Positions 1 to 64,000 of a DNA stretch of 64,000 nucleotides are shown here, piece by piece. Numbering within the stretch: position 1 is the first letter of the stretch; the number at the start of each line of letters is the position of its first letter. Source of the DNA: an alpha proteobacterium AAP38 (lineage in GTDB: Bacteria; Pseudomonadota; Alphaproteobacteria; Azospirillales; Azospirillaceae); the NCBI GenBank assembly GCA_001296005.1, contig LJHR01000009.1:558001-622000 (forward strand), written 5' to 3'. A model generated the notes under the pieces. The model did no database searches, was not told the origin of the DNA, and saw nothing but the letters and a program-made list of their open reading frames with translations. The translations under genes and the position numbers were made by a program.

Positions 1-1076
1 ACCGGCTGCTGCTGCTGGTCGAACGCGCCATCGAGGCGGCCCGCCTGCGCCGGGAGAACCGCGAGCTGCGGGTCAAGGTGGGGGCGGATTTCGACCTGAT
101 CGGCCGTTCGCTGCCCGTGAACCAGTTGCGCCATTCGGTGGACAAGGTGGCTCCCACGGGCAGCCGTGTCCTCATCTCCGGCCCACCGGGCAGCGGCAAG
201 GAGGTGGTGGCCCGCATGCTGCACGCCAAGTCGCGCCGCAATGACGGGCCGTTCGTGGCGCTGAACTGCGCCACCATGCGGCCCGACCGGCTGGAGGTGG
301 AGCTGTTCGGCACCGAACATGGGTTTGAGGGCGGGGGCCGCAAGGTCGGCACCTTTGAACAGGCCCATGGCGGCACCCTGTTCCTGGACGAGGTGGCGGA
401 CATGCCTCTGGAAACCCAGGGCAAGATTGTCCGCGTGCTGCAGGAACAGACGTTCGAGCGGGTGGGCGGTACCTCGCGGGTGGAGGTGGATGTCCGCGTC
501 ATCGCGTCGACCAACCGCGACCTGACAGCGGAGATCGAGATCGGTCGCTTCCGCCAGGACCTGTTTTATCGCCTGTCCGTCGTGCCCCTGAAAATGCCGC
601 CACTGCGAGAGCGTCGGGAGGATATCCCCCTGCTGGCCCGGCATTTCATGCAGCGCACGGCGGAGACGGCGGGTCTGCCGGTACGGGTGTTCGGTGAGGA
701 TGCGATGGCGGCGCTGCAGGCCTATGACTGGCCCGGCAATGTGCGTCAGCTGCGCAATACGGTGGAATGGCTGCTGATCATGGTGGCCGCCGACCCGTCA
801 GAGGCCATCCGCGCCGACATGCTGCCGCCCGAGATCGGGGCCATCACGCCCACGGTTCTAAAATGGGAAAAGGGCGGGGAGATCATGGGCCTGCCCCTGC
901 GGGAGGCGCGTGAGGTGTTCGAACGTGAATATCTGCTGGCCCAGGTCACCCGCTTCGGCGGCAACATCTCCCGCACCGCCAGCTTCGTGGGCATGGAACG
1001 CTCGGCCCTGCACCGCAAGCTGAAATCGCTGGGCGTGCATGGCTCTGACAAGAATGGGTTGAAGCTGGTGGAGTGA
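1..1076 (+). CDS. ntrX: Nitrogen-regulation response regulator NtrX (5' end outside window)
   Basis: This is the C-terminal 357 residues of an NtrC-family response regulator; the frame is open back to the window edge, so the receiver domain lies upstream. The visible part is an AAA+ domain with Walker A GPPGSGKE and Walker B GGTLFLDE, then a Fis-type helix-turn-helix at the C-terminus (NISRTASFVGMERSALHRKL). It is the partner of the membrane kinase NtrY in nitrogen and redox control. Downstream trkA matches the usual alphaproteobacterial ntr order. The region that should hold the sigma-54-contacting GAFTGA loop reads GFEGGGRKVGTFEQA, so that motif is missing. The protein may therefore not activate sigma-54 polymerase in the classical way. 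Assignment as NtrX rather than NtrC rests on this divergent loop and on trkA. Confidence 0.9.
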   Translation, partial: RLLLLVERAIEAARLRRENRELRVKVGADFDLIGRSLPVNQLRHSVDKVAPTGSRVLISGPPGSGKEVVARMLHAKSRRNDGPFVALNCATMRPDRLEVELFGTEHGFEGGGRKVGTFEQAHGGTLFLDEVADMPLETQGKIVRVLQEQTFERVGGTSRVEVDVRVIASTNRDLTAEIEIGRFRQDLFYRLSVVPLKMPPLRERREDIPLLARHFMQRTAETAGLPVRVFGEDAMAALQAYDWPGNVRQLRNTVEWLLIMVAADPSEAIRADMLPPEIGAITPTVLKWEKGGEIMGLPLREAREVFEREYLLAQVTRFGGNISRTASFVGMERSALHRKLKSLGVHGSDKNGLKLVE

Positions 1077-1131
1077 GGGGTGATCGGTTGCTTCGCTTCC
1101 TTTCCCGTCAATTCCTGACAGGGTATCCTTC

Positions 1132-2508
1132 ATGAAAGTCATCGTTTGCGGCGCCGGTCAGGTCGGGTCCAACATCGCCAGATATCTGGCGTCGGAGGGC
1201 AACCATGTCACCGTCATCGACCAGTCGCCGGAACTGATCCAGAAGATCAGCGATACACTGGACGTCCAGGCCATGGTGGGCTTCGCCTCCCACCCCAATG
1301 TGTTGGAGGCGGCGGGGGCGGCGGATGCCGACATGCTGATCGCCGTGACCCTGGCGGACGAGGTGAACATGGTCGCCTGTCAGGTAGCGGCCAGCCTGTT
1401 CAACGTGCCGACCAAAATCGCGCGCGTGCGCCATCAATCCTATCTACAGCCGATCTGGGCTGACTTGTTCTCCCGCGAACATCTGCCCATCGACTTCATC
1501 ATCTCGCCCGAGATTGAGGTGGCGCGGGCCGTGTCGCGGCGGCTGCAGGTGCCGGGCGCGTTCGATATGATCCCCCTTGCCGATGGGCTGGTGAAGGTGA
1601 TCGGCGTCGTCTGCACCGACAATTGCCCCATCATCAACACGCCCCTGCGGCAGTTGACGGGCCTGTTCCCGGATCTGGCCATCGAAGTGGTGGCCATAAT
1701 CCGGGGTGATCGCCAGTTCATCCCCGGCGGCAATGATCAGATGCTGGCCGGCGACGAGGTTTATTTCGTTGCCGATACGAACCACGTCGCCCGCGCCATG
1801 GCCGCCTTCGGCCATGAGGAGCGGCAGGCGCGGCGCGTCATCATCGTCGGCGGCGGCAATATCGGCCTGTGTCTGGCCGAAGAGATCGAGCAGAACCAGC
1901 CCGGCGTGTCAGCCCGCATCATTGAGGTGGACCGCCGCCGCGCCACCCTTGTTGCGCAGAAGCTGAAGCGCACCATGGTGTTGCATGGCGATGCGTTGGA
2001 CCCCGCCATCCTGGAGGAGGCTAATGTCGGCGCGTCGGAGACGGTGGTGGCGGTGTCCAACAGCGACGAGGGCAATATCCTCGCCAGCCTTCTGGCCAAG
2101 CGCAATGGCTGCAAACGCGCCATCACCCTGATCAACAAGACAACCTATCAGCCGCTTGTTCTGCCGCTGGGCATCGATGCCGTTGTCAGCCCCCGGTCGA
2201 TCACCGTCTCGTCGATCCTTCAGCATGTCCGCAGGGGTCGCATCAAGGCCGTGCATTCCCTGCGCGAGAATTTTGCCGAGGTGATCGAAGCGGAGGCGCT
2301 GGAAACCTCCACCCTGATCAACACGCCCCTGAAGGATATCCGCCTGCCCGCCGGCATTATCGTCGGCGCCATCGTGCGCGCCGGCAAGGTGATCATCCCG
2401 CGCCCGTCCACCGTCATCAAACCCAATGACCGGGTGATCATCCTGGCCGAGGTAGGGCAGGTGAAGAAGGTGGAGAAGATGTTCGCGGTACGGCTGGAGT
2501 TTTTCTGA
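1132..2508 (+). CDS. trkA: Trk potassium transporter regulatory subunit TrkA
   Basis: The 458-residue peripheral membrane protein gates Trk-type K+ uptake by binding NAD(H). It has two tandem RCK modules, each a Rossmann domain followed by a TrkA-C domain. The first glycine motif, GAGQVGSN, lies at about residue 7 and the second, GGGNIGLC, at about residue 240. The length is normal for the duplicated TrkA form. The ATG follows ntrX by 55 bp and the two genes are probably co-transcribed. No trkH or trkG membrane subunit is in the window, so the channel partner must be encoded elsewhere. Confidence 0.95.
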   Translation: MKVIVCGAGQVGSNIARYLASEGNHVTVIDQSPELIQKISDTLDVQAMVGFASHPNVLEAAGAADADMLIAVTLADEVNMVACQVAASLFNVPTKIARVRHQSYLQPIWADLFSREHLPIDFIISPEIEVARAVSRRLQVPGAFDMIPLADGLVKVIGVVCTDNCPIINTPLRQLTGLFPDLAIEVVAIIRGDRQFIPGGNDQMLAGDEVYFVADTNHVARAMAAFGHEERQARRVIIVGGGNIGLCLAEEIEQNQPGVSARIIEVDRRRATLVAQKLKRTMVLHGDALDPAILEEANVGASETVVAVSNSDEGNILASLLAKRNGCKRAITLINKTTYQPLVLPLGIDAVVSPRSITVSSILQHVRRGRIKAVHSLRENFAEVIEAEALETSTLINTPLKDIRLPAGIIVGAIVRAGKVIIPRPSTVIKPNDRVIILAEVGQVKKVEKMFAVRLEFF

Positions 2509-2552
2509 TCACCTGAACAATCTGACTTCACCAGCAGGCGCTAAACCAGCGC

Positions 2553-2580
2553 TTGACGAGCGTATATCCATGGGTAGATA
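2553..2580 (+). promoter_or_regulatory. Putative sigma-70 promoter of the arsR-desaturase pair
   Basis: A -35-like TTGACG (2553-2558) is followed after 16 bp by TAGATA (2575-2580). It lies directly upstream of the ArsR-type gene, after trkA, and its -10 region runs into the dyad at 2578-2601. The call is inferred from motifs only. Confidence 0.45.
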
Positions 2581-2601
2581 TTTAACTAATAAGTTAAATA
2601 T
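2578..2601. promoter_or_regulatory. Perfect 24-bp dyad, probable ArsR-family operator
   Basis: ATATTTAACT and AGTTAAATAT form perfect 10-bp inverted arms around a 4-bp spacer (AATA). The AT-rich dyad stands out from the GC-rich surroundings, overlaps the -10 region and ends 9 bp before the ATG of the ArsR-like gene. Its size and place are typical of an autoregulatory winged-helix repressor operator. Confidence 0.7.
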
Positions 2602-2610
2602 GAAAGCGTC

Positions 2611-2934
2611 ATGGACAAGATTTTCGAGGCCTTGGCCTCCACCGCAAGGCGCAAGATACTGGCGTATCTGGCAGAAACCGAACTGACCGCCGGGGAAATC
2701 GCCGCGCGTTTTGAGATGAGCAAGCCCGCGATCTCCAAGCATCTGGGCGTGCTGGAAAATGCCGGTCTGGTTCGGAGCGAGAAACGCGGGCAGTTCGTTC
2801 ACTACGCCCTGGTGCGTGAAAATCTGGTCAATACGTTGAACGGCTTCGTACAGAACATCTGCCCTGTCTCCCTGCCGTTGAAGCGCGAGAGTGCGGATAT
2901 CGCGCGGGTGCGGCGAACAGAACCCAACGAATAA
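2611..2934 (+). CDS. ArsR-family winged-helix transcriptional repressor (SdpR-like)
   Basis: The 107-residue protein is one winged-helix domain. The recognition region, ITA-type GEIAARFEMSKPAISKHLGVLENAGLV, is typical of ArsR/SdpR repressors (shown here in part: SKPAISKHLGVLE). The only cysteine (in QNICPV) lies near the C-terminus, and there is no metal-binding ELCVCDL-type motif, so metal sensing is unlikely. The gene is followed after 9 bp by a desaturase gene and is preceded by a perfect dyad. This suggests an autoregulated repressor of the desaturase operon. The inducer is unknown. Confidence 0.85.
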   Translation: MDKIFEALASTARRKILAYLAETELTAGEIAARFEMSKPAISKHLGVLENAGLVRSEKRGQFVHYALVRENLVNTLNGFVQNICPVSLPLKRESADIARVRRTEPNE

Positions 2935-2943
2935 GCGGTAGCG

Positions 2944-3948
2944 ATGCAGCTGGTTGCGGGTTCAGAAAGAATTATCGCACGACCGGGCTGCGACCCCAGC
3001 CGGGGCAGGGTGCGCTGGTCGCCCGGCAAGTCCATCTGGATCGGGTCGATGACCATCGCGACCCTGTTGTTGGGCGGACCGTTCTTCACCTGGGGCGCCT
3101 TCGCTCTGTTCCTGGTCACTTCTGCTGTCACACTTTGCTTTGGCCATTCGGTCGGCATGCATCGGCGGCTGATCCATGGCAGCTTTCAATGCCCGCTTTG
3201 GCTTGAGTATCTGTGTGTCTATCTCGGCGTCCTTGTCGGGATGGCCGGTCCCATCGGCATGATCCGCGTCCATGACATGCGGGATTGGGCGCAGCGCCAG
3301 CCCGTCTGCCACCCCTATTTCGGGCACCGTGCGGGGTTCTGGCGCGATGGCTGGCAGCAATTGCATTGCGTGCTGGAACTGGACCATCCGCCCCGCTTTC
3401 AGTTGGAGCCGCGATTGGCCGATGACAGGGTTTATGCTTGGATGGAGCGGACCTGGATGGTGCAGCAACTGCCTTGGGCTGTGCTTTTCTTCATGATTGG
3501 CGGGTTGCCCTGGCTTGTGTGGGGCGTCTGTGCCCGCGTGGCCGTCTGTGTCACGGGCCATTGGCTGGTCGGCCATTATGCGCACCGCGACGGGGATCAG
3601 AGCTTCCTGATCGATGGCGCGTCGGTCCAAGGCTACAATGTCCGGGTTGCGGGCCTGATCAGCATGGGTGAAAGCTGGCATAACAACCATCACGCCTATC
3701 CCGGCTCCGCGCGGTTGGGCCTGCATGAGGGAGAGGTTGACCTGGGCTGGTGGCTGATCCTTGGGTTTGAGCGGCTGGGGCTGGCCTGGAACATCGTGAC
3801 CCCGGACAGCATGCCCCACCGGCCTGCCTTGCGCAGGGTCACGCGTATCAAACCCCATGGTTGCCCCATTGCCAGAAGGCTGGGTAGGACGGGGCGAAGT
3901 GTGATCGCCGTGTTGAAGGCCTACGGTTGCAATCTCTGCAACAACTGA
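2944..3948 (+). CDS. Membrane fatty-acid (acyl-CoA) desaturase
   Basis: The 334-residue integral membrane di-iron enzyme is expected to put a double bond into acyl chains. Histidine clusters include GHSVGMHRRLIH near residue 60 and SWHNNHH near residue 240. The second cluster is unusual: instead of HxxHH it reads HDMRDWAQRQ followed by CHPYFGHR. Hydrophobic segments sit near residues 35-60, 75-95 and 180-215. The ATG lies 9 bp after the ArsR-type gene, so the two are one operon. The pair sits between trkA and dat, which are usually close together in relatives, so it is probably an insertion. Substrate and position specificity cannot be told. Confidence 0.85.
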   Translation: MQLVAGSERIIARPGCDPSRGRVRWSPGKSIWIGSMTIATLLLGGPFFTWGAFALFLVTSAVTLCFGHSVGMHRRLIHGSFQCPLWLEYLCVYLGVLVGMAGPIGMIRVHDMRDWAQRQPVCHPYFGHRAGFWRDGWQQLHCVLELDHPPRFQLEPRLADDRVYAWMERTWMVQQLPWAVLFFMIGGLPWLVWGVCARVAVCVTGHWLVGHYAHRDGDQSFLIDGASVQGYNVRVAGLISMGESWHNNHHAYPGSARLGLHEGEVDLGWWLILGFERLGLAWNIVTPDSMPHRPALRRVTRIKPHGCPIARRLGRTGRSVIAVLKAYGCNLCNN

Positions 3949-4088
3949 GCATGCCATTCCCACATCTGCAAATCAGCAGAACCGACCTGCACCTCAGGTG
4001 CAAGTTCCACAATGGCAATTCCGTCCCTTGACCATGTGGGGCCGGACGCGCGACATCTGGGGGAAGCTTTACCGATGGACCCCGCCCC

Positions 4089-4958
4089 ATGCCCCGTATC
4101 GCCTATGTCAATGGCCGCTATCTGCCGCACGGCGACGCCGCCGTCCATATCGAGGATCGCGGATTCCAGTTCGCCGACGGCGTCTATGAAGTGGTGACCA
4201 TTGTTGATGGCAGGCTGGCCGATGCTGATGGGCACCTGACGCGGTTGGCGCGGTCGCTGAAGGAACTGTCGATCCCCTGGCCGGTGAAGCCCGCGACCTT
4301 GCGCTTCATCATGGGCGAAATGGTCCGGCGTAACTGTGCCCGCCATGCGCTGCTTTATATTCAGATCACGCGCGGTGCCGCCCCGCGTGATTTCAAATTC
4401 CCGAAGAACCCGGCCCCCACCCTGGTCCTGACCTGCCGCCGTACCGCGTTTCAGCCGGCTTCGACCCTGGAAAAGGGGGTTTCCGTCATCACCATGCCTG
4501 ATATCCGCTGGCTGCGTCGCGACATCAAATCGACCAGCCTGCTGCCGCAGGTGCTGGGCAAGCAGAAGGCGGCGGAGGCGGGCGCTTTTGAAGGCTGGAT
4601 GGTGGATGGCGACGGATTGGTGACGGAGGGCTGTTCGTCCAACGCCTGGATCGTCACCGCCGACGGCACCCTGGTGACGCGCCAGCCCAGCAATGAGATC
4701 TTGAACGGCATTACCCGCCTGTCCATCCTCGACTGCGCCCGTGACCTGGGCATCCGGTTCGAGGAACGGGCCTTCAGCGTGGCAGAGGCTTACGCCGCGC
4801 GCGAGGCGTTTGTTTCCAGCGCCAGCACCTTTGCCCTGCCAGTGACCCGCATTGACGGCGAGGTGATCGGCGATGGCAAGCCAGGTCCCCTCTGCCTGCG
4901 TCTGCGTCAGGCCTATATGGACCATATCGGTTCCACCGACCCTGTGAGTGCCAAGTGA
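4089..4958 (+). CDS. dat: Class IV aminotransferase, probable D-amino-acid aminotransferase
   Basis: The 289-residue PLP enzyme of fold type IV probably interconverts D-amino acids and 2-oxoacids, supplying D-Ala or D-Glu. Visible features are the N-terminal YVNGRYLP segment, the FADGVYEV motif, the PLP-lysine region WLRRDIKSTSLLP near residue 150 and the conserved TEGCSSNAW segment. The branched-chain aminotransferase and aminodeoxychorismate lyase families share this fold, but the overall motif set and the ntrX-trkA-hfq context favour D-amino-acid transaminase. The 3' end overlaps the next gene by 4 bp. Confidence 0.85.
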   Translation: MPRIAYVNGRYLPHGDAAVHIEDRGFQFADGVYEVVTIVDGRLADADGHLTRLARSLKELSIPWPVKPATLRFIMGEMVRRNCARHALLYIQITRGAAPRDFKFPKNPAPTLVLTCRRTAFQPASTLEKGVSVITMPDIRWLRRDIKSTSLLPQVLGKQKAAEAGAFEGWMVDGDGLVTEGCSSNAWIVTADGTLVTRQPSNEILNGITRLSILDCARDLGIRFEERAFSVAEAYAAREAFVSSASTFALPVTRIDGEVIGDGKPGPLCLRLRQAYMDHIGSTDPVSAK

Positions 4959-5668
4959 CCATCGACACCCTGTCTCCGCCGTTTGACCGTTTGCCCCGCG
5001 CGATCCTGTTTGATTGGGACAATACGCTGATCACCAACTGGCGCTGCGTCCATGCTTCCGTGAATGCCGCCCTGCGCGCCTTTGGCAAGCCGGAATGGAC
5101 GCTGGAGGAAAGTTATGGGCGCATCCGCAAATCCCTGCGCGACAGTTTTCCGGAGATTTTCGGGGACGAATGGCCGCGCGCCCGCGACATTTTCTACGCG
5201 CATTTCGAGGCCAACCACCTGACCCATACCGATGTGCTTGCCGGTGCCGAGGACATGCTGCACACCCTGCATTGCATGGGTATCCGTCTGGGTGTCGTCT
5301 CCAACAAGACGGGCCGGTTTCTGCGCGCAGAGGCGGAGATGCTGGGCTGGGCGCCCCTTTTCGATGCGCTGATTGGGGCGACCGATGCGGCGGCGGACAA
5401 GCCGGACCCGGCGCCCGTTTACATGGCGCTCAAACCCACAGGCTTTGAACCCGGTCCTGATATTTGGTTCGTGGGCGACGCCGATGTCGATATGGAGATC
5501 GCGCACCGGACGGGCCTGACGCCTGTCCTGGTGGGCGATACGCCGCATGTGGGCGACGGGTTGAACCGTTTTCCCCCAGCCATAAGTCTTGAGGGGTGTG
5601 CGGCGATTTCATCCTTGGTTAAGCGGATTGCTGCTACCATATCGACGGATGTCCGCACTGTTGGCTGA
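4955..5668 (+). CDS. HAD-superfamily hydrolase (phosphoglycolate-phosphatase-like)
   Basis: The 237-residue protein carries HAD motif I FDWDNTL near residue 20, motif II VVSNK near residue 112 and motif [13 protein letters not shown] near residue 172. The cap-domain layout is that of subfamily IA. The start is GTG, overlapping the aminotransferase stop codon, which implies translational coupling. The substrate is probably a small phosphorylated metabolite. Its position between dat and hfq is conserved in related alphaproteobacteria, from memory. Confidence 0.85.
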
Positions 5669-5754
5669 AAGGGCGATTGTCGGATATCCTGTGCAAACTT
5701 GGGCCCCCGTTTGATGGGTGCCCCAATAACCCGAGCATAAGCGAGGCTGCTCCA

Positions 5755-6006
5755 ATGTCAGAAAAATCTCAAAACGTGCAGGACGTGTTCCTGAACCATG
5801 TCCGCAAGAGCAAGACCCCCGTGACCGTGTTCCTGGTCAATGGTGTCAAGCTGCAGGGCATCATCACCTGGTTCGACAATTTCTCCGTGCTGCTGCGTCG
5901 TGACGCCCATTCGCAGCTGGTCTATAAGCACGCCATCTCGACCGTGATGCCGGCGCATCCGATCCAACTGTTCGATCCGCCGGCCAAGGAGACCGACCAC
6001 GACTGA
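5755..6006 (+). CDS. hfq: RNA chaperone Hfq
   Basis: The 83-residue Sm-like protein forms a hexamer that pairs small RNAs with mRNAs. The Sm1 region [15 protein letters not shown] and the Sm2 signature [10 protein letters not shown] are intact, and the acidic/His tail is short as in other alphaproteobacteria. The start is placed at the internal ATG (MSEKSQN). An in-frame ATG at 5677 would add 26 residues unlike any Hfq. The neighbour hflX starts 1 bp after the stop. Confidence 0.97.
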
Positions 6007-6007
6007 G

Positions 6008-7327
6008 TTGAGTAATCACGAGGGGCGCGGGTCATCCACCCGCGCCCTCGTCCTGCATCCGGTCCTGCCCGAGGACCGGAACGACGCCCGCGGCCCCGAA
6101 TCCCGCCTGGACGAGGCGGTGGGTCTGGCCGCCGCCATCGACCTTGAGGTTGCCTACGCCCGCGCCATCCGCGTTACCCGTCCACGCCCTGCTACCCTGC
6201 TGGGCACCGGTGCGGTGGAGGAGGTGGCTACCCTGATCAAGGAGGCGGAGATCGGTCTGGTCATTGTTGACCAGTCGCTGACCCCCATTCAGCAGCGCAA
6301 CCTGGAACGCGACTGGAAGGCCAAGGTCATCGACCGGACCGGCCTGATCCTGGAGATTTTCGGGAAGCGCGCCCGCACGCGTGAAGGTCAGTTGCAGGTG
6401 GAACTGGCGGCCCTGACCTATCAGCGCTCCCGCCTTGTCCGTTCCTGGACCCACCTGGAACGCCAACGCGGCGGCTTCGGCTTCCTTGGCGGTCCCGGCG
6501 AAAGCCAGATCGAAATGGACCGCCGCCTGATCAGTGACCGGATCGTGAAGCTGAAAGGCGAGTTGGAGGAGGTGCGCCGCACCCGTGGCCTGCACCGCAA
6601 GGCGCGCGAAAAGGTGCCTTATCCGGTGGTGGCGCTGGTTGGCTACACCAATGCCGGCAAGTCGACCTTATTCAACCGCATGGCCGGGGCGGATGTTTTC
6701 GCCAAGGATCTGCTGTTCGCGACGCTGGACCCGACCATGCGGTCGATCATGCTGCCGTCGAACCGCAAGATCATCCTGTCCGACACGGTGGGCTTCATCT
6801 CCGACCTGCCGCATGGTCTGGTGGAGGCGTTCCGCGCCACGCTGGAGGAGGTGATGGCCGCCGACATCATCCTGCATGTCCGCGATGTCTCGCACCCCGA
6901 TACAGAGGCGCAGAAGGCCGACGTCGAGTCTGTCCTGAAGGGCCTGGGGATCGAGGTCGATACGGATGAGCGGGTGATGGAGGTCCTGAACAAGCTGGAC
7001 CGGTTGGCGGAAGAGGACCAGCAGACCCTGCTGCGTCAGGCGCGGCGCAATGGCGGCATCGCCATTTCGGCCCTGACCGGCGATGGTCTGGACACACTGT
7101 TCGATGCCATCGACCGCCGCATGGTGGCGGGACGCGAAGTGGTGGAGTTCGACATCGACGTCAGCGATGGTGCCGCCATCGCCTGGCTCTATGGCAAGGG
7201 CGAGGTGCTGGACCGTCAGGATGACGAGACGCTCGCCCGCTTGCGTGTCGGCCTGGACCCTGCCGATCTGGCCCGGTTCCTGGACCGCTTCCCGTATCGT
7301 GCGCGTGAACAGGCGCTGGCATCATGA
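6008..7327 (+). CDS. hflX: Ribosome-associated GTPase HflX
   Basis: The 439-residue protein has the N-terminal HflX domain with a glycine-rich linker (RGGFGFLGGPGESQIE, about 154-169), followed by a GTPase domain. G1 is GYTNAGKST (212-220), G3 is DTVGF and G4 is NKLD. It splits stalled ribosomes under stress. The start is TTG one base after the hfq stop, so translation is probably coupled. The order hfq-hflX is widely conserved. Confidence 0.95.
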   Translation: MSNHEGRGSSTRALVLHPVLPEDRNDARGPESRLDEAVGLAAAIDLEVAYARAIRVTRPRPATLLGTGAVEEVATLIKEAEIGLVIVDQSLTPIQQRNLERDWKAKVIDRTGLILEIFGKRARTREGQLQVELAALTYQRSRLVRSWTHLERQRGGFGFLGGPGESQIEMDRRLISDRIVKLKGELEEVRRTRGLHRKAREKVPYPVVALVGYTNAGKSTLFNRMAGADVFAKDLLFATLDPTMRSIMLPSNRKIILSDTVGFISDLPHGLVEAFRATLEEVMAADIILHVRDVSHPDTEAQKADVESVLKGLGIEVDTDERVMEVLNKLDRLAEEDQQTLLRQARRNGGIAISALTGDGLDTLFDAIDRRMVAGREVVEFDIDVSDGAAIAWLYGKGEVLDRQDDETLARLRVGLDPADLARFLDRFPYRAREQALAS

Positions 7328-8130
7328 AACTTCCCGATCCTGAAAAGGTGGCCGCCATCATCCGTGACGTGGCGGCCACCGAAATCGTTCCCCGCTTCCG
7401 CAGCCTGTCCAAGGCTGACATCCGGGAAAAGGGGCCGGGCGATCTGGTGACCGTGGCGGATGAGGCGGCGGAGCGGGCCTTGACCGCCCGCCTGCCCGAC
7501 CTGCTGCCGGGATCGCTGGTGGTGGGGGAGGAAGCGTGCGCCGCCGATCCCGCCGTCCTGTCGCGGATTGATGCCGGCGATGATCCGGTCTGGATCATCG
7601 ACCCTGTGGACGGGACCAGCAATTTCGCCAATGGCCGACCGGTGTTTGGCGTGCTTCTGGCCTTGTCTGTCGGCGGGCGCACCGTCGGCGGCTGGATCTA
7701 TGATCCTATGGGCGACCGTATGGTGATCACCGAGATCGGGCAGGGTGCCTGGATGGCGGGGGAAAAGCTGCGGGCCTTGCCCGGCGGCCCGGTGCCCAGC
7801 CTGCGCGGCTCGCTCTCCACCAAGTTTTTCCCTACCGAGGAGAAGAAGCGGATCGAGGCGCTGCGTCCGCATTTCGCCTCCACCTACCGCCTGTTCTGCG
7901 CCGCGCACGAATATCTGAACCTACTGACCGGCAAGGGGCAGTTCGCGCTTTATAACCGCACTATGCCTTGGGACCATGCTGCCGGAGCCCTGGCCTACGC
8001 GGAGGCGGGCGGCCATGTCGCGAAATGGGACCGCAAACCATACAATCCCGGCGATGTGACCGGCGGCATCCTGCTTGCCGCCGATCAACCGACCTGGGCT
8101 GCGATCCACGGGTTGGTGTTTCCGGGATAG
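7324..8130 (+). CDS. Inositol-monophosphatase-family phosphatase
   Basis: The 268-residue protein has the family metal-binding motifs DPVDGTSNFANG (near residue 96) and WDHAAGALAYAEAGG (near residue 218), plus GEEA upstream. It is a Mg-dependent phosphatase; possible substrates are inositol phosphate, histidinol phosphate or 3'(2'),5'-bisphosphate nucleotides. It overlaps hflX by 4 bp (ATGA) and closes the hfq operon. The gene converges on ydfG with 1 bp between the stop codons. Confidence 0.88.
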   Translation: MKLPDPEKVAAIIRDVAATEIVPRFRSLSKADIREKGPGDLVTVADEAAERALTARLPDLLPGSLVVGEEACAADPAVLSRIDAGDDPVWIIDPVDGTSNFANGRPVFGVLLALSVGGRTVGGWIYDPMGDRMVITEIGQGAWMAGEKLRALPGGPVPSLRGSLSTKFFPTEEKKRIEALRPHFASTYRLFCAAHEYLNLLTGKGQFALYNRTMPWDHAAGALAYAEAGGHVAKWDRKPYNPGDVTGGILLAADQPTWAAIHGLVFPG

Positions 8131-8131
8131 G

Positions 8132-8908
8132 TTACTTGGGCGTCCGATGAACGGCCAGGGCCCCCGGCCCCTGCGTCGTCGGCATGATTTCCACGCGGTT
8201 CACGTTGAAATGCGGCGGCAGCGTCGCGGTCCAAGTCACTGTTTCGGCGACATCTTCTGCCGTCAACGGCACCGTGTCGGCATAGACCTTGGATGCCCGC
8301 TCCGCATCGCCCTTGAAGCGCACGAGGCTGAAATCCGTCTGCACCATGCCCGGTTCAACGCAGGTGACGCGCACGCCGGTGCCGATCAGATCGGCACGCA
8401 GTGACAGGCTGAACTGCGTGACGAAAGCCTTTGACGCGCAATAGACATGGCCACCTGGATAGGGGTAGGACCCGGCGGTGGAGCTGATATTGATGATGTG
8501 GCCGTGGCGGCGTTCCACCATGCCGGGCAGGATCAGGCCCGTAATGATGGCCAACGCCTTGTCGTTGGTATCGATCATCACCTCCCAATCATCCAGATCG
8601 GCCTTGTAGGCGGGGTCCGCCCCCAGCGCCAGACCGGCATTGTTGATCAGCAGGTCGATATCGCGGAACTCTGCCGGCAGGGCGGCCAGTTCCGCCTCCA
8701 CCGCCTTGCGGTCACGCACATCGAACTTCATCAGATGAACCGGTGTGTTGATATCCTCCAGCAAGCCATTGAACTTGCTCAGATCGCGGCCCGTCAGGAT
8801 CAGTTTGGAACCCAGTGCCGCAAAGCGGCGGGCGAAGGCGGCACCGAAGGCACCGGTCGCACCGGTGATCATCACCACCTTGGGCGCGTAGGGAACGTTG
8901 GTCATCAT
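8132..8908 (-). CDS. ydfG: Short-chain dehydrogenase, YdfG type
   Basis: The 258-residue NADP-dependent oxidoreductase has the nucleotide motif TGATGAFG, NNAGLALG, the Ser region NISSTAGS and the catalytic YCASK. The whole sequence, including MIDTNDKALA and LPGMVERRHGHIINIS, follows E. coli YdfG, which reduces malonic semialdehyde and oxidises L-allo-threonine and serine. The start is ATG at 8908 (ATGATG) with GGAGAG upstream. A longer frame to 9118 only shadows mazG. It lies 19 bp after mazG, so the two are probably co-transcribed. Confidence 0.9.
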   Translation of the reverse strand: MMTNVPYAPKVVMITGATGAFGAAFARRFAALGSKLILTGRDLSKFNGLLEDINTPVHLMKFDVRDRKAVEAELAALPAEFRDIDLLINNAGLALGADPAYKADLDDWEVMIDTNDKALAIITGLILPGMVERRHGHIINISSTAGSYPYPGGHVYCASKAFVTQFSLSLRADLIGTGVRVTCVEPGMVQTDFSLVRFKGDAERASKVYADTVPLTAEDVAETVTWTATLPPHFNVNRVEIMPTTQGPGALAVHRTPK

Positions 8909-8927
8909 CTGCTCTCCGGTACTTGGA

Positions 8928-9737
8928 TCACGACTTGCGTTCAGTTTGCTTTGCCTCAACCCACAGTGTTTCCATCTCGTCCAGGGTCGAGGTTTCCGGC
9001 TTTTTGCCTTGTTTGCCAAGGGCCTGTTCGACGAAGCGGAACCGCCGGTCGAACTTGTAATTGGTTCCGCGCAGGGCCGTTTCCGGGTCGATCTCCAGCC
9101 GGCGGGCAAGATTGACAAGCGCGAACAGCAGGTCGCCCAGCTCGTCCTGCACCCGTGCCTTCTCCTGCTGGCGCGCCTTGATCTCGGCCCGCAGTTCCCC
9201 GATCTCTTCCTCGATCTTGTCCAGGATCTCTTCGGCCTGGGTCCAGTCGAAGCCGACGCGGGCCGCCCGCTTTTGCAACTTCACGGCGCGCGTCAGGGCC
9301 GGCAGGCCGGGCGTGATGCCGTCCAGGGCGGAGGGCGGAATGCCGCTGGCTGCCGCCTTCTCCGCCCGCTCCCGCGCTTTCAGTTCTTCCCAGTGTTTCA
9401 CCTGATCGTCGGCGGTATTGACCGACACTTCACCGAAAACATGGGGATGGCGGCGGATCATCTTGTCGGCGATATGGCCGGCAATGGCGTCGAAATCGAA
9501 CAGGCCGCGTTCCTTGCCCATCTGGGCATAGAACACGGTCTGGAACAGCAGATCGCCCAGTTCATCCTTCACGGCCATCATGTCGCCCGACTGGATGGCG
9601 TCCGCCACCTCATAGGCTTCTTCAATGGTGTGCGGGGCGATGGTGGCGAAATCCTGCTCCAGATCCCAGGGGCAGCCGCCATCCGGGTCGCGCAGCTTCG
9701 CCATGATGTCCAGAAGGCGGGTGGTATTGTTCGTCAT
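8928..9737 (-). CDS. mazG: Nucleoside triphosphate pyrophosphohydrolase MazG
   Basis: The 269-residue house-cleaning enzyme hydrolyses NTPs to NMP and PPi. Two MazG domains are visible. The first has the signature CPWDLEQ, the acidic EEAYEV and DELGDLLFQ. The second, near residue 180, has EEEIGEL and DELGDLLFALVNLAR. It is the full-length two-domain form and not the short phage-like type. Upstream is a divergent lipoprotein gene. Confidence 0.95.
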   Translation of the reverse strand: MTNNTTRLLDIMAKLRDPDGGCPWDLEQDFATIAPHTIEEAYEVADAIQSGDMMAVKDELGDLLFQTVFYAQMGKERGLFDFDAIAGHIADKMIRRHPHVFGEVSVNTADDQVKHWEELKARERAEKAAASGIPPSALDGITPGLPALTRAVKLQKRAARVGFDWTQAEEILDKIEEEIGELRAEIKARQQEKARVQDELGDLLFALVNLARRLEIDPETALRGTNYKFDRRFRFVEQALGKQGKKPETSTLDEMETLWVEAKQTERKS

Positions 9738-9914
9738 CGCACCGCATCCGTTATCGGGTCTGCCGCGACCTTATCGGACAGGGCGCTGTGAAGCCAGGGG
9801 CGGGGACCCCAGGCAACCGAATTGGCCCCATGCGCATGAGGCGAAGCGACATTGTCCGGCGGCGCGATCATGGTTAACTGAAAAGAACGTTGTTCAAAAT
9901 GAGCGGTGATATTC

Positions 9915-10889
9915 ATGAGACGGCATGTCGGATGGATGATGGTGGCGGCCCTGGCGCTTTTGCCGGGCTGCCTTCTGGTGGATACGATGCGGTTCCAGCA
10001 GGCGCGGGAAGCAGCTGTGGCCGTGCCGGCCGGCCCCCTGCCGCTCGACCTGTCCATCCAGGACGGCAATGGCCTGATCACCTTTCGCGGATCGGTGAAC
10101 GGCAAGGCCGATCTGCTGTTCGCGCTGGATACGGGTGCCCCGGTCTCCGTGCTGCTGGCGGGGACGGAAACGGCGCCCCTGGGGCTGGATTTGTCTGACG
10201 CGCAGAAGCTGGGCGACAGCCCGGCCAGCCCCGTCGGTTCCTTCCGTTTTGGCTTCGCGCTTGATTTTGGGCCCGTATCCCTGCGCGACCTGCCCATGGT
10301 GGCGGTACCCATCGACACCATGCCCTGCCGTGAAAAGCTGGATCAGTTGGGCATACGCGGTATCGTCGGGGCCGACCTGCTGCGCCATTACGTGGCGGAA
10401 CTGGATTTCGATGCGAACCGCCTGCGTCTGCACGATCCCAAGGTCTGGACGCCTGATGGCGGCACCATCCTTCCGTTGGAATTCAAGGAAGGGCATATCT
10501 ATGTACGGGCCGGCGTGACCCTGCCGGATGGCATGTCGGTTGATGGCCTGTTCCATATCGACACTGGCAAGAACACGCCCCTGCTGCTGCGCGCCGGCAC
10601 CGATCCGGCCCTGATCCTGCCGCCACCGGGCGGCAAGGTACGCAAGGCCTGTTATATCAATGGGCTGGAGGAACAGCGGGAAGGGGCGCCGGTGACGCTG
10701 CGCGCGGGTGGTGCCGCCATGCCCGACGTGCCCAGTCTCTACAGCCCGCCGGGCAGCCTGGAAATGGGTAGCAGCATCGGCACCATCGGGGCCGCCGCCC
10801 TGCGCCGCTGGAACGTCACCATCGACTATCCGGGCAAACGCCTGATCCTGAAACCACGCCGGTCCACGGGTGCTACAGCGCCTTCGTGA
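9915..10889 (+). CDS. Lipoprotein with two retropepsin-like aspartic protease lobes
   Basis: The 324-residue protein begins with a short lipoprotein signal; the lipobox LLPGC puts the lipidated Cys at about residue 19. Two retropepsin-like lobes follow in one chain. Lobe 1 has FALDTGAP (Asp72), then GIVGADLLRHYVAELDFD. Lobe 2 has FHIDTGKN (Asp216), then GTIGAAALRRWNVTIDYP. Each lobe thus keeps an active-site DTG and the trailing hydrophobic-Gly motif. It is probably a periplasmic membrane-anchored peptidase; target unknown. ATG at 9915 is preferred over GTG at 9906 because of the MRR signal start and the GAGCGG upstream. It overlaps the convergent GNAT gene by 17 bp. Confidence 0.78.
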   Translation: MRRHVGWMMVAALALLPGCLLVDTMRFQQAREAAVAVPAGPLPLDLSIQDGNGLITFRGSVNGKADLLFALDTGAPVSVLLAGTETAPLGLDLSDAQKLGDSPASPVGSFRFGFALDFGPVSLRDLPMVAVPIDTMPCREKLDQLGIRGIVGADLLRHYVAELDFDANRLRLHDPKVWTPDGGTILPLEFKEGHIYVRAGVTLPDGMSVDGLFHIDTGKNTPLLLRAGTDPALILPPPGGKVRKACYINGLEEQREGAPVTLRAGGAAMPDVPSLYSPPGSLEMGSSIGTIGAAALRRWNVTIDYPGKRLILKPRRSTGATAPS

Positions 10890-11286
10890 AGCCCTGTTCC
10901 CCACCGTCCGTCATTCCGTCCGGGGTCCAGCCCTGGCGGCGGTAGAATTCGTCGGCGCGGGTGCCGGGACCCGTGGACAGGCTGGCCGTCCGCCAGCCGG
11001 CGGCACGCAAATCGTTCAGCGCATAGGGCAGCAATGCCTTTCCAATGCCCCGGCCTTCGGCGGCGGGATCGGTGAATAGAGCCCATATGCTGCCATCGCG
11101 CGGGTCGGCCGCCGCAAACCCATGGATGCCGCCCGCATCCTCGAACAGCCAGATTCGGCTGACAGCCAGGAATTCCTGATAGGCGGAGGCCGGCACTCGC
11201 GACGGATCACTCAACCGGTTCTCCTGCACGGCCGACCGGATACGCATCAGGGTAGGGATATCGGTGTCGGTGGCGGTGCGGATCAT
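10873..11286 (-). CDS. GNAT-family N-acetyltransferase
   Basis: The 137-residue protein is a single GNAT domain. It has an N-terminal MIRTATDTDIPTLMRIR, a beta-4/beta-5 region ALFTDPAAEGRGIGKALLPYA that carries the acetyl-CoA pyrophosphate loop (RGIGKA), and a C-terminal FYRRQGW. The substrate is unknown. The gene converges on the aspartic-protease lipoprotein gene and is divergent from the helicase gene downstream. Confidence 0.88.
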   Translation of the reverse strand: MIRTATDTDIPTLMRIRSAVQENRLSDPSRVPASAYQEFLAVSRIWLFEDAGGIHGFAAADPRDGSIWALFTDPAAEGRGIGKALLPYALNDLRAAGWRTASLSTGPGTRADEFYRRQGWTPDGMTDGGEQGFTKAL

Positions 11287-11332
11287 CGTGGCTCAGGCGG
11301 TTGAAAGGGGGGGGTAGGATCGGTATAGGTCC

Positions 11333-13894
11333 ATGCTGGTTCTTGCCGCAACGCCCCTTTCCGTTCGCTCTCCGTTCCGTCATGATGCGCCCATGCAGCC
11401 TGCACCTGATCTTTGCGACGATGATGACCTGATCCCGCCCGGTATCGCCGGCTGGTTCCGGTCACAGGGCTGGGCCCCGCGTCCACATCAGTTGGGCATG
11501 GTTGCTGCCGCGCGTGACGGGATGCATGCGCTGCTGATCGCGCCGACAGGTGCAGGCAAGACGCTGGCGGGTTTTCTGCCCAGCCTGATCGACCTGTCCG
11601 AACGCCCGCGCGAGGGGCTGCACACGCTCTATATCTCGCCGCTAAAGGCGCTGGCGGTCGATATCCAGCGCAATTTGGAAGCCCCCATCGCATCCTTGCG
11701 CCTGCCTATCCGGGCCGAAACCCGCACCGGTGACACGCCGGAAGCCAAAAGGGCGCGGCAGCGGACCAAGCCGCCGCATATCCTCATGACCACGGTGGAA
11801 AGTCTCGCCCTGATGGTCTCCTACCCCGATGCGGGCGACATTTTCCGGCCCCTACGCCGTATCGTCATTGATGAGTTGCACGCCCTGGCCGGCACCAAGC
11901 GTGGGGACCAGCTGGCCCTGTGTCTGGCCCGGCTGTCCAGCCTTGCCCCCTATGCCCTTCGCGCCGGCCTGTCGGCCACCGTGGCCGATCCGGATGCCCT
12001 GACCGCCTGGCTGTCGCCCACGGGGCGGCTTTACGATGATGACGGTGAATTGGCGCCCGTACGGGTCGTGCGCGGTCGGCCCGGTGCCCCGCCCAAAGTG
12101 GAAATCCTGGCGACCAAGGAGCATCTGCCCTGGGCTGGCCATATGGCCCTGCATGCCATGGGGGAGGTGTATCAGCGTATCCGTGACCATGGCGTTACGC
12201 TGGTTTTCGTGAATACCCGCGCCCAGGCCGAACTGGCCTTTCAGGAACTGTGGCGCCTGAATACCGACAATCTGCCCATTGCCCTGCACCATGGCAGTCT
12301 GGCCGTGGAGCAGCGGCGCAAGGTGGAGGCGGCGATGGCCGCCGGCAAGCTGCGGGCTGTGGTCGCCACCTCCTCCCTCGACCTGGGTATCGACTGGGCG
12401 GAGATTGATCTGGTGGTGCAGGTGGGCGCGCCCAAGGGCGTGTCCCGCCTGTTGCAACGCATCGGACGCGCCAACCACCGCCTGGATGAGGCATCGAAGG
12501 CCTTGCTGGTGCCCGGCAACCGGTTCGAGGTGCTGGAATGCGAGGCGGCGGTGGCGGCCATCAAGGCCGGCACGCTGGATGGCGAGGCGCTGCGCCCCGG
12601 CGCGCTGGACGTACTGGCCCAGCATGTCACTGGCGTGGCCTGTTCCGGGCCGTTCAGCCCGGATATGCTTTATGCGGAGGTGGTACGGGCCAGCCCCTAC
12701 ACCAATCTTTCGCGCGATGAGTTCGACGATGTCTTCGATTTCGTGGCCACGGGCGGTTACGCGCTGGGTGCCTATGAGAAGTTCAAGCGCCTGACCCAGG
12801 ACCCGGATACAGGCCTGTGGCAGGCGGCCAACGGCATGGTGTCGCGCCAATATCGCCTGAATATCGGCACCATCGTGGAAGAGGTGATGCTGAATGTCCG
12901 GTTGAACCGGGGGCAGGTGCTGGGAAGGGTGGAGGAATATTTCGTCAATGGCCTGGTGCCGGGTGACACTTTCATCTTTGCCGGACAGTTGCTGAAATTC
13001 GTCGGCATCCGCGACAATGACGTGATCGCGGCCAAGGGCGGGCAGGGCACGCCCAAGGTTCCTGCCTATGCCGGTGGCCGCCTGCCGCTATCCACCCATC
13101 TGGCCGACCGGGTGCGGGCACTTTTGTCCGACCCGCGCCAATGGGATGCGTTTCCCGAGGCGGTGCAGGAATGGCTGCGGTTGCAGCAATATAGATCCGT
13201 GATGCCGGACGCGTCGGGCCTGCTGGTGGAGAGTTTCCCCCGCAACGACAAGGAATATCTGGTCGCCTATTGTTTCGAAGGACGCAACGCGCATCAGACG
13301 CTGGGCATGCTGCTGACACGGCGCATGGAACGGGCGGGGCTGCATCCCTTGGGCTTTGTCGCCACCGATTATGTGCTGGCCATCTGGTCGTTGAAGCCGG
13401 CCACCAACCTGGATGCGCTGTTTGATCAGGATATGCTGGGTGATGATCTGGAGGCGTGGATGGAGGAAAGCTCCATGCTGAAGCGCCTTTTCCGTTCTGT
13501 CGCCGTCATTTCCGGCCTGATCGAACGCCGCCATCCCGGCCTGGAAAAGACGGGGCGGCAGGTGATGTTCAGCGCCGATCTGATCTATGACGTGCTGCGC
13601 CGGCATGAACCGGGGCACGTATTGCTGCGGGCCACGCGGGCTGATGCGGCGGCGGGTCTGACCGATGTGCGCCGTGTGGCAGGCATGCTGAGCCGTGTAC
13701 AGGGACGTATCCTGCACCGCCGTCTGGACCGGATTTCGCCGCTGGCGGTGCCCGTCATCCTGGAAATCGGGCGGGAGCATATCCAGGGCAGCGCCATCGA
13801 CGCCCTGCTGGATGAAGCGGTGAATGAGCTGCTGGAAGAGGCGGTGCCCGAACTGATGGCCCCGCCGGGGGAGCGGCAGGGCCGTCTGATCTGA
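11333..13894 (+). CDS. Lhr-type (ligase-associated) DEXH-box DNA helicase
   Basis: The 853-residue superfamily 2 helicase has Walker A APTGAGKT, the box IDELH, motif III LSATVAD and motif VI QRIGRANHR. An Lhr winged-helix/core C-terminal region follows. Length and layout fit the bacterial ligase-associated DNA damage response helicase family. In many genomes it sits with an ATP-dependent ligase, an MBL-fold exonuclease and a phosphoesterase; none is present here. The upstream ATG at 11333 has a weak AGGA; ATG at 11393 (MQPAPD) is an equally good start. Confidence 0.88.
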   Translation: MLVLAATPLSVRSPFRHDAPMQPAPDLCDDDDLIPPGIAGWFRSQGWAPRPHQLGMVAAARDGMHALLIAPTGAGKTLAGFLPSLIDLSERPREGLHTLYISPLKALAVDIQRNLEAPIASLRLPIRAETRTGDTPEAKRARQRTKPPHILMTTVESLALMVSYPDAGDIFRPLRRIVIDELHALAGTKRGDQLALCLARLSSLAPYALRAGLSATVADPDALTAWLSPTGRLYDDDGELAPVRVVRGRPGAPPKVEILATKEHLPWAGHMALHAMGEVYQRIRDHGVTLVFVNTRAQAELAFQELWRLNTDNLPIALHHGSLAVEQRRKVEAAMAAGKLRAVVATSSLDLGIDWAEIDLVVQVGAPKGVSRLLQRIGRANHRLDEASKALLVPGNRFEVLECEAAVAAIKAGTLDGEALRPGALDVLAQHVTGVACSGPFSPDMLYAEVVRASPYTNLSRDEFDDVFDFVATGGYALGAYEKFKRLTQDPDTGLWQAANGMVSRQYRLNIGTIVEEVMLNVRLNRGQVLGRVEEYFVNGLVPGDTFIFAGQLLKFVGIRDNDVIAAKGGQGTPKVPAYAGGRLPLSTHLADRVRALLSDPRQWDAFPEAVQEWLRLQQYRSVMPDASGLLVESFPRNDKEYLVAYCFEGRNAHQTLGMLLTRRMERAGLHPLGFVATDYVLAIWSLKPATNLDALFDQDMLGDDLEAWMEESSMLKRLFRSVAVISGLIERRHPGLEKTGRQVMFSADLIYDVLRRHEPGHVLLRATRADAAAGLTDVRRVAGMLSRVQGRILHRRLDRISPLAVPVILEIGREHIQGSAIDALLDEAVNELLEEAVPELMAPPGERQGRLI

Positions 13895-13897
13895 CGC

Positions 13898-14662
13898 TTA
13901 CCGTGCGGCCTTTGCCTTGCGCTTGGCCCGGTACATGCCGGCGTCGGCACGGCGGATCAGGTCTTCTTCCTGGTCGCCGACGCCAAAGGCCTGCATACCG
14001 AAACTGGCGCGCATGGGCAGGGACTGCATCTGCCACTGGCAGGATTGGGCGTTGAAGATACTGGACAGCATCTCTGCCCGCGCCATGCCCTGGGTCTGAT
14101 CGGTATGGGTCAGCAGCACCGCGAACTCGTCACCGCCGAACCGGGCAACGATGTCGTTGGCGCGGACATTGTCCTTCAGGATGCGGGCCGCCTGGCGCAG
14201 ATACCAGTCGCCGCAGAGATGGCCGTGACTGTCATTGACGCCCTTGAAACCATCCAGATCGATGATGACCAGGACACCGCCCATGCCCGTCCGCCGGGCC
14301 ATCGCCAACTCGCGATGGAAGGCCTCGACAAAGCCGCGGCGGTTCAGAAGGCCGGTCAACTCGTCCGTCATGGACAAGGTTTCAAGATGTTCGATTCGTT
14401 CCTTCTGCTCCGTGATCTTCGCCTCCGCTTCCCGAAGGCGCATGATCGTGTCCTGCAAAAGGAAGACATAGGTATCCGCATTCATCGACACGGGGCCAAG
14501 GTCCGGGGCCACGGGGTTCCCCAGGCCGCCGACGACACTGCGTGCCAGGTTATGCAAGCTGTTGGTCTGTTGTGGGGCAGCGCCGGGGAAAGCCGACAGG
14601 CCACGATCCAGGCCACGAGCCATCGTCATCGGACGGGTCTGGACACTATCGAACGGGCTCAT
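13898..14662 (-). CDS. GGDEF diguanylate cyclase
   Basis: The 254-residue protein has an uncharacterised N-terminal 65 residues, a coiled-coil-like helix at about 70-97, then a GGDEF domain with an intact active site, FGGDEF at 175-180. An RxxD inhibitory site (R167-D170) lies five residues before GGDEF, so feedback by c-di-GMP is expected. No membrane segment or named sensor domain is visible. A consensus sigma-54 promoter lies about 31 nt upstream of the start, and GGGGAG precedes the ATG. The gene should thus make c-di-GMP under sigma-54 control, perhaps tied to motility or nitrogen state. Confidence 0.93.
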   Translation of the reverse strand: MSPFDSVQTRPMTMARGLDRGLSAFPGAAPQQTNSLHNLARSVVGGLGNPVAPDLGPVSMNADTYVFLLQDTIMRLREAEAKITEQKERIEHLETLSMTDELTGLLNRRGFVEAFHRELAMARRTGMGGVLVIIDLDGFKGVNDSHGHLCGDWYLRQAARILKDNVRANDIVARFGGDEFAVLLTHTDQTQGMARAEMLSSIFNAQSCQWQMQSLPMRASFGMQAFGVGDQEEDLIRRADAGMYRAKRKAKAAR

Positions 14663-14682
14663 AGTCTACTCCCCTAAATGGG

Positions 14683-14705
14683 CTGATACTCCGCACCGGT
14701 ATCAG
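14683..14705. promoter_or_regulatory. 23-bp dyad over the transcription start of the GGDEF gene
   Basis: CTGATAC and GTATCAG are perfect 7-bp inverted arms around a 9-bp spacer. The outer arm overlaps the -12 box of the sigma-54 promoter and the dyad spans the predicted start near 14693. It could be a repressor site; only part would be transcribed, so an RNA hairpin is less likely. Confidence 0.5.
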
Positions 14706-14719
14706 CAAGGGGTGTGCCA
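14704..14719 (-). promoter_or_regulatory. Consensus sigma-54 (RpoN) promoter of the GGDEF gene
   Basis: Read on the minus strand the site is TGGCACACCCCTTGCT. It matches the consensus TGGCAC-N5-TTGCW exactly, with invariant GG at -25/-24 and GC at -13/-12 and correct spacing. The predicted start is near 14693, giving a leader of about 31 nt with the GGGGAG ribosome-binding site. The activator is not known from this window. Confidence 0.75.
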
Positions 14720-14923
14720 TTCGAAAAATCTCATAAAAACAATGGGTTGAAATTCGACCTTGGCTGCCACGTTCCTGCCGCGCTGCAGTTCTTGCCGGGT
14801 GGCCCCGGTGCCGGTGTGGCAAATGCTGCCCAGTCGCCCCCTCATCCTTCCTGCCGTGCGAATGCCCGTTGCGGCGGACCGTTCGCGGGCGCAAGATGAT
14901 CACCTTAGCCATCACCCAGGCCC

Positions 14924-15769
14924 ATGCCCAACGTGACCGCCCTTTCCCGCGCCCGCCGCACCGCCCGCCCCGCCGTCGCCTTTGCCCTGGCCCTGCTGCT
15001 GGGCAGTGCCGGTACTGTTCCGGCTTTTGCCCGCACTGCCATCGATATCGCACCGCACAAGGCGACATATCGTCTGAAGCTGGACCATGCGCGGCTGCAA
15101 AGCGGCATTACCGATGTGAACGGGCAGATGAGCTTTTCCTGGAATGATGCCTGCGATGGCTGGACCATCGATCAGCGGTTCCAGGTCCGCTTCTCCTATG
15201 CCGAAGGGGAAGACATGAACCTCATCACCAACTACGCGACGTGGGAGGCGAAGGACGGTTCTGCCTATCGCTTCAATGTTCGCAAGCTGGTGAATGGCGA
15301 AGTGGATGAGGAACTGTCCGGCGGTGCCACGCTGGACGGGAAGGGTGGCGGCAATGTCCGTTATGACAAGCCGGAGTCGCGGTCGATGCCGCTGAAACCC
15401 GGCACAATGTTCCCCACGGCCCATACGCTGCGTGTGCTGACACAGGCCGGATCACCGGAAAATCTGTTCTCCGTGCCCGTGTTCGACGGGGCGGAGGCGG
15501 AGGGGGCAAGCCCCGTCAACACTATCGTGGGCAAGCTGCGATCCCCCGCCGTGATGAAGGTGAAGGATGCCGATCTGCTGGCCGCGAAGGCGTGGCAGGT
15601 GTCGCTGGCCTTCTTCCCCATCAATCCCGGTGAACCGCTGCCGGATTACGAGACCAGCATGGTCTTGCAGGAAAACGGCGTGGTCCGGTCCATGCTGGTC
15701 GATTACGGCGATTTCCGGGTCTCCATGGAGCTGGAGACCCTGGAAAAGGCTGGCAAGCCGCCCTGCTGA
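14924..15769 (+). CDS. eipB: Cell-envelope integrity protein EipB family (DUF1849)
   Basis: The 281-residue periplasmic protein has a signal peptide of about 36 residues ending FARTAID. The domain is the beta-spiral DUF1849 fold, which in Brucella supports envelope stability. Two mature-chain cysteines are visible, one in NDACDGW and one at the C-terminus (KPPC). They match the disulfide conserved in this family. The upstream 260 bp contain the sigma-54 promoter of the divergent GGDEF gene; I see no clear promoter for this gene. Confidence 0.85.
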   Translation: MPNVTALSRARRTARPAVAFALALLLGSAGTVPAFARTAIDIAPHKATYRLKLDHARLQSGITDVNGQMSFSWNDACDGWTIDQRFQVRFSYAEGEDMNLITNYATWEAKDGSAYRFNVRKLVNGEVDEELSGGATLDGKGGGNVRYDKPESRSMPLKPGTMFPTAHTLRVLTQAGSPENLFSVPVFDGAEAEGASPVNTIVGKLRSPAVMKVKDADLLAAKAWQVSLAFFPINPGEPLPDYETSMVLQENGVVRSMLVDYGDFRVSMELETLEKAGKPPC

Positions 15770-15778
15770 TACTGCCCG

Positions 15779-16861
15779 TCAGGGCTCTCCCTTGAAGATG
15801 CCGACCACCGGCTCGCCACCCGCCACCTGCCGGGCGCGGTACATGCCGGATGTGTTGAAGGACCAGGCCACCTGACCATCGGGCGTCACGGCGACGATGC
15901 CGCCATCGCCGCCCAATGCCGTCAGGCGGGCCTGGATCACCTCATCCGCAGCCTTTTGCAGGCTCATTCCCTTCAATTCAACCAGATCACAGATGGCGCG
16001 CGCCACACCCAGGCGGATGAAATATTCCCCCGTGCCGGTGGCTGACACGGCGCAGGATTTGTCATTGGCATAGGTTCCGGCCCCGATGATCGGTACGTCG
16101 CCGACCCGGCCCCACAGCTTGGCGGTGGTGCCACCGGTGGAGGTGCCGGCGGCGACATGGCCGGCAGTGTCCAGCGCCACCACGCCCACGGTACCGTATT
16201 TACGATCCTCAAACGCCATATCAGCGGCGGCCAGCGGCACAGGTTCCGGGCCCACTCCCGCCGGACGGGCGGGGATGGGCAGGCCGCGTTCCTTCAACGT
16301 CTTCTTCAGGGACTGCCAGCGCCGTTCGGTGAAGAACCAGGCGGCATCGGCCTGTTCCACGCCTGCCTGCTGCCCGAACTTCTCTGCCCCGGCGCCAATC
16401 AGCATGACATGGGGTGATTTCTCCATGACGGCGCGAGCCAGGGTGATCGGATTTTTGGTGCCAGTGATGCCCGCGACAGCACCGGCCTTCAGCGTGGCAC
16501 CGTCCATGATGGCGGCGTCCAGCTCGTTGCGGCCATCGGCGGTGAAGACCGCCCCCTTGCCGGCATTGAATTGCGGATCATCCTCCAGCCTGCGCACCAC
16601 CGCGACGACGGCGTCCATTGCCGTTCCGCCCTTTTCCAGGACCGCGCGCCCCCGGTCCAATGCTGCATGCATGGCGGCGCGATAGGATGCCTCCGTTTCC
16701 GGCCCCATGGTTTCCCGGTCCATCACCCCGGCCCCGCCATGGATGGCCAGGGCCCAGGCGGGGCGGGCAGGGGCGGCCGCCTGCTTCTGCGTGGCGCAGG
16801 CGGACAGGGCCAAGGCGGAACCCAGCAGCAGGGTGGCAAGGCGGATCGGATTGCGGCGCAC
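15779..16861 (-). CDS. Isoaspartyl peptidase / plant-type L-asparaginase, lipoprotein
   Basis: The 360-residue Ntn-hydrolase is made as a precursor that cuts itself before the nucleophile Thr, here in KYGTVGVVALD (about Thr224). The glycine-rich substrate motif GGTTAKLWGRVGD and GTGEYFIR are present. The N-terminus is a lipoprotein signal with LSAC (Cys22), so the enzyme should be anchored in the envelope rather than free in the cytoplasm. The start is set at GTG 16861, seven bases after GGGGAG; GTG at 16867 abuts the ribosome-binding site. It removes isoAsp dipeptides or asparagine. Confidence 0.88.
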   Translation of the reverse strand: MRRNPIRLATLLLGSALALSACATQKQAAAPARPAWALAIHGGAGVMDRETMGPETEASYRAAMHAALDRGRAVLEKGGTAMDAVVAVVRRLEDDPQFNAGKGAVFTADGRNELDAAIMDGATLKAGAVAGITGTKNPITLARAVMEKSPHVMLIGAGAEKFGQQAGVEQADAAWFFTERRWQSLKKTLKERGLPIPARPAGVGPEPVPLAAADMAFEDRKYGTVGVVALDTAGHVAAGTSTGGTTAKLWGRVGDVPIIGAGTYANDKSCAVSATGTGEYFIRLGVARAICDLVELKGMSLQKAADEVIQARLTALGGDGGIVAVTPDGQVAWSFNTSGMYRARQVAGGEPVVGIFKGEP

Positions 16862-16967
16862 GGTCACTCTCCCCGGAATGAGATTTCATATTCCCTCAAT
16901 CGCCGGGCGGCGGCATCCGCCGCCTTGGCTTTCGGCGCATGAGCGCCGGGCTGGCGGTCGCCCGCCT

Positions 16968-17002
16968 CCAATCTGTTACGGGTCAAGCCCGTGACAGATT
17001 GG
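16968..17002. repeat. Extragenic palindrome (REP-like stem-loop)
   Basis: Fifteen-base arms (CCAATCTGTTACGGG and CCCGTGACAGATTGG) pair with one mismatch around TCAAG. It lies 30 bp after the multicopper oxidase stop. There is no T-run on either side, so it is not a classical terminator. The core CACGGGCTTGACCCGT resembles dispersed palindromes of alphaproteobacterial genomes. I saw only this copy in the window. Confidence 0.6.
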
Positions 17003-17032
17003 CATGAGGGAGAGTGATAGCAGCCGCCCCGG

Positions 17033-18985
17033 TCACTTCACCAGTTCGATCAGTTCCATCATGCCATTATCCTCGTGGTTCACATTGTGGCAGTGCATGA
17101 CCATAGGGCCGGTGAAATCCAGCGCGCGGCTGACGAATTGCAGCACCTCACCATTGCCGCTTCCGCCCGCCGCAACGCCCGATTGCTGGATCGTGTTGCC
17201 GGCGGGGAAGGTGCAGCCGCCAGGACCTGTGGCGCAATTAATCAGGGCCGTATCGCGCCAGATGGGGAAGTCATACTTGACCGACCCGCGCTGGGTGATC
17301 TGGAACGAGTTGATATGGATGTGGAAGATATGCGTGTCGCTGGCGCTCTGCACCGCCCACAGGTCCGCCTGCTCCAGTTTCAGCCGACGCTGCACCCGCT
17401 CCAGGTTGAAGGGCCGGCCATTCACGACGGACGCGCCCTGTATGGCAGAGGGTGCGAATTCGTAATTGGTGAAGCCGAACACCACCCCCTGTGTCGGCCC
17501 CACCGGCACATCCGTGCGGCTGGCCACATCGTCGGGCGTGTAGAGGGCGTTCAGCTGCGTCTGGCTGGGCAGGGCGGTGTTGACCTTCCGCTTATGCTTC
17601 TTCACGTCGATGTAGAGAACCACCTGATCCGATGGCAGGCGGTTATTGCTGTCCAGTTGCGGCACCTGGCACAGGCCGGTGGTGGCCGTCGGCGCATTGT
17701 TGGGGTTCGGCTGGAACAGGGCGTAACGCCCCTCGGCCTCCGGCGCCTGAACCATCACGTCCAGACGCTGGCCCGGCGCCATGATGGTCAGTTCGTTATT
17801 GATGACATCCGTGCCTGCCGTCGGCGTGGTCAGGTCATAGACGGGGGCACCCAGCCTGAAAGGCAGGTCCTGCGTGCCCGCCGGCAGGGGGCGCTTGATC
17901 GGCACGCCATCGGCGGCCAGGGCATAAAGTGCGGGGGCGGGCGCGCCGGTGCCCGGCAGGGGCAGGACGCAGAGCGGAAGGTTGTTGCGGATGGTGGTGT
18001 TGATCACGCGCCACAGCATCGCCTCACCCGGCGCCATGGTGATGGTGGCATCCATCTGCCCGTTCACCGACAGCTTGGCATTCACCGCCGAATTCTCCAG
18101 CGATTTATTGCCCAACTGGCCGCAGACCTGTGGGCCATAGGCCGCCTGACAGTTTACAGCATAAAGCGGCTCCGGGTCCGTCAGCGGGTTGCTGCGCGTG
18201 AATTCGATCTGCTGAAACACCAGGACACGTTCGCCATTCAGGGCCTTGGCCTGTTTCACGGCCTCCAGACTGTCGATGCCGTTCTTCTTATCCTCGATGA
18301 TCAAGGCACCGGCCATGCCGCTGCCCAGATGCATGGCGACGGCGCCATGCTTGTGCGGGTGATACCAAAAGGTGCCCGCCGGATGCTGCTCCGGGATTTT
18401 GTATTCATAATCGAAGGCGCCTTCGACACAGACATGGCGGTGCGCCACGTTCTTGTCGGTTTCCGAATGGCAGGCCTTGCGAAGATCGGCAGCGGTCGCC
18501 CCTTCCGGCAGGATATTCAGTAGCACATTGTCGCTGTTGCCCAGCGGCGTGACATGCAGGCCGTGCGTGTGCAGGTTCAGAATGTCAAAGCCATGAGGCA
18601 GCGTATCGACATTGGTGCTGTCGGGGGCCGGCTTGTCGCTGTCATGGCTGTTGCTGAACGGGTAGTAATCGCCGTCACCCGCCGATGCCTTCATGCGGTT
18701 CGTCATGCGGATGCGCACTGTTTCCCCCGGCGAGGCGCGCAGCGTGGGGCCGACCAGCAGCTTGCGCGTCTCGTCCCACTTGCCGGTACCTTTGGAAATG
18801 AAGCTGCGGCTGGTGATGCGCTGGGTAAAGGGCGGCAGCCGGTATTCGGCCGTCACAGCCTCCAGATCATATTGCCCGGCAGCGTTGCGCCGCATGTCAG
18901 GCGGATTGACCAGTTCCGCCGCCATGACCGGCCCCGCCATGGCAAGGCACAGGGCCGCAACGCCCGCTTTCAACACTGTCCGCAT
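17033..18985 (-). CDS. Multicopper oxidase, secreted
   Basis: The 650-residue protein has a Sec signal peptide (cleavage after VMAA, about residue 23). Cupredoxin domains carry all four copper clusters: LHTHG near residue 141, WYHPHKHG near 208, HIFHIHINSF near 555 and MHCHNVNHEDNGMM near the C-terminus. The last places the type 1 Cu ligands His-Cys-His-Met, so both the T1 and trinuclear sites are complete. It probably oxidises Cu(I), metal ions or phenols in the periplasm. No copper-resistance partner is adjacent. A Sec rather than a Tat signal is slightly unusual for such enzymes. Confidence 0.9.
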   Translation of the reverse strand: MRTVLKAGVAALCLAMAGPVMAAELVNPPDMRRNAAGQYDLEAVTAEYRLPPFTQRITSRSFISKGTGKWDETRKLLVGPTLRASPGETVRIRMTNRMKASAGDGDYYPFSNSHDSDKPAPDSTNVDTLPHGFDILNLHTHGLHVTPLGNSDNVLLNILPEGATAADLRKACHSETDKNVAHRHVCVEGAFDYEYKIPEQHPAGTFWYHPHKHGAVAMHLGSGMAGALIIEDKKNGIDSLEAVKQAKALNGERVLVFQQIEFTRSNPLTDPEPLYAVNCQAAYGPQVCGQLGNKSLENSAVNAKLSVNGQMDATITMAPGEAMLWRVINTTIRNNLPLCVLPLPGTGAPAPALYALAADGVPIKRPLPAGTQDLPFRLGAPVYDLTTPTAGTDVINNELTIMAPGQRLDVMVQAPEAEGRYALFQPNPNNAPTATTGLCQVPQLDSNNRLPSDQVVLYIDVKKHKRKVNTALPSQTQLNALYTPDDVASRTDVPVGPTQGVVFGFTNYEFAPSAIQGASVVNGRPFNLERVQRRLKLEQADLWAVQSASDTHIFHIHINSFQITQRGSVKYDFPIWRDTALINCATGPGGCTFPAGNTIQQSGVAAGGSGNGEVLQFVSRALDFTGPMVMHCHNVNHEDNGMMELIELVK

Positions 18986-19069
18986 AACCCTTTATCCCCC
19001 CGATTCTTGACGCACATAGGGCAGGATAACAGGATTTCAGATGTATGCTATATACAACCGATACGGGTC

Positions 19070-19840
19070 TTAAGCCAGTGTCAGGATCACGGGCGTGTGA
19101 TCCGACGCCTTCTCCTTGGCGCGGGGCCCCTTGTCGATCTCGCACGCCACGATGCGGTCGGCGGCCTGCGGCGACAGCAGGAAATGATCGATGCGCAGGC
19201 CATTGTTCCGGGGCCAGGCGCCGGCCTGATAATCCCAGAAGCTGTAGGCAGGAACCAGGCCCGGATGCAGGGTACGAAACGCCTCCGTATAGCCCAGCGC
19301 CAGGATTTCCTGGAACTTCAGCCGCGTTTCCTGCCGGAACAGCGCATCTTCGCGCCAGCCGACGGGGTCATAGACATCTTCAGCGGCGGGGATGACGTTA
19401 TAGTCACCGCCCAGCACCACGGGCTGTCCGCTTTTCAGCAACTCCGCCGCATGCAGGCGCAGACGTTCCATCCAGCGCAGCTTGTAGGGGTATTTCTCCG
19501 TTCCCACCGGATTGCCGTTGGGCAGGTAAAGGCTGGCGATGCGAACCCCGTCGATGGTGCCCTCGACATAGCGCGCCTGCTCATCCTCCGGTTCTCCCGG
19601 CAGGCGGGTGATGATGTCGGTGACGGGCGATTTCGACAGGATCGCTACGCCGTTATAGGCCTTCTGACCCACGGCATGGACGTGATAGCCCAACTCCTCG
19701 AACGAGGCCGCCGGGAACGACGCCGTCTCGCATTTGATCTCCTGGAACAGCACCACATCAGGTGCCGCCTCAATCAGCCATTCGGTGATATTGGCCAGAC
19801 GGGCCTTGGCGGAGTTTACGTTCCAGGTGGCGATCTTCAC
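19070..19840 (-). CDS. xth: Exodeoxyribonuclease III
   Basis: The 256-residue Mg-dependent exonuclease/AP endonuclease begins MKIATWNVNS, has LFQEIK with the metal-binding Glu near residue 34, GGDYNV near 151 and the terminal SDHTPV. It acts in base-excision repair. The gene lies 12 bp downstream of erpA on the same strand and is probably co-transcribed with it. Confidence 0.95.
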   Translation of the reverse strand: MKIATWNVNSAKARLANITEWLIEAAPDVVLFQEIKCETASFPAASFEELGYHVHAVGQKAYNGVAILSKSPVTDIITRLPGEPEDEQARYVEGTIDGVRIASLYLPNGNPVGTEKYPYKLRWMERLRLHAAELLKSGQPVVLGGDYNVIPAAEDVYDPVGWREDALFRQETRLKFQEILALGYTEAFRTLHPGLVPAYSFWDYQAGAWPRNNGLRIDHFLLSPQAADRIVACEIDKGPRAKEKASDHTPVILTLA

Positions 19841-19852
19841 GATGGGCTGCCC

Positions 19853-20233
19853 TCAAACCGAAAACGACGTGCCGCAGCCGCAGGAGGATGCGGCGTTGGG
19901 GTTGACGACCTTGAAATAGCTGCCCATCAGGTCCTCGACAAAATCCAGCTCGGCACCGGCCAGCAGGTCGAGCGAGACATCATCCACCACCAGCTTGGCG
20001 GCGTCCTTGGCGAACACATGGTCATCCTCGTTGGTGACCGTGTCGAAGGAGAAGCCGTACTGAAAGCCGGAGCAGCCGCCACCCGAAACGGTCAGGCGCA
20101 GCATCTGGTCGGGATTGCCTTCCAGCATTGCCAGCTTGCTGATGCGGCGGGCGGCACTGTCGGACAGGGTCATGGCCCTGGGGCCGGGCGGCGGGGTGCC
20201 GGCGTCGCCGGTACTGGCCGATGTGATGGTCAT
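19853..20233 (-). CDS. erpA: Iron-sulfur cluster insertion protein ErpA (A-type carrier)
   Basis: The 126-residue A-type carrier has the three ligand cysteines in SGGGCSGF and the C-terminal SSCGCGTSF. The first 20 residues are a Pro/Gly-rich extension. It passes Fe-S clusters to client enzymes. IscA or SufA are alternatives, but no isc/suf genes are adjacent, which favours ErpA. The start is ATG at 20233 and a 21-bp dyad lies 34 bp upstream. Confidence 0.85.
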   Translation of the reverse strand: MTITSASTGDAGTPPPGPRAMTLSDSAARRISKLAMLEGNPDQMLRLTVSGGGCSGFQYGFSFDTVTNEDDHVFAKDAAKLVVDDVSLDLLAGAELDFVEDLMGSYFKVVNPNAASSCGCGTSFSV

Positions 20234-20266
20234 TGAATGGTTCCTGTCTGCTAACGACTGGACAAA

Positions 20267-20287
20267 CGCTTACACCCTATGTAAGCG
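20267..20287. promoter_or_regulatory. 21-bp dyad between erpA and dgt
   Basis: CGCTTACA and TGTAAGCG are perfect 8-bp arms around CCCTA. The dyad sits midway between the divergent starts of erpA and dgt, so a regulator could control either. It does not resemble a known IscR type 2 site. Confidence 0.5.
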
Positions 20288-20335
20288 GCGAAGGCGTGTC
20301 CGTCAAAGGTGGGCATGGCATGCGCTGGAGATAGC

Positions 20336-21661
20336 ATGATGATGCGTTGGCAGTCCCTGTTGTCCCGCAAGCGTCTGGCCAAGGACGGTTTGGCCCCGGA
20401 ACTGCCCTATCGCAGCGCGTTTGAGATCGATATCGACCGCATCACCTTTTCCACCAGCTTCCGGCGCCTGTCGGACAAGCAGCAGGTGCATGGCATCGGC
20501 GGGTCGGATTATGTGCGTTCCCGTCTGACCCATTCGATGGAGGCGGCGCGGGTGGGCCGGTCGCTGGGCAGTTGGGCGGGGGCGGAGATCATTGCCCGCT
20601 ATGGCCAGGATGCCGTGCCGGCCAGCGCCGCCGATATCGGCGACGTGGTGGGTGCGGGCGCGCTGGCTCACGACCTGGGCACGCCGTGTTTTGCCCATAC
20701 GGGGGAGGATGTGATTTCCGACTGGTTCGCAGGCACCACCCTGGGGCGTGAAATCCTGTCGGGCGTGGATGGGCAGCAGGCTGCTGAGCTTTCCAACTTC
20801 GAAGGCAACGCTCAGGGCTTCCGGGTGCTGACCCGCCTGCAGGGCTGGCGCGCGCAGGGCGGGTTGCAACTGACGGCGGCCACGCTGGGTACCTATGGCA
20901 AATATCCCTGGGCAGCCCCGGCCTTCGCGGGGGAGGAACGCCCGCATAAGCGCAAATATGGCTTCCTGGGCAGCGAAACCGACCTGATGGCAGAGGTGGC
21001 GGGTGAGCTGGGCCTGATCCCCATCGGGCGCGATGCGTGGTGCCGGCATCCGCTGGCCTATCTGGTGGAGGCGGCGGACGATGCCTGCTACTCCATCGTG
21101 GATATCGAGGATGCGGTGAAGATGCGCATGCTGTCCTTCGCCGACGCGGAGGAACTGCTGGAACCGCTGATCGATTGGGACCGGGCGGAGTATGAGGGGA
21201 TTGAGGATGAGGATCGCCGCCTGATCTATCTGCGCGCCCGCGCCATCGACCGGCTGGTCACCGATGCGGCGGCGGCCTTCCTGGACAAGCTGCCCGACAT
21301 CATGGAGGGCAAGCCGGTCGGGCCGCTGTTGAAAATGATCGCGCGCACCGACGCGCTGAAGGAAATCTCCGACGTTTCCTACACCCAGATCTATCGCGGG
21401 CATCAGCGGTGTGAGACGGACATTATTGCGGCCCGCACCGTCACCACCCTGCTGGACGCCTATGCCGAGGCGCTGCTGGCGCGGGAAAAGGCGGGGCCGG
21501 GGGCGGACCTGCCCCGGCGTTTCGCCTCGCTGCTGGAAACCGTACCCGGTATCCGGCAAATCCCCTATGACCGGGCCGGCTGGACCCGGTCGCTGATGGA
21601 TTACATCGCCGGCATGACCGACCGCTTCGCCATCCGGCAGGCGCAGCTGATCGCGGGATGA
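20336..21661 (+). CDS. dgt: Deoxyguanosinetriphosphate triphosphohydrolase (dNTPase)
   Basis: The 441-residue HD-domain enzyme removes triphosphate from dNTPs. The metal site residues lie in RLTHSMEA and ALAHDLGTPCFAHTGED. The N-terminal YRSAFEIDIDRI and FRRLSDKQQV are typical of the dGTPase-like family; the length is near the short Dgt type. The ATG of MMMRW has GGAG five bases upstream, while GTG at 20309 has none. It is divergent from erpA. Confidence 0.92.
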   Translation: MMMRWQSLLSRKRLAKDGLAPELPYRSAFEIDIDRITFSTSFRRLSDKQQVHGIGGSDYVRSRLTHSMEAARVGRSLGSWAGAEIIARYGQDAVPASAADIGDVVGAGALAHDLGTPCFAHTGEDVISDWFAGTTLGREILSGVDGQQAAELSNFEGNAQGFRVLTRLQGWRAQGGLQLTAATLGTYGKYPWAAPAFAGEERPHKRKYGFLGSETDLMAEVAGELGLIPIGRDAWCRHPLAYLVEAADDACYSIVDIEDAVKMRMLSFADAEELLEPLIDWDRAEYEGIEDEDRRLIYLRARAIDRLVTDAAAAFLDKLPDIMEGKPVGPLLKMIARTDALKEISDVSYTQIYRGHQRCETDIIAARTVTTLLDAYAEALLAREKAGPGADLPRRFASLLETVPGIRQIPYDRAGWTRSLMDYIAGMTDRFAIRQAQLIAG

Positions 21662-21665
21662 GGGA

Positions 21666-22145
21666 TTATAACAACCCTTCAATCGCCGTCTTCAATGCTT
21701 CCGGCTTGGTTGTCGGCCCGAACCGGCCCACCACCTTGCCCGACCGGTCCACCAGGAACTTCGTGAAGTTCCATTTTATGCGGCTGCTGCCCAGGAAGCC
21801 GCGTTTTTCCTTGGTGATCCATTTGTACAGCGGGTGGGCATTGTCGCCATTCACGTCGATCTTGGCGAACATGGGGAAGGTGACATCATAGGTGAGGGAG
21901 CAGAAATTGGCGATTTCCGCTGCGTCGCCCGGTTCCTGCTTGCCGAACTGATTGCAGGGGAAGCCCAGGACGGCCAGACCGCGCGCCGCATAATCGCGGT
22001 GCAGAGCCTCCAGACCCTGATACTGATAGGTGAAACCGCATTTCGACGCGGTGTTCACGATCAGCATGACCTTGCCGCGCCACTCACCCAGTGACACATC
22101 CTTGGCATCGAGTGTCTTGGCGCTGAAGTCATAGATGCTGGTCAT
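21666..22145 (-). CDS. gpx: Glutathione peroxidase
   Basis: The 159-residue thiol peroxidase uses Cys rather than selenocysteine: NTASKCGFT holds Cys36. Other family motifs are GFPCNQFGKQEPG and KWNFTKFLVD. It reduces hydroperoxides, probably with glutathione or thioredoxin. The start is ATG at 22145 (MTSIYDF); the open frame upstream to 22334 is not part of the protein. No export signal is present. It converges on dgt with 4 bp between the genes. Confidence 0.93.
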   Translation of the reverse strand: MTSIYDFSAKTLDAKDVSLGEWRGKVMLIVNTASKCGFTYQYQGLEALHRDYAARGLAVLGFPCNQFGKQEPGDAAEIANFCSLTYDVTFPMFAKIDVNGDNAHPLYKWITKEKRGFLGSSRIKWNFTKFLVDRSGKVVGRFGPTTKPEALKTAIEGLL

Positions 22146-22214
22146 GGACACACTCCCCGTTGATTGTGCGCGATGATGCGACGGGCGGGGGGCAATTGGC
22201 AATGCGGGGCAGGG

Positions 22215-23093
22215 ATGGAATTCGATCTTTTCGTGGGCATCGACTGGACAGGCGCACAGCCGGCCCGCGCGGTGGCCGTGGCCGCCTGTGATCCGTCCGG
22301 CGTGGTCCGCCCCGTCTGGCCCCGTGATCGCCATTGGCGACGACAGGAGGTGGCCGACTGGATCGCAGAACAGATCGCGTTGGGCCGCCGCATCCTGGCC
22401 GGGTTTGATTTCGGATTCGCCATGCCCTGGGTCGATGGTGTCGGCTATCTGGATGGCCGTGTGCCGGATGTGGCCGACATGTTCGCCCTTTGGGACCTAA
22501 TCGATCAGGCCAGTAATGGGGCCGAGGATGATTTCGCCGGTGCCGCCGTTCATGACCCGCGCCTTCACCCCAGCTTCTGGATCACCGGCCCCACGCCCAC
22601 GCATTGGGGCGATGGCTCCACCAAGCGGCGGGTGGTGGAGGTTGTGGCGGCAGAGACGGGGGCGGGCACGCCCGTGTCGCTGTTCAAGCTGGCGGCGGCG
22701 GCCAAGCAGGTGGGCAAAGCCTCGCTGGCCGGCATGCGCACCCTTAAGCGGCTGCGGGAATTGGCGGGTGACAGGCTGGCGGTTTGGCCGGCGGAACAGC
22801 CAGCCGCTGGGCAAAGCGTGGTGATGGAAATCTACCCCACCCTGTTCCGCAAGCAGGCGCTGGGGGGCGTGCGCAAGATCACGGGGCGGGCGGCCATGGC
22901 CGATGCGGTGGCGCATTTTGGATGCACCCTGTCGTCCGACCTGCCGGAACAGTTTGACGATCACATCGGGGATGCCATCATCACGGCGGCCGGGCTGTCG
23001 CGGCTGGCGGGCAAGGCTTCGGCCTGGAACCCCGCCGGCCTGACGCTCGACATTGCCCGGCGTGAGGGCTGGATATTCGGGGTCGGCGCATGA
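22215..23093 (+). CDS. Unknown protein with RNase H-fold-like (DUF429-like) features
   Basis: The 292-residue protein has spaced acidic motifs that recall the RNase H-like superfamily: GIDWTGA near residue 8, AGFDFGFAMP near 61, VMEIYPTLFR near 206 and DDHIGDAIITAAGL near 250. The layout resembles DUF429, a family of predicted nucleases, but I cannot confirm membership. The ATG at 22215 follows GGGGCAGGG. The stop overlaps the ATG of crcB by 4 bp, so it is translationally coupled to the fluoride channel. Its actual role is unknown. Confidence 0.6.
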   Translation: MEFDLFVGIDWTGAQPARAVAVAACDPSGVVRPVWPRDRHWRRQEVADWIAEQIALGRRILAGFDFGFAMPWVDGVGYLDGRVPDVADMFALWDLIDQASNGAEDDFAGAAVHDPRLHPSFWITGPTPTHWGDGSTKRRVVEVVAAETGAGTPVSLFKLAAAAKQVGKASLAGMRTLKRLRELAGDRLAVWPAEQPAAGQSVVMEIYPTLFRKQALGGVRKITGRAAMADAVAHFGCTLSSDLPEQFDDHIGDAIITAAGLSRLAGKASAWNPAGLTLDIARREGWIFGVGA

Positions 23094-23470
23094 AGATGGT
23101 GTTCTATGTCGCAATCGGTGGTGCGTTCGGCTCCGTGGCGCGGTATCTGACAGGGCTGTGGTTCGGTCGGCTGTTAGGGCCGGGCTTTCCCTGGGCGACG
23201 CTGACGGTGAATATCGTTGGCTCCTTCGTCATGGGATTGCTGGTCGCCCTGATGGCCCAGGCCTGGTCGCCACCGGCGGAGGTTCGCGCCTTTCTGACGG
23301 TCGGCATTCTGGGCGGGTTCACGACCTTTTCCACCTTCTCCCTGGATGTGGCGGTAATGCTGGAACGGGGGGATATTGGTGTGGCGGCGGCCTATGTGCT
23401 GTCGTCGTTGATTGTTGGCATCGGCGGGTTGTTCGCCGGGCTTTATCTGGTACGGATGGTGACGGCATGA
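23090..23470 (+). CDS. crcB: Fluoride exporter CrcB/Fluc
   Basis: The 126-residue membrane protein has four hydrophobic helices and the family signature GGFTTFSTFS near residue 75. Conserved VNIVGSF lies near residue 40. It forms a dual-topology dimer channel that expels fluoride. It overlaps both neighbours by 4 bp. I see no fluoride riboswitch upstream. Confidence 0.95.
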   Translation: MKMVFYVAIGGAFGSVARYLTGLWFGRLLGPGFPWATLTVNIVGSFVMGLLVALMAQAWSPPAEVRAFLTVGILGGFTTFSTFSLDVAVMLERGDIGVAAAYVLSSLIVGIGGLFAGLYLVRMVTA

Positions 23471-24501
23471 GCGATGCCGGTGAAGCGCGCGGTCCCGCAA
23501 AGATCGTCGAAACAAAGCTGGTGGCCGAGGATGAGGCCGATATCCGCCTGGACCGCTGGTTCAAGCGGCATTACCCGCAGGTGGGCCATGGCGTGCTGCA
23601 AAAGCTGCTGCGCACGGGACAGGTGCGGGTGGATGGCAAGCGCGCCGACGCCAATACCCGCCTGATGGCGGGCCAGTCCGTGCGTATCCCGCCCCTGCCT
23701 GATGCGGCACCCGCCCCGGCAGAGGGGCAGGAGACGGCGGCCAAGTCGGCCAAGCCGCTGTTCAGCGATAAGGAAGTCGCGGCTCTGCGCGCCTGCGTCC
23801 TTTACCGCGATGCCGACGTCATCGTACTGGACAAGCCTGCCGGCATGGCCGTGCAGGGCGGGACGGGGCAGGCCAAGCATCTGGACGCCATGCTGGACCT
23901 GTTGAAATTCGACGCGGCCGGTCGGCCCAAGCTGGTTCACCGTCTGGACAAGGATACCAGCGGCTGTCTGGTCCTGGCCCGCAACGCCTTTGCCGCCACG
24001 CGCCTGACCGAAAGTTTCCGAGGCCGCGATGCGCGCAAGATCTATTGGGCCATCACGGTCGGCGTGCCGGAACCGCATCAGGGCCGCATCGACCTGTCCA
24101 TCGCCAAGGAAATGTCGGCGGGGGGCGAGCGGATGATGATCGATGAACGCAACGGCCAGCGTGCGCAATCCTACTACACCGTTCTGGAACATGCCCACCG
24201 CAAGGCGGCCTTCGTGGCCCTGTGGCCGCGCACGGGCCGCACGCATCAGCTGCGCGTGCATATGAACGCCATCGGCACACCCATCCTGGGCGATGGCAAA
24301 TATGCAGGCCAGAAGGCCTTCATCGATGGGGCCGACATGAAGCGGCAGATGCATCTGCATGCCCGCCGTATCATCATCCCGCATCCGCGCGGTGGCACCA
24401 TCGACGTGACCGCGCCCTTGCCGGACCATATGCGGGGGGCGTGGGATTATTTCGGTTTCAGCGCCAATCTGAAGGAAGACCCGTTCGCGGCGCTGGACTG
24501 A
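23467..24501 (+). CDS. RluC/RluD-type 23S rRNA pseudouridine synthase
   Basis: The 344-residue protein has an N-terminal S4 RNA-binding domain (about 26-75) and a pseudouridine synthase domain with catalytic Asp161 in HRLDKDTSG. The C-terminal RTGRTHQLRVHM is also typical. The family modifies 955/2504/2580 (RluC) or 1911/1915/1917 (RluD) in 23S rRNA; the linker and S4 domain favour RluC. The start is ATG at 23467, overlapping crcB. A longer frame from 23053 is only an alternate reading of crcB. Confidence 0.9.
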   Translation: MSDAGEARGPAKIVETKLVAEDEADIRLDRWFKRHYPQVGHGVLQKLLRTGQVRVDGKRADANTRLMAGQSVRIPPLPDAAPAPAEGQETAAKSAKPLFSDKEVAALRACVLYRDADVIVLDKPAGMAVQGGTGQAKHLDAMLDLLKFDAAGRPKLVHRLDKDTSGCLVLARNAFAATRLTESFRGRDARKIYWAITVGVPEPHQGRIDLSIAKEMSAGGERMMIDERNGQRAQSYYTVLEHAHRKAAFVALWPRTGRTHQLRVHMNAIGTPILGDGKYAGQKAFIDGADMKRQMHLHARRIIIPHPRGGTIDVTAPLPDHMRGAWDYFGFSANLKEDPFAALD

Positions 24502-24504
24502 TCC

Positions 24505-25536
24505 TTATTGCAGGTGATGTGCTGGCGGTGCGTCCTGCGCCGCCAGCCGCAATTCCGGCTGTTCGCAGACAGCATCGGTCTGACGCACGGTCAGGTGACC
24601 GGTTCTGATGCGCTGCTTGGCGTTTTCGATGGCACGTATCTGGTCAGGGGTCAGAAAGCGGTCAGCTCCCTGACGCACCCAGTCAACGCCACCATCGGCA
24701 ATGCCCAGTTCCTGGCTGCCGGCTGACCAGTGTCCGTCCACAAGATCACGCAGCGCACCATAGACGGCCACATCGACACGTTTCAGGGCGGTGGTGACGA
24801 TATGGCCAGGGGCCAGCGTTTCCTGGTCGCTATCCACGCCGATGCCCATATGTCCCGCCTGTGCCGCCGTCAGCAGCGCATCCCGGCTGGCTACGCCGGC
24901 GGCAGGGAACACTACATCCGCCCCCTCATTGATCAGTTCTTCAGCAACCACCCGTGCCAGACGCCGGTCGCGGAACCCATCCATATCCTTGGTCATGTAG
25001 CGGGTGATCACCGACAGCGGCCGACCTGTCTCCCGCGCGCCTTGCACGAAGCCGCATCCAAAACGTTGTACCGGCGGCGTCGCGACGGCACCGATGAAGG
25101 CCAGCTTCGCCGACTTGCTGGCAAAGCCCGCCGCCATGCCGGCCAGGAACCCCGCCTCCTGCTCCCGGAATCGGATGGACCGGACATTGGGCGCCTTAAC
25201 AGCACTGTCGATGATGGTGAAGCGTGCGTGCGGATAGATGGGCGCCAGATGGACCAGGGCCTTGTCATGGACATATCCGACCAGCAGTAAGGTGGTGATG
25301 CCCCGATCCACAAAGGCGCGGATGGCCTCTGCACTGTCCTGTTCACTGTTGATCACGCGCTGACGAAACCGGATGCCTTTTTCTGCCTCGAGCCGTTCGG
25401 TGGCGGAAACGACAAGCGAATTATAGACCTGATCGTCCTTCTGACCGCTGTAGATGACGCCATAATCGTCCGAAGCGCACGCCAATGGTGCGGGCAAGAA
25501 ACTAAGGACAATCATCAATGCATAGAACAGCCGCAT
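24505..25536 (-). CDS. BMP-family (PnrA-like) periplasmic binding protein, orphan
   Basis: The 343-residue secreted protein has a Sec signal peptide (cleavage near ACASDDYG). The chain follows the BMP family: SGQKDDQVYN near the N-terminus, VGYVHDKAL, EQEAGFLAGMAA, and GVDSDQE near residue 240. Relatives bind nucleosides for ABC import (BmpA/PnrA, YufN). No permease or ATPase gene is adjacent, so the transport partner is elsewhere or absent. The C-terminal 25 residues are a variable extension. Confidence 0.82.
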   Translation of the reverse strand: MRLFYALMIVLSFLPAPLACASDDYGVIYSGQKDDQVYNSLVVSATERLEAEKGIRFRQRVINSEQDSAEAIRAFVDRGITTLLLVGYVHDKALVHLAPIYPHARFTIIDSAVKAPNVRSIRFREQEAGFLAGMAAGFASKSAKLAFIGAVATPPVQRFGCGFVQGARETGRPLSVITRYMTKDMDGFRDRRLARVVAEELINEGADVVFPAAGVASRDALLTAAQAGHMGIGVDSDQETLAPGHIVTTALKRVDVAVYGALRDLVDGHWSAGSQELGIADGGVDWVRQGADRFLTPDQIRAIENAKQRIRTGHLTVRQTDAVCEQPELRLAAQDAPPAHHLQ

Positions 25537-25636
25537 TCGAACGTATGGTTCCCGGTTAGAGCGTAATCATGCCATCTATATCCAGGGTTTGATATCGATG
25601 GACAGCCGGCACCACCTATCCCTTTGGTTCATTCCT

Positions 25637-25657
25637 GCGGCATGCCATGCATGCCGC
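25637..25657. promoter_or_regulatory. 21-bp dyad in the BMP/HAD divergent region
   Basis: GCGGCATGC and GCATGCCGC are perfect 9-bp arms around CAT. The dyad lies in the roughly 190-bp gap between divergent starts of the BMP-type gene and the HAD gene. It has no T-run, so it is more likely an operator than a terminator. Confidence 0.45.
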
Positions 25658-25726
25658 GCCCCCACTCGACAGCGGCGGTGGTGCGGGGTAGCAAGGGGTT
25701 GGCCCGACCTGATGCCTTGAGATGTT

Positions 25727-26398
25727 ATGCCCCTGAGACTTGCCCTGTTCGATTGCGACGGCACCCTGGTGGACAGCCAGCACGCCATCGTCGCCGCCAT
25801 GGAGGCGGGGTTTGCAGACCATGGCCTGGTACCGCCGCCGGCCCGCGACGTACGGCGCGTGGTCGGCCTGCCGCTGGTACAGGCGGTCGCCACCCTATCA
25901 CCCGATCTGACAGCCGAAGCGCATGAGGCCATATCAGAGGCGTACAAGGCCGCCTTCTACCGCAACCGCCTGGCCGGCACCCACCCGGAACCGTTGTTCG
26001 ATGGTGTGGTGGCGGCGCTGGACGCGCTGGAGGCGGCCGGGTTCGTTCTGGGTATCGCCACGGGCAAAAGCCGGCGCGGTCTGGATGCCACGCTGGCCCA
26101 TCATGGCTTGGCGCCGCGTTTCGTTACGTTGCAGACCAGCGACCGGGTGGCGGGAAAGCCCAGCCCCGACATGGTGTTCGCGGCCCTGGCCGAAAGCGGG
26201 GCGGAGGCGGCGGATACGGTCGTCATTGGGGATACCAGCTTTGACATCCTGATGGCCCGCAACGCCCGCGTCCGGTCCATCGGCGTGTCCTGGGGCTATC
26301 ACGCGGGGGCGGAACTGCTGGCGGCGGGTGCGGACCTTCTGGTGCATGAATATTCGGCCCTCCCCGGTGCGGTGACGGGCCTGTTGGTCAAGGATTGA
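25727..26398 (+). CDS. HAD-superfamily hydrolase, subfamily IA
   Basis: The 223-residue phosphatase has motif I FDCDGTLVDS (residues 8-17), motif II GIATGKS near 109, Lys motif AGKPSPDM and motif IV VIGDTSFDILMA. It is of the Gph/YjjG type and probably acts on phosphoglycolate or another small phosphate. The stop TGA overlaps the region just before the next gene, which it likely feeds translationally. No good ribosome-binding site precedes the ATG. Confidence 0.88.
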   Translation: MPLRLALFDCDGTLVDSQHAIVAAMEAGFADHGLVPPPARDVRRVVGLPLVQAVATLSPDLTAEAHEAISEAYKAAFYRNRLAGTHPEPLFDGVVAALDALEAAGFVLGIATGKSRRGLDATLAHHGLAPRFVTLQTSDRVAGKPSPDMVFAALAESGAEAADTVVIGDTSFDILMARNARVRSIGVSWGYHAGAELLAAGADLLVHEYSALPGAVTGLLVKD

Positions 26399-26403
26399 GG
26401 ATC

Positions 26404-27096
26404 ATGAAGCGCTTTTACCGCCAAGTGGAAACCATCGCCGCTGAAGGTGGCTTCACCCTGACCCTGGATGGCAAGCCGGTGCGCACGCCTGCCAAGCTGC
26501 CGTTGGTGGTGCCGACCCAGGCCCTGGCCGAGGCGATTGCCGCCGAATGGGCCGCCCAGGGGGATGAGGTGAAGCCCGCCACCATGCCGCTGACGCAGTT
26601 GGCCAGCACCAGCATCGACGGCGTGCGCGGCCGTCTGGAGGCGGTGGCCGAAGCATCCGCTGTCTATGGCGAAAGCGAACTGGTCTGTTACCGCGCTGAC
26701 GAGCCAGCGGAACTGGTGGAACGGCAGGCAACCTTGTGGAACCCACTGCTGGACTGGGCGGCCCGCCGCTATGACGCGCACCTGCTGATCGCCACCGGCA
26801 TCATCCACAGGCCGCAGCCACAAGGTGCGTTGAAGGCCCTGCGCGCCGCCGTGGACCAGTTGGATGAATGGCACCTGACGGCGTTGCAGAACACCATCGG
26901 CATCACAGGTTCGCTGCTGGTGTCCCTGGCCCTGATCGACCGCCATATCAATGCGGAACAGGCCTTCGATCTGGCCCAGCTGGATGAGAATTACCAGATC
27001 GAGAAATGGGGCGAGGATTGGGAAGCCGCCGACCGCCGCGCGGTGCAGCGCGCCGATCTGGCCCATACTGTCCGGTTCCTTGATTTGCTGCGCTGA
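26404..27096 (+). CDS. Atp12-family F1-ATPase assembly chaperone
   Basis: The 230-residue protein follows the Atp12 family: MKRFYRQV, LDGKPVRTPAK near residue 27, and the C-terminal LDENYQIEKWGEDWEAADRR. In mitochondria the homologue holds the alpha subunit of F1 during assembly; it is shared by alphaproteobacteria. ATG at 26404 is preferred, nine bases after AGGA; TTG at 26395 is possible. The gene runs behind the HAD gene as one operon. Confidence 0.9.
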   Translation: MKRFYRQVETIAAEGGFTLTLDGKPVRTPAKLPLVVPTQALAEAIAAEWAAQGDEVKPATMPLTQLASTSIDGVRGRLEAVAEASAVYGESELVCYRADEPAELVERQATLWNPLLDWAARRYDAHLLIATGIIHRPQPQGALKALRAAVDQLDEWHLTALQNTIGITGSLLVSLALIDRHINAEQAFDLAQLDENYQIEKWGEDWEAADRRAVQRADLAHTVRFLDLLR

Positions 27097-27142
27097 AGCA
27101 TTTCATTCCGCATTGCGCAAAATTTCAGGTGGCATTTCCAGT

Positions 27143-27173
27143 TGTCGCCAAACCTGATACAAGCTGTCGCCAA
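27143..27173. repeat. Direct repeat TGTCGCCAA upstream of the chemoreceptor gene
   Basis: TGTCGCCAA occurs at 27143-27151 and 27165-27173, 22 bp apart, about two helix turns. They lie 36 to 66 bp before the MCP start, where a regulator could bind. The role is inferred. Confidence 0.4.
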
Positions 27174-27208
27174 CAAAGATACGTATGTTCTTGGGGGGAC
27201 TGGTTGGG

Positions 27209-28819
27209 ATGCGGAATGATGAAGTCCGTGCAGTATTCGCACGTATTGGCAATGCTGTGGATGGCGCCGTAAATGCTTTGCAGCGCCGCCTGGATATCGA
27301 TGGATTAACTGCTTCCAGCCTGCGTTCCCTGATTGATGGCAGCTTGCCGGCGGACAAACAGGCGGAACTGGCCGCCGCATTCCGGGCTTCGGGCAAGTCT
27401 CCCGCCATGCTGGCGGCGGGTTTTGCGGCGGTACAGGCCGATCTGTCGGCGGCGCTGATCATGTCCTCCCGCTGGAAACAGGCGGCGGCTGTCGATGGTG
27501 TCCGGGTGCTGGGCGTGGTTCTGGCCGATGCACTGTCGGTGCTGCTGTCGCCGGTTGCCACCGCCAAGACCGCTGCCGGGCATTCAGCCCCCGATACGGC
27601 GGGCTTCATCGCCAGCCTGATGGACCGCACCGTCGATGTCGCCACGGCCATCAATGATGCCTCCATTGCCAATGCAGAAATGGTGGGGCAGTTGCGGGCC
27701 GTGGACAGCCAGGCGCAGGCCATTGCCGCCGCGACGGAAGAAACCGTCGCCGGCGTCAACGAAATCTCCGCCCGCAGCCAGGATGTGGCCCGGCTGGCGT
27801 CGGAGGCGCATGACGTGGCCGAAGGCGGGCGTCAGGCGGTTGCCAATGCCGTGCGCGGTATGGATGCCATTGCCGATGCGGTGGCGCAGAGCGCGTCGCG
27901 TGTGTCCGAACTGTCCGAAGCGTCCGACCGTATCCAGGACATCCTGGCCAGCATCGAGGCGATTGCCGCCCAGACCAACCTCCTGGCGCTCAACGCCACC
28001 ATCGAGGCGGCGCGCGCAGGCGAGGCCGGCAAGGGCTTTGCCGTGGTCGCGTCGGAGGTGAAAAGCCTTGCCAACCAGACAGGTCGCGCGACGGAGGATA
28101 TCCGTTCCCGTCTGGCGCATCTGCGCGCGGAAATGGCCACCATTGTCGGGTCGATGCAGGATGGCACCCGCGCCGTCGCCGCGGGGCAGGACCAGATGCG
28201 CGAGGTTTCGGCCCGGATCGATGATGTGACGACCCGCGTCGATACCACGACCGAACGCATGGCCGAAATCGCCGCCATCCTGCACCAGCAGACGGCGGCG
28301 GCGCAAGAAGTGGCCCAGGGCGTGACCGACATTGCCAGCCGGGCCGCGCGCAACAGCCAGGCCATCATGCGCAATGTCGATGCCACCAAGGGTGTGGAAT
28401 CGCTGCTGGGCAAGCAGCTATCCGACCTGATGAAGCAGGACATCCCCAACAAGATCGTGAAGATCGCCAAGGTCGACCACATCATGTGGAAGAAGCGGCT
28501 GGCCGACATGGTTGTGGGTTTGCAGACGCTGAACGCCGCCGAACTGGCACGCCACGACGCTTGCCGTCTGGGTAAATGGTACTATGGCGCCGGCTCACTG
28601 CCCCTTCGCGGGCACCCGGCCTTTGCGGGCCTGGAGGCGCCGCACAAGTCGGTGCATGAACATGGCATCCGCGCCGTCGAACTGTTCAATGCCGGCGACC
28701 TGGACGGGGCCATGAAGGAAATCGCCCTGGTGGAGGAAGCGTCCGAACGCGTCGTCGCACAACTGGACCGCTTGCAGAACGAGCCGGGGACGGCAACACA
28801 GCAAGCGGCTGGCTTCTAA
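27209..28819 (+). CDS. Soluble methyl-accepting chemotaxis protein with C-terminal CZB zinc-binding domain
   Basis: The 536-residue protein has no signal peptide or membrane helix. An alpha-helical N-terminal part (about 1-150) leads to an MCP signalling domain with the hairpin tip [22 protein letters not shown]-terminal chemoreceptor zinc-binding domain follows: [22 protein letters not shown], and PHKSVHEHG give the expected His-Cys-His ligands. CZB receptors sense zinc or hypochlorous acid-type oxidants in the cytoplasm. ATG at 27209 has GGGGGGA nine bases upstream; ATG at 27185 has no ribosome-binding site. No che genes are adjacent. Confidence 0.9.
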
Positions 28820-28824
28820 GGCGC

Positions 28825-30906
28825 TCACCCCGACCGCAGGTATTTCACGGCCGCATCCCGCTCGAACAGGTAGAGCAGGGTGCGCAGGGCTTTGCCTCGG
28901 TCGGACTCCAGTTCTGGGTCGCGGTTGACGATCAGGCGAGCATCGTCGCGGGCCACGGCCAGCAATTCGCCATGCACCGCGACATCGGCCAGCCGGAACT
29001 CGGGAATGCCCGACTGTTTGGTGCCCAGCATTTCGCCGGCACCACGCAGTTCCAGGTCCTTCTCCGCGATGATGAAACCGTCCTCGGTATCCTTCATCAC
29101 CTGCAGACGCTGCCGCGCCACCTCGCCCAGCGGCTGGTAATAGAGCAGCAGGCAGGTGCTGGCCCCCGTGCCACGCCCGACGCGGCCACGCAGCTGGTGC
29201 AGCTGCGCCAGACCGAAACGCTCGGCATGTTCGATCACCATGATGGTCGCTTCGGGCACATTCACGCCCACCTCGATCACGGTCGTGGCGACCAGAACGT
29301 CCAGGCGCCCTTCGGCAAACGCTGCCATGACGGCATCCTTGTCCGGCCCCTTCATCTTGCCATGGATCAGGCCGACACGGTCGCCCAGCCGTTCCACCAG
29401 GGTGGCATGGCGGTGCGTGGCGGCGGCAAGGTCAACCTGTTCGCTTTCCTCCACCAAGGGGCAGACCCAATAGATGCGCTGGCCCGACGCAATGGCGCGG
29501 GCAAGTCCGCCCGCGACCTCGTCCAGGCGGTCGGCATGCATGACCACCGTCTTCACCGGCTGCCGGCCCGGCGGCTTTTCGTCCAGGCGCGAGACGTCCA
29601 TGTCGCCATAGACGGTCAGGGTCAGGGTGCGGGGGATGGGCGTGGCCGTCATCACCAGCGTATCGACGCCACGCCCCTTGGCCGCCAGTTGCAGGCGCTG
29701 ATGCACGCCGAACTTATGCTGTTCATCGATGACGGCGACCGCCAGATCGGCAAAGGCCACCTCCTCCTGGAACAGGGCGTGGGTCCCGACCAGGATATCA
29801 ATCTCCCCCGCCGCCAGCCGTTCCAGCAGGGCCGCCCGCGCCTTGCCCTTGTCGCGGCCCGTCAGGACGGCAAGGCGCACGCCGGCCGCCGCGCACAGGG
29901 GGGTAAGCGTTTCGACATGTTGTCGCGCCAGGATTTCGGTGGGCGCCATCAGGGCCGCCTGCGCGCCCGTTTCCACGGCATTCAGCATGCACATCAGGGC
30001 GACGATGGTCTTGCCGCTGCCCACATCGCCCTGCAGCAGGCGCAGCATGCGCGACGGGTCTTCCATATCGGCGAAAATCTCCGCCAGCGACCGCTCCTGT
30101 GCCCCCGTCAGACGATAGGGCAGGGCCGCTGCCACGGCGGCGCGCAGCCGACCGTCGCCCTTCGTCACCCGTCCCGTCAACTTGCGCTGCTGTGCGCGAA
30201 CCAGCACCAGGGCCAGCTGGTTGGCCAGCAGCTCATCAAAGGCCAGCCGTTGGCGCACCGGGCCCAGCGGGTTGATATCCGCCTCATCCACCGGGTTGTG
30301 CAGGCGGGTCAGGGCGGCGTGCCAATCGGGCCAGTTCCGCGCCTTCAGCCAGGCCGCATCCTGCCATTCCGGCAGTTCCGGCGCGCGGGTCAGAGCTGCC
30401 TGGATGGCGGTGCGCAGCGGCTTGGGGTTCAGCCCGCCGGTCAGCGGATATGTCGGTTCCGTCGCCGATGGCGGTGCGCCTTCATCCGCCGGGGCGGCGT
30501 GGTCGGGATGGGCGATCTGAAGGTGATTATTATAATACTCCGCCTTGCCGGAGACGGTGATCTTCGTCCCCACCGGCAGCTTGTTCTCCAGCCAGTCGCC
30601 CTTGATATGGAAATAGACCAGATCCATCGCACCCGTATGGTCGGTGCAGCGGATGCGATAGGGGCGGCTGGGCGACAGCGAAGGGGCATGCCCATCCACC
30701 CGCACCGTCAGCACCACATGCCGCCCGTCGGGCGCCTCGGCAATGCTGGGCACCTGGATGCGGTCCACCACGCCCGTGGGCTTGTGCCACAGCAGGTCGA
30801 CCACATGCGGGCCCGCCAGCTTTTCCGCCAGCTTGCCAAGGCGCGGGCCCAGGCCGGGCAGGCTGGTCACGGGTGCGAACAGGGGAAACAGGATGGCGGG
30901 ACGCAA
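28825..30906 (-). CDS. recG: ATP-dependent DNA helicase RecG
   Basis: The 693-residue branch-migrating helicase has an N-terminal wedge/OB region, Walker A GDVGSGKT near 300, the DEQH box (VIDEQHKFG), TATPIPRTL and a C-terminal helicase domain ending with the TRG-type segment QLRGRVGRG. It remodels stalled forks and recombination intermediates. The divergent sdhE is a common alphaproteobacterial neighbour. Confidence 0.96.
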   Translation of the reverse strand: MRPAILFPLFAPVTSLPGLGPRLGKLAEKLAGPHVVDLLWHKPTGVVDRIQVPSIAEAPDGRHVVLTVRVDGHAPSLSPSRPYRIRCTDHTGAMDLVYFHIKGDWLENKLPVGTKITVSGKAEYYNNHLQIAHPDHAAPADEGAPPSATEPTYPLTGGLNPKPLRTAIQAALTRAPELPEWQDAAWLKARNWPDWHAALTRLHNPVDEADINPLGPVRQRLAFDELLANQLALVLVRAQQRKLTGRVTKGDGRLRAAVAAALPYRLTGAQERSLAEIFADMEDPSRMLRLLQGDVGSGKTIVALMCMLNAVETGAQAALMAPTEILARQHVETLTPLCAAAGVRLAVLTGRDKGKARAALLERLAAGEIDILVGTHALFQEEVAFADLAVAVIDEQHKFGVHQRLQLAAKGRGVDTLVMTATPIPRTLTLTVYGDMDVSRLDEKPPGRQPVKTVVMHADRLDEVAGGLARAIASGQRIYWVCPLVEESEQVDLAAATHRHATLVERLGDRVGLIHGKMKGPDKDAVMAAFAEGRLDVLVATTVIEVGVNVPEATIMVIEHAERFGLAQLHQLRGRVGRGTGASTCLLLYYQPLGEVARQRLQVMKDTEDGFIIAEKDLELRGAGEMLGTKQSGIPEFRLADVAVHGELLAVARDDARLIVNRDPELESDRGKALRTLLYLFERDAAVKYLRSG

Positions 30907-31000
30907 GGGCTGACCCTATCTGACACAAACGGGGCAGGGGACGGCTGACAGCCGGCCCCACAGGTTCTATATCAAAGCCCAGCCTCAAACCGGAACCAAG

Positions 31001-31276
31001 ATGATGATCGATCTTCCCGACGCCGACCTGTCCCCCCGCCGCAAGCGCCTGATCTTCCGCAGCGACCATCGCGGCACCAAGGAAATGGACCTGCTGCTGG
31101 GCAGCTTCGCCCGCAAACATATCGCCACGATGGACGAGGCGATGGTCGACCGGTTCGAGGTGCTGTTGGAAATGTCCGACCCCGACCTCTATAACTGGAT
31201 CACCGGTCAGGAACCGACGCCACCGGAATGGGACGACGCGCTGATGGACATGCTGAAGGCGCACCGGTACGGGTGA
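31001..31276 (+). CDS. sdhE: Succinate dehydrogenase assembly factor SdhE
   Basis: The 91-residue protein is one DUF339 domain with the conserved HRGTKEMD (RGxxE) motif near residue 23. It helps covalent FAD attachment to SdhA. The length and the WITG segment near residue 65 fit the family. No sdh genes are in the window. It converges on parE. Confidence 0.92.
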   Translation: MMIDLPDADLSPRRKRLIFRSDHRGTKEMDLLLGSFARKHIATMDEAMVDRFEVLLEMSDPDLYNWITGQEPTPPEWDDALMDMLKAHRYG

Positions 31277-31314
31277 GGCGCTTGGGTGTGTGGCGGCTAC
31301 CTTTAGCCCATCCG

Positions 31315-33306
31315 TCACACATCCAAATCCTGCGCAAATTTCGCATTCTCAGTGATGAACTTGAACCGCAGCTCCGGCTTGCGGCCCATCAGGCTTTCCA
31401 CCAGGGCCTTGGTCTCTTCGACATCGTCCTTCTGGTCGGGGTCGCGCAGGTCGGGGACCACGACGCGCAGCAGGGTGCGCTTGGAGGGGTCCATGGTGGT
31501 TTCCTTCAACTGCGCGGGCGGCATTTCGCCCAGGCCCTTGAAGCGGCTGATTTCCACCTTGCCCTTGACCGACTTGAAGACGGTCTTCATCAACTCGTCC
31601 TTATGCGCATCGTCGCGGGCATAACGCGTGTTGCCGCCGCCGGCCAGACGGTAGAGCGGCGGCAGGGCCAGATACAGGTGGCCCTGCTGGATCAGGCCCG
31701 GCATCTCCCGATAGAAGAAGGTCATCAGCAGCGAGGCGATGTGGGCACCGTCGACATCGGCGTCGGTCATGATGATGACGCGCTCGTACCGCAGCTTGTC
31801 GGCGCTGAACTCCTTGCCGGTACCACAACCCAGCGCCTGGGCCAGATCAGCCAGTTCCTGATTGCCGCGCAGCTTGTCCACGCTGGCCGAGGCGACGTTC
31901 AGGATCTTGCCGCGCAGGGGAAGGATGGCCTGGGTGTCGCGGCGGCGGGCCTGCTTGGCGGAACCGCCGGCCGAATCGCCCTCCACGATGAAAATCTCGG
32001 TATCCTCGGCACTCTGCCGCGAACAATCGGCCAGCTTGCCGGGCAGGCGCAGGCGGCGGGTCGGCGTCTTGCGCGCCATCTCCTTCTGCGCTTTCTTGCG
32101 CGCCCGCTCTTCCGCCTTTTCGATCAGCCGCTCAATCAGGGCCTTGGCGGCGTCGGGCGATCCCGACAGCCAATGGTCGAACCGATCCTTGATGGCGCTT
32201 TCGGTCAGCTTCTGCGCGTCGGCGCTGACCAGCCGTTCCTTGGTCTGGCCCTGGAAATGCGGGTCGCGGATGAAGACGGAAAGCAGGATTGTGGCACCTT
32301 CCATCACATCATCCGCCGTGATGGTGGCAGCCCGCTTGTTACCCGACATCTCGCCATAGGATTTGATGCCGCGGGTCAGGGCACCGCGCAGCCCCACCTC
32401 ATGCGTGCCGCCCAACGGGGTGGGGATAGTGTTGCAATAGGTGTGGCTGAAGCCCTCATCATCCTCCGGCCAGGCAATGGCCCATTCCACACGGCCCGCA
32501 TCGCCAGGGAAATCGGCCTGTCCGGCAAAGGGCAAGGGGGTGACGGTGGTCCGGCTTTTCAGGGTACCGTTCAGATAATCCAGCAGGCCATTGGGGAAAT
32601 GCAGCACCTCCGCCGCCGGCACGCCGCTGTCGGCGCTGATCAGGGCGGTGTCGCAGGACCAGCGGATTTCCACGCCGCGATAGAGATACGCCTTGGACCG
32701 GCACAGCCGGTACAGCCGTTCCGGCTTGAAATGCGCGTCGGGTCCGAAAATCTCGGCATCGGGATGGAAGCTGACGGTGGTGCCGCGACGATTCTGTACC
32801 GCACCCGCATGGGTCAGCGGCCCCAGCGGCAGCCCGCGTGAGAAGGTCTGTGTGAAGAGCTGCCGGTCGCGCGCCACCTCCACATGCAGGCGGTCGGACA
32901 GGGCATTCACGACGGCCGAACCGACGCCATGCAAACCGCCCGAGGTCGCGTACACCTTGCCGGAGAACTTGCCGCCGGAATGCAGTGTGGTGAAGATCAC
33001 TTCCAGCGCCGACTTGCCGGGATATTTGGGATGCTCATCCGTCGGGATGCCACGGCCATTGTCGCGCACCGTGACCGTCCCGTCGGCTGACAGGTCCAGG
33101 TCGATGCGGCTGGCATGGCCGGCCACCGCCTCATCCATGGCGTTGTCCAGGATCTCGGCCACCAGATGGTGCAGGGCGCGGTCGTCGGTCCCGCCGATAT
33201 ACATGCCGGGACGGCGGCGAACGGGTTCCAGCCCCTCCAGGACCTCGATGTCCTGGGCGGAATAGCTGTCTTGCTTGGCGGCGGAGTTCTGGAAGAGGTC
33301 GCTCAT
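31315..33306 (-). CDS. parE: DNA topoisomerase IV subunit B
   Basis: The 663-residue type IIA topoisomerase ATPase subunit has the GHKL pocket (EILDNAMDEA, RDNGRGIP), the Toprim EGDSAGGSA and the metal residues DADVDGAHI. It decatenates daughter chromosomes together with ParC, which is outside the window. ParE is preferred over GyrB because it lacks the GyrB insert and is shorter than about 800 residues. A GGAGAT dyad at 33342-33358 lies in the divergent gap to the thioesterase gene. Confidence 0.92.
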   Translation of the reverse strand: MSDLFQNSAAKQDSYSAQDIEVLEGLEPVRRRPGMYIGGTDDRALHHLVAEILDNAMDEAVAGHASRIDLDLSADGTVTVRDNGRGIPTDEHPKYPGKSALEVIFTTLHSGGKFSGKVYATSGGLHGVGSAVVNALSDRLHVEVARDRQLFTQTFSRGLPLGPLTHAGAVQNRRGTTVSFHPDAEIFGPDAHFKPERLYRLCRSKAYLYRGVEIRWSCDTALISADSGVPAAEVLHFPNGLLDYLNGTLKSRTTVTPLPFAGQADFPGDAGRVEWAIAWPEDDEGFSHTYCNTIPTPLGGTHEVGLRGALTRGIKSYGEMSGNKRAATITADDVMEGATILLSVFIRDPHFQGQTKERLVSADAQKLTESAIKDRFDHWLSGSPDAAKALIERLIEKAEERARKKAQKEMARKTPTRRLRLPGKLADCSRQSAEDTEIFIVEGDSAGGSAKQARRRDTQAILPLRGKILNVASASVDKLRGNQELADLAQALGCGTGKEFSADKLRYERVIIMTDADVDGAHIASLLMTFFYREMPGLIQQGHLYLALPPLYRLAGGGNTRYARDDAHKDELMKTVFKSVKGKVEISRFKGLGEMPPAQLKETTMDPSKRTLLRVVVPDLRDPDQKDDVEETKALVESLMGRKPELRFKFITENAKFAQDLDV

Positions 33307-33405
33307 GCGCCATTATAGGAATGGGTCGGGGTCTTGTTCAAGGAGATGCGGTATCTCCCGATGACATAGACCCCTACATTTTGATGAAAGAGGGAGTTTC
33401 AGGGC

Positions 33406-33810
33406 ATGAGCCAGGAACGGATGCCGGATTTTGACCGCGATGCGCCCTCCATGCGCACCTTCGCCATGCCCGCCGATCTGAACGGCAACGGGCAGGTGTT
33501 CGGCGGCTGGGTGATGTCGCAGATGGACTTGGCCGGGGCCGCGCCCGCCGTGCGCGTGGCGCGCGGGCCGGTGGCGACGATCGGCGTGGAGGCCATGAAG
33601 TTCCACCGCCCCGTCGCCGTGGGCGACGAGGTGAACTGCTACACAGAGGTGGAGCGGATCGGCAACACCTCCATCCGGGTGCGCGTCGATGTCTGGGTCC
33701 GCCGCTATGACGGCACCGCCTATAAGGTGACGGAGGGTGTGTTCACCTATGTCGCCCTGGGCAAGGATGGCCGTCCGCGTCCGGTGGTGCCAGGGTCGGT
33801 ATCGGTTTAA
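33406..33810 (+). CDS. Acyl-CoA thioesterase, YciA type (hotdog fold)
   Basis: The 134-residue protein has the hotdog signature NGNGQVFGGWVMSQMDLAG, with the catalytic Asp near residue 44, and KFHRPVAVGDEV further on. The family hydrolyses medium- and short-chain acyl-CoA. It is transcribed apart from parE and its 3' end overlaps yiiM by 4 bp on the opposite strand. Confidence 0.9.
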   Translation: MSQERMPDFDRDAPSMRTFAMPADLNGNGQVFGGWVMSQMDLAGAAPAVRVARGPVATIGVEAMKFHRPVAVGDEVNCYTEVERIGNTSIRVRVDVWVRRYDGTAYKVTEGVFTYVALGKDGRPRPVVPGSVSV

Positions 33811-34496
33811 CTGCCCCCCAACCGGCGCTCCCAATCCTCCACGGCGGCATTGGCCAGCCGGTTGGCGGCCAGACGCTGCAGGCCCGCGCTGGCGCCGGGC
33901 AGGGTGGACAGTTCGGCCAAGGCGTCGCGGTTCAACGTGTCCACATAAAGGGTGCGGAGCGCGCGGGCCAGCGTCCAGGCGGGGTTTGGCCGGTCGATCA
34001 GGCGCAATTCGTCGCCGGCCTGGACCTCGCCTTCCTCCAGCACGCGGTAGTACCAGCCGGTACGCCCCGTCTTCTGCACCAGACGCGGCAGGGTGGGCAG
34101 GCCGAACCGCACGCCCAGTTTCCAGCAGGGCTGCCGCGATTGCGCAATCTGCAACCGGGCGGTGCCCAGCGCCACCACATCGCCCAGGCAGACATCCGCC
34201 TCCATCAGGCCCGCGACCGACAGGTTTTCGCCAAACGCCCCCGCTTTCGACAGGTGTGCCGCCATCGCCGGCTGCTCCGCGGCCCAGACGGCATAATGAT
34301 CATGCGGGTAAAGATGGATGGCCTTGTCCGGGCCGCCATGCACCTTGGTATCGCCCACGGCATCGCCGGTCAGCCCCAGCATGGTGACGCGCACAGGACC
34401 GGTGACGGGGCGACGGCTGGCAATGGAACTGGGCACGGCCTTGTCGCCCAGCGGCTGCGGCGTGCCGGTCAGCAGGTGGGACAGAATGATGCTCAT
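33807..34496 (-). CDS. yiiM: MOSC-domain protein YiiM
   Basis: The 229-residue protein has a MOSC domain (sulfur-carrier domain related to MoCo sulfurases) with GDTKVHGG near residue 47, GENLSV near 89 and the conserved Cys in SRQPCWKLG near 123, followed by a 3-alpha domain. YiiM relatives act with molybdenum-cofactor-dependent N-hydroxylated base reduction. Its ATG overlaps the stop of the MarR gene, so the two are coupled and share regulation. A link to molybdenum enzymes such as the oxidoreductase at 45699-48401 is speculative. Confidence 0.85.
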   Translation of the reverse strand: MSIILSHLLTGTPQPLGDKAVPSSIASRRPVTGPVRVTMLGLTGDAVGDTKVHGGPDKAIHLYPHDHYAVWAAEQPAMAAHLSKAGAFGENLSVAGLMEADVCLGDVVALGTARLQIAQSRQPCWKLGVRFGLPTLPRLVQKTGRTGWYYRVLEEGEVQAGDELRLIDRPNPAWTLARALRTLYVDTLNRDALAELSTLPGASAGLQRLAANRLANAAVEDWERRLGGS

Positions 34497-35161
34497 CGCA
34501 CCTCTCCACGATCATTCAGGAAGCCGGCCCAGACCTCGTTCGCGACGGGAATGGGGGCGGGAGATTGTTCGGGGCAATCCAGGCGCAGATGCCGGTCACC
34601 CAGCGGCGCGCCCACGAAATGGCAATGGTGCGGTTGATCGGATCCCGGATTCACATTCGGCTGGAAGTATTTGCAATCCAAGCACATTTTGCTGGGCGCG
34701 ATATGGCCGGCCCGTTGCAGCGTGCGGATCAGGCGCAGCATCAGACGCAGCAATGACAGTTGGTCCGACGCCGGCATATCGCCCAGCGCATCGATCAGGA
34801 ATACAGGGCCACCGCCGAACCGGTCGGCAAGCGCCAGACCAGCACGGGTGGCCAGCACCAGATTGCCGCGCCCGTCATCGGGGGCGGCCACACGGGCTGC
34901 CAGACCTTTCTGGATCAGGGTGGTCGTCGCCTCGCTGGCCGTTGGGGCCTTCACCCCGATGCGGGCCGCAATGGTGACGGGGCGCAGACCGTCGGGATTG
35001 TCACGCAGCAGGGTCAGGATGCGGGCCTGCGTCGCCGTCAGGCCGTGGGGCGTGGCATCGCGCCAGTCATTGGCCTTCAACGCCGCCGCCACCCGAACGA
35101 ACCCGTCGGCCAGACGGTTCGCCGCCGGCTCGCTCAACCGGTCGAACATGTCATTGATCAT
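34493..35161 (-). CDS. MarR-family regulator with C-terminal cysteine/histidine cluster
   Basis: The 222-residue protein has a MarR winged-helix region at about 40-100 (VTIAARIGVKAPTASEATT). A C-terminal tail of about 70 residues follows, with C160-x2-C163, HHCH (178-181, Cys180) and C196. Four cysteines and adjacent histidines suggest an Fe-S cluster or zinc site, so the regulator may sense redox or metal. It overlaps yiiM by 4 bp as its first gene, and a promoter with an embedded dyad lies just upstream. Plain MarR proteins are about 140 residues, so the tail is a real extension. Confidence 0.8.
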   Translation of the reverse strand: MINDMFDRLSEPAANRLADGFVRVAAALKANDWRDATPHGLTATQARILTLLRDNPDGLRPVTIAARIGVKAPTASEATTTLIQKGLAARVAAPDDGRGNLVLATRAGLALADRFGGGPVFLIDALGDMPASDQLSLLRLMLRLIRTLQRAGHIAPSKMCLDCKYFQPNVNPGSDQPHHCHFVGAPLGDRHLRLDCPEQSPAPIPVANEVWAGFLNDRGEVR

Positions 35162-35188
35162 GATGCCCCGCGCAAAGGTTGCACTCAG

Positions 35189-35217
35189 GGTATATTCGGA
35201 CTCCGACGTTACTGCAA
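35189..35217 (-). promoter_or_regulatory. Promoter with embedded dyad ahead of the marR-yiiM operon
   Basis: On the minus strand TTGCAG (35217-35212) is followed after 17 bp by TATACC (35194-35189). The spacer contains the perfect palindrome TCGGA-C-TCCGA (35196-35206), a likely binding site for the MarR protein itself. The promoter lies 28 bp before the start codon. Confidence 0.55.
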
Positions 35218-35221
35218 GGGG

Positions 35222-35623
35222 TCAGGGGATGTGTCCCTCATATTGAGGCAAATCGTCCGTGATCTCGTACCAAGGCGCCTTGGAAGCGACGAAGATATGG
35301 GCCGTGGGCCGAATACTGGGTGTGTCCGTCAAGGTGCCCAAGGCGACATGCACAAAGGTGGCATCCCGGACCAGGGAATAGAGCAGCGAGCCGCAGGTGG
35401 GACAATGCGCGTCATGACACAAAGCATCGCCGTAAATCTGCACCTCCCCCTGGGTTACGGTGAGATGATACGCCTCGATCCCGGCGAACGGCTTGAAAGC
35501 GGCGCCGGTGGCGCGCCGACAGCCGGAACAGTGGCAATTCAGCGCGTACTGAAACAGATCGGCAACCCTGTATCGTACGCCGCCGCAATAGCATTGGCCG
35601 GCAAGCATATGATTTTCCGCCAT
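35222..35623 (-). CDS. GFA-family (glutathione-dependent formaldehyde-activating enzyme-like) protein
   Basis: The 133-residue zinc protein has CYCGGV near the N-terminus, CHCSGCRRATG near residue 30 and CPTCGS near residue 75. The S-(hydroxymethyl)glutathione synthase/CENP-V family binds zinc through such cysteines. The true catalytic role of most bacterial members is unknown. ATG at 35623 has GGAGGG upstream; the frame upstream to 35668 overlaps the hydrolase gene. No terminator separates it from marR. Confidence 0.85.
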   Translation of the reverse strand: MAENHMLAGQCYCGGVRYRVADLFQYALNCHCSGCRRATGAAFKPFAGIEAYHLTVTQGEVQIYGDALCHDAHCPTCGSLLYSLVRDATFVHVALGTLTDTPSIRPTAHIFVASKAPWYEITDDLPQYEGHIP

Positions 35624-35633
35624 ATTCCCTCCA

Positions 35634-36590
35634 TCACAGGCCTGCCAGGAAGTGCCGAAGCGCCGCATTCACCGCCTCTGGCGCTTCCTGCTGCACCCAG
35701 TGCCCGGCCCCGTCGATCAGGGTGGTCCCGCGATAATCGGTGCAGGTGATACCCTCCATGGCGCGCAGCGCCTTGTCCATCCCCGGCATGCGCAGCACCC
35801 CGTCCAACGCGCCGGCAATGAAGCAGGCTGGCACGCGGATCGGTGCGCCATGCCAGGGGGCCGTCAGCGCCCAGTTGCGGTCCAGGTTGCGGTACCAGTT
35901 CAGGCCGCCGCGATGGCCGGTCCGGCGATATTCTTTGGCATAGGTCTGCAAATCGTCTTCGGTCAGCCAGTCGGGCAGGCTCTCGACCGGCGGGCAGGCT
36001 TCCACCAGCCCCTTGCCATCCGGGATGACAAGCGGCCAGCCACGGCCAGCCGCTGCCGATGCGCCCGACGCGCCGACCAGCAGGCGGCGATGGGTTTCAT
36101 AGGGATCACGTTCCAGATCCACCTCCGCCACGCCCGGTTCCTGGAACCAGACCATATAGAAACGGTTCAGGCCCTGGGCTCGGGCCATGCCGACCAGGCT
36201 GCCATGGGAACCGCGCGGTGACCAGGGCACGGCCAGACCCGCCACGGCCCGGAACCGGTCCGGCCGCATCAGGGCGGCATGCCAGGCGACGGGGGCGCCC
36301 CAATCATGACCGATGATGGTGCAGCTCTCGATCTTCAGCGCATCCAGCAGGCCGACCATGTCGCCCACCAGATGCAGGATCGTGTAATCCTCCACCGCGT
36401 CCGGTACATCGGTCCCGCCAAAGCCGCGCATGTCCGGCACGATTACCCTGTAGCCAGCGGCTACCAGTGCCGGCACCTGATGTCGCCAGCTATGCCCCAG
36501 TTCCGGCCAGCCATGGCAAAGCAGCAGGGCGGGGCCGTTTCCTTCATCCTGATAGGCAATGGTGATGCCATTGGTCTTGACGCTGGGCAT
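35634..36590 (-). CDS. Alpha/beta hydrolase, epoxide-hydrolase-like
   Basis: The 318-residue protein has the oxyanion motif LCHGWPE near residue 24, the nucleophile in GHDWGAPVAW (Asp near residue 94) and a C-terminal GAGHWVQQEAP His. An Asp nucleophile with HGWPE is typical of soluble epoxide hydrolases and haloalkane dehalogenase relatives. The start is ATG at 36590 with GGGGGGA 7 bases before; a TTG at 36620 gives a longer, less likely form. The natural substrate is unknown. Confidence 0.87.
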   Translation of the reverse strand: MPSVKTNGITIAYQDEGNGPALLLCHGWPELGHSWRHQVPALVAAGYRVIVPDMRGFGGTDVPDAVEDYTILHLVGDMVGLLDALKIESCTIIGHDWGAPVAWHAALMRPDRFRAVAGLAVPWSPRGSHGSLVGMARAQGLNRFYMVWFQEPGVAEVDLERDPYETHRRLLVGASGASAAAGRGWPLVIPDGKGLVEACPPVESLPDWLTEDDLQTYAKEYRRTGHRGGLNWYRNLDRNWALTAPWHGAPIRVPACFIAGALDGVLRMPGMDKALRAMEGITCTDYRGTTLIDGAGHWVQQEAPEAVNAALRHFLAGL

Positions 36591-36727
36591 GCGCGCGTCC
36601 CCCCTTTCCAGATCATTCAAACAAGCGTTTTACATGAGGGGGCGGCACATAACCAGCCGCTTGGCGTATGGCGGCCCCGCAAGGGATGCGCAATTGTCCC
36701 GGCCCGGTTTGCCGCTATATAGGGGGC

Positions 36728-37861
36728 ATGAACTCGCTTGGCATTGATAAGGCCCCGGCCGATACCCGCGTCGTCGTCGCTATGTCCGGCGGCGTCGATA
36801 GCTCTGTGGCTGCGGCTATGCTGCGCCGTGAAGGCTATGACGTCGTCGGCATCACTTTGCAGCTTTATGATTACGGAATGACGGTCGGCAAGAAGGGCGC
36901 TTGCTGCGCCGGCCAGGACATCTATGATGCCCGCCGCGTGGCCGACCAGATCGACATTCCCCATTACGTGCTGGACTACGAAAGCCGGTTCAAGCAGTCG
37001 GTGATGGATGATTTCGTCGATACCTATTTGAAGGGCGAAACGCCCATCCCCTGTGTCCGCTGCAACCAGACGGTCAAGTTCAAGGACCTGCTGGATCAGG
37101 CCCGCGAACTGGGGGCCGATTGCATGGCCACTGGCCATTATGCTAGGCGCGAACTGGTCGATGGCCGGGCCGCCATGCTGCGCGGGGCCGACCATAACCG
37201 CGACCAGTCCTATTTCCTGTTCGCCACCACCCAGGAGCAGCTGGATTTCCTGCGCTTCCCGCTGGGTGATAAACCGAAGACGGAAACCCGCGCCATTGCC
37301 GATGCGCTGGGTCTGGCCGTGGCGGACAAGCCCGACAGCCAGGATATCTGCTTCGTGCCCACCGGCGGATACGCCAAGGTGGTGGAAAAGCTGCGGCCCG
37401 GTGCCGTACGGCCGGGGGAGATCGTGCATGTCGATGGTACCGTTATGGGCCGGCATGACGGCGTGATCAATTACACGGTGGGTCAGCGCAAGGGCCTGGG
37501 CATCGGTGGCCGCAAGACCGAAGCGGGCGACGATGTCGATCCGCTTTATGTCGTGCGCGTCGATCCTGTGGCCAATCAGGTGGTAGTGGGTCCGCGCGCG
37601 TCGCTGGCCCGTGACAAGGTGATGGTACGCGAGTTGAACTGGCTGGGCCCCAACGCGGTCGGGGTGCCCATGCCCGTCTCGGTGAAGCTGCGGTCGGCGC
37701 AGAACCCGGCACCTGCGGTTCTGGTCCTGCATGGCGATGGCAACGCGGTTGTCGAACTGGAAGGCGCGCAGTACGGGATTTCGCCCGGACAGGCGGCTGT
37801 GTTCTATGATGGCGAACGCATGCTGGGCGGCGGCTGGATCAGCGGTACGGGCGTGAAGTAG
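36728..37861 (+). CDS. mnmA: tRNA-specific 2-thiouridylase MnmA
   Basis: The 377-residue enzyme makes s2U34 in tRNA Lys/Glu/Gln. It has the PP-loop motif [10 protein letters not shown], catalytic cysteines in PIPCVRCN and the later QDICFVP, and TGHYAR. The start is ATG at 36728 after AGGGGG; the open frame from 36668 is not needed. It stands alone, convergent with the frameshifted gene downstream. Confidence 0.95.
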
Positions 37862-37877
37862 CCGCCGCCCGGATGTC

Positions 37878-38976
37878 TTAGCCACCACTGGATAGGTAGA
37901 GCTTCCCGGTGCTGAGATTATACATCACCTGATAGGCCATGAAGTTCTGTACGCCGGTATTGATGTAACCCGGCCCCTGGTTGGTGGTCGGGCTCGGCAT
38001 GGTATTGTAATCAGTTCCCGGATCCATAAGTACGGTCCCGCCATCGACGGTGATCGTCAGGGAACCTGAGCCATAGTTGTCTGGATAATTTGGTCCGATG
38101 GTGAGTGTGGTGCCGCCATGCATCACCACCTGCGGACAGCCCGTATCCAGGCAGATGCCCAGGCTTGTCAGTGGGGGCAAGGTCCCGACCGCAACGTCGG
38201 CATTGATGATCTGCTCCGAAAAGGTCGGCACGCTTCCGCCGCCGTTTAAGGGGTAAGCGGGGCTACCGCTGGGGTTCATGGCGACTTCGGTTTTGAATAG
38301 GGCGGACAGCGCGCTGCCGATGCCCAGGATCAGATATCCCGGTCGGTACCGATACGATGAACCCGCTTTGCAGTGTCTGGCTACCCGTCAATGCCGGCAC
38401 GTACTGTGCCAGAACGGACAGCAGTGACGGCGACCCGGCCGTAGCATCCAGTGAGGCGCCAAAATCGCCATAGCACTTGGTGAAAATCGGGAATTTGTCC
38501 GGCACGGCTGTCTGTGTTTCGCCATTTGACCGTTTCACCACCACCAGCGGATCTGTGGACTGGATCATACAGCCCTGCGGATAGCGGTTGAAGGTGGTGA
38601 CCAGCCCGACAGTGGCGGTGATGGCGGGTACAGAGGTCCCGGACGGCACTGTGGCGTCGGGAAAGGACACAGTCGCCAGAGCCGCTGTACCCTCATAAAA
38701 ATTACCGCTGGTATAAAGTGTTTCCACTGATCCCAGCGGCTCCACCTCCAAAAGCGGAAGGTTGGTGGAGTCCACCCAGAAGCCCTTACCACCCGTGTCG
38801 AATTCATAAACCTGGACGACCGGCTGATCATTGTTCCAGCCAGGGACCGATACGGCCACATTGATACCGATCTTGGCGCTGTCACCGAGGGGGATGTAGA
38901 TCAAGGGGACCTGTACAGCCCCATCTGACTGCGCGGCGGCGAGAAGCGTGCTGGTGGGAATTCGCTGGTTGGACAT
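37878..38976 (-). pseudogene. Frameshifted gene of unknown function
   Basis: Two adjoining reading frames, 38976 to about 38362 and about 38362 to 37878, read as one protein if one G is removed from the GGG at 38364-38362. The total is 1099 nt, one more than a multiple of three, giving 365 residues. After the join the second frame continues through YRYRPGYLILGIGSALSALFK and does not stop. A frameshift mutation, sequencing error or programmed slip are all possible. I do not recognise the family. There is no signal peptide; the N-terminal MSNQRIPT has GAGGTGG before the ATG. The sequence is less GC-rich than its neighbours. Confidence 0.55.
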
Positions 38977-39054
38977 ATAACCACCTCAATAAAGGGTTGA
39001 ATGATGTTTGTATCATATCAACGCTTCATTGGAAGAGGTGGAGAGGGGGAGGTC

Positions 39055-39753
39055 TTATCGCGCGTCGTGAAAGATGATGCCCAGCGTGTGGCGGTGACCG
39101 CTGCGAATACGGCTGACCCCGTGGCGCAGGGCAACCCGATAGGGGCCGCGCGTGCCTTGCACGGGCCGCTCATTCACGGCGAAGATCACGGCATCCCCCT
39201 GGCGCAGGGGGACAACCTCCACCCGGCTTTGCATGCGCGGCCGCTGTTCAGTCAGGACCAATTCGCCGCCCGTGAAATCCCGCCCCGGCTCGGACAGCAG
39301 AACCGCCACCTGCAACGGGAAGACCAGATCGCCATACAGGTCCTGATGCAGGCAGTTATAGTCGCCGGGACCATATTGCAGCAGGAGCGGCGTGGGGCGC
39401 TTCTGTTCCGCCGCATGGCATTGCGCCAGATAGTCGGCATGCATCGCCGGATAACAACGCTCCCGGCCCAGGCGGGCGTTCCAGTCATTGGCAATGGGGG
39501 CCAGACGCGGATACAGCGCCGTCCGCATGGCCTGCACCAGATCGGGCAGCGGATAGCGGAAATACCGATATTCCCCCCGCCCGAATCCGTGCCGGGCCAT
39601 GACGACGTGACTGCGGAAATGGCTTTCATCCGGGTACATCCCGGAAATCCGTGCGCATTCGTCTGCTGTCAGCAACCCTTGCAGGACGGTACTGCCCTGG
39701 CTGTTCAGGTCATTGCTGAGCAACGGCCAGTCATATGCATCCAGGCGTGACAT
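39055..39753 (-). CDS. 2-oxoglutarate/Fe(II)-dependent dioxygenase (prolyl-hydroxylase-like)
   Basis: The 232-residue protein has the iron facial triad HxD...H: CLHQDLYGD (His136, Asp138) and RHGVSRI (His211), with an Arg in GHRHTLG for 2-oxoglutarate. It belongs to the 2OG-Fe(II) oxygenase superfamily; the substrate is unknown. Start set at ATG 39753, which follows GGATGGGGAAGCG; ATG at 39798 has no clear ribosome-binding site. It sits next to the frameshifted gene. Confidence 0.85.
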   Translation of the reverse strand: MSRLDAYDWPLLSNDLNSQGSTVLQGLLTADECARISGMYPDESHFRSHVVMARHGFGRGEYRYFRYPLPDLVQAMRTALYPRLAPIANDWNARLGRERCYPAMHADYLAQCHAAEQKRPTPLLLQYGPGDYNCLHQDLYGDLVFPLQVAVLLSEPGRDFTGGELVLTEQRPRMQSRVEVVPLRQGDAVIFAVNERPVQGTRGPYRVALRHGVSRIRSGHRHTLGIIFHDAR

Positions 39754-39886
39754 CGCTTCCCCATCCTTCGCAAAAGTAATTGGGACAGCATGGATCACGT
39801 CGGCGCATGACGCATTCTGATCCTTGCGATGGAACGGCTGCGTGCCGGGAACATACCCACGTCTGCGATTTGATCCCGAAGCCGAC

Positions 39887-39915
39887 TTGTCAATGTTCTT
39901 GAAATGTTCTAATGT
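39887..39915 (+). promoter_or_regulatory. Sigma-70 promoter of the small gene at 39940
   Basis: TTGTCA (39887-39892) and TAATGT (39910-39915) are separated by 17 bp. The predicted start is about 39922, with a short leader that holds GGGAGG at 39929-39934. Confidence 0.5.
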
Positions 39916-39939
39916 GCCGTCTGTTCACGGGAGGATGTC

Positions 39940-40143
39940 ATGGATCAATGCGACGTCGCGGAACGGCCACTGCCGAAGCCGTCCGATTTCACGGGAAGCC
40001 CGTTCCGCATGCTGCCCCGCATCGGGGACAAGATGTATCGGCCATCGCGGGTCGTGGATGATGCAGCAGGCACCACCCTGCCGCCGCCGGCGAAGATGGA
40101 AAGCCGGCGCCAGCGTCAACCCGGTGTCTGGGACTGGGGCTGA
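39940..40143 (+). CDS. Small unknown protein, 67 residues
   Basis: The short frame encodes a Pro/Arg-rich protein with no membrane segment or recognised domain (KPSDFTGSPFRMLPRIGDKM, ending PGVWDWG). A strong GGGAGG lies 5 bases before the ATG and a good promoter lies upstream, which makes it a real gene more likely than not. It converges on pyrB with 6 bp between the genes. Function unknown. Confidence 0.55.
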   Translation: MDQCDVAERPLPKPSDFTGSPFRMLPRIGDKMYRPSRVVDDAAGTTLPPPAKMESRRQRQPGVWDWG

Positions 40144-40149
40144 TTCCGC

Positions 40150-41118
40150 TTACGCGGCCTTTGGTGCCGCGGTCAGCAGGTCCAGGCAGGCCATACGCAC
40201 GGCCACCCCCAATTCCACCTGCTGCAGGATTACCGACCGGTGGATATCGTCGGCCACCAGGCTGTCGATCTCCACGCCGCGGTTCATGGGGCCTGGATGC
40301 ATGATCAGGGCGCCGGGCTTGGCCACCGACAGCTTTTCGTAATCCAGGCCGAAGAAGCGGAAATATTCCCGCTGGCTGGGCAGGAACTGGCCCTGCATGC
40401 GCTCCAGCTGCAACCGCAGCATCATGACGATGTCGGCATCCCTCAACCCGGTGGCCATGGAGTGATGCACCTCCACCCCCATCCGGTCCACGGCACCGGG
40501 CAGCAGGGTGGGCGGGGCCACCACGCGGACATTAGCGCCCATGATGTTCAGCAGGTGGATGTTGGACCGGGCCACGCGGCTATGCAGGATGTCGCCACAT
40601 ATGGCGACCGTCAGGCCCTTCAGCGTGCCAAGGCGGCGGCGAATGGTCAGCGCGTCCAGCAGCGCCTGGGTCGGATGCTCATGCTGCCCGTCGCCGGCAT
40701 TGATGACGGCGCAGTTGACCTTGCTGGCCAGCAGCTTCGGCGCACCCGATTCCTGATGCCGCACCACCAGCGCGTCCAGATGCATGGCATTGAGCGTCAG
40801 GGCGGTATCGATCAGGGTCTCGCCCTTCTTCACCGAACTGCCATCGACCGACATGTTGATGGCATCGGCACCCAGGCGGCGGGCCGCCAGTTCGAAGCTG
40901 GTGCGGGTGCGGGTGGAGTTTTCGAAAAACAGGTTGACGATGGTCTTGCCGGCCAGCTTGTTCGTTACCCGGTTCTCACCGCGATTCTGCTCCACGTAGC
41001 GGTCGGCGGTATCCAGCAGCAGATTGATCTCCGGCGCCGTCAACCCCTCGATCCCAAGCAGGTGGCGATGGGCGAACGTCTCGGCGCGGGCGTCGATATC
41101 ATGCGGATGGACGGCCAT
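40150..41118 (-). CDS. pyrB: Aspartate carbamoyltransferase, catalytic subunit
   Basis: The 322-residue enzyme carries out the second step of pyrimidine synthesis. The carbamoyl-phosphate site STRTRTSFE lies near residue 71, HPTQALLD near 150 and HPGPMNRG near 288. The length is typical. In many alphaproteobacteria pyrC follows pyrB; here the next gene is the convergent small frame, so pyrB appears alone. Confidence 0.95.
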
Positions 41119-41226
41119 GGAGCGGGCTTTCTGCTGACGTCGTGGATCGGCGGGGCGGGACTATGCTGCCCCGCCCCCGATGCTGCAAGCGTCAGAAAAA
41201 CCGGTCGGGCATGATCCCGGCGGGGT

Positions 41227-42102
41227 TCATGCAACGCCGTTTGCGCGGAACCATTCCAGACAGCGCTTCCACCCGTCCTTGGCATCGTCGGGGCGGTAGC
41301 TGGGCCGATAATCGGCGTGGAAGGCGTGGGGCGCCTCCGGATAGACATGGAAGGTGCTGCGCGAACTGACCGCGGCCAGCGCCTTCTGCATCCGTTCAAC
41401 ATCCGCCATCGGGATGCCGCCATCCTTGCCGCCATAAAGGCCCAGGACCGGTGCATTCATCTTCTGGACCAGATTGACCGGCACCATGGGCTGCAGCGCC
41501 GTCGGCGCACTGGTCAGCCGACCATACCAGGCGACACCGGCCTTCAGCTTCGGGTTATGTGCAGCATAAAGCCAGGTGGTGCGCCCACCCCAGCAGAAGC
41601 CGGTAATGCCCAGCCGGGAAATATCGCCGCCATCTTGGGCCGCCCAGGCGGATGTCGCATCCAGGTCGGCCATCACCTGCGCATCCGGCACCTTGTTGAC
41701 CAGTTCGCGGATCAGGGCGCCGGTATCGGTGAAGGAGGCGGCGTTGCCCTGGCGTGCGAACAGTTCGGTCGCGACCGCCAGATAGCCTTCCTTGGCAAAG
41801 CGGCGGCAGACATCCTTGATATGCTCATGCATGCCGAAGATTTCCTGCACCACCATCACGATGGGGAACGGGCCCTTGCCCGCCGGTTTGGCGCGATAGG
41901 CGGGAAGGCTGCCGCCCTCCACGGGGATCGACACCTCACCCGCGACCAGCCCATCTGTCGGGGTGGTGATGGTCTGCGCGGAAACGGGCAGGGTGGACAG
42001 GGCGAAACCGCCCGCCAGCGTCGTCATGGCGAACATCCGTCGCGACAAGGTGGGGTTAATGGGGGACAACAGGCACTGGGCTTCGGCGTCAACGCGGTCC
42101 AT
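41227..42102 (-). CDS. Dienelactone hydrolase family protein, exported
   Basis: The 291-residue alpha/beta hydrolase has the Cys nucleophile in GFCWGG, Asp in GGKDGGIP and His in PHAFHA. The N-terminus has a twin arginine, [16 protein letters not shown], with an alanine-rich cleavage site (VSAQT), so Tat export is likely. GGGAGAG stands 8 bases before the ATG. The substrate is not known and there are no aromatic-degradation genes nearby. Confidence 0.85.
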
Positions 42103-42277
42103 GGGGTTTCTCTCCCGTATCTATCCCGGCACTGGCAGCCCAAGATAGGGCAAGGTGGCGGGGGCGCAACCCTTTGCGGGCCGGTCCTGACGATTTCGCG
42201 CGTGTTTTCAATGCCCCTTGCAGCCACAGGCCCTTGCGCGCATCCTGTGCCCCATGATCAATCCGGGGCCAACAGCA

Positions 42278-42586
42278 ATGTCCAGCGACGCGAAAGCCGA
42301 ACTGCTGCGCCAGATCCGCACCATCCGGCGGCGCATCGATCCCGATGTTCTGGCCCGCGCCCAGAAGGCCGCCGAAGCGGCGGACGCGGCGCGCACCCTG
42401 CCGCCCGATCAAGTGCCCTATGACAAGGATGCGGCGCGCGATGTCGTGGCCAGTTTCCTGCAATCGCGCAATGATGGCGGGCGTTTCGCCATGGCCCTCA
42501 TGGAAAACCTGAAAAAGCCCGAAGCCGCCGCCAAGGCCTATACCGACCCGCGCCATATAGGCAGACCGGGCGGCAAGCGGGTTTAA
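42278..42586 (+). CDS. Unknown protein, 102 residues
   Basis: The frame reads as an alpha-helical, charged protein without a signal or known domain (AELLRQIRTIRRRIDP, then DAARDVVASFLQSRND). Starts at 42218, 42254 and 42278 are possible; 42278 is chosen because the helical sequence begins there and CCGGGG lies upstream. It overlaps the convergent VOC gene by 4 bp. Function unknown. Confidence 0.6.
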   Translation: MSSDAKAELLRQIRTIRRRIDPDVLARAQKAAEAADAARTLPPDQVPYDKDAARDVVASFLQSRNDGGRFAMALMENLKKPEAAAKAYTDPRHIGRPGGKRV

Positions 42587-42954
42587 TCCCCCGCCTTCGC
42601 CGGCGCTTCCCACAACTCGATCTTCAATCCCCAGGGATCAATCAGCCAGGCGAAGCGGCCATTGGGGTCGCTATCGTCGCGGCCCAGTGGTTCTACCCCC
42701 GCCGCCAACGCCTTTTCCAGCACCCCGTCCAGATCATCGACGATCAGGTTCACCATGAAGGGCAGGGGGCTGGGATCGAAATAGCTGCTGGTCGCCTTGA
42801 ACCCGCTGAGCAAGGTGAAGCCCCGGTCGGGATGGGGAAACATGGCCCCAAAATCACCCCAGTCGATTCCCAGCACCCTTCGGTACCAATCGCCCATGGC
42901 TGCCGGGTCGGATGCCTTGATAAACAGACCACCAATCCCCAAAACCGTCGCCAT
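42583..42954 (-). CDS. VOC (glyoxalase/bleomycin-resistance) family protein
   Basis: The 123-residue protein has a VOC fold layout: ASDPAAMGDWYRRVLGI at the first half, VDDLDGVLEKALAAGVE in the middle and DPWGLKIELWE at the end, which supplies a metal-ligand Glu. The family covers glyoxalase I, dioxygenases and resistance proteins; the substrate cannot be told. ATG at 42954 follows GGAGAG. The frame further upstream (to 43491) is not coding. Confidence 0.85.
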   Translation of the reverse strand: MATVLGIGGLFIKASDPAAMGDWYRRVLGIDWGDFGAMFPHPDRGFTLLSGFKATSSYFDPSPLPFMVNLIVDDLDGVLEKALAAGVEPLGRDDSDPNGRFAWLIDPWGLKIELWEAPAKAGD

Positions 42955-43074
42955 TGCGCTCTCCATTGCCAGGGTCGTCTCTTTCGAGGGTCGCACAGGG
43001 GGTGGCCCCTCAACAAGCCTTGGCATCAGGCACGAACAATCATACATCCTAAGCGGGCTGATCGAAGAAGATGG

Positions 43075-43860
43075 ATGAATAAGCGCATGGCAATGGGGAG
43101 CGCTACACGCTTTTGGCTTGTTTGTGAATTTATCATTCTTCTTATGATTGCGCTTCCTGCCGCCGCAGTGGCTGCTGCACCCCTGCGCCTCGTTGTTTCC
43201 GACAGTCTGCCGCCCCCCTACCTGATCTTGGATGAGGATGGGGGAGAGGCGAAGGGGCTGGCCATTGATCTGTGCCGCAAGGTGGCCGAACGGCTGGGCC
43301 ATGCTGCGACGGTGCGGCTGGCCCCGCCCAAACGGTTGCCTGAACTGGTGCGGGCGGGGGAGGTGGATATGGTCTGCCATGTCGCCCCTGGCTGGTACGC
43401 TTATCCAGACGATCTCTGGTTCGGTCGCCGCCTCTACACCGCTGACAATGTCTTCATCGCGGCACAGGGGGCACCCAGCATCTGTGATCAATGTTCCCTG
43501 CCGGCGGAGGTGGCGACCGTCATCGGCTATGAATATGGCGACCGGATGCGCCAGGGTTTCGACAGCGGGGCTGTGTCACGGCGCGATGTCCGGTCGGAGG
43601 AGAACGTCTTCCGTCTGGTCCAGCATGGCCGCGTCTCCTATGGCATCATCTCCGAATACACGTTCCGCTATTTCGCGAAAGGCATGCGCGAGGTTGCCAT
43701 TAAGGGCAGTGTGGCGCGCTTCAACATTACTGTCGGGGTATCGCGTAGCGGCAGCATCAGTGAGGCGGAATTGAAGATCGCATCCGCCTCCATCCGTCTA
43801 CCCCAGGATGTGGCCCCTGAATATCGCGCCTATCTGGGCGCGCCTGCAGGGCCTCGTTGA
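43075..43860 (+). CDS. Family-3 extracellular solute-binding protein, orphan
   Basis: The 261-residue secreted protein has a signal peptide (about residues 1-35, ending AAAAPL) and an SBP_bac_3 layout: LPPPYLILDEDG, GLAIDLCRKVAERLG and VDMVCHVAPG. Family members deliver polar amino acids to ABC permeases or act as sensor domains. There is no ABC gene nearby. The ATG at 43075 is preferred over 43087 by the longer signal; no strong ribosome-binding site is evident. Confidence 0.8.
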   Translation: MNKRMAMGSATRFWLVCEFIILLMIALPAAAVAAAPLRLVVSDSLPPPYLILDEDGGEAKGLAIDLCRKVAERLGHAATVRLAPPKRLPELVRAGEVDMVCHVAPGWYAYPDDLWFGRRLYTADNVFIAAQGAPSICDQCSLPAEVATVIGYEYGDRMRQGFDSGAVSRRDVRSEENVFRLVQHGRVSYGIISEYTFRYFAKGMREVAIKGSVARFNITVGVSRSGSISEAELKIASASIRLPQDVAPEYRAYLGAPAGPR

Positions 43861-43867
43861 TCTGAAC

Positions 43868-45400
43868 CTACCGGCCCGGCGCCACCCGGCGATAGGACAG
43901 GGCTTCCGCCACATGGATGCGGCGCACCTGATCGGCATTATCCATGTCGGCCAGGGTGCGGGCCACGCGCAGCACGCGGTGATACCCACGCGCCGACAGT
44001 TTCAGCCGCTCCGCCGCCTCAGTCAGCAGGCTGCGTCCCTGCGGATCGGGTGCCGCTGCCTTTTCCAGCAGTTCGCCATCCGCCTCGGCATTGGTGCGGA
44101 CGGGCGGGTGGCCGGGCTGGAGCAGGGCCTTGTACCGTTCCCGCTGCCGCTCCCGCGCGGCGGCGACGCGGGCCGCCACCTCCGCCGTGCCCTCACGCGG
44201 GGGCGGCAGTGACAGGTCGGATGCGCTGACCGCCGGTACGTCGATATGCAGGTCGATACGGTCGAACAGCGGCCCGCTGATCTTGCTCTGATAATCCAGC
44301 GCGCATTTCGGCGCCCGGCCACAGGCCAGGGACGCGTCATCCAGATGTCCGCAGCGGCAGGGGTTCATGGCCGCCACCAGTTGGAACCGGGCCGGATAGG
44401 TGACATGGTGGTTGGCGCGGCTGATGGTGGCGCGGCCCGTTTCCAATGGCTGACGCAGCGCCTCCAGCGTGCCGCGTGCGAATTCCGGCAATTCGTCCAG
44501 GAACAGCACACCTTGATGCGCCAGACTGATCTCCCCCGGCTTGGCGCGCGTGCCCCCGCCGACCATGGCCGCCAGGGTGGCGGAATGATGGACCTCCCGA
44601 AACGGCCGCGTACGGATCAACCGTCCCTCTTCCAGCCCGCCCGCGATGGAATGCACCATCGACACTTCCAACGCCTCTGCCGCGTCCAGCCCCGGCAGCA
44701 GGCCCGGCAGGCGCGCGGCCAGCATGGACTTGCCCGATCCCGGTGGCCCCAGCATCAGCATATTGTGACCGCCGCTGGCCGCCACCTCCAGCACGCGCTT
44801 GGCCGTTTCCTGTCCCTTCACATCGCGAAGATCCCGCACGCTGCCGGGCAGTTCCTGCTGCAGCTTCGGTTCGGGCCGGGTCAGGACCTGGGTGCCCTTG
44901 AAATGATTGATCAAAGCCAGCAGCGATGGCGGCGCCAGAATGTCCAGCCCATCGCCGGCCCAGGCCGCCTCCCCCCCGCTGGCCGCCGGACAGATCAGGC
45001 CCTTGGCCGATGCCAGGGCATTGATGGCGGCAGGAAGGACACCGGCGACCGGCGCGATGGACCCGTCCAGCCCCAGTTCACCCAGCGACTGATACCCCGC
45101 CATGGCGTCATCCGGCAGGATACCCATCATCACCAGCAGGGCCAGCGCGATGGGCAGATCGAAATGCGATCCTTCCTTCATGACATCGGCGGGTGCCAGA
45201 TTGACCATCAGGCGCTGTGCCGGCAACGCAATGCCCAGGGCATGAAGCGCGCCGCGCACGCGTTCCCGGCTTTCCGCCACGGCCTTATCCGGCAATCCCA
45301 CTACCAGAAACGTGATGGGGCCGCCCGTCATCTGCACCTGAACATCGATATCCAGCACATCAATGCCTTGAAAGGCCACCGTCGATACGCGCGCTGCCAC
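43868..45400 (-). CDS. comM: YifB/ComM family Mg-chelatase-like AAA+ ATPase
   Basis: The 510-residue protein has the N-terminal ChlI-like domain, Walker A GPPGSGKS near residue 220, FLDELPEF (Walker B) and MNPCRCG with the zinc-type cysteines. ComM helps branch migration during natural transformation; other roles are uncertain. The GTG start at 45400 (MAARVSTVAFQG) matches the family N-terminus; a TTG at 45421 would add 7 residues. It is upstream-divergent from the iorAB-like pair. Confidence 0.9.
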   Translation of the reverse strand: MAARVSTVAFQGIDVLDIDVQVQMTGGPITFLVVGLPDKAVAESRERVRGALHALGIALPAQRLMVNLAPADVMKEGSHFDLPIALALLVMMGILPDDAMAGYQSLGELGLDGSIAPVAGVLPAAINALASAKGLICPAASGGEAAWAGDGLDILAPPSLLALINHFKGTQVLTRPEPKLQQELPGSVRDLRDVKGQETAKRVLEVAASGGHNMLMLGPPGSGKSMLAARLPGLLPGLDAAEALEVSMVHSIAGGLEEGRLIRTRPFREVHHSATLAAMVGGGTRAKPGEISLAHQGVLFLDELPEFARGTLEALRQPLETGRATISRANHHVTYPARFQLVAAMNPCRCGHLDDASLACGRAPKCALDYQSKISGPLFDRIDLHIDVPAVSASDLSLPPPREGTAEVAARVAAARERQRERYKALLQPGHPPVRTNAEADGELLEKAAAPDPQGRSLLTEAAERLKLSARGYHRVLRVARTLADMDNADQVRRIHVAEALSYRRVAPGR

Positions 45401-45698
45401 CCACACCCCCACCGCACACAAGTTCAGGTTAGTATAGATGATGAGACTTGCAGGCGGAAGCAGCCGGTTGCCGACTTTCGCGCCGATCCGGCCCGGTTGG
45501 TGCCGGCAAAGTCATATCGCTATATCTGTTGTGATATTACGATTAGTGCCAAGTAACTGGATATACAGGTCAAAACAGGCTTCCATCGGCGTGAAATGAT
45601 CGAAATCTGGAAGACTTCCAAGCCCTTGCCCATCATCCTCTCCCACGATGTCAGGCTTGGCGAGAGCCTGATGATTTCATTCTTGATTGGGGTCAGCG

Positions 45699-46157
45699 AT
45701 GATTAGCCTCGATATCAACGGCAAGGTCCGCGAAGTGGACGTGCCGGAGGACATGCCGCTTCTGTGGGTCCTTCGTGATGAATTGAATATGACGGGCACC
45801 AAATTCGGCTGCGGCGTTGCGCAGTGTGGCGCCTGTACCGTGCATGTGGATGGTCAGCCGACCCGTTCCTGCCAGCTGCCGGCCTCTGCCGCCGTGGGGG
45901 CCAAGATCACCACGATCGAGGGGCTGTCCGGCAAGGCCGCTGCCGCCGTGCAGAAGGCCTGGGCCGATCTGGACGTGGTGCAGTGCGGCTACTGCCAATC
46001 GGGTCAGGTCATGGCCGCCACGGCCCTGATCGCCGAGAACCAGAACCCCACCGATGCCGATATTGAGGCGGCGCTGGACGGCAATGTCTGCCGTTGCGCC
46101 ACCTATGTGCGGATCAAGGCAGCCGTGAAGCAGGCTGCCAAACTGGCGAGGACCTGA
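45699..46157 (+). CDS. iorA: 2Fe-2S subunit of a molybdenum hydroxylase (IorA-like)
   Basis: The 152-residue protein has the plant-type 2Fe-2S motif GCGVAQCGACTVHVDG and a second cluster, QCGYCQSG and CRCATY, typical of the small subunit of xanthine dehydrogenase-like enzymes. The length fits isoquinoline 1-oxidoreductase alpha subunits. ATG at 45699 is preferred over TTG at 45687. It precedes the molybdopterin subunit by 3 bp. Confidence 0.9.
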   Translation: MISLDINGKVREVDVPEDMPLLWVLRDELNMTGTKFGCGVAQCGACTVHVDGQPTRSCQLPASAAVGAKITTIEGLSGKAAAAVQKAWADLDVVQCGYCQSGQVMAATALIAENQNPTDADIEAALDGNVCRCATYVRIKAAVKQAAKLART

Positions 46158-46160
46158 GCC

Positions 46161-48401
46161 ATGATGCTGCGTCAATTGCTGCGCCAGGCCGCGTCCAACG
46201 TGGCCGAACCCACCCCCAGCCGCCGCGCCTTTCTGAAGGGCACGGGTGGCGCCCTGGTCATCAGCGCGGTCGTCCCGCTGGGATCATTTGCGGCCGAGTC
46301 CGCTGCCCCCGGCATTGTCGGCCCCGCCGACCCGCGCCCGAACCTGTTCGTTCGCGTGGCCAAGGACAATACCGTCACCGTCCTGGTCAAGCATCTGGAC
46401 AAGGGCCAGGGCATCATGACCGGCCTCACCACCATTGTGGCGGAGGAACTGGACGCCGACTGGTCGCAGATGCGTGGTGAGCATGCGCCCGCCGACAGCA
46501 AGCTGTATGGCAACCATTTCTTCGGTATCCAGGGTACGGGCGGTTCCACCGCCGTTGCCAACAGCTGGGATGAGCTGCGGATGGCTGGTGCCGCCGCCCG
46601 CACCATGCTGGTGAACGCCGCCGCCGCCGAATGGAAGGTGCCGGCTGACCAGATCACCGTCGCCAAGGGTGTCGTCAGCCACAAGGCATCGGGCAAGTCC
46701 GCCACCTTTGGTCAGCTGGCCGAAGCCGCCTCGAAGCAGCCGATCCCCGCCAAGGTGACCTTGAAGGAACCCGGCCAGTACAGCCTGATCGGGAATGAGA
46801 CGCTGCACCGTCTGGATCATGTGTCGAAGACCAATGGCACTGCCATCTTCGCCATGGATATCCGGCGTCCCAATCAGGTGACGGCGGTTCTGGCGCGCAG
46901 CCCGCGTTTCGGGGGCACGGTCAAGTCGGTGGATGACAAGGCTGCCCGTGCGATTCCCGGCGTCATCGACGTGCTGACCCTGCCGGTCGGTGTGGCGGTG
47001 GTGGCGAAGAATACCTGGGCCGCCATCAAGGGCCGCGAAGCCCTGTCTATCCAGTGGGATGATGCCAAGGCCGAAAAGCGTGGCACTGACCAGATGCTGG
47101 CCGAATACCGCGCCCAGGCCAAGAAGCCGGGGACGAAGGCCGCCCGCAAGGGTGATACAGGTGCCGCCTTCAAGACCGCCGCCAAGGTGGTCGAGGCGGA
47201 ATACAGCTTCCCCTATCTGGCTCACGCCCCGATGGAGCCGCTGAACGCCACGCTGGAGATCAAGGCGGATGGCGGGGCGGAGATTTGGGCCGGGTCGCAG
47301 TTCCAGGGCATTGAACAGCCGGTCGTGGCCGGCATCCTGGGCACCACGCCCGACAAGGTGAAGATCAACACGCTTTGGGCCGGCGGCAGCTTTGGCCGCC
47401 GCGCCACCACCACTGCCGACTATATCGCCGAGGTTGCCCTGATCGCCAAGGCCCTGGCGGCAAAGGGCAAGAAGGTGCCTGTGCATCTGGTCTGGACGCG
47501 TGAGGATGATATCCAGGGGGGCCGTTATCGCCCCATGGTCGTCCATCGCGTCAAGGGCGGGCTGGACAAGGCCGGCAAGCTGATTGCCTGGGAACAGGCC
47601 ATCGTGACCCAGTCCTTCATTGCCGACACGCCCTTTGCGCAGGTGATGATCAAGGATGGCGTCGATGCGACAGCGGTCGAAGGTGCTTCGGACATGGCCT
47701 ATGCCGTGCCGAACCTGTCCGTCGACTACCATCAGATGGCTTCGCCGGTTACCACCCTGTGGTGGCGGTCGGTCGGCCACACCCACACGGCCTATGCCAA
47801 GGAAGCTTTTATCGAGGAACTGGCGGCGGCGGCCGGCAAGGACGGGGTGGCCTTCCGCCTGGAACTGCTGGGTGATGCCCATCCGCGTCTGACGGGTGTG
47901 CTGAAACTGGCGGCGGAAAAGGCCGGCTGGTCCAAGCCCCTGGCCCCGGCGGCGGACGGGTCGAAGCGGGCGCGTGGTGTCGCCGTCCATGAAAGCTTCA
48001 GCAGCTTTGTCGCGCATGTGGCCGAGGTGACGGTGTCCAAGGATGGCAAGATCAAGGTTGATCGTGTCGTCGTGGCGGTGGATTGCGGCGTGCCCGTGAA
48101 TCCCAACGTTATCAAGGCCCAGATCGAAGGCGGCACCGGCTTCGGCATCGGTCATGCCCTGCGCGACCAGATCACCCTGACGGACGGTCTGGTCGATCAG
48201 AGCAATTTCGACGGGTACGAGCCGATGCGCCTGTCGGACATGCCCGAGGTTGAGGTGCATATCGTGGCATCCACGGCCCGCCCCACGGGTGTGGGTGAGC
48301 CCGGCGTGCCCACGGCGGCCCCGGCGGTTGCCAACGCGGTCTTCCGCGCCACGGGTCAGAAGCTGCACGACCTGCCTTTCAGCAAGGCGGGCGTGGTCTA
48401 A
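46161..48401 (+). CDS. iorB: Molybdopterin-binding subunit of an exported molybdenum hydroxylase (IorB-like)
   Basis: The 746-residue large subunit has a Tat signal (RRAFLKGTGGALVISA, residues 15-30), an aldehyde oxidase/xanthine dehydrogenase Mo-binding domain and the active-site Glu in GVGEPGVP near residue 720. The Tat peptide means the folded enzyme with its partner is moved to the periplasm. Substrates of relatives include isoquinoline and aldehydes; here it is unknown. No cytochrome c or XdhC-type chaperone gene is adjacent, which is unusual. It ends at a strong terminator. Confidence 0.88.
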   Translation: MMLRQLLRQAASNVAEPTPSRRAFLKGTGGALVISAVVPLGSFAAESAAPGIVGPADPRPNLFVRVAKDNTVTVLVKHLDKGQGIMTGLTTIVAEELDADWSQMRGEHAPADSKLYGNHFFGIQGTGGSTAVANSWDELRMAGAAARTMLVNAAAAEWKVPADQITVAKGVVSHKASGKSATFGQLAEAASKQPIPAKVTLKEPGQYSLIGNETLHRLDHVSKTNGTAIFAMDIRRPNQVTAVLARSPRFGGTVKSVDDKAARAIPGVIDVLTLPVGVAVVAKNTWAAIKGREALSIQWDDAKAEKRGTDQMLAEYRAQAKKPGTKAARKGDTGAAFKTAAKVVEAEYSFPYLAHAPMEPLNATLEIKADGGAEIWAGSQFQGIEQPVVAGILGTTPDKVKINTLWAGGSFGRRATTTADYIAEVALIAKALAAKGKKVPVHLVWTREDDIQGGRYRPMVVHRVKGGLDKAGKLIAWEQAIVTQSFIADTPFAQVMIKDGVDATAVEGASDMAYAVPNLSVDYHQMASPVTTLWWRSVGHTHTAYAKEAFIEELAAAAGKDGVAFRLELLGDAHPRLTGVLKLAAEKAGWSKPLAPAADGSKRARGVAVHESFSSFVAHVAEVTVSKDGKIKVDRVVVAVDCGVPVNPNVIKAQIEGGTGFGIGHALRDQITLTDGLVDQSNFDGYEPMRLSDMPEVEVHIVASTARPTGVGEPGVPTAAPAVANAVFRATGQKLHDLPFSKAGVV

Positions 48402-48405
48402 AAGG

Positions 48406-48436
48406 AAAGGGCCCCACGCTACCGTGGGGCCCTTTT
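48406..48436. terminator. Bidirectional intrinsic terminator between iorB and rsmA
   Basis: A perfect 13-bp stem (AAAGGGCCCCACG / CGTGGGGCCCTTT) around CTAC is flanked by A-rich and T-rich tracts. It serves iorB on the plus strand and rsmA, ending at 48436, on the minus strand. Confidence 0.85.
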
Positions 48437-49278
48437 CATTTCGGCTTCCAGGCTTTGGCCAGGGCGACGAACCCGGCCACGTCGATCTCCTCCGCCCGCG
48501 CGGTCGGTGGAATGCCGACGGAGAGCAACAGCGGCTCCGGCTCCTTCATCAAGGATTTCAGGCTGGCGCGCAGCATCTTGCGCCGTTGCCCGAACGCCGC
48601 CGCCACCAGCGTCTCCATCGTGGCGAAGTCGGGATCATCGGCGGGCCGTTCGCGCGGGGTCAGGTGGACCACGGCGCTGTCCACCTTGGGCGGTGGGGTG
48701 AAGGCGCGGGCCGGCAAATCATAGAGATTGCGGCAATGCGCCACCCACTGCGCCATCACGGCCAGACGGCCATAGGCCGGGGTCCGCGTGCCCGCCACGA
48801 TGCGGTCGGCCACTTCCTTCTGGAACATCAAGGTCAGGGACCGATATTCCCCGATCTGCTTCAACCAGCCGATCAGCAGCGGTGTGCCGACATTATAGGG
48901 CAGGTTGGAGACGACGGCGCGCGGGGCCGGGACCAGATCGACGGGGTCCACGGTCAGGGCATCCGCCTCAATCAACCGCATGCGCCCCGCCGACGCGGCC
49001 ACGATGTCGGCCAGGGCGACGGCAAAGCGCGGGTCGCGTTCAACGGCAGTGATGCTGGCAGCGGGGCTTTCCACCAGCGCGCGGGTCAGGCCGCCGGGAC
49101 CAGGGCCGACCTCCACGATGTTCACGCCCGTGAAATCGCCTGCCTCGCGCACAATGCGGCGGGTGACGTTGAGGTCCAGCAGGAAATGCTGCCCAAACGC
49201 CTTCTTGGCGGCCAGTTCATGGGTGGCGATGACATCGCGCAGGGGCGGCAGGTGGGACAGGTCGCGGCCATCACTCAT
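48436..49278 (-). CDS. rsmA: 16S rRNA dimethyladenosine transferase RsmA (KsgA)
   Basis: The 280-residue enzyme dimethylates A1518 and A1519 near the 3' end of 16S rRNA. The SAM motif EVGPGPGGLT near residue 53 and the NLPYN motif near 124 are intact. The start is ATG at 49278, one base after the pdxA stop; the frame upstream is pdxA. It is the last gene of the lptF-lptG-surA-pdxA cluster. Confidence 0.95.
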   Translation of the reverse strand: MSDGRDLSHLPPLRDVIATHELAAKKAFGQHFLLDLNVTRRIVREAGDFTGVNIVEVGPGPGGLTRALVESPAASITAVERDPRFAVALADIVAASAGRMRLIEADALTVDPVDLVPAPRAVVSNLPYNVGTPLLIGWLKQIGEYRSLTLMFQKEVADRIVAGTRTPAYGRLAVMAQWVAHCRNLYDLPARAFTPPPKVDSAVVHLTPRERPADDPDFATMETLVAAAFGQRRKMLRASLKSLMKEPEPLLLSVGIPPTARAEEIDVAGFVALAKAWKPK

Positions 49279-49279
49279 A

Positions 49280-50293
49280 TCAAGCACTCTTCTGCCGGCG
49301 GGCGGCGATGCGGGAGGCGGCATGCAAGGCCGCAATCAGGCTGCTGGCATTGGCTTGGCCCGTGCCCGCCAGCGACAGGGCCGTGCCATGATCGGGCGAA
49401 GTGCGGACAAAGGGCAGGCCCAGCGTGATATTCACGCCCGTGTCGAAATCCAGCGTCTTCAGCGGGATCAGACCCTGGTCGTGATACATGCAGACAACCG
49501 CGTCATACCGCGCACGGGCGCCGGCATGGAACAGGGTGTCGGCGGGGAAGGGACCGGCGGCATTGATGCCGTCAGCCTTCAAGGTGGCGACGGCGGGCGC
49601 GATCACCTCGATCTCCTCCCGCCCCATGGCCCCACCTTCGCCCGCATGCGGGTTCAAGGCGGCAACGGCCAGGCGGGGTGTTTCGATACCGAAATCACTT
49701 TTCAGGGCGGCATTTGTGACGCGGGCCACGTGCAGGATGGCATCCGACGTCAGATGTTTGGCCACATCCTTCACCGCGACATGAATGGTGGCCAGCACGA
49801 CGCGCAAGCCACCGCCTTCCAGCATCATGACGGTCCCGTCATCGGGCAGCCCCGCCAGATGCGCCAGATATTCGGTATGGCCCGGCCAGCGAAAGCCGCA
49901 GGCATAGAGCGCACTTTTCTGGATCGGGTTCGTAACAACCCCTGAAAGCCGTCCTTCTGTCGCCAGCCCGACGGCCCGGTCAATCGCTGCAATTACCGCC
50001 GATCCATTGGCCGGATCGGGATTGCCATAGGTGACGGGGGCGGGCAGGGGGACGGGCAGCACGGGAAGGGACGTGGCAAACAGATCGGCGACGCGATCCA
50101 GCCCCGCCTCATCGACGATGGCGACCGGCACATCCAGGCCCAGCGTTGATGCCAGCGCCGTGATGCGGTCGGGGTCATCCAGCAAGACGAAGGGCGGCAC
50201 TGATGCCGCCCCGCGTTCCATCCAGGCCTTCAGGGCGATGTCGCCGCCGATGCCTGCCGGTTCCCCCATGGTCAGGCCCAGTGGCGCCGCCAT
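49280..50293 (-). CDS. pdxA: 4-hydroxythreonine-4-phosphate dehydrogenase PdxA
   Basis: The 337-residue enzyme works in vitamin B6 synthesis and has MGEPAGIG at the N-terminus, GHTEYLAHL near residue 138 and GLIPLKTLDFD near residue 270. It lies between surA (3 bp apart) and rsmA (1 bp apart), as in many proteobacteria. Confidence 0.95.
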   Translation of the reverse strand: MAAPLGLTMGEPAGIGGDIALKAWMERGAASVPPFVLLDDPDRITALASTLGLDVPVAIVDEAGLDRVADLFATSLPVLPVPLPAPVTYGNPDPANGSAVIAAIDRAVGLATEGRLSGVVTNPIQKSALYACGFRWPGHTEYLAHLAGLPDDGTVMMLEGGGLRVVLATIHVAVKDVAKHLTSDAILHVARVTNAALKSDFGIETPRLAVAALNPHAGEGGAMGREEIEVIAPAVATLKADGINAAGPFPADTLFHAGARARYDAVVCMYHDQGLIPLKTLDFDTGVNITLGLPFVRTSPDHGTALSLAGTGQANASSLIAALHAASRIAARRQKSA

Positions 50294-50296
50294 GGC

Positions 50297-51619
50297 TTAC
50301 ATCCTGGTCTCGATGGTGGCGTTCCGGCGCAGGTCGCGCAGGTACCGGCGCTGCTGCAGGTCCATGCGTTCCTGGAACAGGGCGCTGCGCACCTGATCGG
50401 GCGGCGGCAGGCTGCCTTCCGGCACCACACGGTCGCAGACCATCAGCAGCATGGCGCCACGGTCGGTCATCAGCGGGGCCGTCGCCTGACCCACGCCCAG
50501 CGCGCTCACCATCTGCCCGATCTGTTCGGGGATGTCGCCCAGACGGGTCAGCGGCTGGGTGAAGACCTGCGACCCCGGCACGGCCTGCGTGGCCTGTTCC
50601 AGGGCTTCACAGCCGCGCGCCTGCTCGCTCACCTGCTTGGCGGCCTCGAAGGCCGCATCCTGCTGGGCCTGCGCCTCACCGGCGATGGGCACCACGAACT
50701 GGCGGATTGCAATCTGGATATTCTTGGGGTCACCCGCAGCCACGATACGCTGATCACGCAGCCACAGAATGTGGTAGCCGGCCGAACCACGGATCGGGCG
50801 GGAGAACTGGCCCTTCTGCATCTGCTGCAACGAGCGGTCCAGATTGTCTTCCAGCTGACCCTGCTGAATCCAGCCCAGGTCGCCGCCGCTGGCCGCACCG
50901 GCCGATTGCGAGAACTGGCGCGCAACGGCACTGAAATTCGCACCCCGGCCGATCTGTTCCACCAGACGCTCACCCAGGCGCAGGACCTCTGCCTCACTGG
51001 TGCTGCTGTCGACGGCCAGGAAAATCTCCGCAACCTGATATTCCGGCTTGCCGGCATTGGCGCGGATACGCTCGATATAGGCGTTCACTTCGCTGTCGGG
51101 CACGGTCACCTGCTGGCGCACCACCCGCTGCACGACCTTGCTCCAGGCGATCTGGGCCAGCATCTGCTGACGCATGGTATTCCAGGGCACGCCGGCCTGG
51201 GCCAGGGCGGCCTTCAACTGCTCCAGATCCATGCGGTTGCGCTGTGCTGCGGCTTCCAGATCCTCGCTCAGCTCATCCTCGGTGACCGTCAGGTTGCGCT
51301 CGCGCGCTTCCTGGATCTGCAAGGCTTCGTCCGTCAGCAGACGGATGACCTGCGGCAGCAGGCGCTGGCGTGTCTCGGCATTGTCGGGAAGGCCGGAGGA
51401 TACGATGGCCAGCTGCAACCGGCCTTCCACGTCGGCGACCGTGATCGGTTCCTCGTTCACGATGGCGGCGATACGGCCCAACTGGCCCTGGGCCCCGTTG
51501 GCGCCCTGCGCCATCACGGCCACAGGCGCGGACAGCAGGGCGATGGACAGGGCGGTCGCCCCCAGCAGGGCGTTGCGCGCAAGGCTTTTCATGGTCGGTC
51601 GAATCACAGGCTGCATCAT
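50297..51619 (-). CDS. surA: Peptidyl-prolyl isomerase SurA
   Basis: The 440-residue periplasmic chaperone helps outer-membrane protein folding. A Sec signal ends near VMAQG (about residue 38 from the first ATG). A SurA N-terminal domain is followed by a parvulin-like PpiC domain (SAVARQFSQSAGAASGGDLGWIQQGQL) and a second, degenerate one. ATG at 51592 is an alternative start. The gene follows lptG directly; lptD is not between them. Confidence 0.88.
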   Translation of the reverse strand: MMQPVIRPTMKSLARNALLGATALSIALLSAPVAVMAQGANGAQGQLGRIAAIVNEEPITVADVEGRLQLAIVSSGLPDNAETRQRLLPQVIRLLTDEALQIQEARERNLTVTEDELSEDLEAAAQRNRMDLEQLKAALAQAGVPWNTMRQQMLAQIAWSKVVQRVVRQQVTVPDSEVNAYIERIRANAGKPEYQVAEIFLAVDSSTSEAEVLRLGERLVEQIGRGANFSAVARQFSQSAGAASGGDLGWIQQGQLEDNLDRSLQQMQKGQFSRPIRGSAGYHILWLRDQRIVAAGDPKNIQIAIRQFVVPIAGEAQAQQDAAFEAAKQVSEQARGCEALEQATQAVPGSQVFTQPLTRLGDIPEQIGQMVSALGVGQATAPLMTDRGAMLLMVCDRVVPEGSLPPPDQVRSALFQERMDLQQRRYLRDLRRNATIETRM

Positions 51620-51669
51620 GGGGCGTTCTTATAGAGGCTTGCAGGGCTAAACGCAAAGCGTACCGCTGT

Positions 51670-52764
51670 TCATCCGTCTTCGGTATGAAGAAGGGCGGCG
51701 GCGGACAGCATCACCGTCACCCCGGCGGGTGCCCAGGCGGCCATGATCACGGGCACCGCACCCGACAGGCCCAGGGCCATGATCACATCCTTGACGATGA
51801 ACAGCAGCAGGGCGGTGACGATCCCGGCTCCCACCATGGTCAGTGTGCCGCCGCCCCGCATCTGCCGAAGAGAGAAGGCTGCCGCCAACAGCACCATGGC
51901 CGCATAGAAGAAGGGCTGCGCCAGCAAAGTATGCCAATGCAGACGGTGCCTTACCGGTGACAGGCCCGTCAGTTCCAGTGTGCGGATGAAGTCCGGCAAT
52001 TGCCAGAAGGACAGGGTATCGGGGCTGGCGAAGCTGTTCTGGATGCGCTGTTCGGTCAGTTCGGTGGGCAGGCGATAGCGTGCCAGGAAACGGGCCGGCT
52101 CCCCCGGTTCATTGTACCAAACCTCGCTCAGGTCCCAGTATCCGGGCACCAGTTCGGCGGATGCCGCATCCAGACGGGCCGACAGTTTTTGCCCTGGCGT
52201 GGATAGCAGCACCATGACGCGCCGCATCTCCAGCGTGCCGGGCACCACCGACTCCGCATGGATGCGATAGGCCCCTTCCGGCGTCAGCTGTGTCAGCCAC
52301 AGGCCGGACCGCCCGACATCAAGGGAAGAGGTCTGGCCGCGCAGATACCGGTTTTCCAGCTTTTCATACCGGGTCAGCATGGCGGCGAAGATCGGGTTCA
52401 GGATGGTGACCAGCACCACGCCGATGATCATGGCCCAGGCAAGCACGGGGGCCGTGAATTGCCACACACTGATCCCACTGGCCCGCGCCACCACCAGCTC
52501 ATGCGTGCGGGTCAGGCGCCAGAATGTGTACATGGCGCCAAACAGCACGACGAAAGGCAGCACCTCCTGCCCGATCTCCGGCAGTTTCAGCAGCCCCATG
52601 GTCACGACGATATCGAAGGTCGCTTCCGGCCTGTTGGCGGCACGGCGCAGCAACTCGACCGTGTCCAGCAGATAGACCAGGGCCAGCAGCGAACCAAGCC
52701 CCGCCGCAAACCACAGCAGGAACTGACGCCCGATATAAAGGGAAAGGGTGGCAAACAGACGCAT
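51670..52764 (-). CDS. lptG: LPS export permease LptG
   Basis: The 364-residue YjgP/YjgQ-family protein has an N-terminal membrane pair, a periplasmic jelly-roll domain and C-terminal helices (about 280-360). It forms the LptBFG inner-membrane exporter. The start overlaps the lptF stop by one base, so they are coupled. The lipid chain and partner ATPase LptB are not in the window. Confidence 0.92.
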   Translation of the reverse strand: MRLFATLSLYIGRQFLLWFAAGLGSLLALVYLLDTVELLRRAANRPEATFDIVVTMGLLKLPEIGQEVLPFVVLFGAMYTFWRLTRTHELVVARASGISVWQFTAPVLAWAMIIGVVLVTILNPIFAAMLTRYEKLENRYLRGQTSSLDVGRSGLWLTQLTPEGAYRIHAESVVPGTLEMRRVMVLLSTPGQKLSARLDAASAELVPGYWDLSEVWYNEPGEPARFLARYRLPTELTEQRIQNSFASPDTLSFWQLPDFIRTLELTGLSPVRHRLHWHTLLAQPFFYAAMVLLAAAFSLRQMRGGGTLTMVGAGIVTALLLFIVKDVIMALGLSGAVPVIMAAWAPAGVTVMLSAAALLHTEDG

Positions 52765-53888
52765 CAGCCCACCCCGTTGCCAGGGGCGGCGGGCAGGGAA
52801 CGGCCCATGCCGTCGCGCCGCAGATACCAGAGACAGAGCGGTACAGGCGCCAGCACGAACAGGTACAGCAGGCCCGCCAGTACCGGCACCTTGCCAATCA
52901 GGCTGACAATGCCCAGCACGGCGGCCTGCAGCACCAGGGCGCCAACAGCGGCAATGGTGATGCGCCTTCCACGGCCCCGGCGGGAAAACTCACCCGGCAG
53001 CAGGGCCGCCAGCGCGATGGTGGCAAAGGACAGGACCAGGAAGGGACTGGCCAGCCGGTTATGGAGTTCCGCCCGCAACCGTCCGGCAAAGCGGCGGTCA
53101 ATCGGGTCATTCTCGTCGGGTAACCAGAGCTGTTCCAGGGTCCGCTCACGCGGCTCCACCCAGCGGGGTGCCAATTCACGGCGCAGCGACTGCAAATCCA
53201 CGGCGTAGCGTTCGAATTCCAGCCATTCGGCCTTGCCCGTGGCCTCCGTGAACTTGCTCTGCGTTCCGTCATGGACCAGGACGCGGGGCGTACCATCGGC
53301 ATCGGTGATGGTGCCGCGCGCCGCCACGATGGTGGTGGTCACCCCCTGCTGCCGTCCATCATGGATCAGGATATCTTCCAGCGATCCATCGGGCAGTCGG
53401 TCGCGGACATAGATGGTCAGCTTGTCTGACAGTTCGTTGAACGTCCCCTCCCGCAGCAGCATGGCCGACACGTCGCTGCGCACCGATTGCCGCAGTGCCA
53501 CCAGACTGCGCTGTGCCGCCGGCCCCAGCCAGACAGACAGCATGAAGCAGAGCAGTGTGCCGATCAGGGCCAGAATCAGGACAGGCCGGGCCAGCGCCAT
53601 GGGGCCAAGGCCGGCGGCGCGCATCACCACCAGTTCGCTGTCCTGCGTCAGGCGGTTATAGGTGAACAGCACTGCCGTCAGAACGCCGAAGGGCAGAACG
53701 ATCGACAGGAAGGTGGGGAAGGACAGCAGCGCCAGATGCGCAAACGCGCCAAAACCGGCGCCCCCTTCCACCACCAGTTCGACAAGGCGCAGCGACTGCG
53801 TCAGCCAGATGGCCGCCGACAGGGCACCCGTCACCACAATCGTGGACAGGAACAGGTTGCGCAGAAGGTAACGGTTGATCTGAGACAT
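52764..53888 (-). CDS. lptF: LPS export permease LptF
   Basis: The 374-residue YjgP/YjgQ-family subunit begins MSQINRYLLRNLF and has six predicted membrane helices around a periplasmic domain. It works with LptG to lift LPS from the inner membrane. The start is ATG at 53888 with GGGA upstream; the frame to 53933 is unsupported. It is divergent from pepA. Confidence 0.9.
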   Translation of the reverse strand: MSQINRYLLRNLFLSTIVVTGALSAAIWLTQSLRLVELVVEGGAGFGAFAHLALLSFPTFLSIVLPFGVLTAVLFTYNRLTQDSELVVMRAAGLGPMALARPVLILALIGTLLCFMLSVWLGPAAQRSLVALRQSVRSDVSAMLLREGTFNELSDKLTIYVRDRLPDGSLEDILIHDGRQQGVTTTIVAARGTITDADGTPRVLVHDGTQSKFTEATGKAEWLEFERYAVDLQSLRRELAPRWVEPRERTLEQLWLPDENDPIDRRFAGRLRAELHNRLASPFLVLSFATIALAALLPGEFSRRGRGRRITIAAVGALVLQAAVLGIVSLIGKVPVLAGLLYLFVLAPVPLCLWYLRRDGMGRSLPAAPGNGVG

Positions 53889-53996
53889 GTTTTCCCAAAG
53901 GGTCGGGCACCGTACCGGCCCTGCATCCACCATACAACGTATCGCCCGATTGCGACCTGTTCGTGGCGGACCGACAGATTTTGGCCCAAGGTGACC

Positions 53997-54025
53997 TTGA
54001 CATGGGTACGTGGCTGTTCTTTATC
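53997..54025 (+). promoter_or_regulatory. Putative promoter of pepA
   Basis: TTGACA (53997-54002), a perfect -35, is followed after 17 bp by TTTATC (54020-54025), a weaker -10. The leader to the pepA ATG is about 60 nt. Confidence 0.5.
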
Positions 54026-54092
54026 GACTCCTTGCCATGCACACAACCGCCGGCGCCACAATTCGCCGGTTCAACAACAAGAGAGCACCGGA

Positions 54093-55586
54093 ATGAAAAT
54101 CGCCTTCGCTTCGCCCGGTACGCCGAAATCCGGCATCCTGGCCATCACTGTCGCCGCCGACCGCGCGCTGGGCGCGCTGGGGCGTGATCTGGACCAGAAG
54201 ACCGGCGGCCTGCTGACCCGCGCCATGGAACAGGGCCGTTTCAAGGGCAAGGCGGAAGAGGTGCTGAACCTCGTCGCGCCCACCGGCCTGGACGTTTCCC
54301 GCTTGCTGCTGGTCGGCATTGGCGCACCCGGTGAGTTTGACGGCAATGGTGCCAACAATGCCGGTGCCGCCGCCTGGGCCGCCGCACAGAGCACGGGCGA
54401 GGCTGATCTGGCCGTGGCGTTGGATGCCCATGACGGGCTGACGGGCGATGCGGGTGAACTGGCCGCCGAGGTCGCGTTCGGCGCCGTCCTGCGTTCCTAT
54501 CGCTTTGACAAGTACCGCACCACGCTGTCCGACGATAAGAAGCCGTCGATCAAGAAGGTGACGGTGCAGACCGACGCCGCCAAGGCCGCCAAGAAGGTCT
54601 GGGAGAAGCTGGAAAAGGTCGCCGACGGCATCTTCGTGACGCGCGATGTCGTGTCGGAGCCGCCGAATGTCATCTATCCGGAGACGCTGGCCGACCGCTG
54701 CGTTGAGCTGTCCAAGCTGGGCCTTGAGGTTGAGGTCCTGGACGAGAAGAAGATGAAGAAGCTGAACATGGGCGCGCTGCTGGGCGTGGGCCAGGGTTCG
54801 GTGCGTCCGCCGCGTCTGGTCATCATGAAGTGGAATGGCGGTGCCAAGGATGAGGCGCCGGTGGCCTTCGTCGGCAAGGGCATCACCTTCGACACGGGCG
54901 GCATCTCCATCAAGCCCGCCGCCAACATGGACGAGATGAAGTGGGACATGGGCGGTTCCGGCACCGTCATCGGCCTGATGGCCGTGCTGGCCGGTCGCAA
55001 GGCGAAGGTGAACGCCATCGGCGTCGTCGCCTTGGCCGAGAATATGCCCGACGGCAATGCGCAGCGTCCGGGTGACATCGTCACCACCATGTCGGGCCAG
55101 ACGATCGAGGTGCTGAACACCGATGCCGAAGGCCGTCTGGTGCTGGCCGATGCGCTCTGGTACTGCCAGGACCAGTTCAAGCCCAAGTTCATGGTCGATC
55201 TGGCCACCCTGACTGGCGCCATCATCGTCAGCCTGGGCAATGAACATGCCGGCCTGTTCTCCAACAGCGACGATCTGGCCGCCAAGCTGACCGAGGCGGG
55301 TCTGAAGACGGGTGAGAAGCTTTGGCGTCTGCCGCTGTCGCCCGCCTATGATAAGGATATCGACAGCGACGTGGCCGATGTGAAGAATATTGGCCGCCCC
55401 ATGAATGCCGGTTCCATCATTGGGGCGCAGTTCCTGCAGCGCTTCGTGAACAAGGTGCCGTGGGCGCATCTGGACATCGCCGGCACCGCCTGGGCCAAGG
55501 CCGACAAGGGCATGGTGCCGAAGGGTGCCACGGCTTTCGGCGTGCGGCTGCTGGATAAGCTGGTCGCCACGCATTACGAAGGCTGA
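54093..55586 (+). CDS. pepA: Leucyl aminopeptidase (M17)
   Basis: The 497-residue hexameric zinc/manganese enzyme has the NTDAEGRLVLADAL signature and upstream GKGITFDTGGISIKP. It removes N-terminal Leu and other residues. The ATG at 54093 follows GAGAGCACCGGA; a longer frame reading back to 53487 is not the protein. An intrinsic terminator follows. It is divergent from lptF, as in many relatives where holC comes next. Confidence 0.94.
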   Translation: MKIAFASPGTPKSGILAITVAADRALGALGRDLDQKTGGLLTRAMEQGRFKGKAEEVLNLVAPTGLDVSRLLLVGIGAPGEFDGNGANNAGAAAWAAAQSTGEADLAVALDAHDGLTGDAGELAAEVAFGAVLRSYRFDKYRTTLSDDKKPSIKKVTVQTDAAKAAKKVWEKLEKVADGIFVTRDVVSEPPNVIYPETLADRCVELSKLGLEVEVLDEKKMKKLNMGALLGVGQGSVRPPRLVIMKWNGGAKDEAPVAFVGKGITFDTGGISIKPAANMDEMKWDMGGSGTVIGLMAVLAGRKAKVNAIGVVALAENMPDGNAQRPGDIVTTMSGQTIEVLNTDAEGRLVLADALWYCQDQFKPKFMVDLATLTGAIIVSLGNEHAGLFSNSDDLAAKLTEAGLKTGEKLWRLPLSPAYDKDIDSDVADVKNIGRPMNAGSIIGAQFLQRFVNKVPWAHLDIAGTAWAKADKGMVPKGATAFGVRLLDKLVATHYEG

Positions 55587-55603
55587 TATCTGTTAGATGG
55601 TCA

Positions 55604-55631
55604 GGGGCCGGCGGAATGGCCGGCCCCTTTT
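55604..55631 (+). terminator. Intrinsic terminator after pepA
   Basis: GGGGCCGGC / GCCGGCCCC form a perfect 9-bp stem around GGAATG, followed by TTTTCT. It closes pepA and separates it from the gene at 55662. Confidence 0.8.
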
Positions 55632-55661
55632 CTACGGTGATTTTCCGACAGAGAAGGTTTC

Positions 55662-56174
55662 ATGCGTCGTTCGGCCCTTGCTCTCTCCCTTGCCCTGCTG
55701 GTTTCCCCGCTGGCCTTGCTGCCGGCCACCCTGGCAACGGCCCAGGAGCCTGTCATCAAGCCGAACAGCCAGATGGTGGACGTTCTTCCCGGTGGCCATG
55801 ATGGCTGGAAGAAGAGCGAGGTCCGCACTGCGGGCGGTGCCTTGCCGATGTATTCTGCCGCCACTGCGGAAGCCTCTTACCGCAAGGGCAAGGTCGAGGT
55901 CGTGGTAGGGGCGGCGCGCAGCCCGACACTGTTCAAGGCCGTCACGGGCTCCATCAAGGTGCCCAGCACGCTGCCACCCAACGGCACGGTTGAGGTACTG
56001 CATGGCAAGCGTGCCATCGTCATCACCTATCCCGAGGCGCAGGTGCCGCTTCACCAGATCCAGATTCCTGCCGGGGCGGACGGCATTGTGATGCTGACCA
56101 CCCGCACCGGAACCCTGGATGATCTGCGTTCCATGGTCCAGGAAGTGGATTTCGATCCGTTCCCGCCGCGCTGA
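55662..56174 (+). CDS. Secreted protein of unknown function
   Basis: The 170-residue protein has a Sec signal peptide (MRRSALALSLALL, ending LATAQEP near residue 28). The mature part shows a beta-rich sequence with PVIKPNSQMVDVLPGGHDG and an EVDFDPFPPR tail; no cysteines and no domain I recognise. It lies between the pepA terminator and the GH35 gene and probably has its own promoter. Confidence 0.7.
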   Translation: MRRSALALSLALLVSPLALLPATLATAQEPVIKPNSQMVDVLPGGHDGWKKSEVRTAGGALPMYSAATAEASYRKGKVEVVVGAARSPTLFKAVTGSIKVPSTLPPNGTVEVLHGKRAIVITYPEAQVPLHQIQIPAGADGIVMLTTRTGTLDDLRSMVQEVDFDPFPPR

Positions 56175-56200
56175 CGGGCTTTTGCAGAACATATTTATCG

Positions 56201-56234
56201 TATAATACTACTCCCCAAAATCAGGTTTGGGGAG
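56201..56234 (+). promoter_or_regulatory. -10 element and Shine-Dalgarno-occluding hairpin ahead of the GH35 gene
   Basis: A consensus -10, TATAAT (56201-56206), has no good -35 at 17 bp. A hairpin starts 4 bp after it: CTCCCCAAA (56211-56219) and TTTGGGGAG (56226-56234) pair perfectly over 9 bp around ATCAGG. The right arm contains GGGGAG, the Shine-Dalgarno core of the GH35 start at 56243. Folding would thus hide the ribosome-binding site. Confidence 0.6.
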
Positions 56235-56242
56235 GTAGGTTG

Positions 56243-58675
56243 ATGCGCGTTCAACATGGCCATCTGGTCGGCATGGCTCTGGCCGCGACGTTTCTGTCAT
56301 CGGGTGCCAGTCTGGCGGAAACCGTGCTCAGCGTGGATGCCACCGCTCCCGCTCCGGCCTTGGAAACCGGCTACCTGAAAATGGGGCAGGGGGTCAGCCC
56401 GGCGGGTGGGACCATTGGCATCAACAACCGCTACCTGACGCTGGACGGCAAGCCCTGGATGCCGACCATGGGTGAGTTCCATTACACCCGCTTCCCCGCC
56501 GATGGCTGGGAGGAGCAACTGGCCAAGATGAAGGCGGCGGGCATCGACATCGTCGCCACCTACATCATCTGGAACCACCATGAGGAGGTGGAGGGCGCCT
56601 TCACCTGGACCGGGGATCGCGACCTACGGCGGTTTGCGCAGCTCTGTGCCAAGCACGGGCTGAAGCTGGTGGTCCGTATCGGCCCCTGGTCACATGCGGA
56701 GGTGCGGTATGGCGGCATCCCCGACTGGGTGGTGGATGCCATGCCGACGCGCGGCAATGACCCGCAATATCTGTCCTATGTCGACCGCTTCTATCGGCAG
56801 ATCGCGATGCAGGTTTCAGGCCTGCTGTGGAAGGATGGCGGCCCGGTCATCGGGGTCCAGTTGGAGAATGAGTATAATTTGACCGGGCCGGGGCAGGGGC
56901 GGGACCATATCGCCACCTTGAAGCGCATGGCGCTGGCCGCCGGGTTCGATGTCCCGCTCTACACCGTCACCGGCTGGGACCAGACCGTCTATCCCAGTGG
57001 GGAGGTGGTGCCCGTCTTCGGCGGTTATCCGGATGAGCCCTGGAAGGCCAGTCCGGAAATCCTGCCGCCCAAGGAAACCTATGCCTTTCGGTTCGACAGC
57101 CGGGTCAGTGGCAATCTGGGCGCGCAGACGGTGGCGACGCGCCGGGGTGATGCCGATCCCGACATCCCGCACACCCCCTTCCTGGGGGCCGAATATGGTG
57201 GCGGGGTGCCGGCCATGTATCGGCGCCGGGCCGTGATCGACCCCGCCGATATCTCCGCCATGCTGCCGGTACAGATCGGGTCGGGCGTGAACCTGTTCGG
57301 CTATTACATGTTCCATGGCGGGCGCAATCCGGTGGGACGCACCACGCTGGAGGAGAACACGGCGATCCACGGCCATAATGACACGCCCATCATCGGCTAT
57401 GATTTCCAGGCGCCGATTGGTCAGTATGGCGACATGCGCCCCGTCCTGCGTAAGGTGCGGCCCTTCCATCTGTTCACATCCGCCTATGGCGACCAACTGG
57501 CGCCCATGGTGCCGCATGCACCTGCCATCCTGCCCAAGGCGCTGGATGATCTTTCCACACCCCGCTGGTCGGTGCGCAGCGCTGGTGACGCCGCCTTCCT
57601 GTTCTTCAACAGCCATATCCGTCAGTATCGGATGCAACCGGTCACGGATGTGCGCTTCACCATCAATCTGCCCGGCGGCCCTGTCAGCTTTCCGTCCGAA
57701 CCGGTGACCATCCCTGCCGGATCGCATTTCATCTGGCCCGTGAACATGGACCTGGGCGGCACCCGGCTGGCCTACGCTACGGCACAGCCGGTCACGCGTG
57801 TGACGGTCGATGGCATCGAAACCCATATCCTGCAGGCCGAACCCGGGGTGCCCGTGGAACTGGCCCTGGCGGGTGCAACGGATGTCAGGGCGCCGGGGGC
57901 AAAGGTCGCCAATCGCACCCGCACAACCCTTGTCACGGGCCTGAAGCCCGGCCTGGGCGCGGTCGTGACCTTCAAGGCCGCCGGTGCTGCAAAGCGGCTG
58001 TTGATCCTCACAGAGGCGCAGGCCGAATCCTTGGCACTGCTGCGCCGTAACGGTCATGATATTGCGGTCATCAGCGACGCCGATCTGTTCCCCACCGATG
58101 CCGGATTCGACCTGCGCAGCCGGGGCAATCCGCGTTTCCGTTATTCCACGCTGCCCTCCCTGGGCCGGGGTGGCAAGACGGATGGGCTGTTCACCACCTA
58201 TGAAAAGGCCGTGACGCCCAAGCCGGATGTGCCGGTAACGGTGGAGCCGGTGCGCGCGGCACAGCCTGCCCCTGCCATCCGTATCGGCGGCCCGGCCAAG
58301 GCGGCGATGCAGCCGGCGCCAGAAGCCTATGGCAAGTCGGCGGCGTGGTCGGTCCGGGTGCCGGCGGATGCGTTGGCCGGCGTGGCCGATGCCTGGCTGG
58401 AACTGGATTATCAGGGTGATGTGGGCCGACTGTTCAGCGGCGTGCGCATGATCGATGATCACTACTTCAATGGTCCCGTTTGGCGCATCGGATTGAAGCG
58501 TTTCGCGGCGGAGATCGCGCAGCCATTGACCCTGACTGTCATGCCGCTGCGCGCCGATGCACCCATCTATATCCAGCAGGAATGGAAACCCGCGCAGAAG
58601 CCGGATGGGCAGGTGGCAGTGCTGAAATCCGCCCGTATCGTGCCGGAATATGCGCTGTCGGTGGCTGTCCCCTGA
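56243..58675 (+). CDS. Secreted GH35 beta-galactosidase
   Basis: The 810-residue glycoside hydrolase has a signal peptide (MRVQHGH..., ending SLAETV near residue 27). The GH35 barrel shows GEFHYTRFP, YIIWNHHE, GPWSHAEVRYGG, the acid/base Glu in QLENEY (about Glu210) and a likely nucleophile Glu in GAEYGGG (about Glu317). A beta-rich C-terminal part follows. It would cut terminal beta-galactosides in the periplasm or outside. The start is ATG at 56243 after GGGGAGG; TTG at 56240 is possible. No sugar transporter or other carbohydrate gene is adjacent. Confidence 0.9.
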   Translation: MRVQHGHLVGMALAATFLSSGASLAETVLSVDATAPAPALETGYLKMGQGVSPAGGTIGINNRYLTLDGKPWMPTMGEFHYTRFPADGWEEQLAKMKAAGIDIVATYIIWNHHEEVEGAFTWTGDRDLRRFAQLCAKHGLKLVVRIGPWSHAEVRYGGIPDWVVDAMPTRGNDPQYLSYVDRFYRQIAMQVSGLLWKDGGPVIGVQLENEYNLTGPGQGRDHIATLKRMALAAGFDVPLYTVTGWDQTVYPSGEVVPVFGGYPDEPWKASPEILPPKETYAFRFDSRVSGNLGAQTVATRRGDADPDIPHTPFLGAEYGGGVPAMYRRRAVIDPADISAMLPVQIGSGVNLFGYYMFHGGRNPVGRTTLEENTAIHGHNDTPIIGYDFQAPIGQYGDMRPVLRKVRPFHLFTSAYGDQLAPMVPHAPAILPKALDDLSTPRWSVRSAGDAAFLFFNSHIRQYRMQPVTDVRFTINLPGGPVSFPSEPVTIPAGSHFIWPVNMDLGGTRLAYATAQPVTRVTVDGIETHILQAEPGVPVELALAGATDVRAPGAKVANRTRTTLVTGLKPGLGAVVTFKAAGAAKRLLILTEAQAESLALLRRNGHDIAVISDADLFPTDAGFDLRSRGNPRFRYSTLPSLGRGGKTDGLFTTYEKAVTPKPDVPVTVEPVRAAQPAPAIRIGGPAKAAMQPAPEAYGKSAAWSVRVPADALAGVADAWLELDYQGDVGRLFSGVRMIDDHYFNGPVWRIGLKRFAAEIAQPLTLTVMPLRADAPIYIQQEWKPAQKPDGQVAVLKSARIVPEYALSVAVP

Positions 58676-58689
58676 TCGTGCCCCCTGAC

Positions 58690-58727
58690 TTCACGGCTGG
58701 CTTTCGTGCTAAAGCAACGGCCGTGAA
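58690..58727 (+). other. Intercistronic stem-loop before holC
   Basis: TTCACGGC (58690-58697) and GCCGTGAA (58720-58727) pair perfectly, and an inner pair GCTTT / AAAGC (58700-58704, 58711-58715) stacks on top. No T-run follows, so it is not a terminator. It lies between the GH35 stop and holC, where it could protect or process the mRNA. Confidence 0.45.
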
Positions 58728-58746
58728 CCGGGATGGGGTCCTGTCG

Positions 58747-59211
58747 ATGACGGAACGGCGTTTCTATCACCTGACGCGCAAGACGCTGGAACAGACCCTG
58801 CCGGGCCTGCTGGAAAAGTCGCTGGAACGCGGCTGGCGCGTGCTGGTGATGGTGGGCAGCCCCGAACGGGCAGAAGCCATGAACCAGCATCTCTGGACCT
58901 ACCGGCCCGATGGCTTTCTGCCCCATGGCACCGCAAAGGATGGGCACGCCGCGTTACAGCCGGTGCTGATCCATGCTCTGGCCGATGGGCCGTTGGAAAC
59001 GCCACCCAATGGCGCCACGGTTCTGTTCTTGACCGACGGGGTGGATCAACCGGGAATGCCGGGCGTCACCCTGATCTGCGATCTGTTCGATGGCAATGAT
59101 CCCGATGCGGTCGCATCGGCCCGCGACCGCTGGCGCACGGCAAAGGCGGCGGGTGATGAGCTGACCTACTGGCAGCAGAATGACCGTGGTGGCTGGGAAA
59201 AGAAGGCCTGA
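58747..59211 (+). CDS. holC: DNA polymerase III subunit chi
   Basis: The 154-residue protein follows the HolC family: ERRFYHLTRKTLEQTLPGLLEK, LVMVGSPERAEAMNQHLWTY and the C-terminal YWQQNDRGGWEKK. Chi links SSB with the clamp loader. pepA-holC adjacency is common in proteobacteria; here two genes intervene. The start is ATG at 58747; the frame upstream is not coding. Confidence 0.92.
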   Translation: MTERRFYHLTRKTLEQTLPGLLEKSLERGWRVLVMVGSPERAEAMNQHLWTYRPDGFLPHGTAKDGHAALQPVLIHALADGPLETPPNGATVLFLTDGVDQPGMPGVTLICDLFDGNDPDAVASARDRWRTAKAAGDELTYWQQNDRGGWEKKA

Positions 59212-59237
59212 GGGCGTTTTCCTTCCGGAAATGAAAA

Positions 59238-59266
59238 GGGCCGGGCATCCCGACGATGCCCGGCCC
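59238..59266. terminator. Bidirectional terminator between holC and the small lipoprotein
   Basis: GGGCCGGGCAT and ATGCCCGGCCC pair over 11 bp around CCCGACG. The minus strand continues TTTTCATTTCC, giving a T-run for the lipoprotein gene; the plus side has CTTCC only. Confidence 0.7.
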
Positions 59267-59300
59267 CTTCCGACCGCCTAAACGGTCAAGGTATCAAGGA

Positions 59301-59558
59301 TTACTTGTTACCTTCCGGCGGGGTGGTGCCCTCTGCCGGCGGGGTCGCCGGGGCAGCGCCCTCGGCCGGAGCCGGGGTGCCTTCAGCCGGAGCAGCGGCC
59401 GGCGCTTCCGCAGGCGCCGGGGCGGGTTCGGCGGCGGGGGCCGGAGCCGGCTGCTCAGCGGCCGGGGCCGGAGCCGGGGCGGCAGCCTCTTCCTTCTTGC
59501 CGCAGGCGGCCAGACCGACAACCATCAGGCCGGCAAAGACCATGGGAAGCACGCGCAT
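59301..59558 (-). CDS. Small Ala/Pro/Glu-rich lipoprotein
   Basis: The 85-residue protein has a lipoprotein signal with lipobox LAAC (about Cys19) and then a low-complexity tail built from PAPA, PAEA and EGTP units. The tail should be extended and mobile, perhaps spanning to the wall. The start is ATG at 59558 after AAGGAG; a longer frame to 59603 is not supported. Function unknown. Confidence 0.75.
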   Translation of the reverse strand: MRVLPMVFAGLMVVGLAACGKKEEAAAPAPAPAAEQPAPAPAAEPAPAPAEAPAAAPAEGTPAPAEGAAPATPPAEGTTPPEGNK

Positions 59559-59806
59559 TTGTTCGCTCCTTCGCTTATATGTGACCGGTTGGCAGGGGCC
59601 CATCCCCCCGTTACCGGGTACGCTTCAACGCTCCAACCTTGAAGCCTTGAGTGCATTATGACAACAGGGTCGATGGCTTTACGGGGAAGTTTTTGCGTAT
59701 TTTCCCGGCAAACCACTCTCATTCCTGCCGTCTTCATGCTCAGGTTCCCCCGGAAATACGGCAATCAGATGCCATTCACAGGGTTATTCGGAGACTTAAG
59801 GGTCGT

Positions 59807-60211
59807 TTAGTCCTCGTTCAAGCGCGGGCGCGCCTGTTCCAGCGCTGTTTTTAGCTGCTGGGCCGAGTAGGGTTTCTGAACGAAACCCAGAGGCCGGGTC
59901 TTGGCTACACGTTCCATCGTATGCTCGTCGGCATAGGCGGACAGGAAGATGCAGCGGACCCGCAATTCCTGCCAAAGCCGCTGTGCCACTTGCACCCCGT
60001 CATTGGCACCGCGCAGGCGTATATCCATGAGCGCCAGTTGCGGACGCTCCGCCTGTGCTACGGCCAACGCCTCCATCTCCGACGCCGCAATGCCGACCAC
60101 CTCGTGGCCAAGCTCGTTCAGCGTCAATTGCACCCCCATGGCGACAAGAGCGTCGTCCTCGACGATCATGACCTTCAGGGGCGGATTGACGGCGGGGGAT
60201 ACGGTCACCAC
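59807..60211 (-). CDS. Single-domain response regulator (CheY-like receiver)
   Basis: The 134-residue protein is one receiver domain with the acidic pocket EDD (18-20), phospho-acceptor Asp63 in LMDIRL and Lys113 in VQKPYS. No output domain follows. The start is GTG at 60211, with AAGGAAT upstream; GTG at 60208 also fits. No histidine kinase is adjacent. A sigma-70 promoter lies about 115 nt upstream. Confidence 0.88.
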   Translation of the reverse strand: MVTVSPAVNPPLKVMIVEDDALVAMGVQLTLNELGHEVVGIAASEMEALAVAQAERPQLALMDIRLRGANDGVQVAQRLWQELRVRCIFLSAYADEHTMERVAKTRPLGFVQKPYSAQQLKTALEQARPRLNED

Positions 60212-60332
60212 GATTCCTTCAAGCGGGGGGGAGCCCGCCGCAGCGTCCCAATCAAGGGGCGCATGACGGCATCAATGACTTCTGGATAGGGCAACAGCCG
60301 AATACGCGCAATTCAGCCAGTAGGCACAGGCA

Positions 60333-60360
60333 CTTATACCAAAAGTTCGCCCAATGCCAA
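60333..60360 (-). promoter_or_regulatory. Sigma-70 promoter of the response-regulator gene
   Basis: Read on the minus strand, TTGGCA (60360-60355) is followed after 16 bp by TATAAG (60338-60333). It lies just after the livK terminator, giving the response regulator its own transcript. Confidence 0.55.
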
Positions 60361-60381
60361 AAGCGATAGTGCCAGAATCGA

Positions 60382-60414
60382 AACACCCCCGGCATTTGGC
60401 TGGCCGGGGGTGTT
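60382..60414 (-). terminator. Intrinsic terminator after the LivK-type gene
   Basis: AACACCCCCGGC and GCCGGGGGTGTT form a perfect 12-bp stem around a 9-nt loop. On the minus strand the 3' arm is followed by a short T-rich stretch. It closes the solute-binding gene ending at 60428. Confidence 0.8.
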
Positions 60415-60427
60415 CGGGGGAGTAGGA

Positions 60428-61537
60428 TTATTGCCCGGGGATCGGGGCGTATTTACCGGCTGTCCAGCGATAGACGACATAGTCGGTGACCTTGCGGTCG
60501 CCCTTGGCATCGAACGACAACGGACCGATCACGGTGGAATAGGCGCCATCGCGAATGCTGGCCGCGACCTTGTCGGCATCTGCCGACTTGGCCTTGGCGG
60601 CAGCACCGGCCCAGACCTGCACGGCGGCATAGGTGTAGAGCGTGTAAGCCTCGGGTTCAAAGCCACCGGCGCGGAAGCGCTTCACGACATCGGCGGCTTC
60701 CGGCTTGTCGCGATATTCATTGCCGAAAGTGACCAGGGCGCCCTCGGCTGACGCGCCGGCAATGTTCCAGAATTCCTGGTTCACGGTGCCGTCGCCCGAC
60801 ATGAACACGGCCTTCAGCCCCGCATCGGCCATCTGACGGACCAGCAGGCCCGCTTCGGTATGCAGGCCGCCGAAATAGACGACATTGACCCCGGCATCCT
60901 TCATCTTAGTGACCAGGGCCGACATGTCGCGGTCGCCGACATTCACGGCGTCGAACATGACTTCTTTCTTGCCACCCTTGTTCAGGGCGCTGCGGGTGGC
61001 CTCTGCCAGACCGCGGCCATAGGTGGTCTGGTCATGGATGACGGCGACCTTGCCATCTTTGTGGTTTTTCAGCAGCCAGGCGGCGGCCACATCACCCTGC
61101 TGGTCGTCGCGTCCGCAGGTGCGGAACACGGTGGTGAAGCCCTGCTCCGTCAATTGCGGGTTGGTGGAGGCCGGGCTGATCATGACGATCCCTTCGTCGG
61201 CGAACACCTTGGAGGAGGGAATCGAAACGGCGGAGTTGAAGTTGCCGAAGGCGGCGACACCGCCCTGCGTGGCCAGCTTGTTGGCGATGGCGACACCCTG
61301 GCTGGGGTTGGATGCATCGTCCAGATTGACCAGAACCAGCTTTTCACCCAGCAAGCCACCCTTAGCATTGATGTCGGCCACCGCCATTTCGGCGCCACGG
61401 CGCATCTGTTCACCGAAAACCGCGTTGGGGCCGGTCAACGGCGCCACCAGCCCCACCACCGTGTCGGCCAATGCCGGCAGGGACGAAAGCATGGTCGCTG
61501 CCGTCAGTGCGGCGGTAAGGGTCTTCTTCAGTTGCAT
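60428..61537 (-). CDS. Branched-chain amino-acid ABC transporter binding protein (LivK/LivJ type), orphan
   Basis: The 369-residue protein has a Sec signal (MQLKKTLTAAL, ending ALADTVV near residue 25). It follows the LivJ/K pattern: PLTGPNAVFGEQMRRGAEMAV, AFGNFNSAVSIP and SPASTNPQLTEQG, which line the ligand cleft. Real substrate specificity is not sure. No livHMGF genes are adjacent, so it may serve a transporter encoded elsewhere. Start set at ATG 61537 after GGGAGA. Confidence 0.88.
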   Translation of the reverse strand: MQLKKTLTAALTAATMLSSLPALADTVVGLVAPLTGPNAVFGEQMRRGAEMAVADINAKGGLLGEKLVLVNLDDASNPSQGVAIANKLATQGGVAAFGNFNSAVSIPSSKVFADEGIVMISPASTNPQLTEQGFTTVFRTCGRDDQQGDVAAAWLLKNHKDGKVAVIHDQTTYGRGLAEATRSALNKGGKKEVMFDAVNVGDRDMSALVTKMKDAGVNVVYFGGLHTEAGLLVRQMADAGLKAVFMSGDGTVNQEFWNIAGASAEGALVTFGNEYRDKPEAADVVKRFRAGGFEPEAYTLYTYAAVQVWAGAAAKAKSADADKVAASIRDGAYSTVIGPLSFDAKGDRKVTDYVVYRWTAGKYAPIPGQ

Positions 61538-61576
61538 TGTCGCCAATCTCCCATCAGGGCGTGGAACGTGGGGGAG

Positions 61577-61604
61577 AAGCTAACACGCGTGACCGGCCCG
61601 TCAA
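61577..61604 (-). promoter_or_regulatory. Putative promoter of the LivK-type gene
   Basis: On the minus strand TTGACG (61604-61599) is followed after 16 bp by TAGCTT (61582-61577). The leader to the ATG is about 33 nt. Confidence 0.4.
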
Positions 61605-61639
61605 ATCCGTAGCATGGTCGGGGCTGCTCTAAATGCTGC

Positions 61640-61668
61640 TTGAACCCCGTGTCGCGATTTGCTATCCA
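61640..61668 (+). promoter_or_regulatory. Putative promoter of tRNA-Leu
   Basis: TTGAAC (61640-61645) and TATCCA (61663-61668) are 17 bp apart, with a predicted start about 40 nt before the mature tRNA. Confidence 0.35.
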
Positions 61669-61713
61669 CCCCTCCACCGAACGGCGACCCCGTTTGGTTT
61701 TCGACATGTGCTT

Positions 61714-61798
61714 GCGGCCGTGGCGGAATTGGTAGACGCGCAGCGTTGAGGTCGCTGTGGGGCAACCCGTGAAAGTTCGAGTCTTTTCGGCCGCACCA
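61714..61798 (+). tRNA. tRNA-Leu (anticodon GAG)
   Basis: An 85-nt tRNA with acceptor stem GCGGCCG/CGGCCGC, discriminator A and encoded CCA (61796-61798). The anticodon loop TTGAGGT places GAG at 61748-61750 between stems CAGCG and CGCTG. A long variable arm and TTCGAGT in the T loop fit a class II leucine tRNA. It reads CUC and CUU. Confidence 0.95.
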
Positions 61799-61809
61799 TG
61801 ATCCGCGAT

Positions 61810-61848
61810 AAGCCCCGGAACAGCAATGTTCCGGGGCTTCGTGCTTTT
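61810..61848 (+). terminator. Intrinsic terminator after tRNA-Leu
   Basis: A perfect 12-bp stem, AAGCCCCGGAAC / GTTCCGGGGCTT (61810-61821, 61828-61839), around AGCAAT, followed by CGTGCTTTT. Confidence 0.75.
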
Positions 61849-61940
61849 GGGCCTGTGACGACGGTCAGCCTGCAATAGTGATCTTCCTTTTCGTCCTATC
61901 CCGCATGTATTGTCTGTGTGATGAAATGCAGGGGGCGGTA

Positions 61941-62549
61941 ATGCGCGACTATTCACGGTTCGATAAATTCCTGGACAGTCTGCGTGGTGAAATCTACGCC
62001 GAACCGCCTTCGGAACCGGCGATCTCCGTCACGGCCATGATGGTTAACCATCTGAAGCAGAATGGCGTGCTGAAGGCCGGTATGGATGTCCTGGACATCG
62101 GATGCGGGCAGGGCGTGGCCCTGGCCCATTTCCGGGATGCAGAGGCAAAGGCCATCGGCATTACCATCGGCGCCGATTATGAGGTCTGCAAGGCCGCAGG
62201 GTATGAGGTCGTCGAGGCCGACCAGAGCTTTCTTGAATTCCCTGACCAGTCATTCGACCTTCTCTGGTGCCGCCACGTCCTGGAGCACAGCCCGTTTCCG
62301 CTTTTCACCTTGTCGGAATATTTCCGGCTGACGCGTGTCGGCGGCCACGTCTATGTCGAGGTGCCGGCGCCCGATACATCCGCTTATCATCATGAGAATC
62401 TGAACCATTACAGCGTATTTGGTCTGTCATCCTGGCAAAGCCTGATGCGGCGCACAGGCTTCACCATCGCTGACGCCACCGCCATCAATGTGAATGTTGC
62501 ATGCGGCCCGGATCTTTATTGGGGCATTCTTCTGCGCCGGGATCAGTGA
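61941..62549 (+). CDS. Class I SAM-dependent methyltransferase
   Basis: The 202-residue protein has SAM motif I LDIGCGQGVALAHF near residue 50, VVEADQSFLEFP with the acidic residue, and CRHVLEHS further on. The layout is of the UbiE/small-molecule group. No pathway partner is adjacent. ATG at 61941 has GGGGGCGGTA just upstream; earlier in-frame ATGs lack this. A terminator follows. Confidence 0.85.
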   Translation: MRDYSRFDKFLDSLRGEIYAEPPSEPAISVTAMMVNHLKQNGVLKAGMDVLDIGCGQGVALAHFRDAEAKAIGITIGADYEVCKAAGYEVVEADQSFLEFPDQSFDLLWCRHVLEHSPFPLFTLSEYFRLTRVGGHVYVEVPAPDTSAYHHENLNHYSVFGLSSWQSLMRRTGFTIADATAINVNVACGPDLYWGILLRRDQ

Positions 62550-62582
62550 TCGGGACGTGTACCGACAGGGCCGGAAATCAGG

Positions 62583-62622
62583 GAAGGATGGCCGGCGGGC
62601 GACCGGCCATCCTTCTTGTTTT
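62583..62622 (+). terminator. Intrinsic terminator after the methyltransferase gene
   Basis: GAAGGATGGCCGG / CCGGCCATCCTTC is a perfect 13-bp stem with a 7-nt loop, followed by TTGTTTT. Confidence 0.85.
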
Positions 62623-62730
62623 ATCTGGTAACCGTTTTGCGCGGTGTCCTCTGGCTGGACAGCGGCGGTGGTAGGGGACTAACTAGGACCAACAAAAATC
62701 CGTTCAGGTTTGTTGGGAGCTCACCCTGAA

Positions 62731-64000
62731 ATGACCGATTCCTTCCGCGATGCGGCGCTGGATTACCATCGCCTTCCCGTTCCCGGCAAAATTGCCGTGA
62801 CGCCGACCAAGCCGCTGGCGACGCAGCGCGATCTCGCACTGGCCTATTCGCCGGGCGTTGCGCATGCCTGTGAAGCCATCGTGGAGGACGAGGCGAATGC
62901 CGCCAAGTACACCAGCCGCGGCAATCTGGTGGCGGTCATTACAAACGGTACCGCCGTTCTGGGCCTGGGCGATATCGGTCCCCTGGCGTCCAAGCCCGTG
63001 ATGGAGGGCAAGGGCGTCCTGTTCAAGAAGTTCGCCGGCATCGATGTCTTCGACATCGAGATCAGCGAGAAGGACCCCGACAAGCTGGTTGATGTCATCG
63101 CGGCGCTGGAGCCGACCTTTGGCGGCATCAATCTGGAGGATATCAAGGCGCCCGAATGCTTCTATGTTGAGAAGCAGCTGCGTGAGCGCATGAAGATCCC
63201 CGTCTTCCATGACGATCAGCACGGCACCGCCATCATCGTGGCCGCCGCCATCACCAATGCGCTGAAACTTACGGGCCGCGACTTTGCTTCGGTGAAGCTG
63301 GTCTGCTCCGGTGCCGGTGCAGCGGCGCTGGCCTGTCTGGATCTGCTGGTCGATATGGGCCTGCCGGTTGAGAACGTCTGGGTGAACGACATCAAGGGCG
63401 TGGTCTATCAGGGCCGCACCGAACTGATGGACCCGCGCAAGGAACGCTACGCCAAGCCGACCAATGCCCGCACGCTGGACGATATTATCGGCGACGCCGA
63501 CATCTTCTTGGGCCTGTCCGCCCCCCGTGTCCTGACCCAGGATATGGTGAAGAAGATGGCCGCCAATCCGATCGTGATGGCGCTCGCCAACCCCACGCCG
63601 GAAATCATGCCGGACGAGGTGAAGGCCGTGCGTCCCGACGCCATTGTCGGCACGGGCCGGTCGGACTTCCCCAATCAGGTCAACAATGTGCTGTGCTTCC
63701 CCTTCATCTTCCGCGGTGCGCTGGATGTGGGGGCCACGACTATCAATGAGGCGATGAAGATCGCCGCCGTCAATGCCATTGCCCGGTTGGCCCAGGCGGA
63801 GGTGCATGATGTGGTGGCCATGGCCTATGGCGAGGCGCCGCCCAGCTTTGGCCCGGAATATCTGATTCCGCGTCCGTTCGACCCACGCCTGATCCTGGAA
63901 ATCGCGCCGGCGGTGGCTCGGGCCGCCATGGAAAGCGGTGTGGCCACGCGCCCCATCCAGGATTTCGACGCCTATCTGGAACAGCTGGGCCAGTTTGTCT
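62731..64000 (+). CDS. maeB: NADP-dependent malic enzyme, MaeB type (3' end outside window)
   Basis: The first 423 codons are visible, with no stop before the window end. The malic-enzyme N domain has [10 protein letters not shown] and [28 protein letters not shown] and the NAD(P)-binding segment [10 protein letters not shown] follow. The enzyme turns malate into pyruvate and CO2. Members near 760 residues carry a C-terminal phosphotransacetylase-like domain, which cannot be checked here. GGGAG lies 11 bases before the ATG at 62731. Confidence 0.93.

Follow-up and report, generated by a model that had tools for sequence, protein, structure and literature searches.

The diguanylate cyclase locus

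The window, by which the whole analyzed stretch of 64,000 nucleotides is meant (G000:C62:558001-622000 of a 5.78 Mb genome), harbors on its minus strand a gene encoding a diguanylate cyclase (DGC) of 254 amino acids (13898..14662), which according to Pfam and a motif check comprises a variable N-terminus, a stretch that appears coiled-coil-like by eye, and a GGDEF domain featuring an RxxD inhibitory site (I-site). PF00990 (E=1.4e-39) is the only Pfam domain of this presumably soluble protein, the RxxD motif RAND being located at residue 167 and GGDEF at residue 176, so that the catalytic and inhibitory sites are indeed as intact as a preliminary description of this DNA had claimed. Judged by these active-site and inhibitory-site motifs, the window protein is an intact DGC. 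The canonical GGDEF motif with RxxD five residues before it recurs in 111 of the 116 homologues that were checked out of 140, while the other five retain RxxD and carry GGDEF altered to GGDEY, AGDEF, GGDEL, HGDEF or SGDEF.

Upstream of the gene lies the putative sigma-54 core promoter TGGCACACCCCTTGCT (14704..14719, minus strand), with GG at -24 and GC at -12. It was found by means of TGGCAC-N5-TTGCW, which we take to be the consensus of sigma-54 cores, and it is the sole match to TGGCACN5TTGCW without mismatch in the window. The exact RpoN consensus with correct spacing, as described before, is thus present from 14719 to 14704. If C14705 is taken as -12, +1 falls near 14693, i.e. 31 nt before the ATG at 14662. 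The predicted leader (14663..14693, minus strand) carries the ribosome site GGGGAG and agrees with the 31-nt leader that had been proposed ahead of the GGDEF gene. RpoN is encoded in the same genome (PF04552, E=1.8e-66), and the locus thereby combines a GG/GC core, an rpoN gene and a conserved activator-like upstream site. With regard to abundance, 28 sites with at most two mismatches to the core occur in the window versus 40.75 expected from shuffles, i.e. below chance, while the genome contains 179 sites with at most one mismatch versus 126 for the reversed pattern, as well as 19 exact cores, some of which are situated within long reading frames. Judged by these abundances, a single core site would be unconvincing without its conservation. 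A second copy of the identical 16-mer TGGCACACCCCTTGCT resides elsewhere in the genome (L047, C56:63406), between a pspF-like activator gene (L085) and a pspA-like gene, both named by eye, and has no GGCA-N5-TGCC within 400 bp.

GGCA-N5-TGCC palindromes further upstream of the core had been overlooked in the preliminary description. The distal one, GGCAGCATTTGCC (14818..14830, minus strand), is a perfect, enhancer-like palindrome centered at about -131 and recognized by motif and conservation, whereas the proximal one, GGCAAGAACTGCA (14784..14796, minus strand), is centered at about -97, recognized by motif, and deviates from GGCA-N5-TGCC by one mismatch. In the congeners L005-L010 the proximal element is perfect at the same distance. 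Both elements resemble what we take to be the ftr consensus of the flagellar regulator FlbD. The window contains four copies of GGCA-N5-TGCC versus 4.01 expected, which is chance level, and a genome-wide search for GGCAAAAAYTGCC with at most one mismatch revealed no enrichment (12 versus 19 for the reversed pattern). Because its frequency in the window equals chance, the element is informative only beside a core, by position and conservation. Both elements fall, within window 14784-14923, into the intergenic region that the DGC gene has in common with a divergent EipB-like gene (14924..15769, plus strand; PF08904, E=2.1e-72). This neighbor is not counted among the components of the system, and it might also be FlbD-responsive.

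Conservation among homologues

Homologues of the DGC were collected at a cut-off of E<=1e-38 and are present in 69 of 82 genomes of the family Azospirillaceae and in 76 of 385 genomes of the class; a search at the level of the order led to the same 82 genomes. Examination covered all 69 family loci (45 + 24, the window's own included). Outside the family it extended to 71 of 72 class loci, G305 being omitted owing to a stop in its frame. In a tree of 136 rows, homologues and GGDEF paralogues were separated with three label changes, the minimum being two: L154 groups with the paralogues, and L216, which has a long branch, is placed with the homologues. Since the tree does not cleanly separate these two, the term homologue is preferable to orthologue at the depth of the class. 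The DGC appears dispensable for having flagellar genes, because the congeneric genome G071 retains the flgE-type combination of element and core described below without a DGC homologue at E<=1e-38.

A core was scored when GG and GC were kept, with at most one mismatch and a distance of 220-400 nt to the DELTGL motif of the GGDEF domain. Such a core precedes 57 of the 69 Azospirillaceae DGC genes and 56 of the 71 other alphaproteobacterial ones, i.e. 113 of 140 in all, and the core-positive class loci outside the Azospirillaceae are spread over 35 of 42 families. Without the distance filter, dinucleotide shuffles lead to expected numbers of 0.45 in 45 and 0.8 in 71, compared to 33 and 57 seen. 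Read on the opposite strand, these regions are devoid of cores with at most one mismatch (0/140, composed of 0/45, 0/71 and 0/24). Likewise, none was detected in a control of 20 selected GGDEF paralogues from the same family of bacteria (0.25 expected), of which the own genome supplied four. In this control the region to be scanned was placed relative to the frame opening, which differs from the procedure for the homologues, and L213 was cut by the contig end. Upon admission of two mismatches the core is found in 66 of 69 family and 66 of 71 class loci, compared to 10 of 140 regions when the other strand is read. A weakened core, CGGCAYN5TTGCG, characterizes seven genomes of one genus (L012-L014, L016, L017, L019, L020), and 14 of the 71 class loci feature no core with at most one mismatch in the region, while that of L126 lies beyond the distance range. 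Among named records, those of Niveispirillum and Azospirillum hold the nearest homologues, and a contig scan yielded five Niveispirillum/Azospirillum loci plus two of Colwellia. The homologue of Azospirillum brasilense Sp7 (NZ_CP012915.1) possesses the exact core together with two perfect GGCA-N5-TGCC elements. Conservation among homologues therefore supports the earlier reading as a sigma-54 promoter far beyond what the single site could provide.

The upstream element is conserved to a different extent in the two groups. At least one perfect GGCA-N5-TGCC occurs within 150 bp upstream at 60 of 69 family loci (38/45 + 22/24) and at 30 of the 66 class loci, out of 71, that passed the core and distance filter; accordingly, a perfect element is absent upstream in nine of 69 family and 36 of 66 class regions. 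The spacer length is specific: variants with N0-N4 and N6-N8 were found at 0/45 family loci and at most at 1/66 class loci each, while N9 occurs at 8/45 family loci and N12 at 6/66 class loci. Other palindromes composed of the same letters reach at most 7/45 in the family and 1/66 in the class.

A separate observation concerns the leader of one genus (g3), where GAAGTGTTCCGACCTTCATCNGAGGAGCCGACCCC, extending approximately from the predicted start to the ATG, is nearly identical across nine loci (L022-L024 and L026-L031), while the bases just 5' of it vary. Leader-level control is possible in this genus.

Flagellar promoters, the candidate activator and alternative readings

In the window's own genome, a perfect element is located within 400 bp of five of the 19 exact cores. 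These belong to fliF (element at +134), a gene that is fliK-like by eye and has no Pfam hit (+123 and +146), flgF (-67), a transglycosylase-like gene (-94) and the DGC gene (-111); no element lies within 400 bp of the exact core that precedes flgD (L032). The transglycosylase-like gene (L247:528-1460, contig C29), whose match to PF01464 (E=0.011) is below the cut-off, is a possible flagellar muralytic enzyme gene by virtue of its position behind an element and an exact core.

A search of 11 genomes of the genus, which was blind to the gene and demanded an element, 45-106 bp and a core, was carried out in two parts (21 and 12 rows), each of which matched 10 of the 11 genomes, while the reversed pattern gave 0. 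The resulting 33 rows precede the DGC gene (13 rows in 8 genomes), flgE-type genes (9), flgF (7), flgK (2), one transglycosylase-like gene and one TPR gene, and no other gene types. One example per gene type was scanned and the others were named by the same or a similar N-terminal sequence; the scanned flgF and flgK examples exceed their NCBIfam cut-offs, and the flgE-type example exceeds only that of the FlgEFG subfamily model. In the class, a search for an element, 45-75 bp and a core across 115 genomes matched 20 times, with 15 genomes represented, and again 0 times with the reversed pattern. Ten of these are flagellar, namely five flagellins, three FlgE/F-type genes (two of them from the own genome), flgI and fliK. 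The remainder comprises one unknown, a weak FlgN-like gene, an unnamed gene in five copies and three GGDEF genes; among the latter, L272 was identified through its location as the gene also represented by L154, and the genome of L269 had no hit at E<=1e-38. The five copies (L256, L257, L263, L264, L265) share a motif like FxDxLDxxNPLQHLP and have no Pfam match, so this gene is a possible uncharacterized member of the flagellar regulon. Taken together, the DGC promoter shares its upstream element with promoters of flagellar hook, rod and filament genes.

This gene association makes FlbD the candidate owner of GGCA-N5-TGCC. FlbD is encoded together with fliF and flhA in one cluster on one strand (L097), its product scoring 768.1 bits against the equivalog model NF050807 (cut-off 750), and FliX is encoded in the own genome at C3:83144 (PF10768, E=1.2e-35). 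In the class, FliX is present in 71 of 76 DGC-positive versus 137 of 309 DGC-negative genomes, an association with an odds ratio of 17.8 (Fisher p=1.4e-16, uncorrected for kinship); the five DGC-positive genomes without a FliX match are G136, G217, G275, G414 and G459. A further palindrome, GGCAAAAAATGCC, is situated about 115 bp before the FliX match (L131, C3:83016-83028), and fliX or its neighbor may also be controlled by FlbD.

With regard to these findings, the DGC very probably belongs, without being a structural component, to the FlbD/sigma-54 flagellar regulon (class III/IV-type), through which c-di-GMP synthesis would be tied to flagellar assembly. In the corresponding scheme, sigma-54 RNA polymerase would form a closed complex on the -24/-12 core and wait there until FliX, as in Caulobacter, licenses FlbD once the early basal body has been built. 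FlbD would then bind the ftr-like GGCA-N5-TGCC elements at about -97 and -131, loop to the polymerase and open the promoter, jointly with those of flgE, flgF and others. As a consequence, a small DGC would be produced at the hook/filament stage, its output being capped by feedback inhibition via the I-site, and c-di-GMP formation would be coupled to flagellar assembly, with the motor, surface attachment or exopolysaccharide as conceivable later targets. The maintenance of this arrangement in many Alphaproteobacteria suggests, as far as can be read from the genomes, that this c-di-GMP signal is made only during flagellum building.

An activator other than FlbD might own GGCA-N5-TGCC and drive the DGC gene via sigma-54, given that the genome encodes ten strong PF00158 enhancer-binding proteins alongside three weak matches. 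Such an arrangement is nevertheless unlikely, since the element adjoins the cores of fliF, flgE-type genes, flgF and flgK, where, according to the available portions of the respective papers, FlbD is the activator in Caulobacter (PMC3930126, PMC3096577), and since FliX co-occurs with the DGC.

Quite improbable, in turn, is a lineage-specific operator for a second regulator, i.e. a repressor, at -12/+1. The preliminary description had deduced such a regulator from a dyad with 7-bp arms across the -12 box and the start. The dyad is there, GCTGATAC-N9-GTATCAGC at 14682..14706, with arms of 8 bp instead of 7. Its 7-bp form has a single perfect copy in the genome, looser copies with at most three mismatches number 155 versus 62 for the reversed pattern, and three species keep CTGATAC and GTATCAG at most 46 nt from the core start. 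In 2000 dinucleotide shuffles of the 261-bp intergenic region (spacer 3-20), a 7-bp-arm dyad arose in 22% and an 8-bp-arm dyad in 5%; the operator reading becomes slightly likelier because 8-bp arms are less expected by chance than 7-bp arms, and the dyad remains borderline against chance because 5% of shuffles are as good. The window as a whole contains 48 distinct 8-bp-arm and 130 distinct 7-bp-arm dyads. Against an operator, the three carriers (3 of 140 loci, L002-L004) are close species, with proteins 96-100% identical to the query and nearly identical leaders, and the dyad was not found at the other 137 loci, including the congeners L005-L007 (75-80% identical); some other 8-bp-arm dyad lies near the core in three homologues (L188, L159, L280). 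Hence, the dyad is most likely incidental, and the second regulator deduced from it finds no support.

Nitrogen control, in which NtrC or NtrX would activate the DGC gene via sigma-54, is very improbable. Two enhancer-binding proteins that are NtrC/NtrX-like by eye and by place are encoded within 20 kb (L077, L086), and a DGC of A. brasilense is bound by the PII protein GlnZ, but this control, as described in the accessible part of that report, acts at the protein level (PMC7646526). The candidate NtrC-like palindrome TGCAC-N4-8-GTGCA was rejected, as it is found within 250 bp upstream of the core at 0 of 140 homologue loci; the element conserved there is common to flagellar genes instead. The earlier proposal that c-di-GMP is tied to nitrogen or motility status is consequently well supported in its motility part, through the elements common to hook, rod and MS-ring promoters, and unsupported in its nitrogen part. 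In the window, the only match to TGCAC-N5-GTGCA is the palindrome TGCACCTCAGGTGCA at 3988-4002, upstream of a frame that starts at about 4090 and is aminotransferase-like by eye.

Finally, a coincidental core with transcription from another promoter is scarcely credible: +1 is predicted and some of the 19 exact cores in the genome lie inside long reading frames, but 35 of 42 families keep the core at a constant distance, and the opposite strand has none at one mismatch or fewer.

Comparison with known systems

Polar flagellates still pose the question of how the building of a flagellum is connected to the swim-or-attach switch that c-di-GMP operates. The conserved DGC, having the promoter type of hook-class genes, provides one gene, one promoter and one candidate activator that can be examined across the class, including the plant-associated A. 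brasilense Sp7. We consider the chances about even that the Alphaproteobacteria inherited a dedicated flagellum-licensed DGC, whose gene is switched on by the FlbD/FliX checkpoint together with hook and filament genes. If so, the cell would arm its own c-di-GMP stop/attach signal at each flagellum built.

Several DGCs and regulatory circuits lend themselves to comparison. Caulobacter DgcA (CC3285) is depicted, in the accessible text of the source, as an active DGC to which no physiological role is assigned (PMC3764195); it resembles the window DGC in being a DGC without an assigned role, a likeness that goes by description only. The A. brasilense protein CdgA and the conserved set of Azospirillum DGCs are, according to excerpts of the study, GGDEF proteins conserved in the bacterial family to which the window's genome also belongs, likewise compared by description, and the words 'promoter' and 'sigma' are absent from the main text of that study (PMC5845226). 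In Phaeobacter inhibens, five GGDEF/EAL genes are reported, in the available part of the paper, to be down two- to fourfold in cckA, chpT and ctrA mutants (PMC12363192). Flagellar regulators and c-di-GMP genes thus move together there, which represents a related coupling; unlike in the present case, it proceeds via the CtrA pathway, and the part of the paper at hand names neither a sigma-54 promoter nor an FlbD target for a DGC. In Bradyrhizobium diazoefficiens, FlbD-FliX affects flagella, exopolysaccharide and biofilm, as stated in one sentence of one report (PMC8921679) and listed as a reference in another (PMC12918737); unlike the present analysis, neither mentions a link to a DGC there. 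Among the literature matches listed, which were mostly without subscription papers and supplements, were partly given as excerpts and constitute weak evidence of absence, no FlbD- or sigma-54-controlled DGC of the Alphaproteobacteria was found.

Caulobacter DgcB (CC1850), a stator-associated DGC of the surface-sensing pathway that is coupled via MotAB according to the accessible sections of the literature (PMC7885107, PMC11580411, PMC3764195), shares with the window DGC the connection to the flagellum. It differs in that its coupling runs via the MotAB stator and, in a comparison by residue numbering that draws on part of the source, in the catalytic glutamate, which was mutated at position 261 in DgcB versus position 179 here; because of this offset, the N-terminus of DgcB is longer than that of the window DGC. 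A flagellum-licensed DGC would be a transcriptional counterpart to this stator-based route and could explain the control of exopolysaccharide by FlbD-FliX in some species.

A close parallel is the FlbD-FliX/sigma-54 regulon of Caulobacter crescentus. In Caulobacter, as far as the available passages of the literature relate, FlbD is licensed by FliX and acts through ftr elements, to which it binds; it represses fliF and, together with sigma-54, switches on the later promoters of the flagellar cascade (PMC3930126, PMC3096577). The -24/-12 core, the genes for FlbD and FliX, and the palindromes near flagellar promoters, including the fliF core, are alike in both cases. Unlike in C. crescentus, the target described here is a signaling enzyme and not a flagellar part, and the identity of GGCA-N5-TGCC with ftr is putative. 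As a signaling enzyme, the DGC would be an unusual member of the known FlbD regulon.
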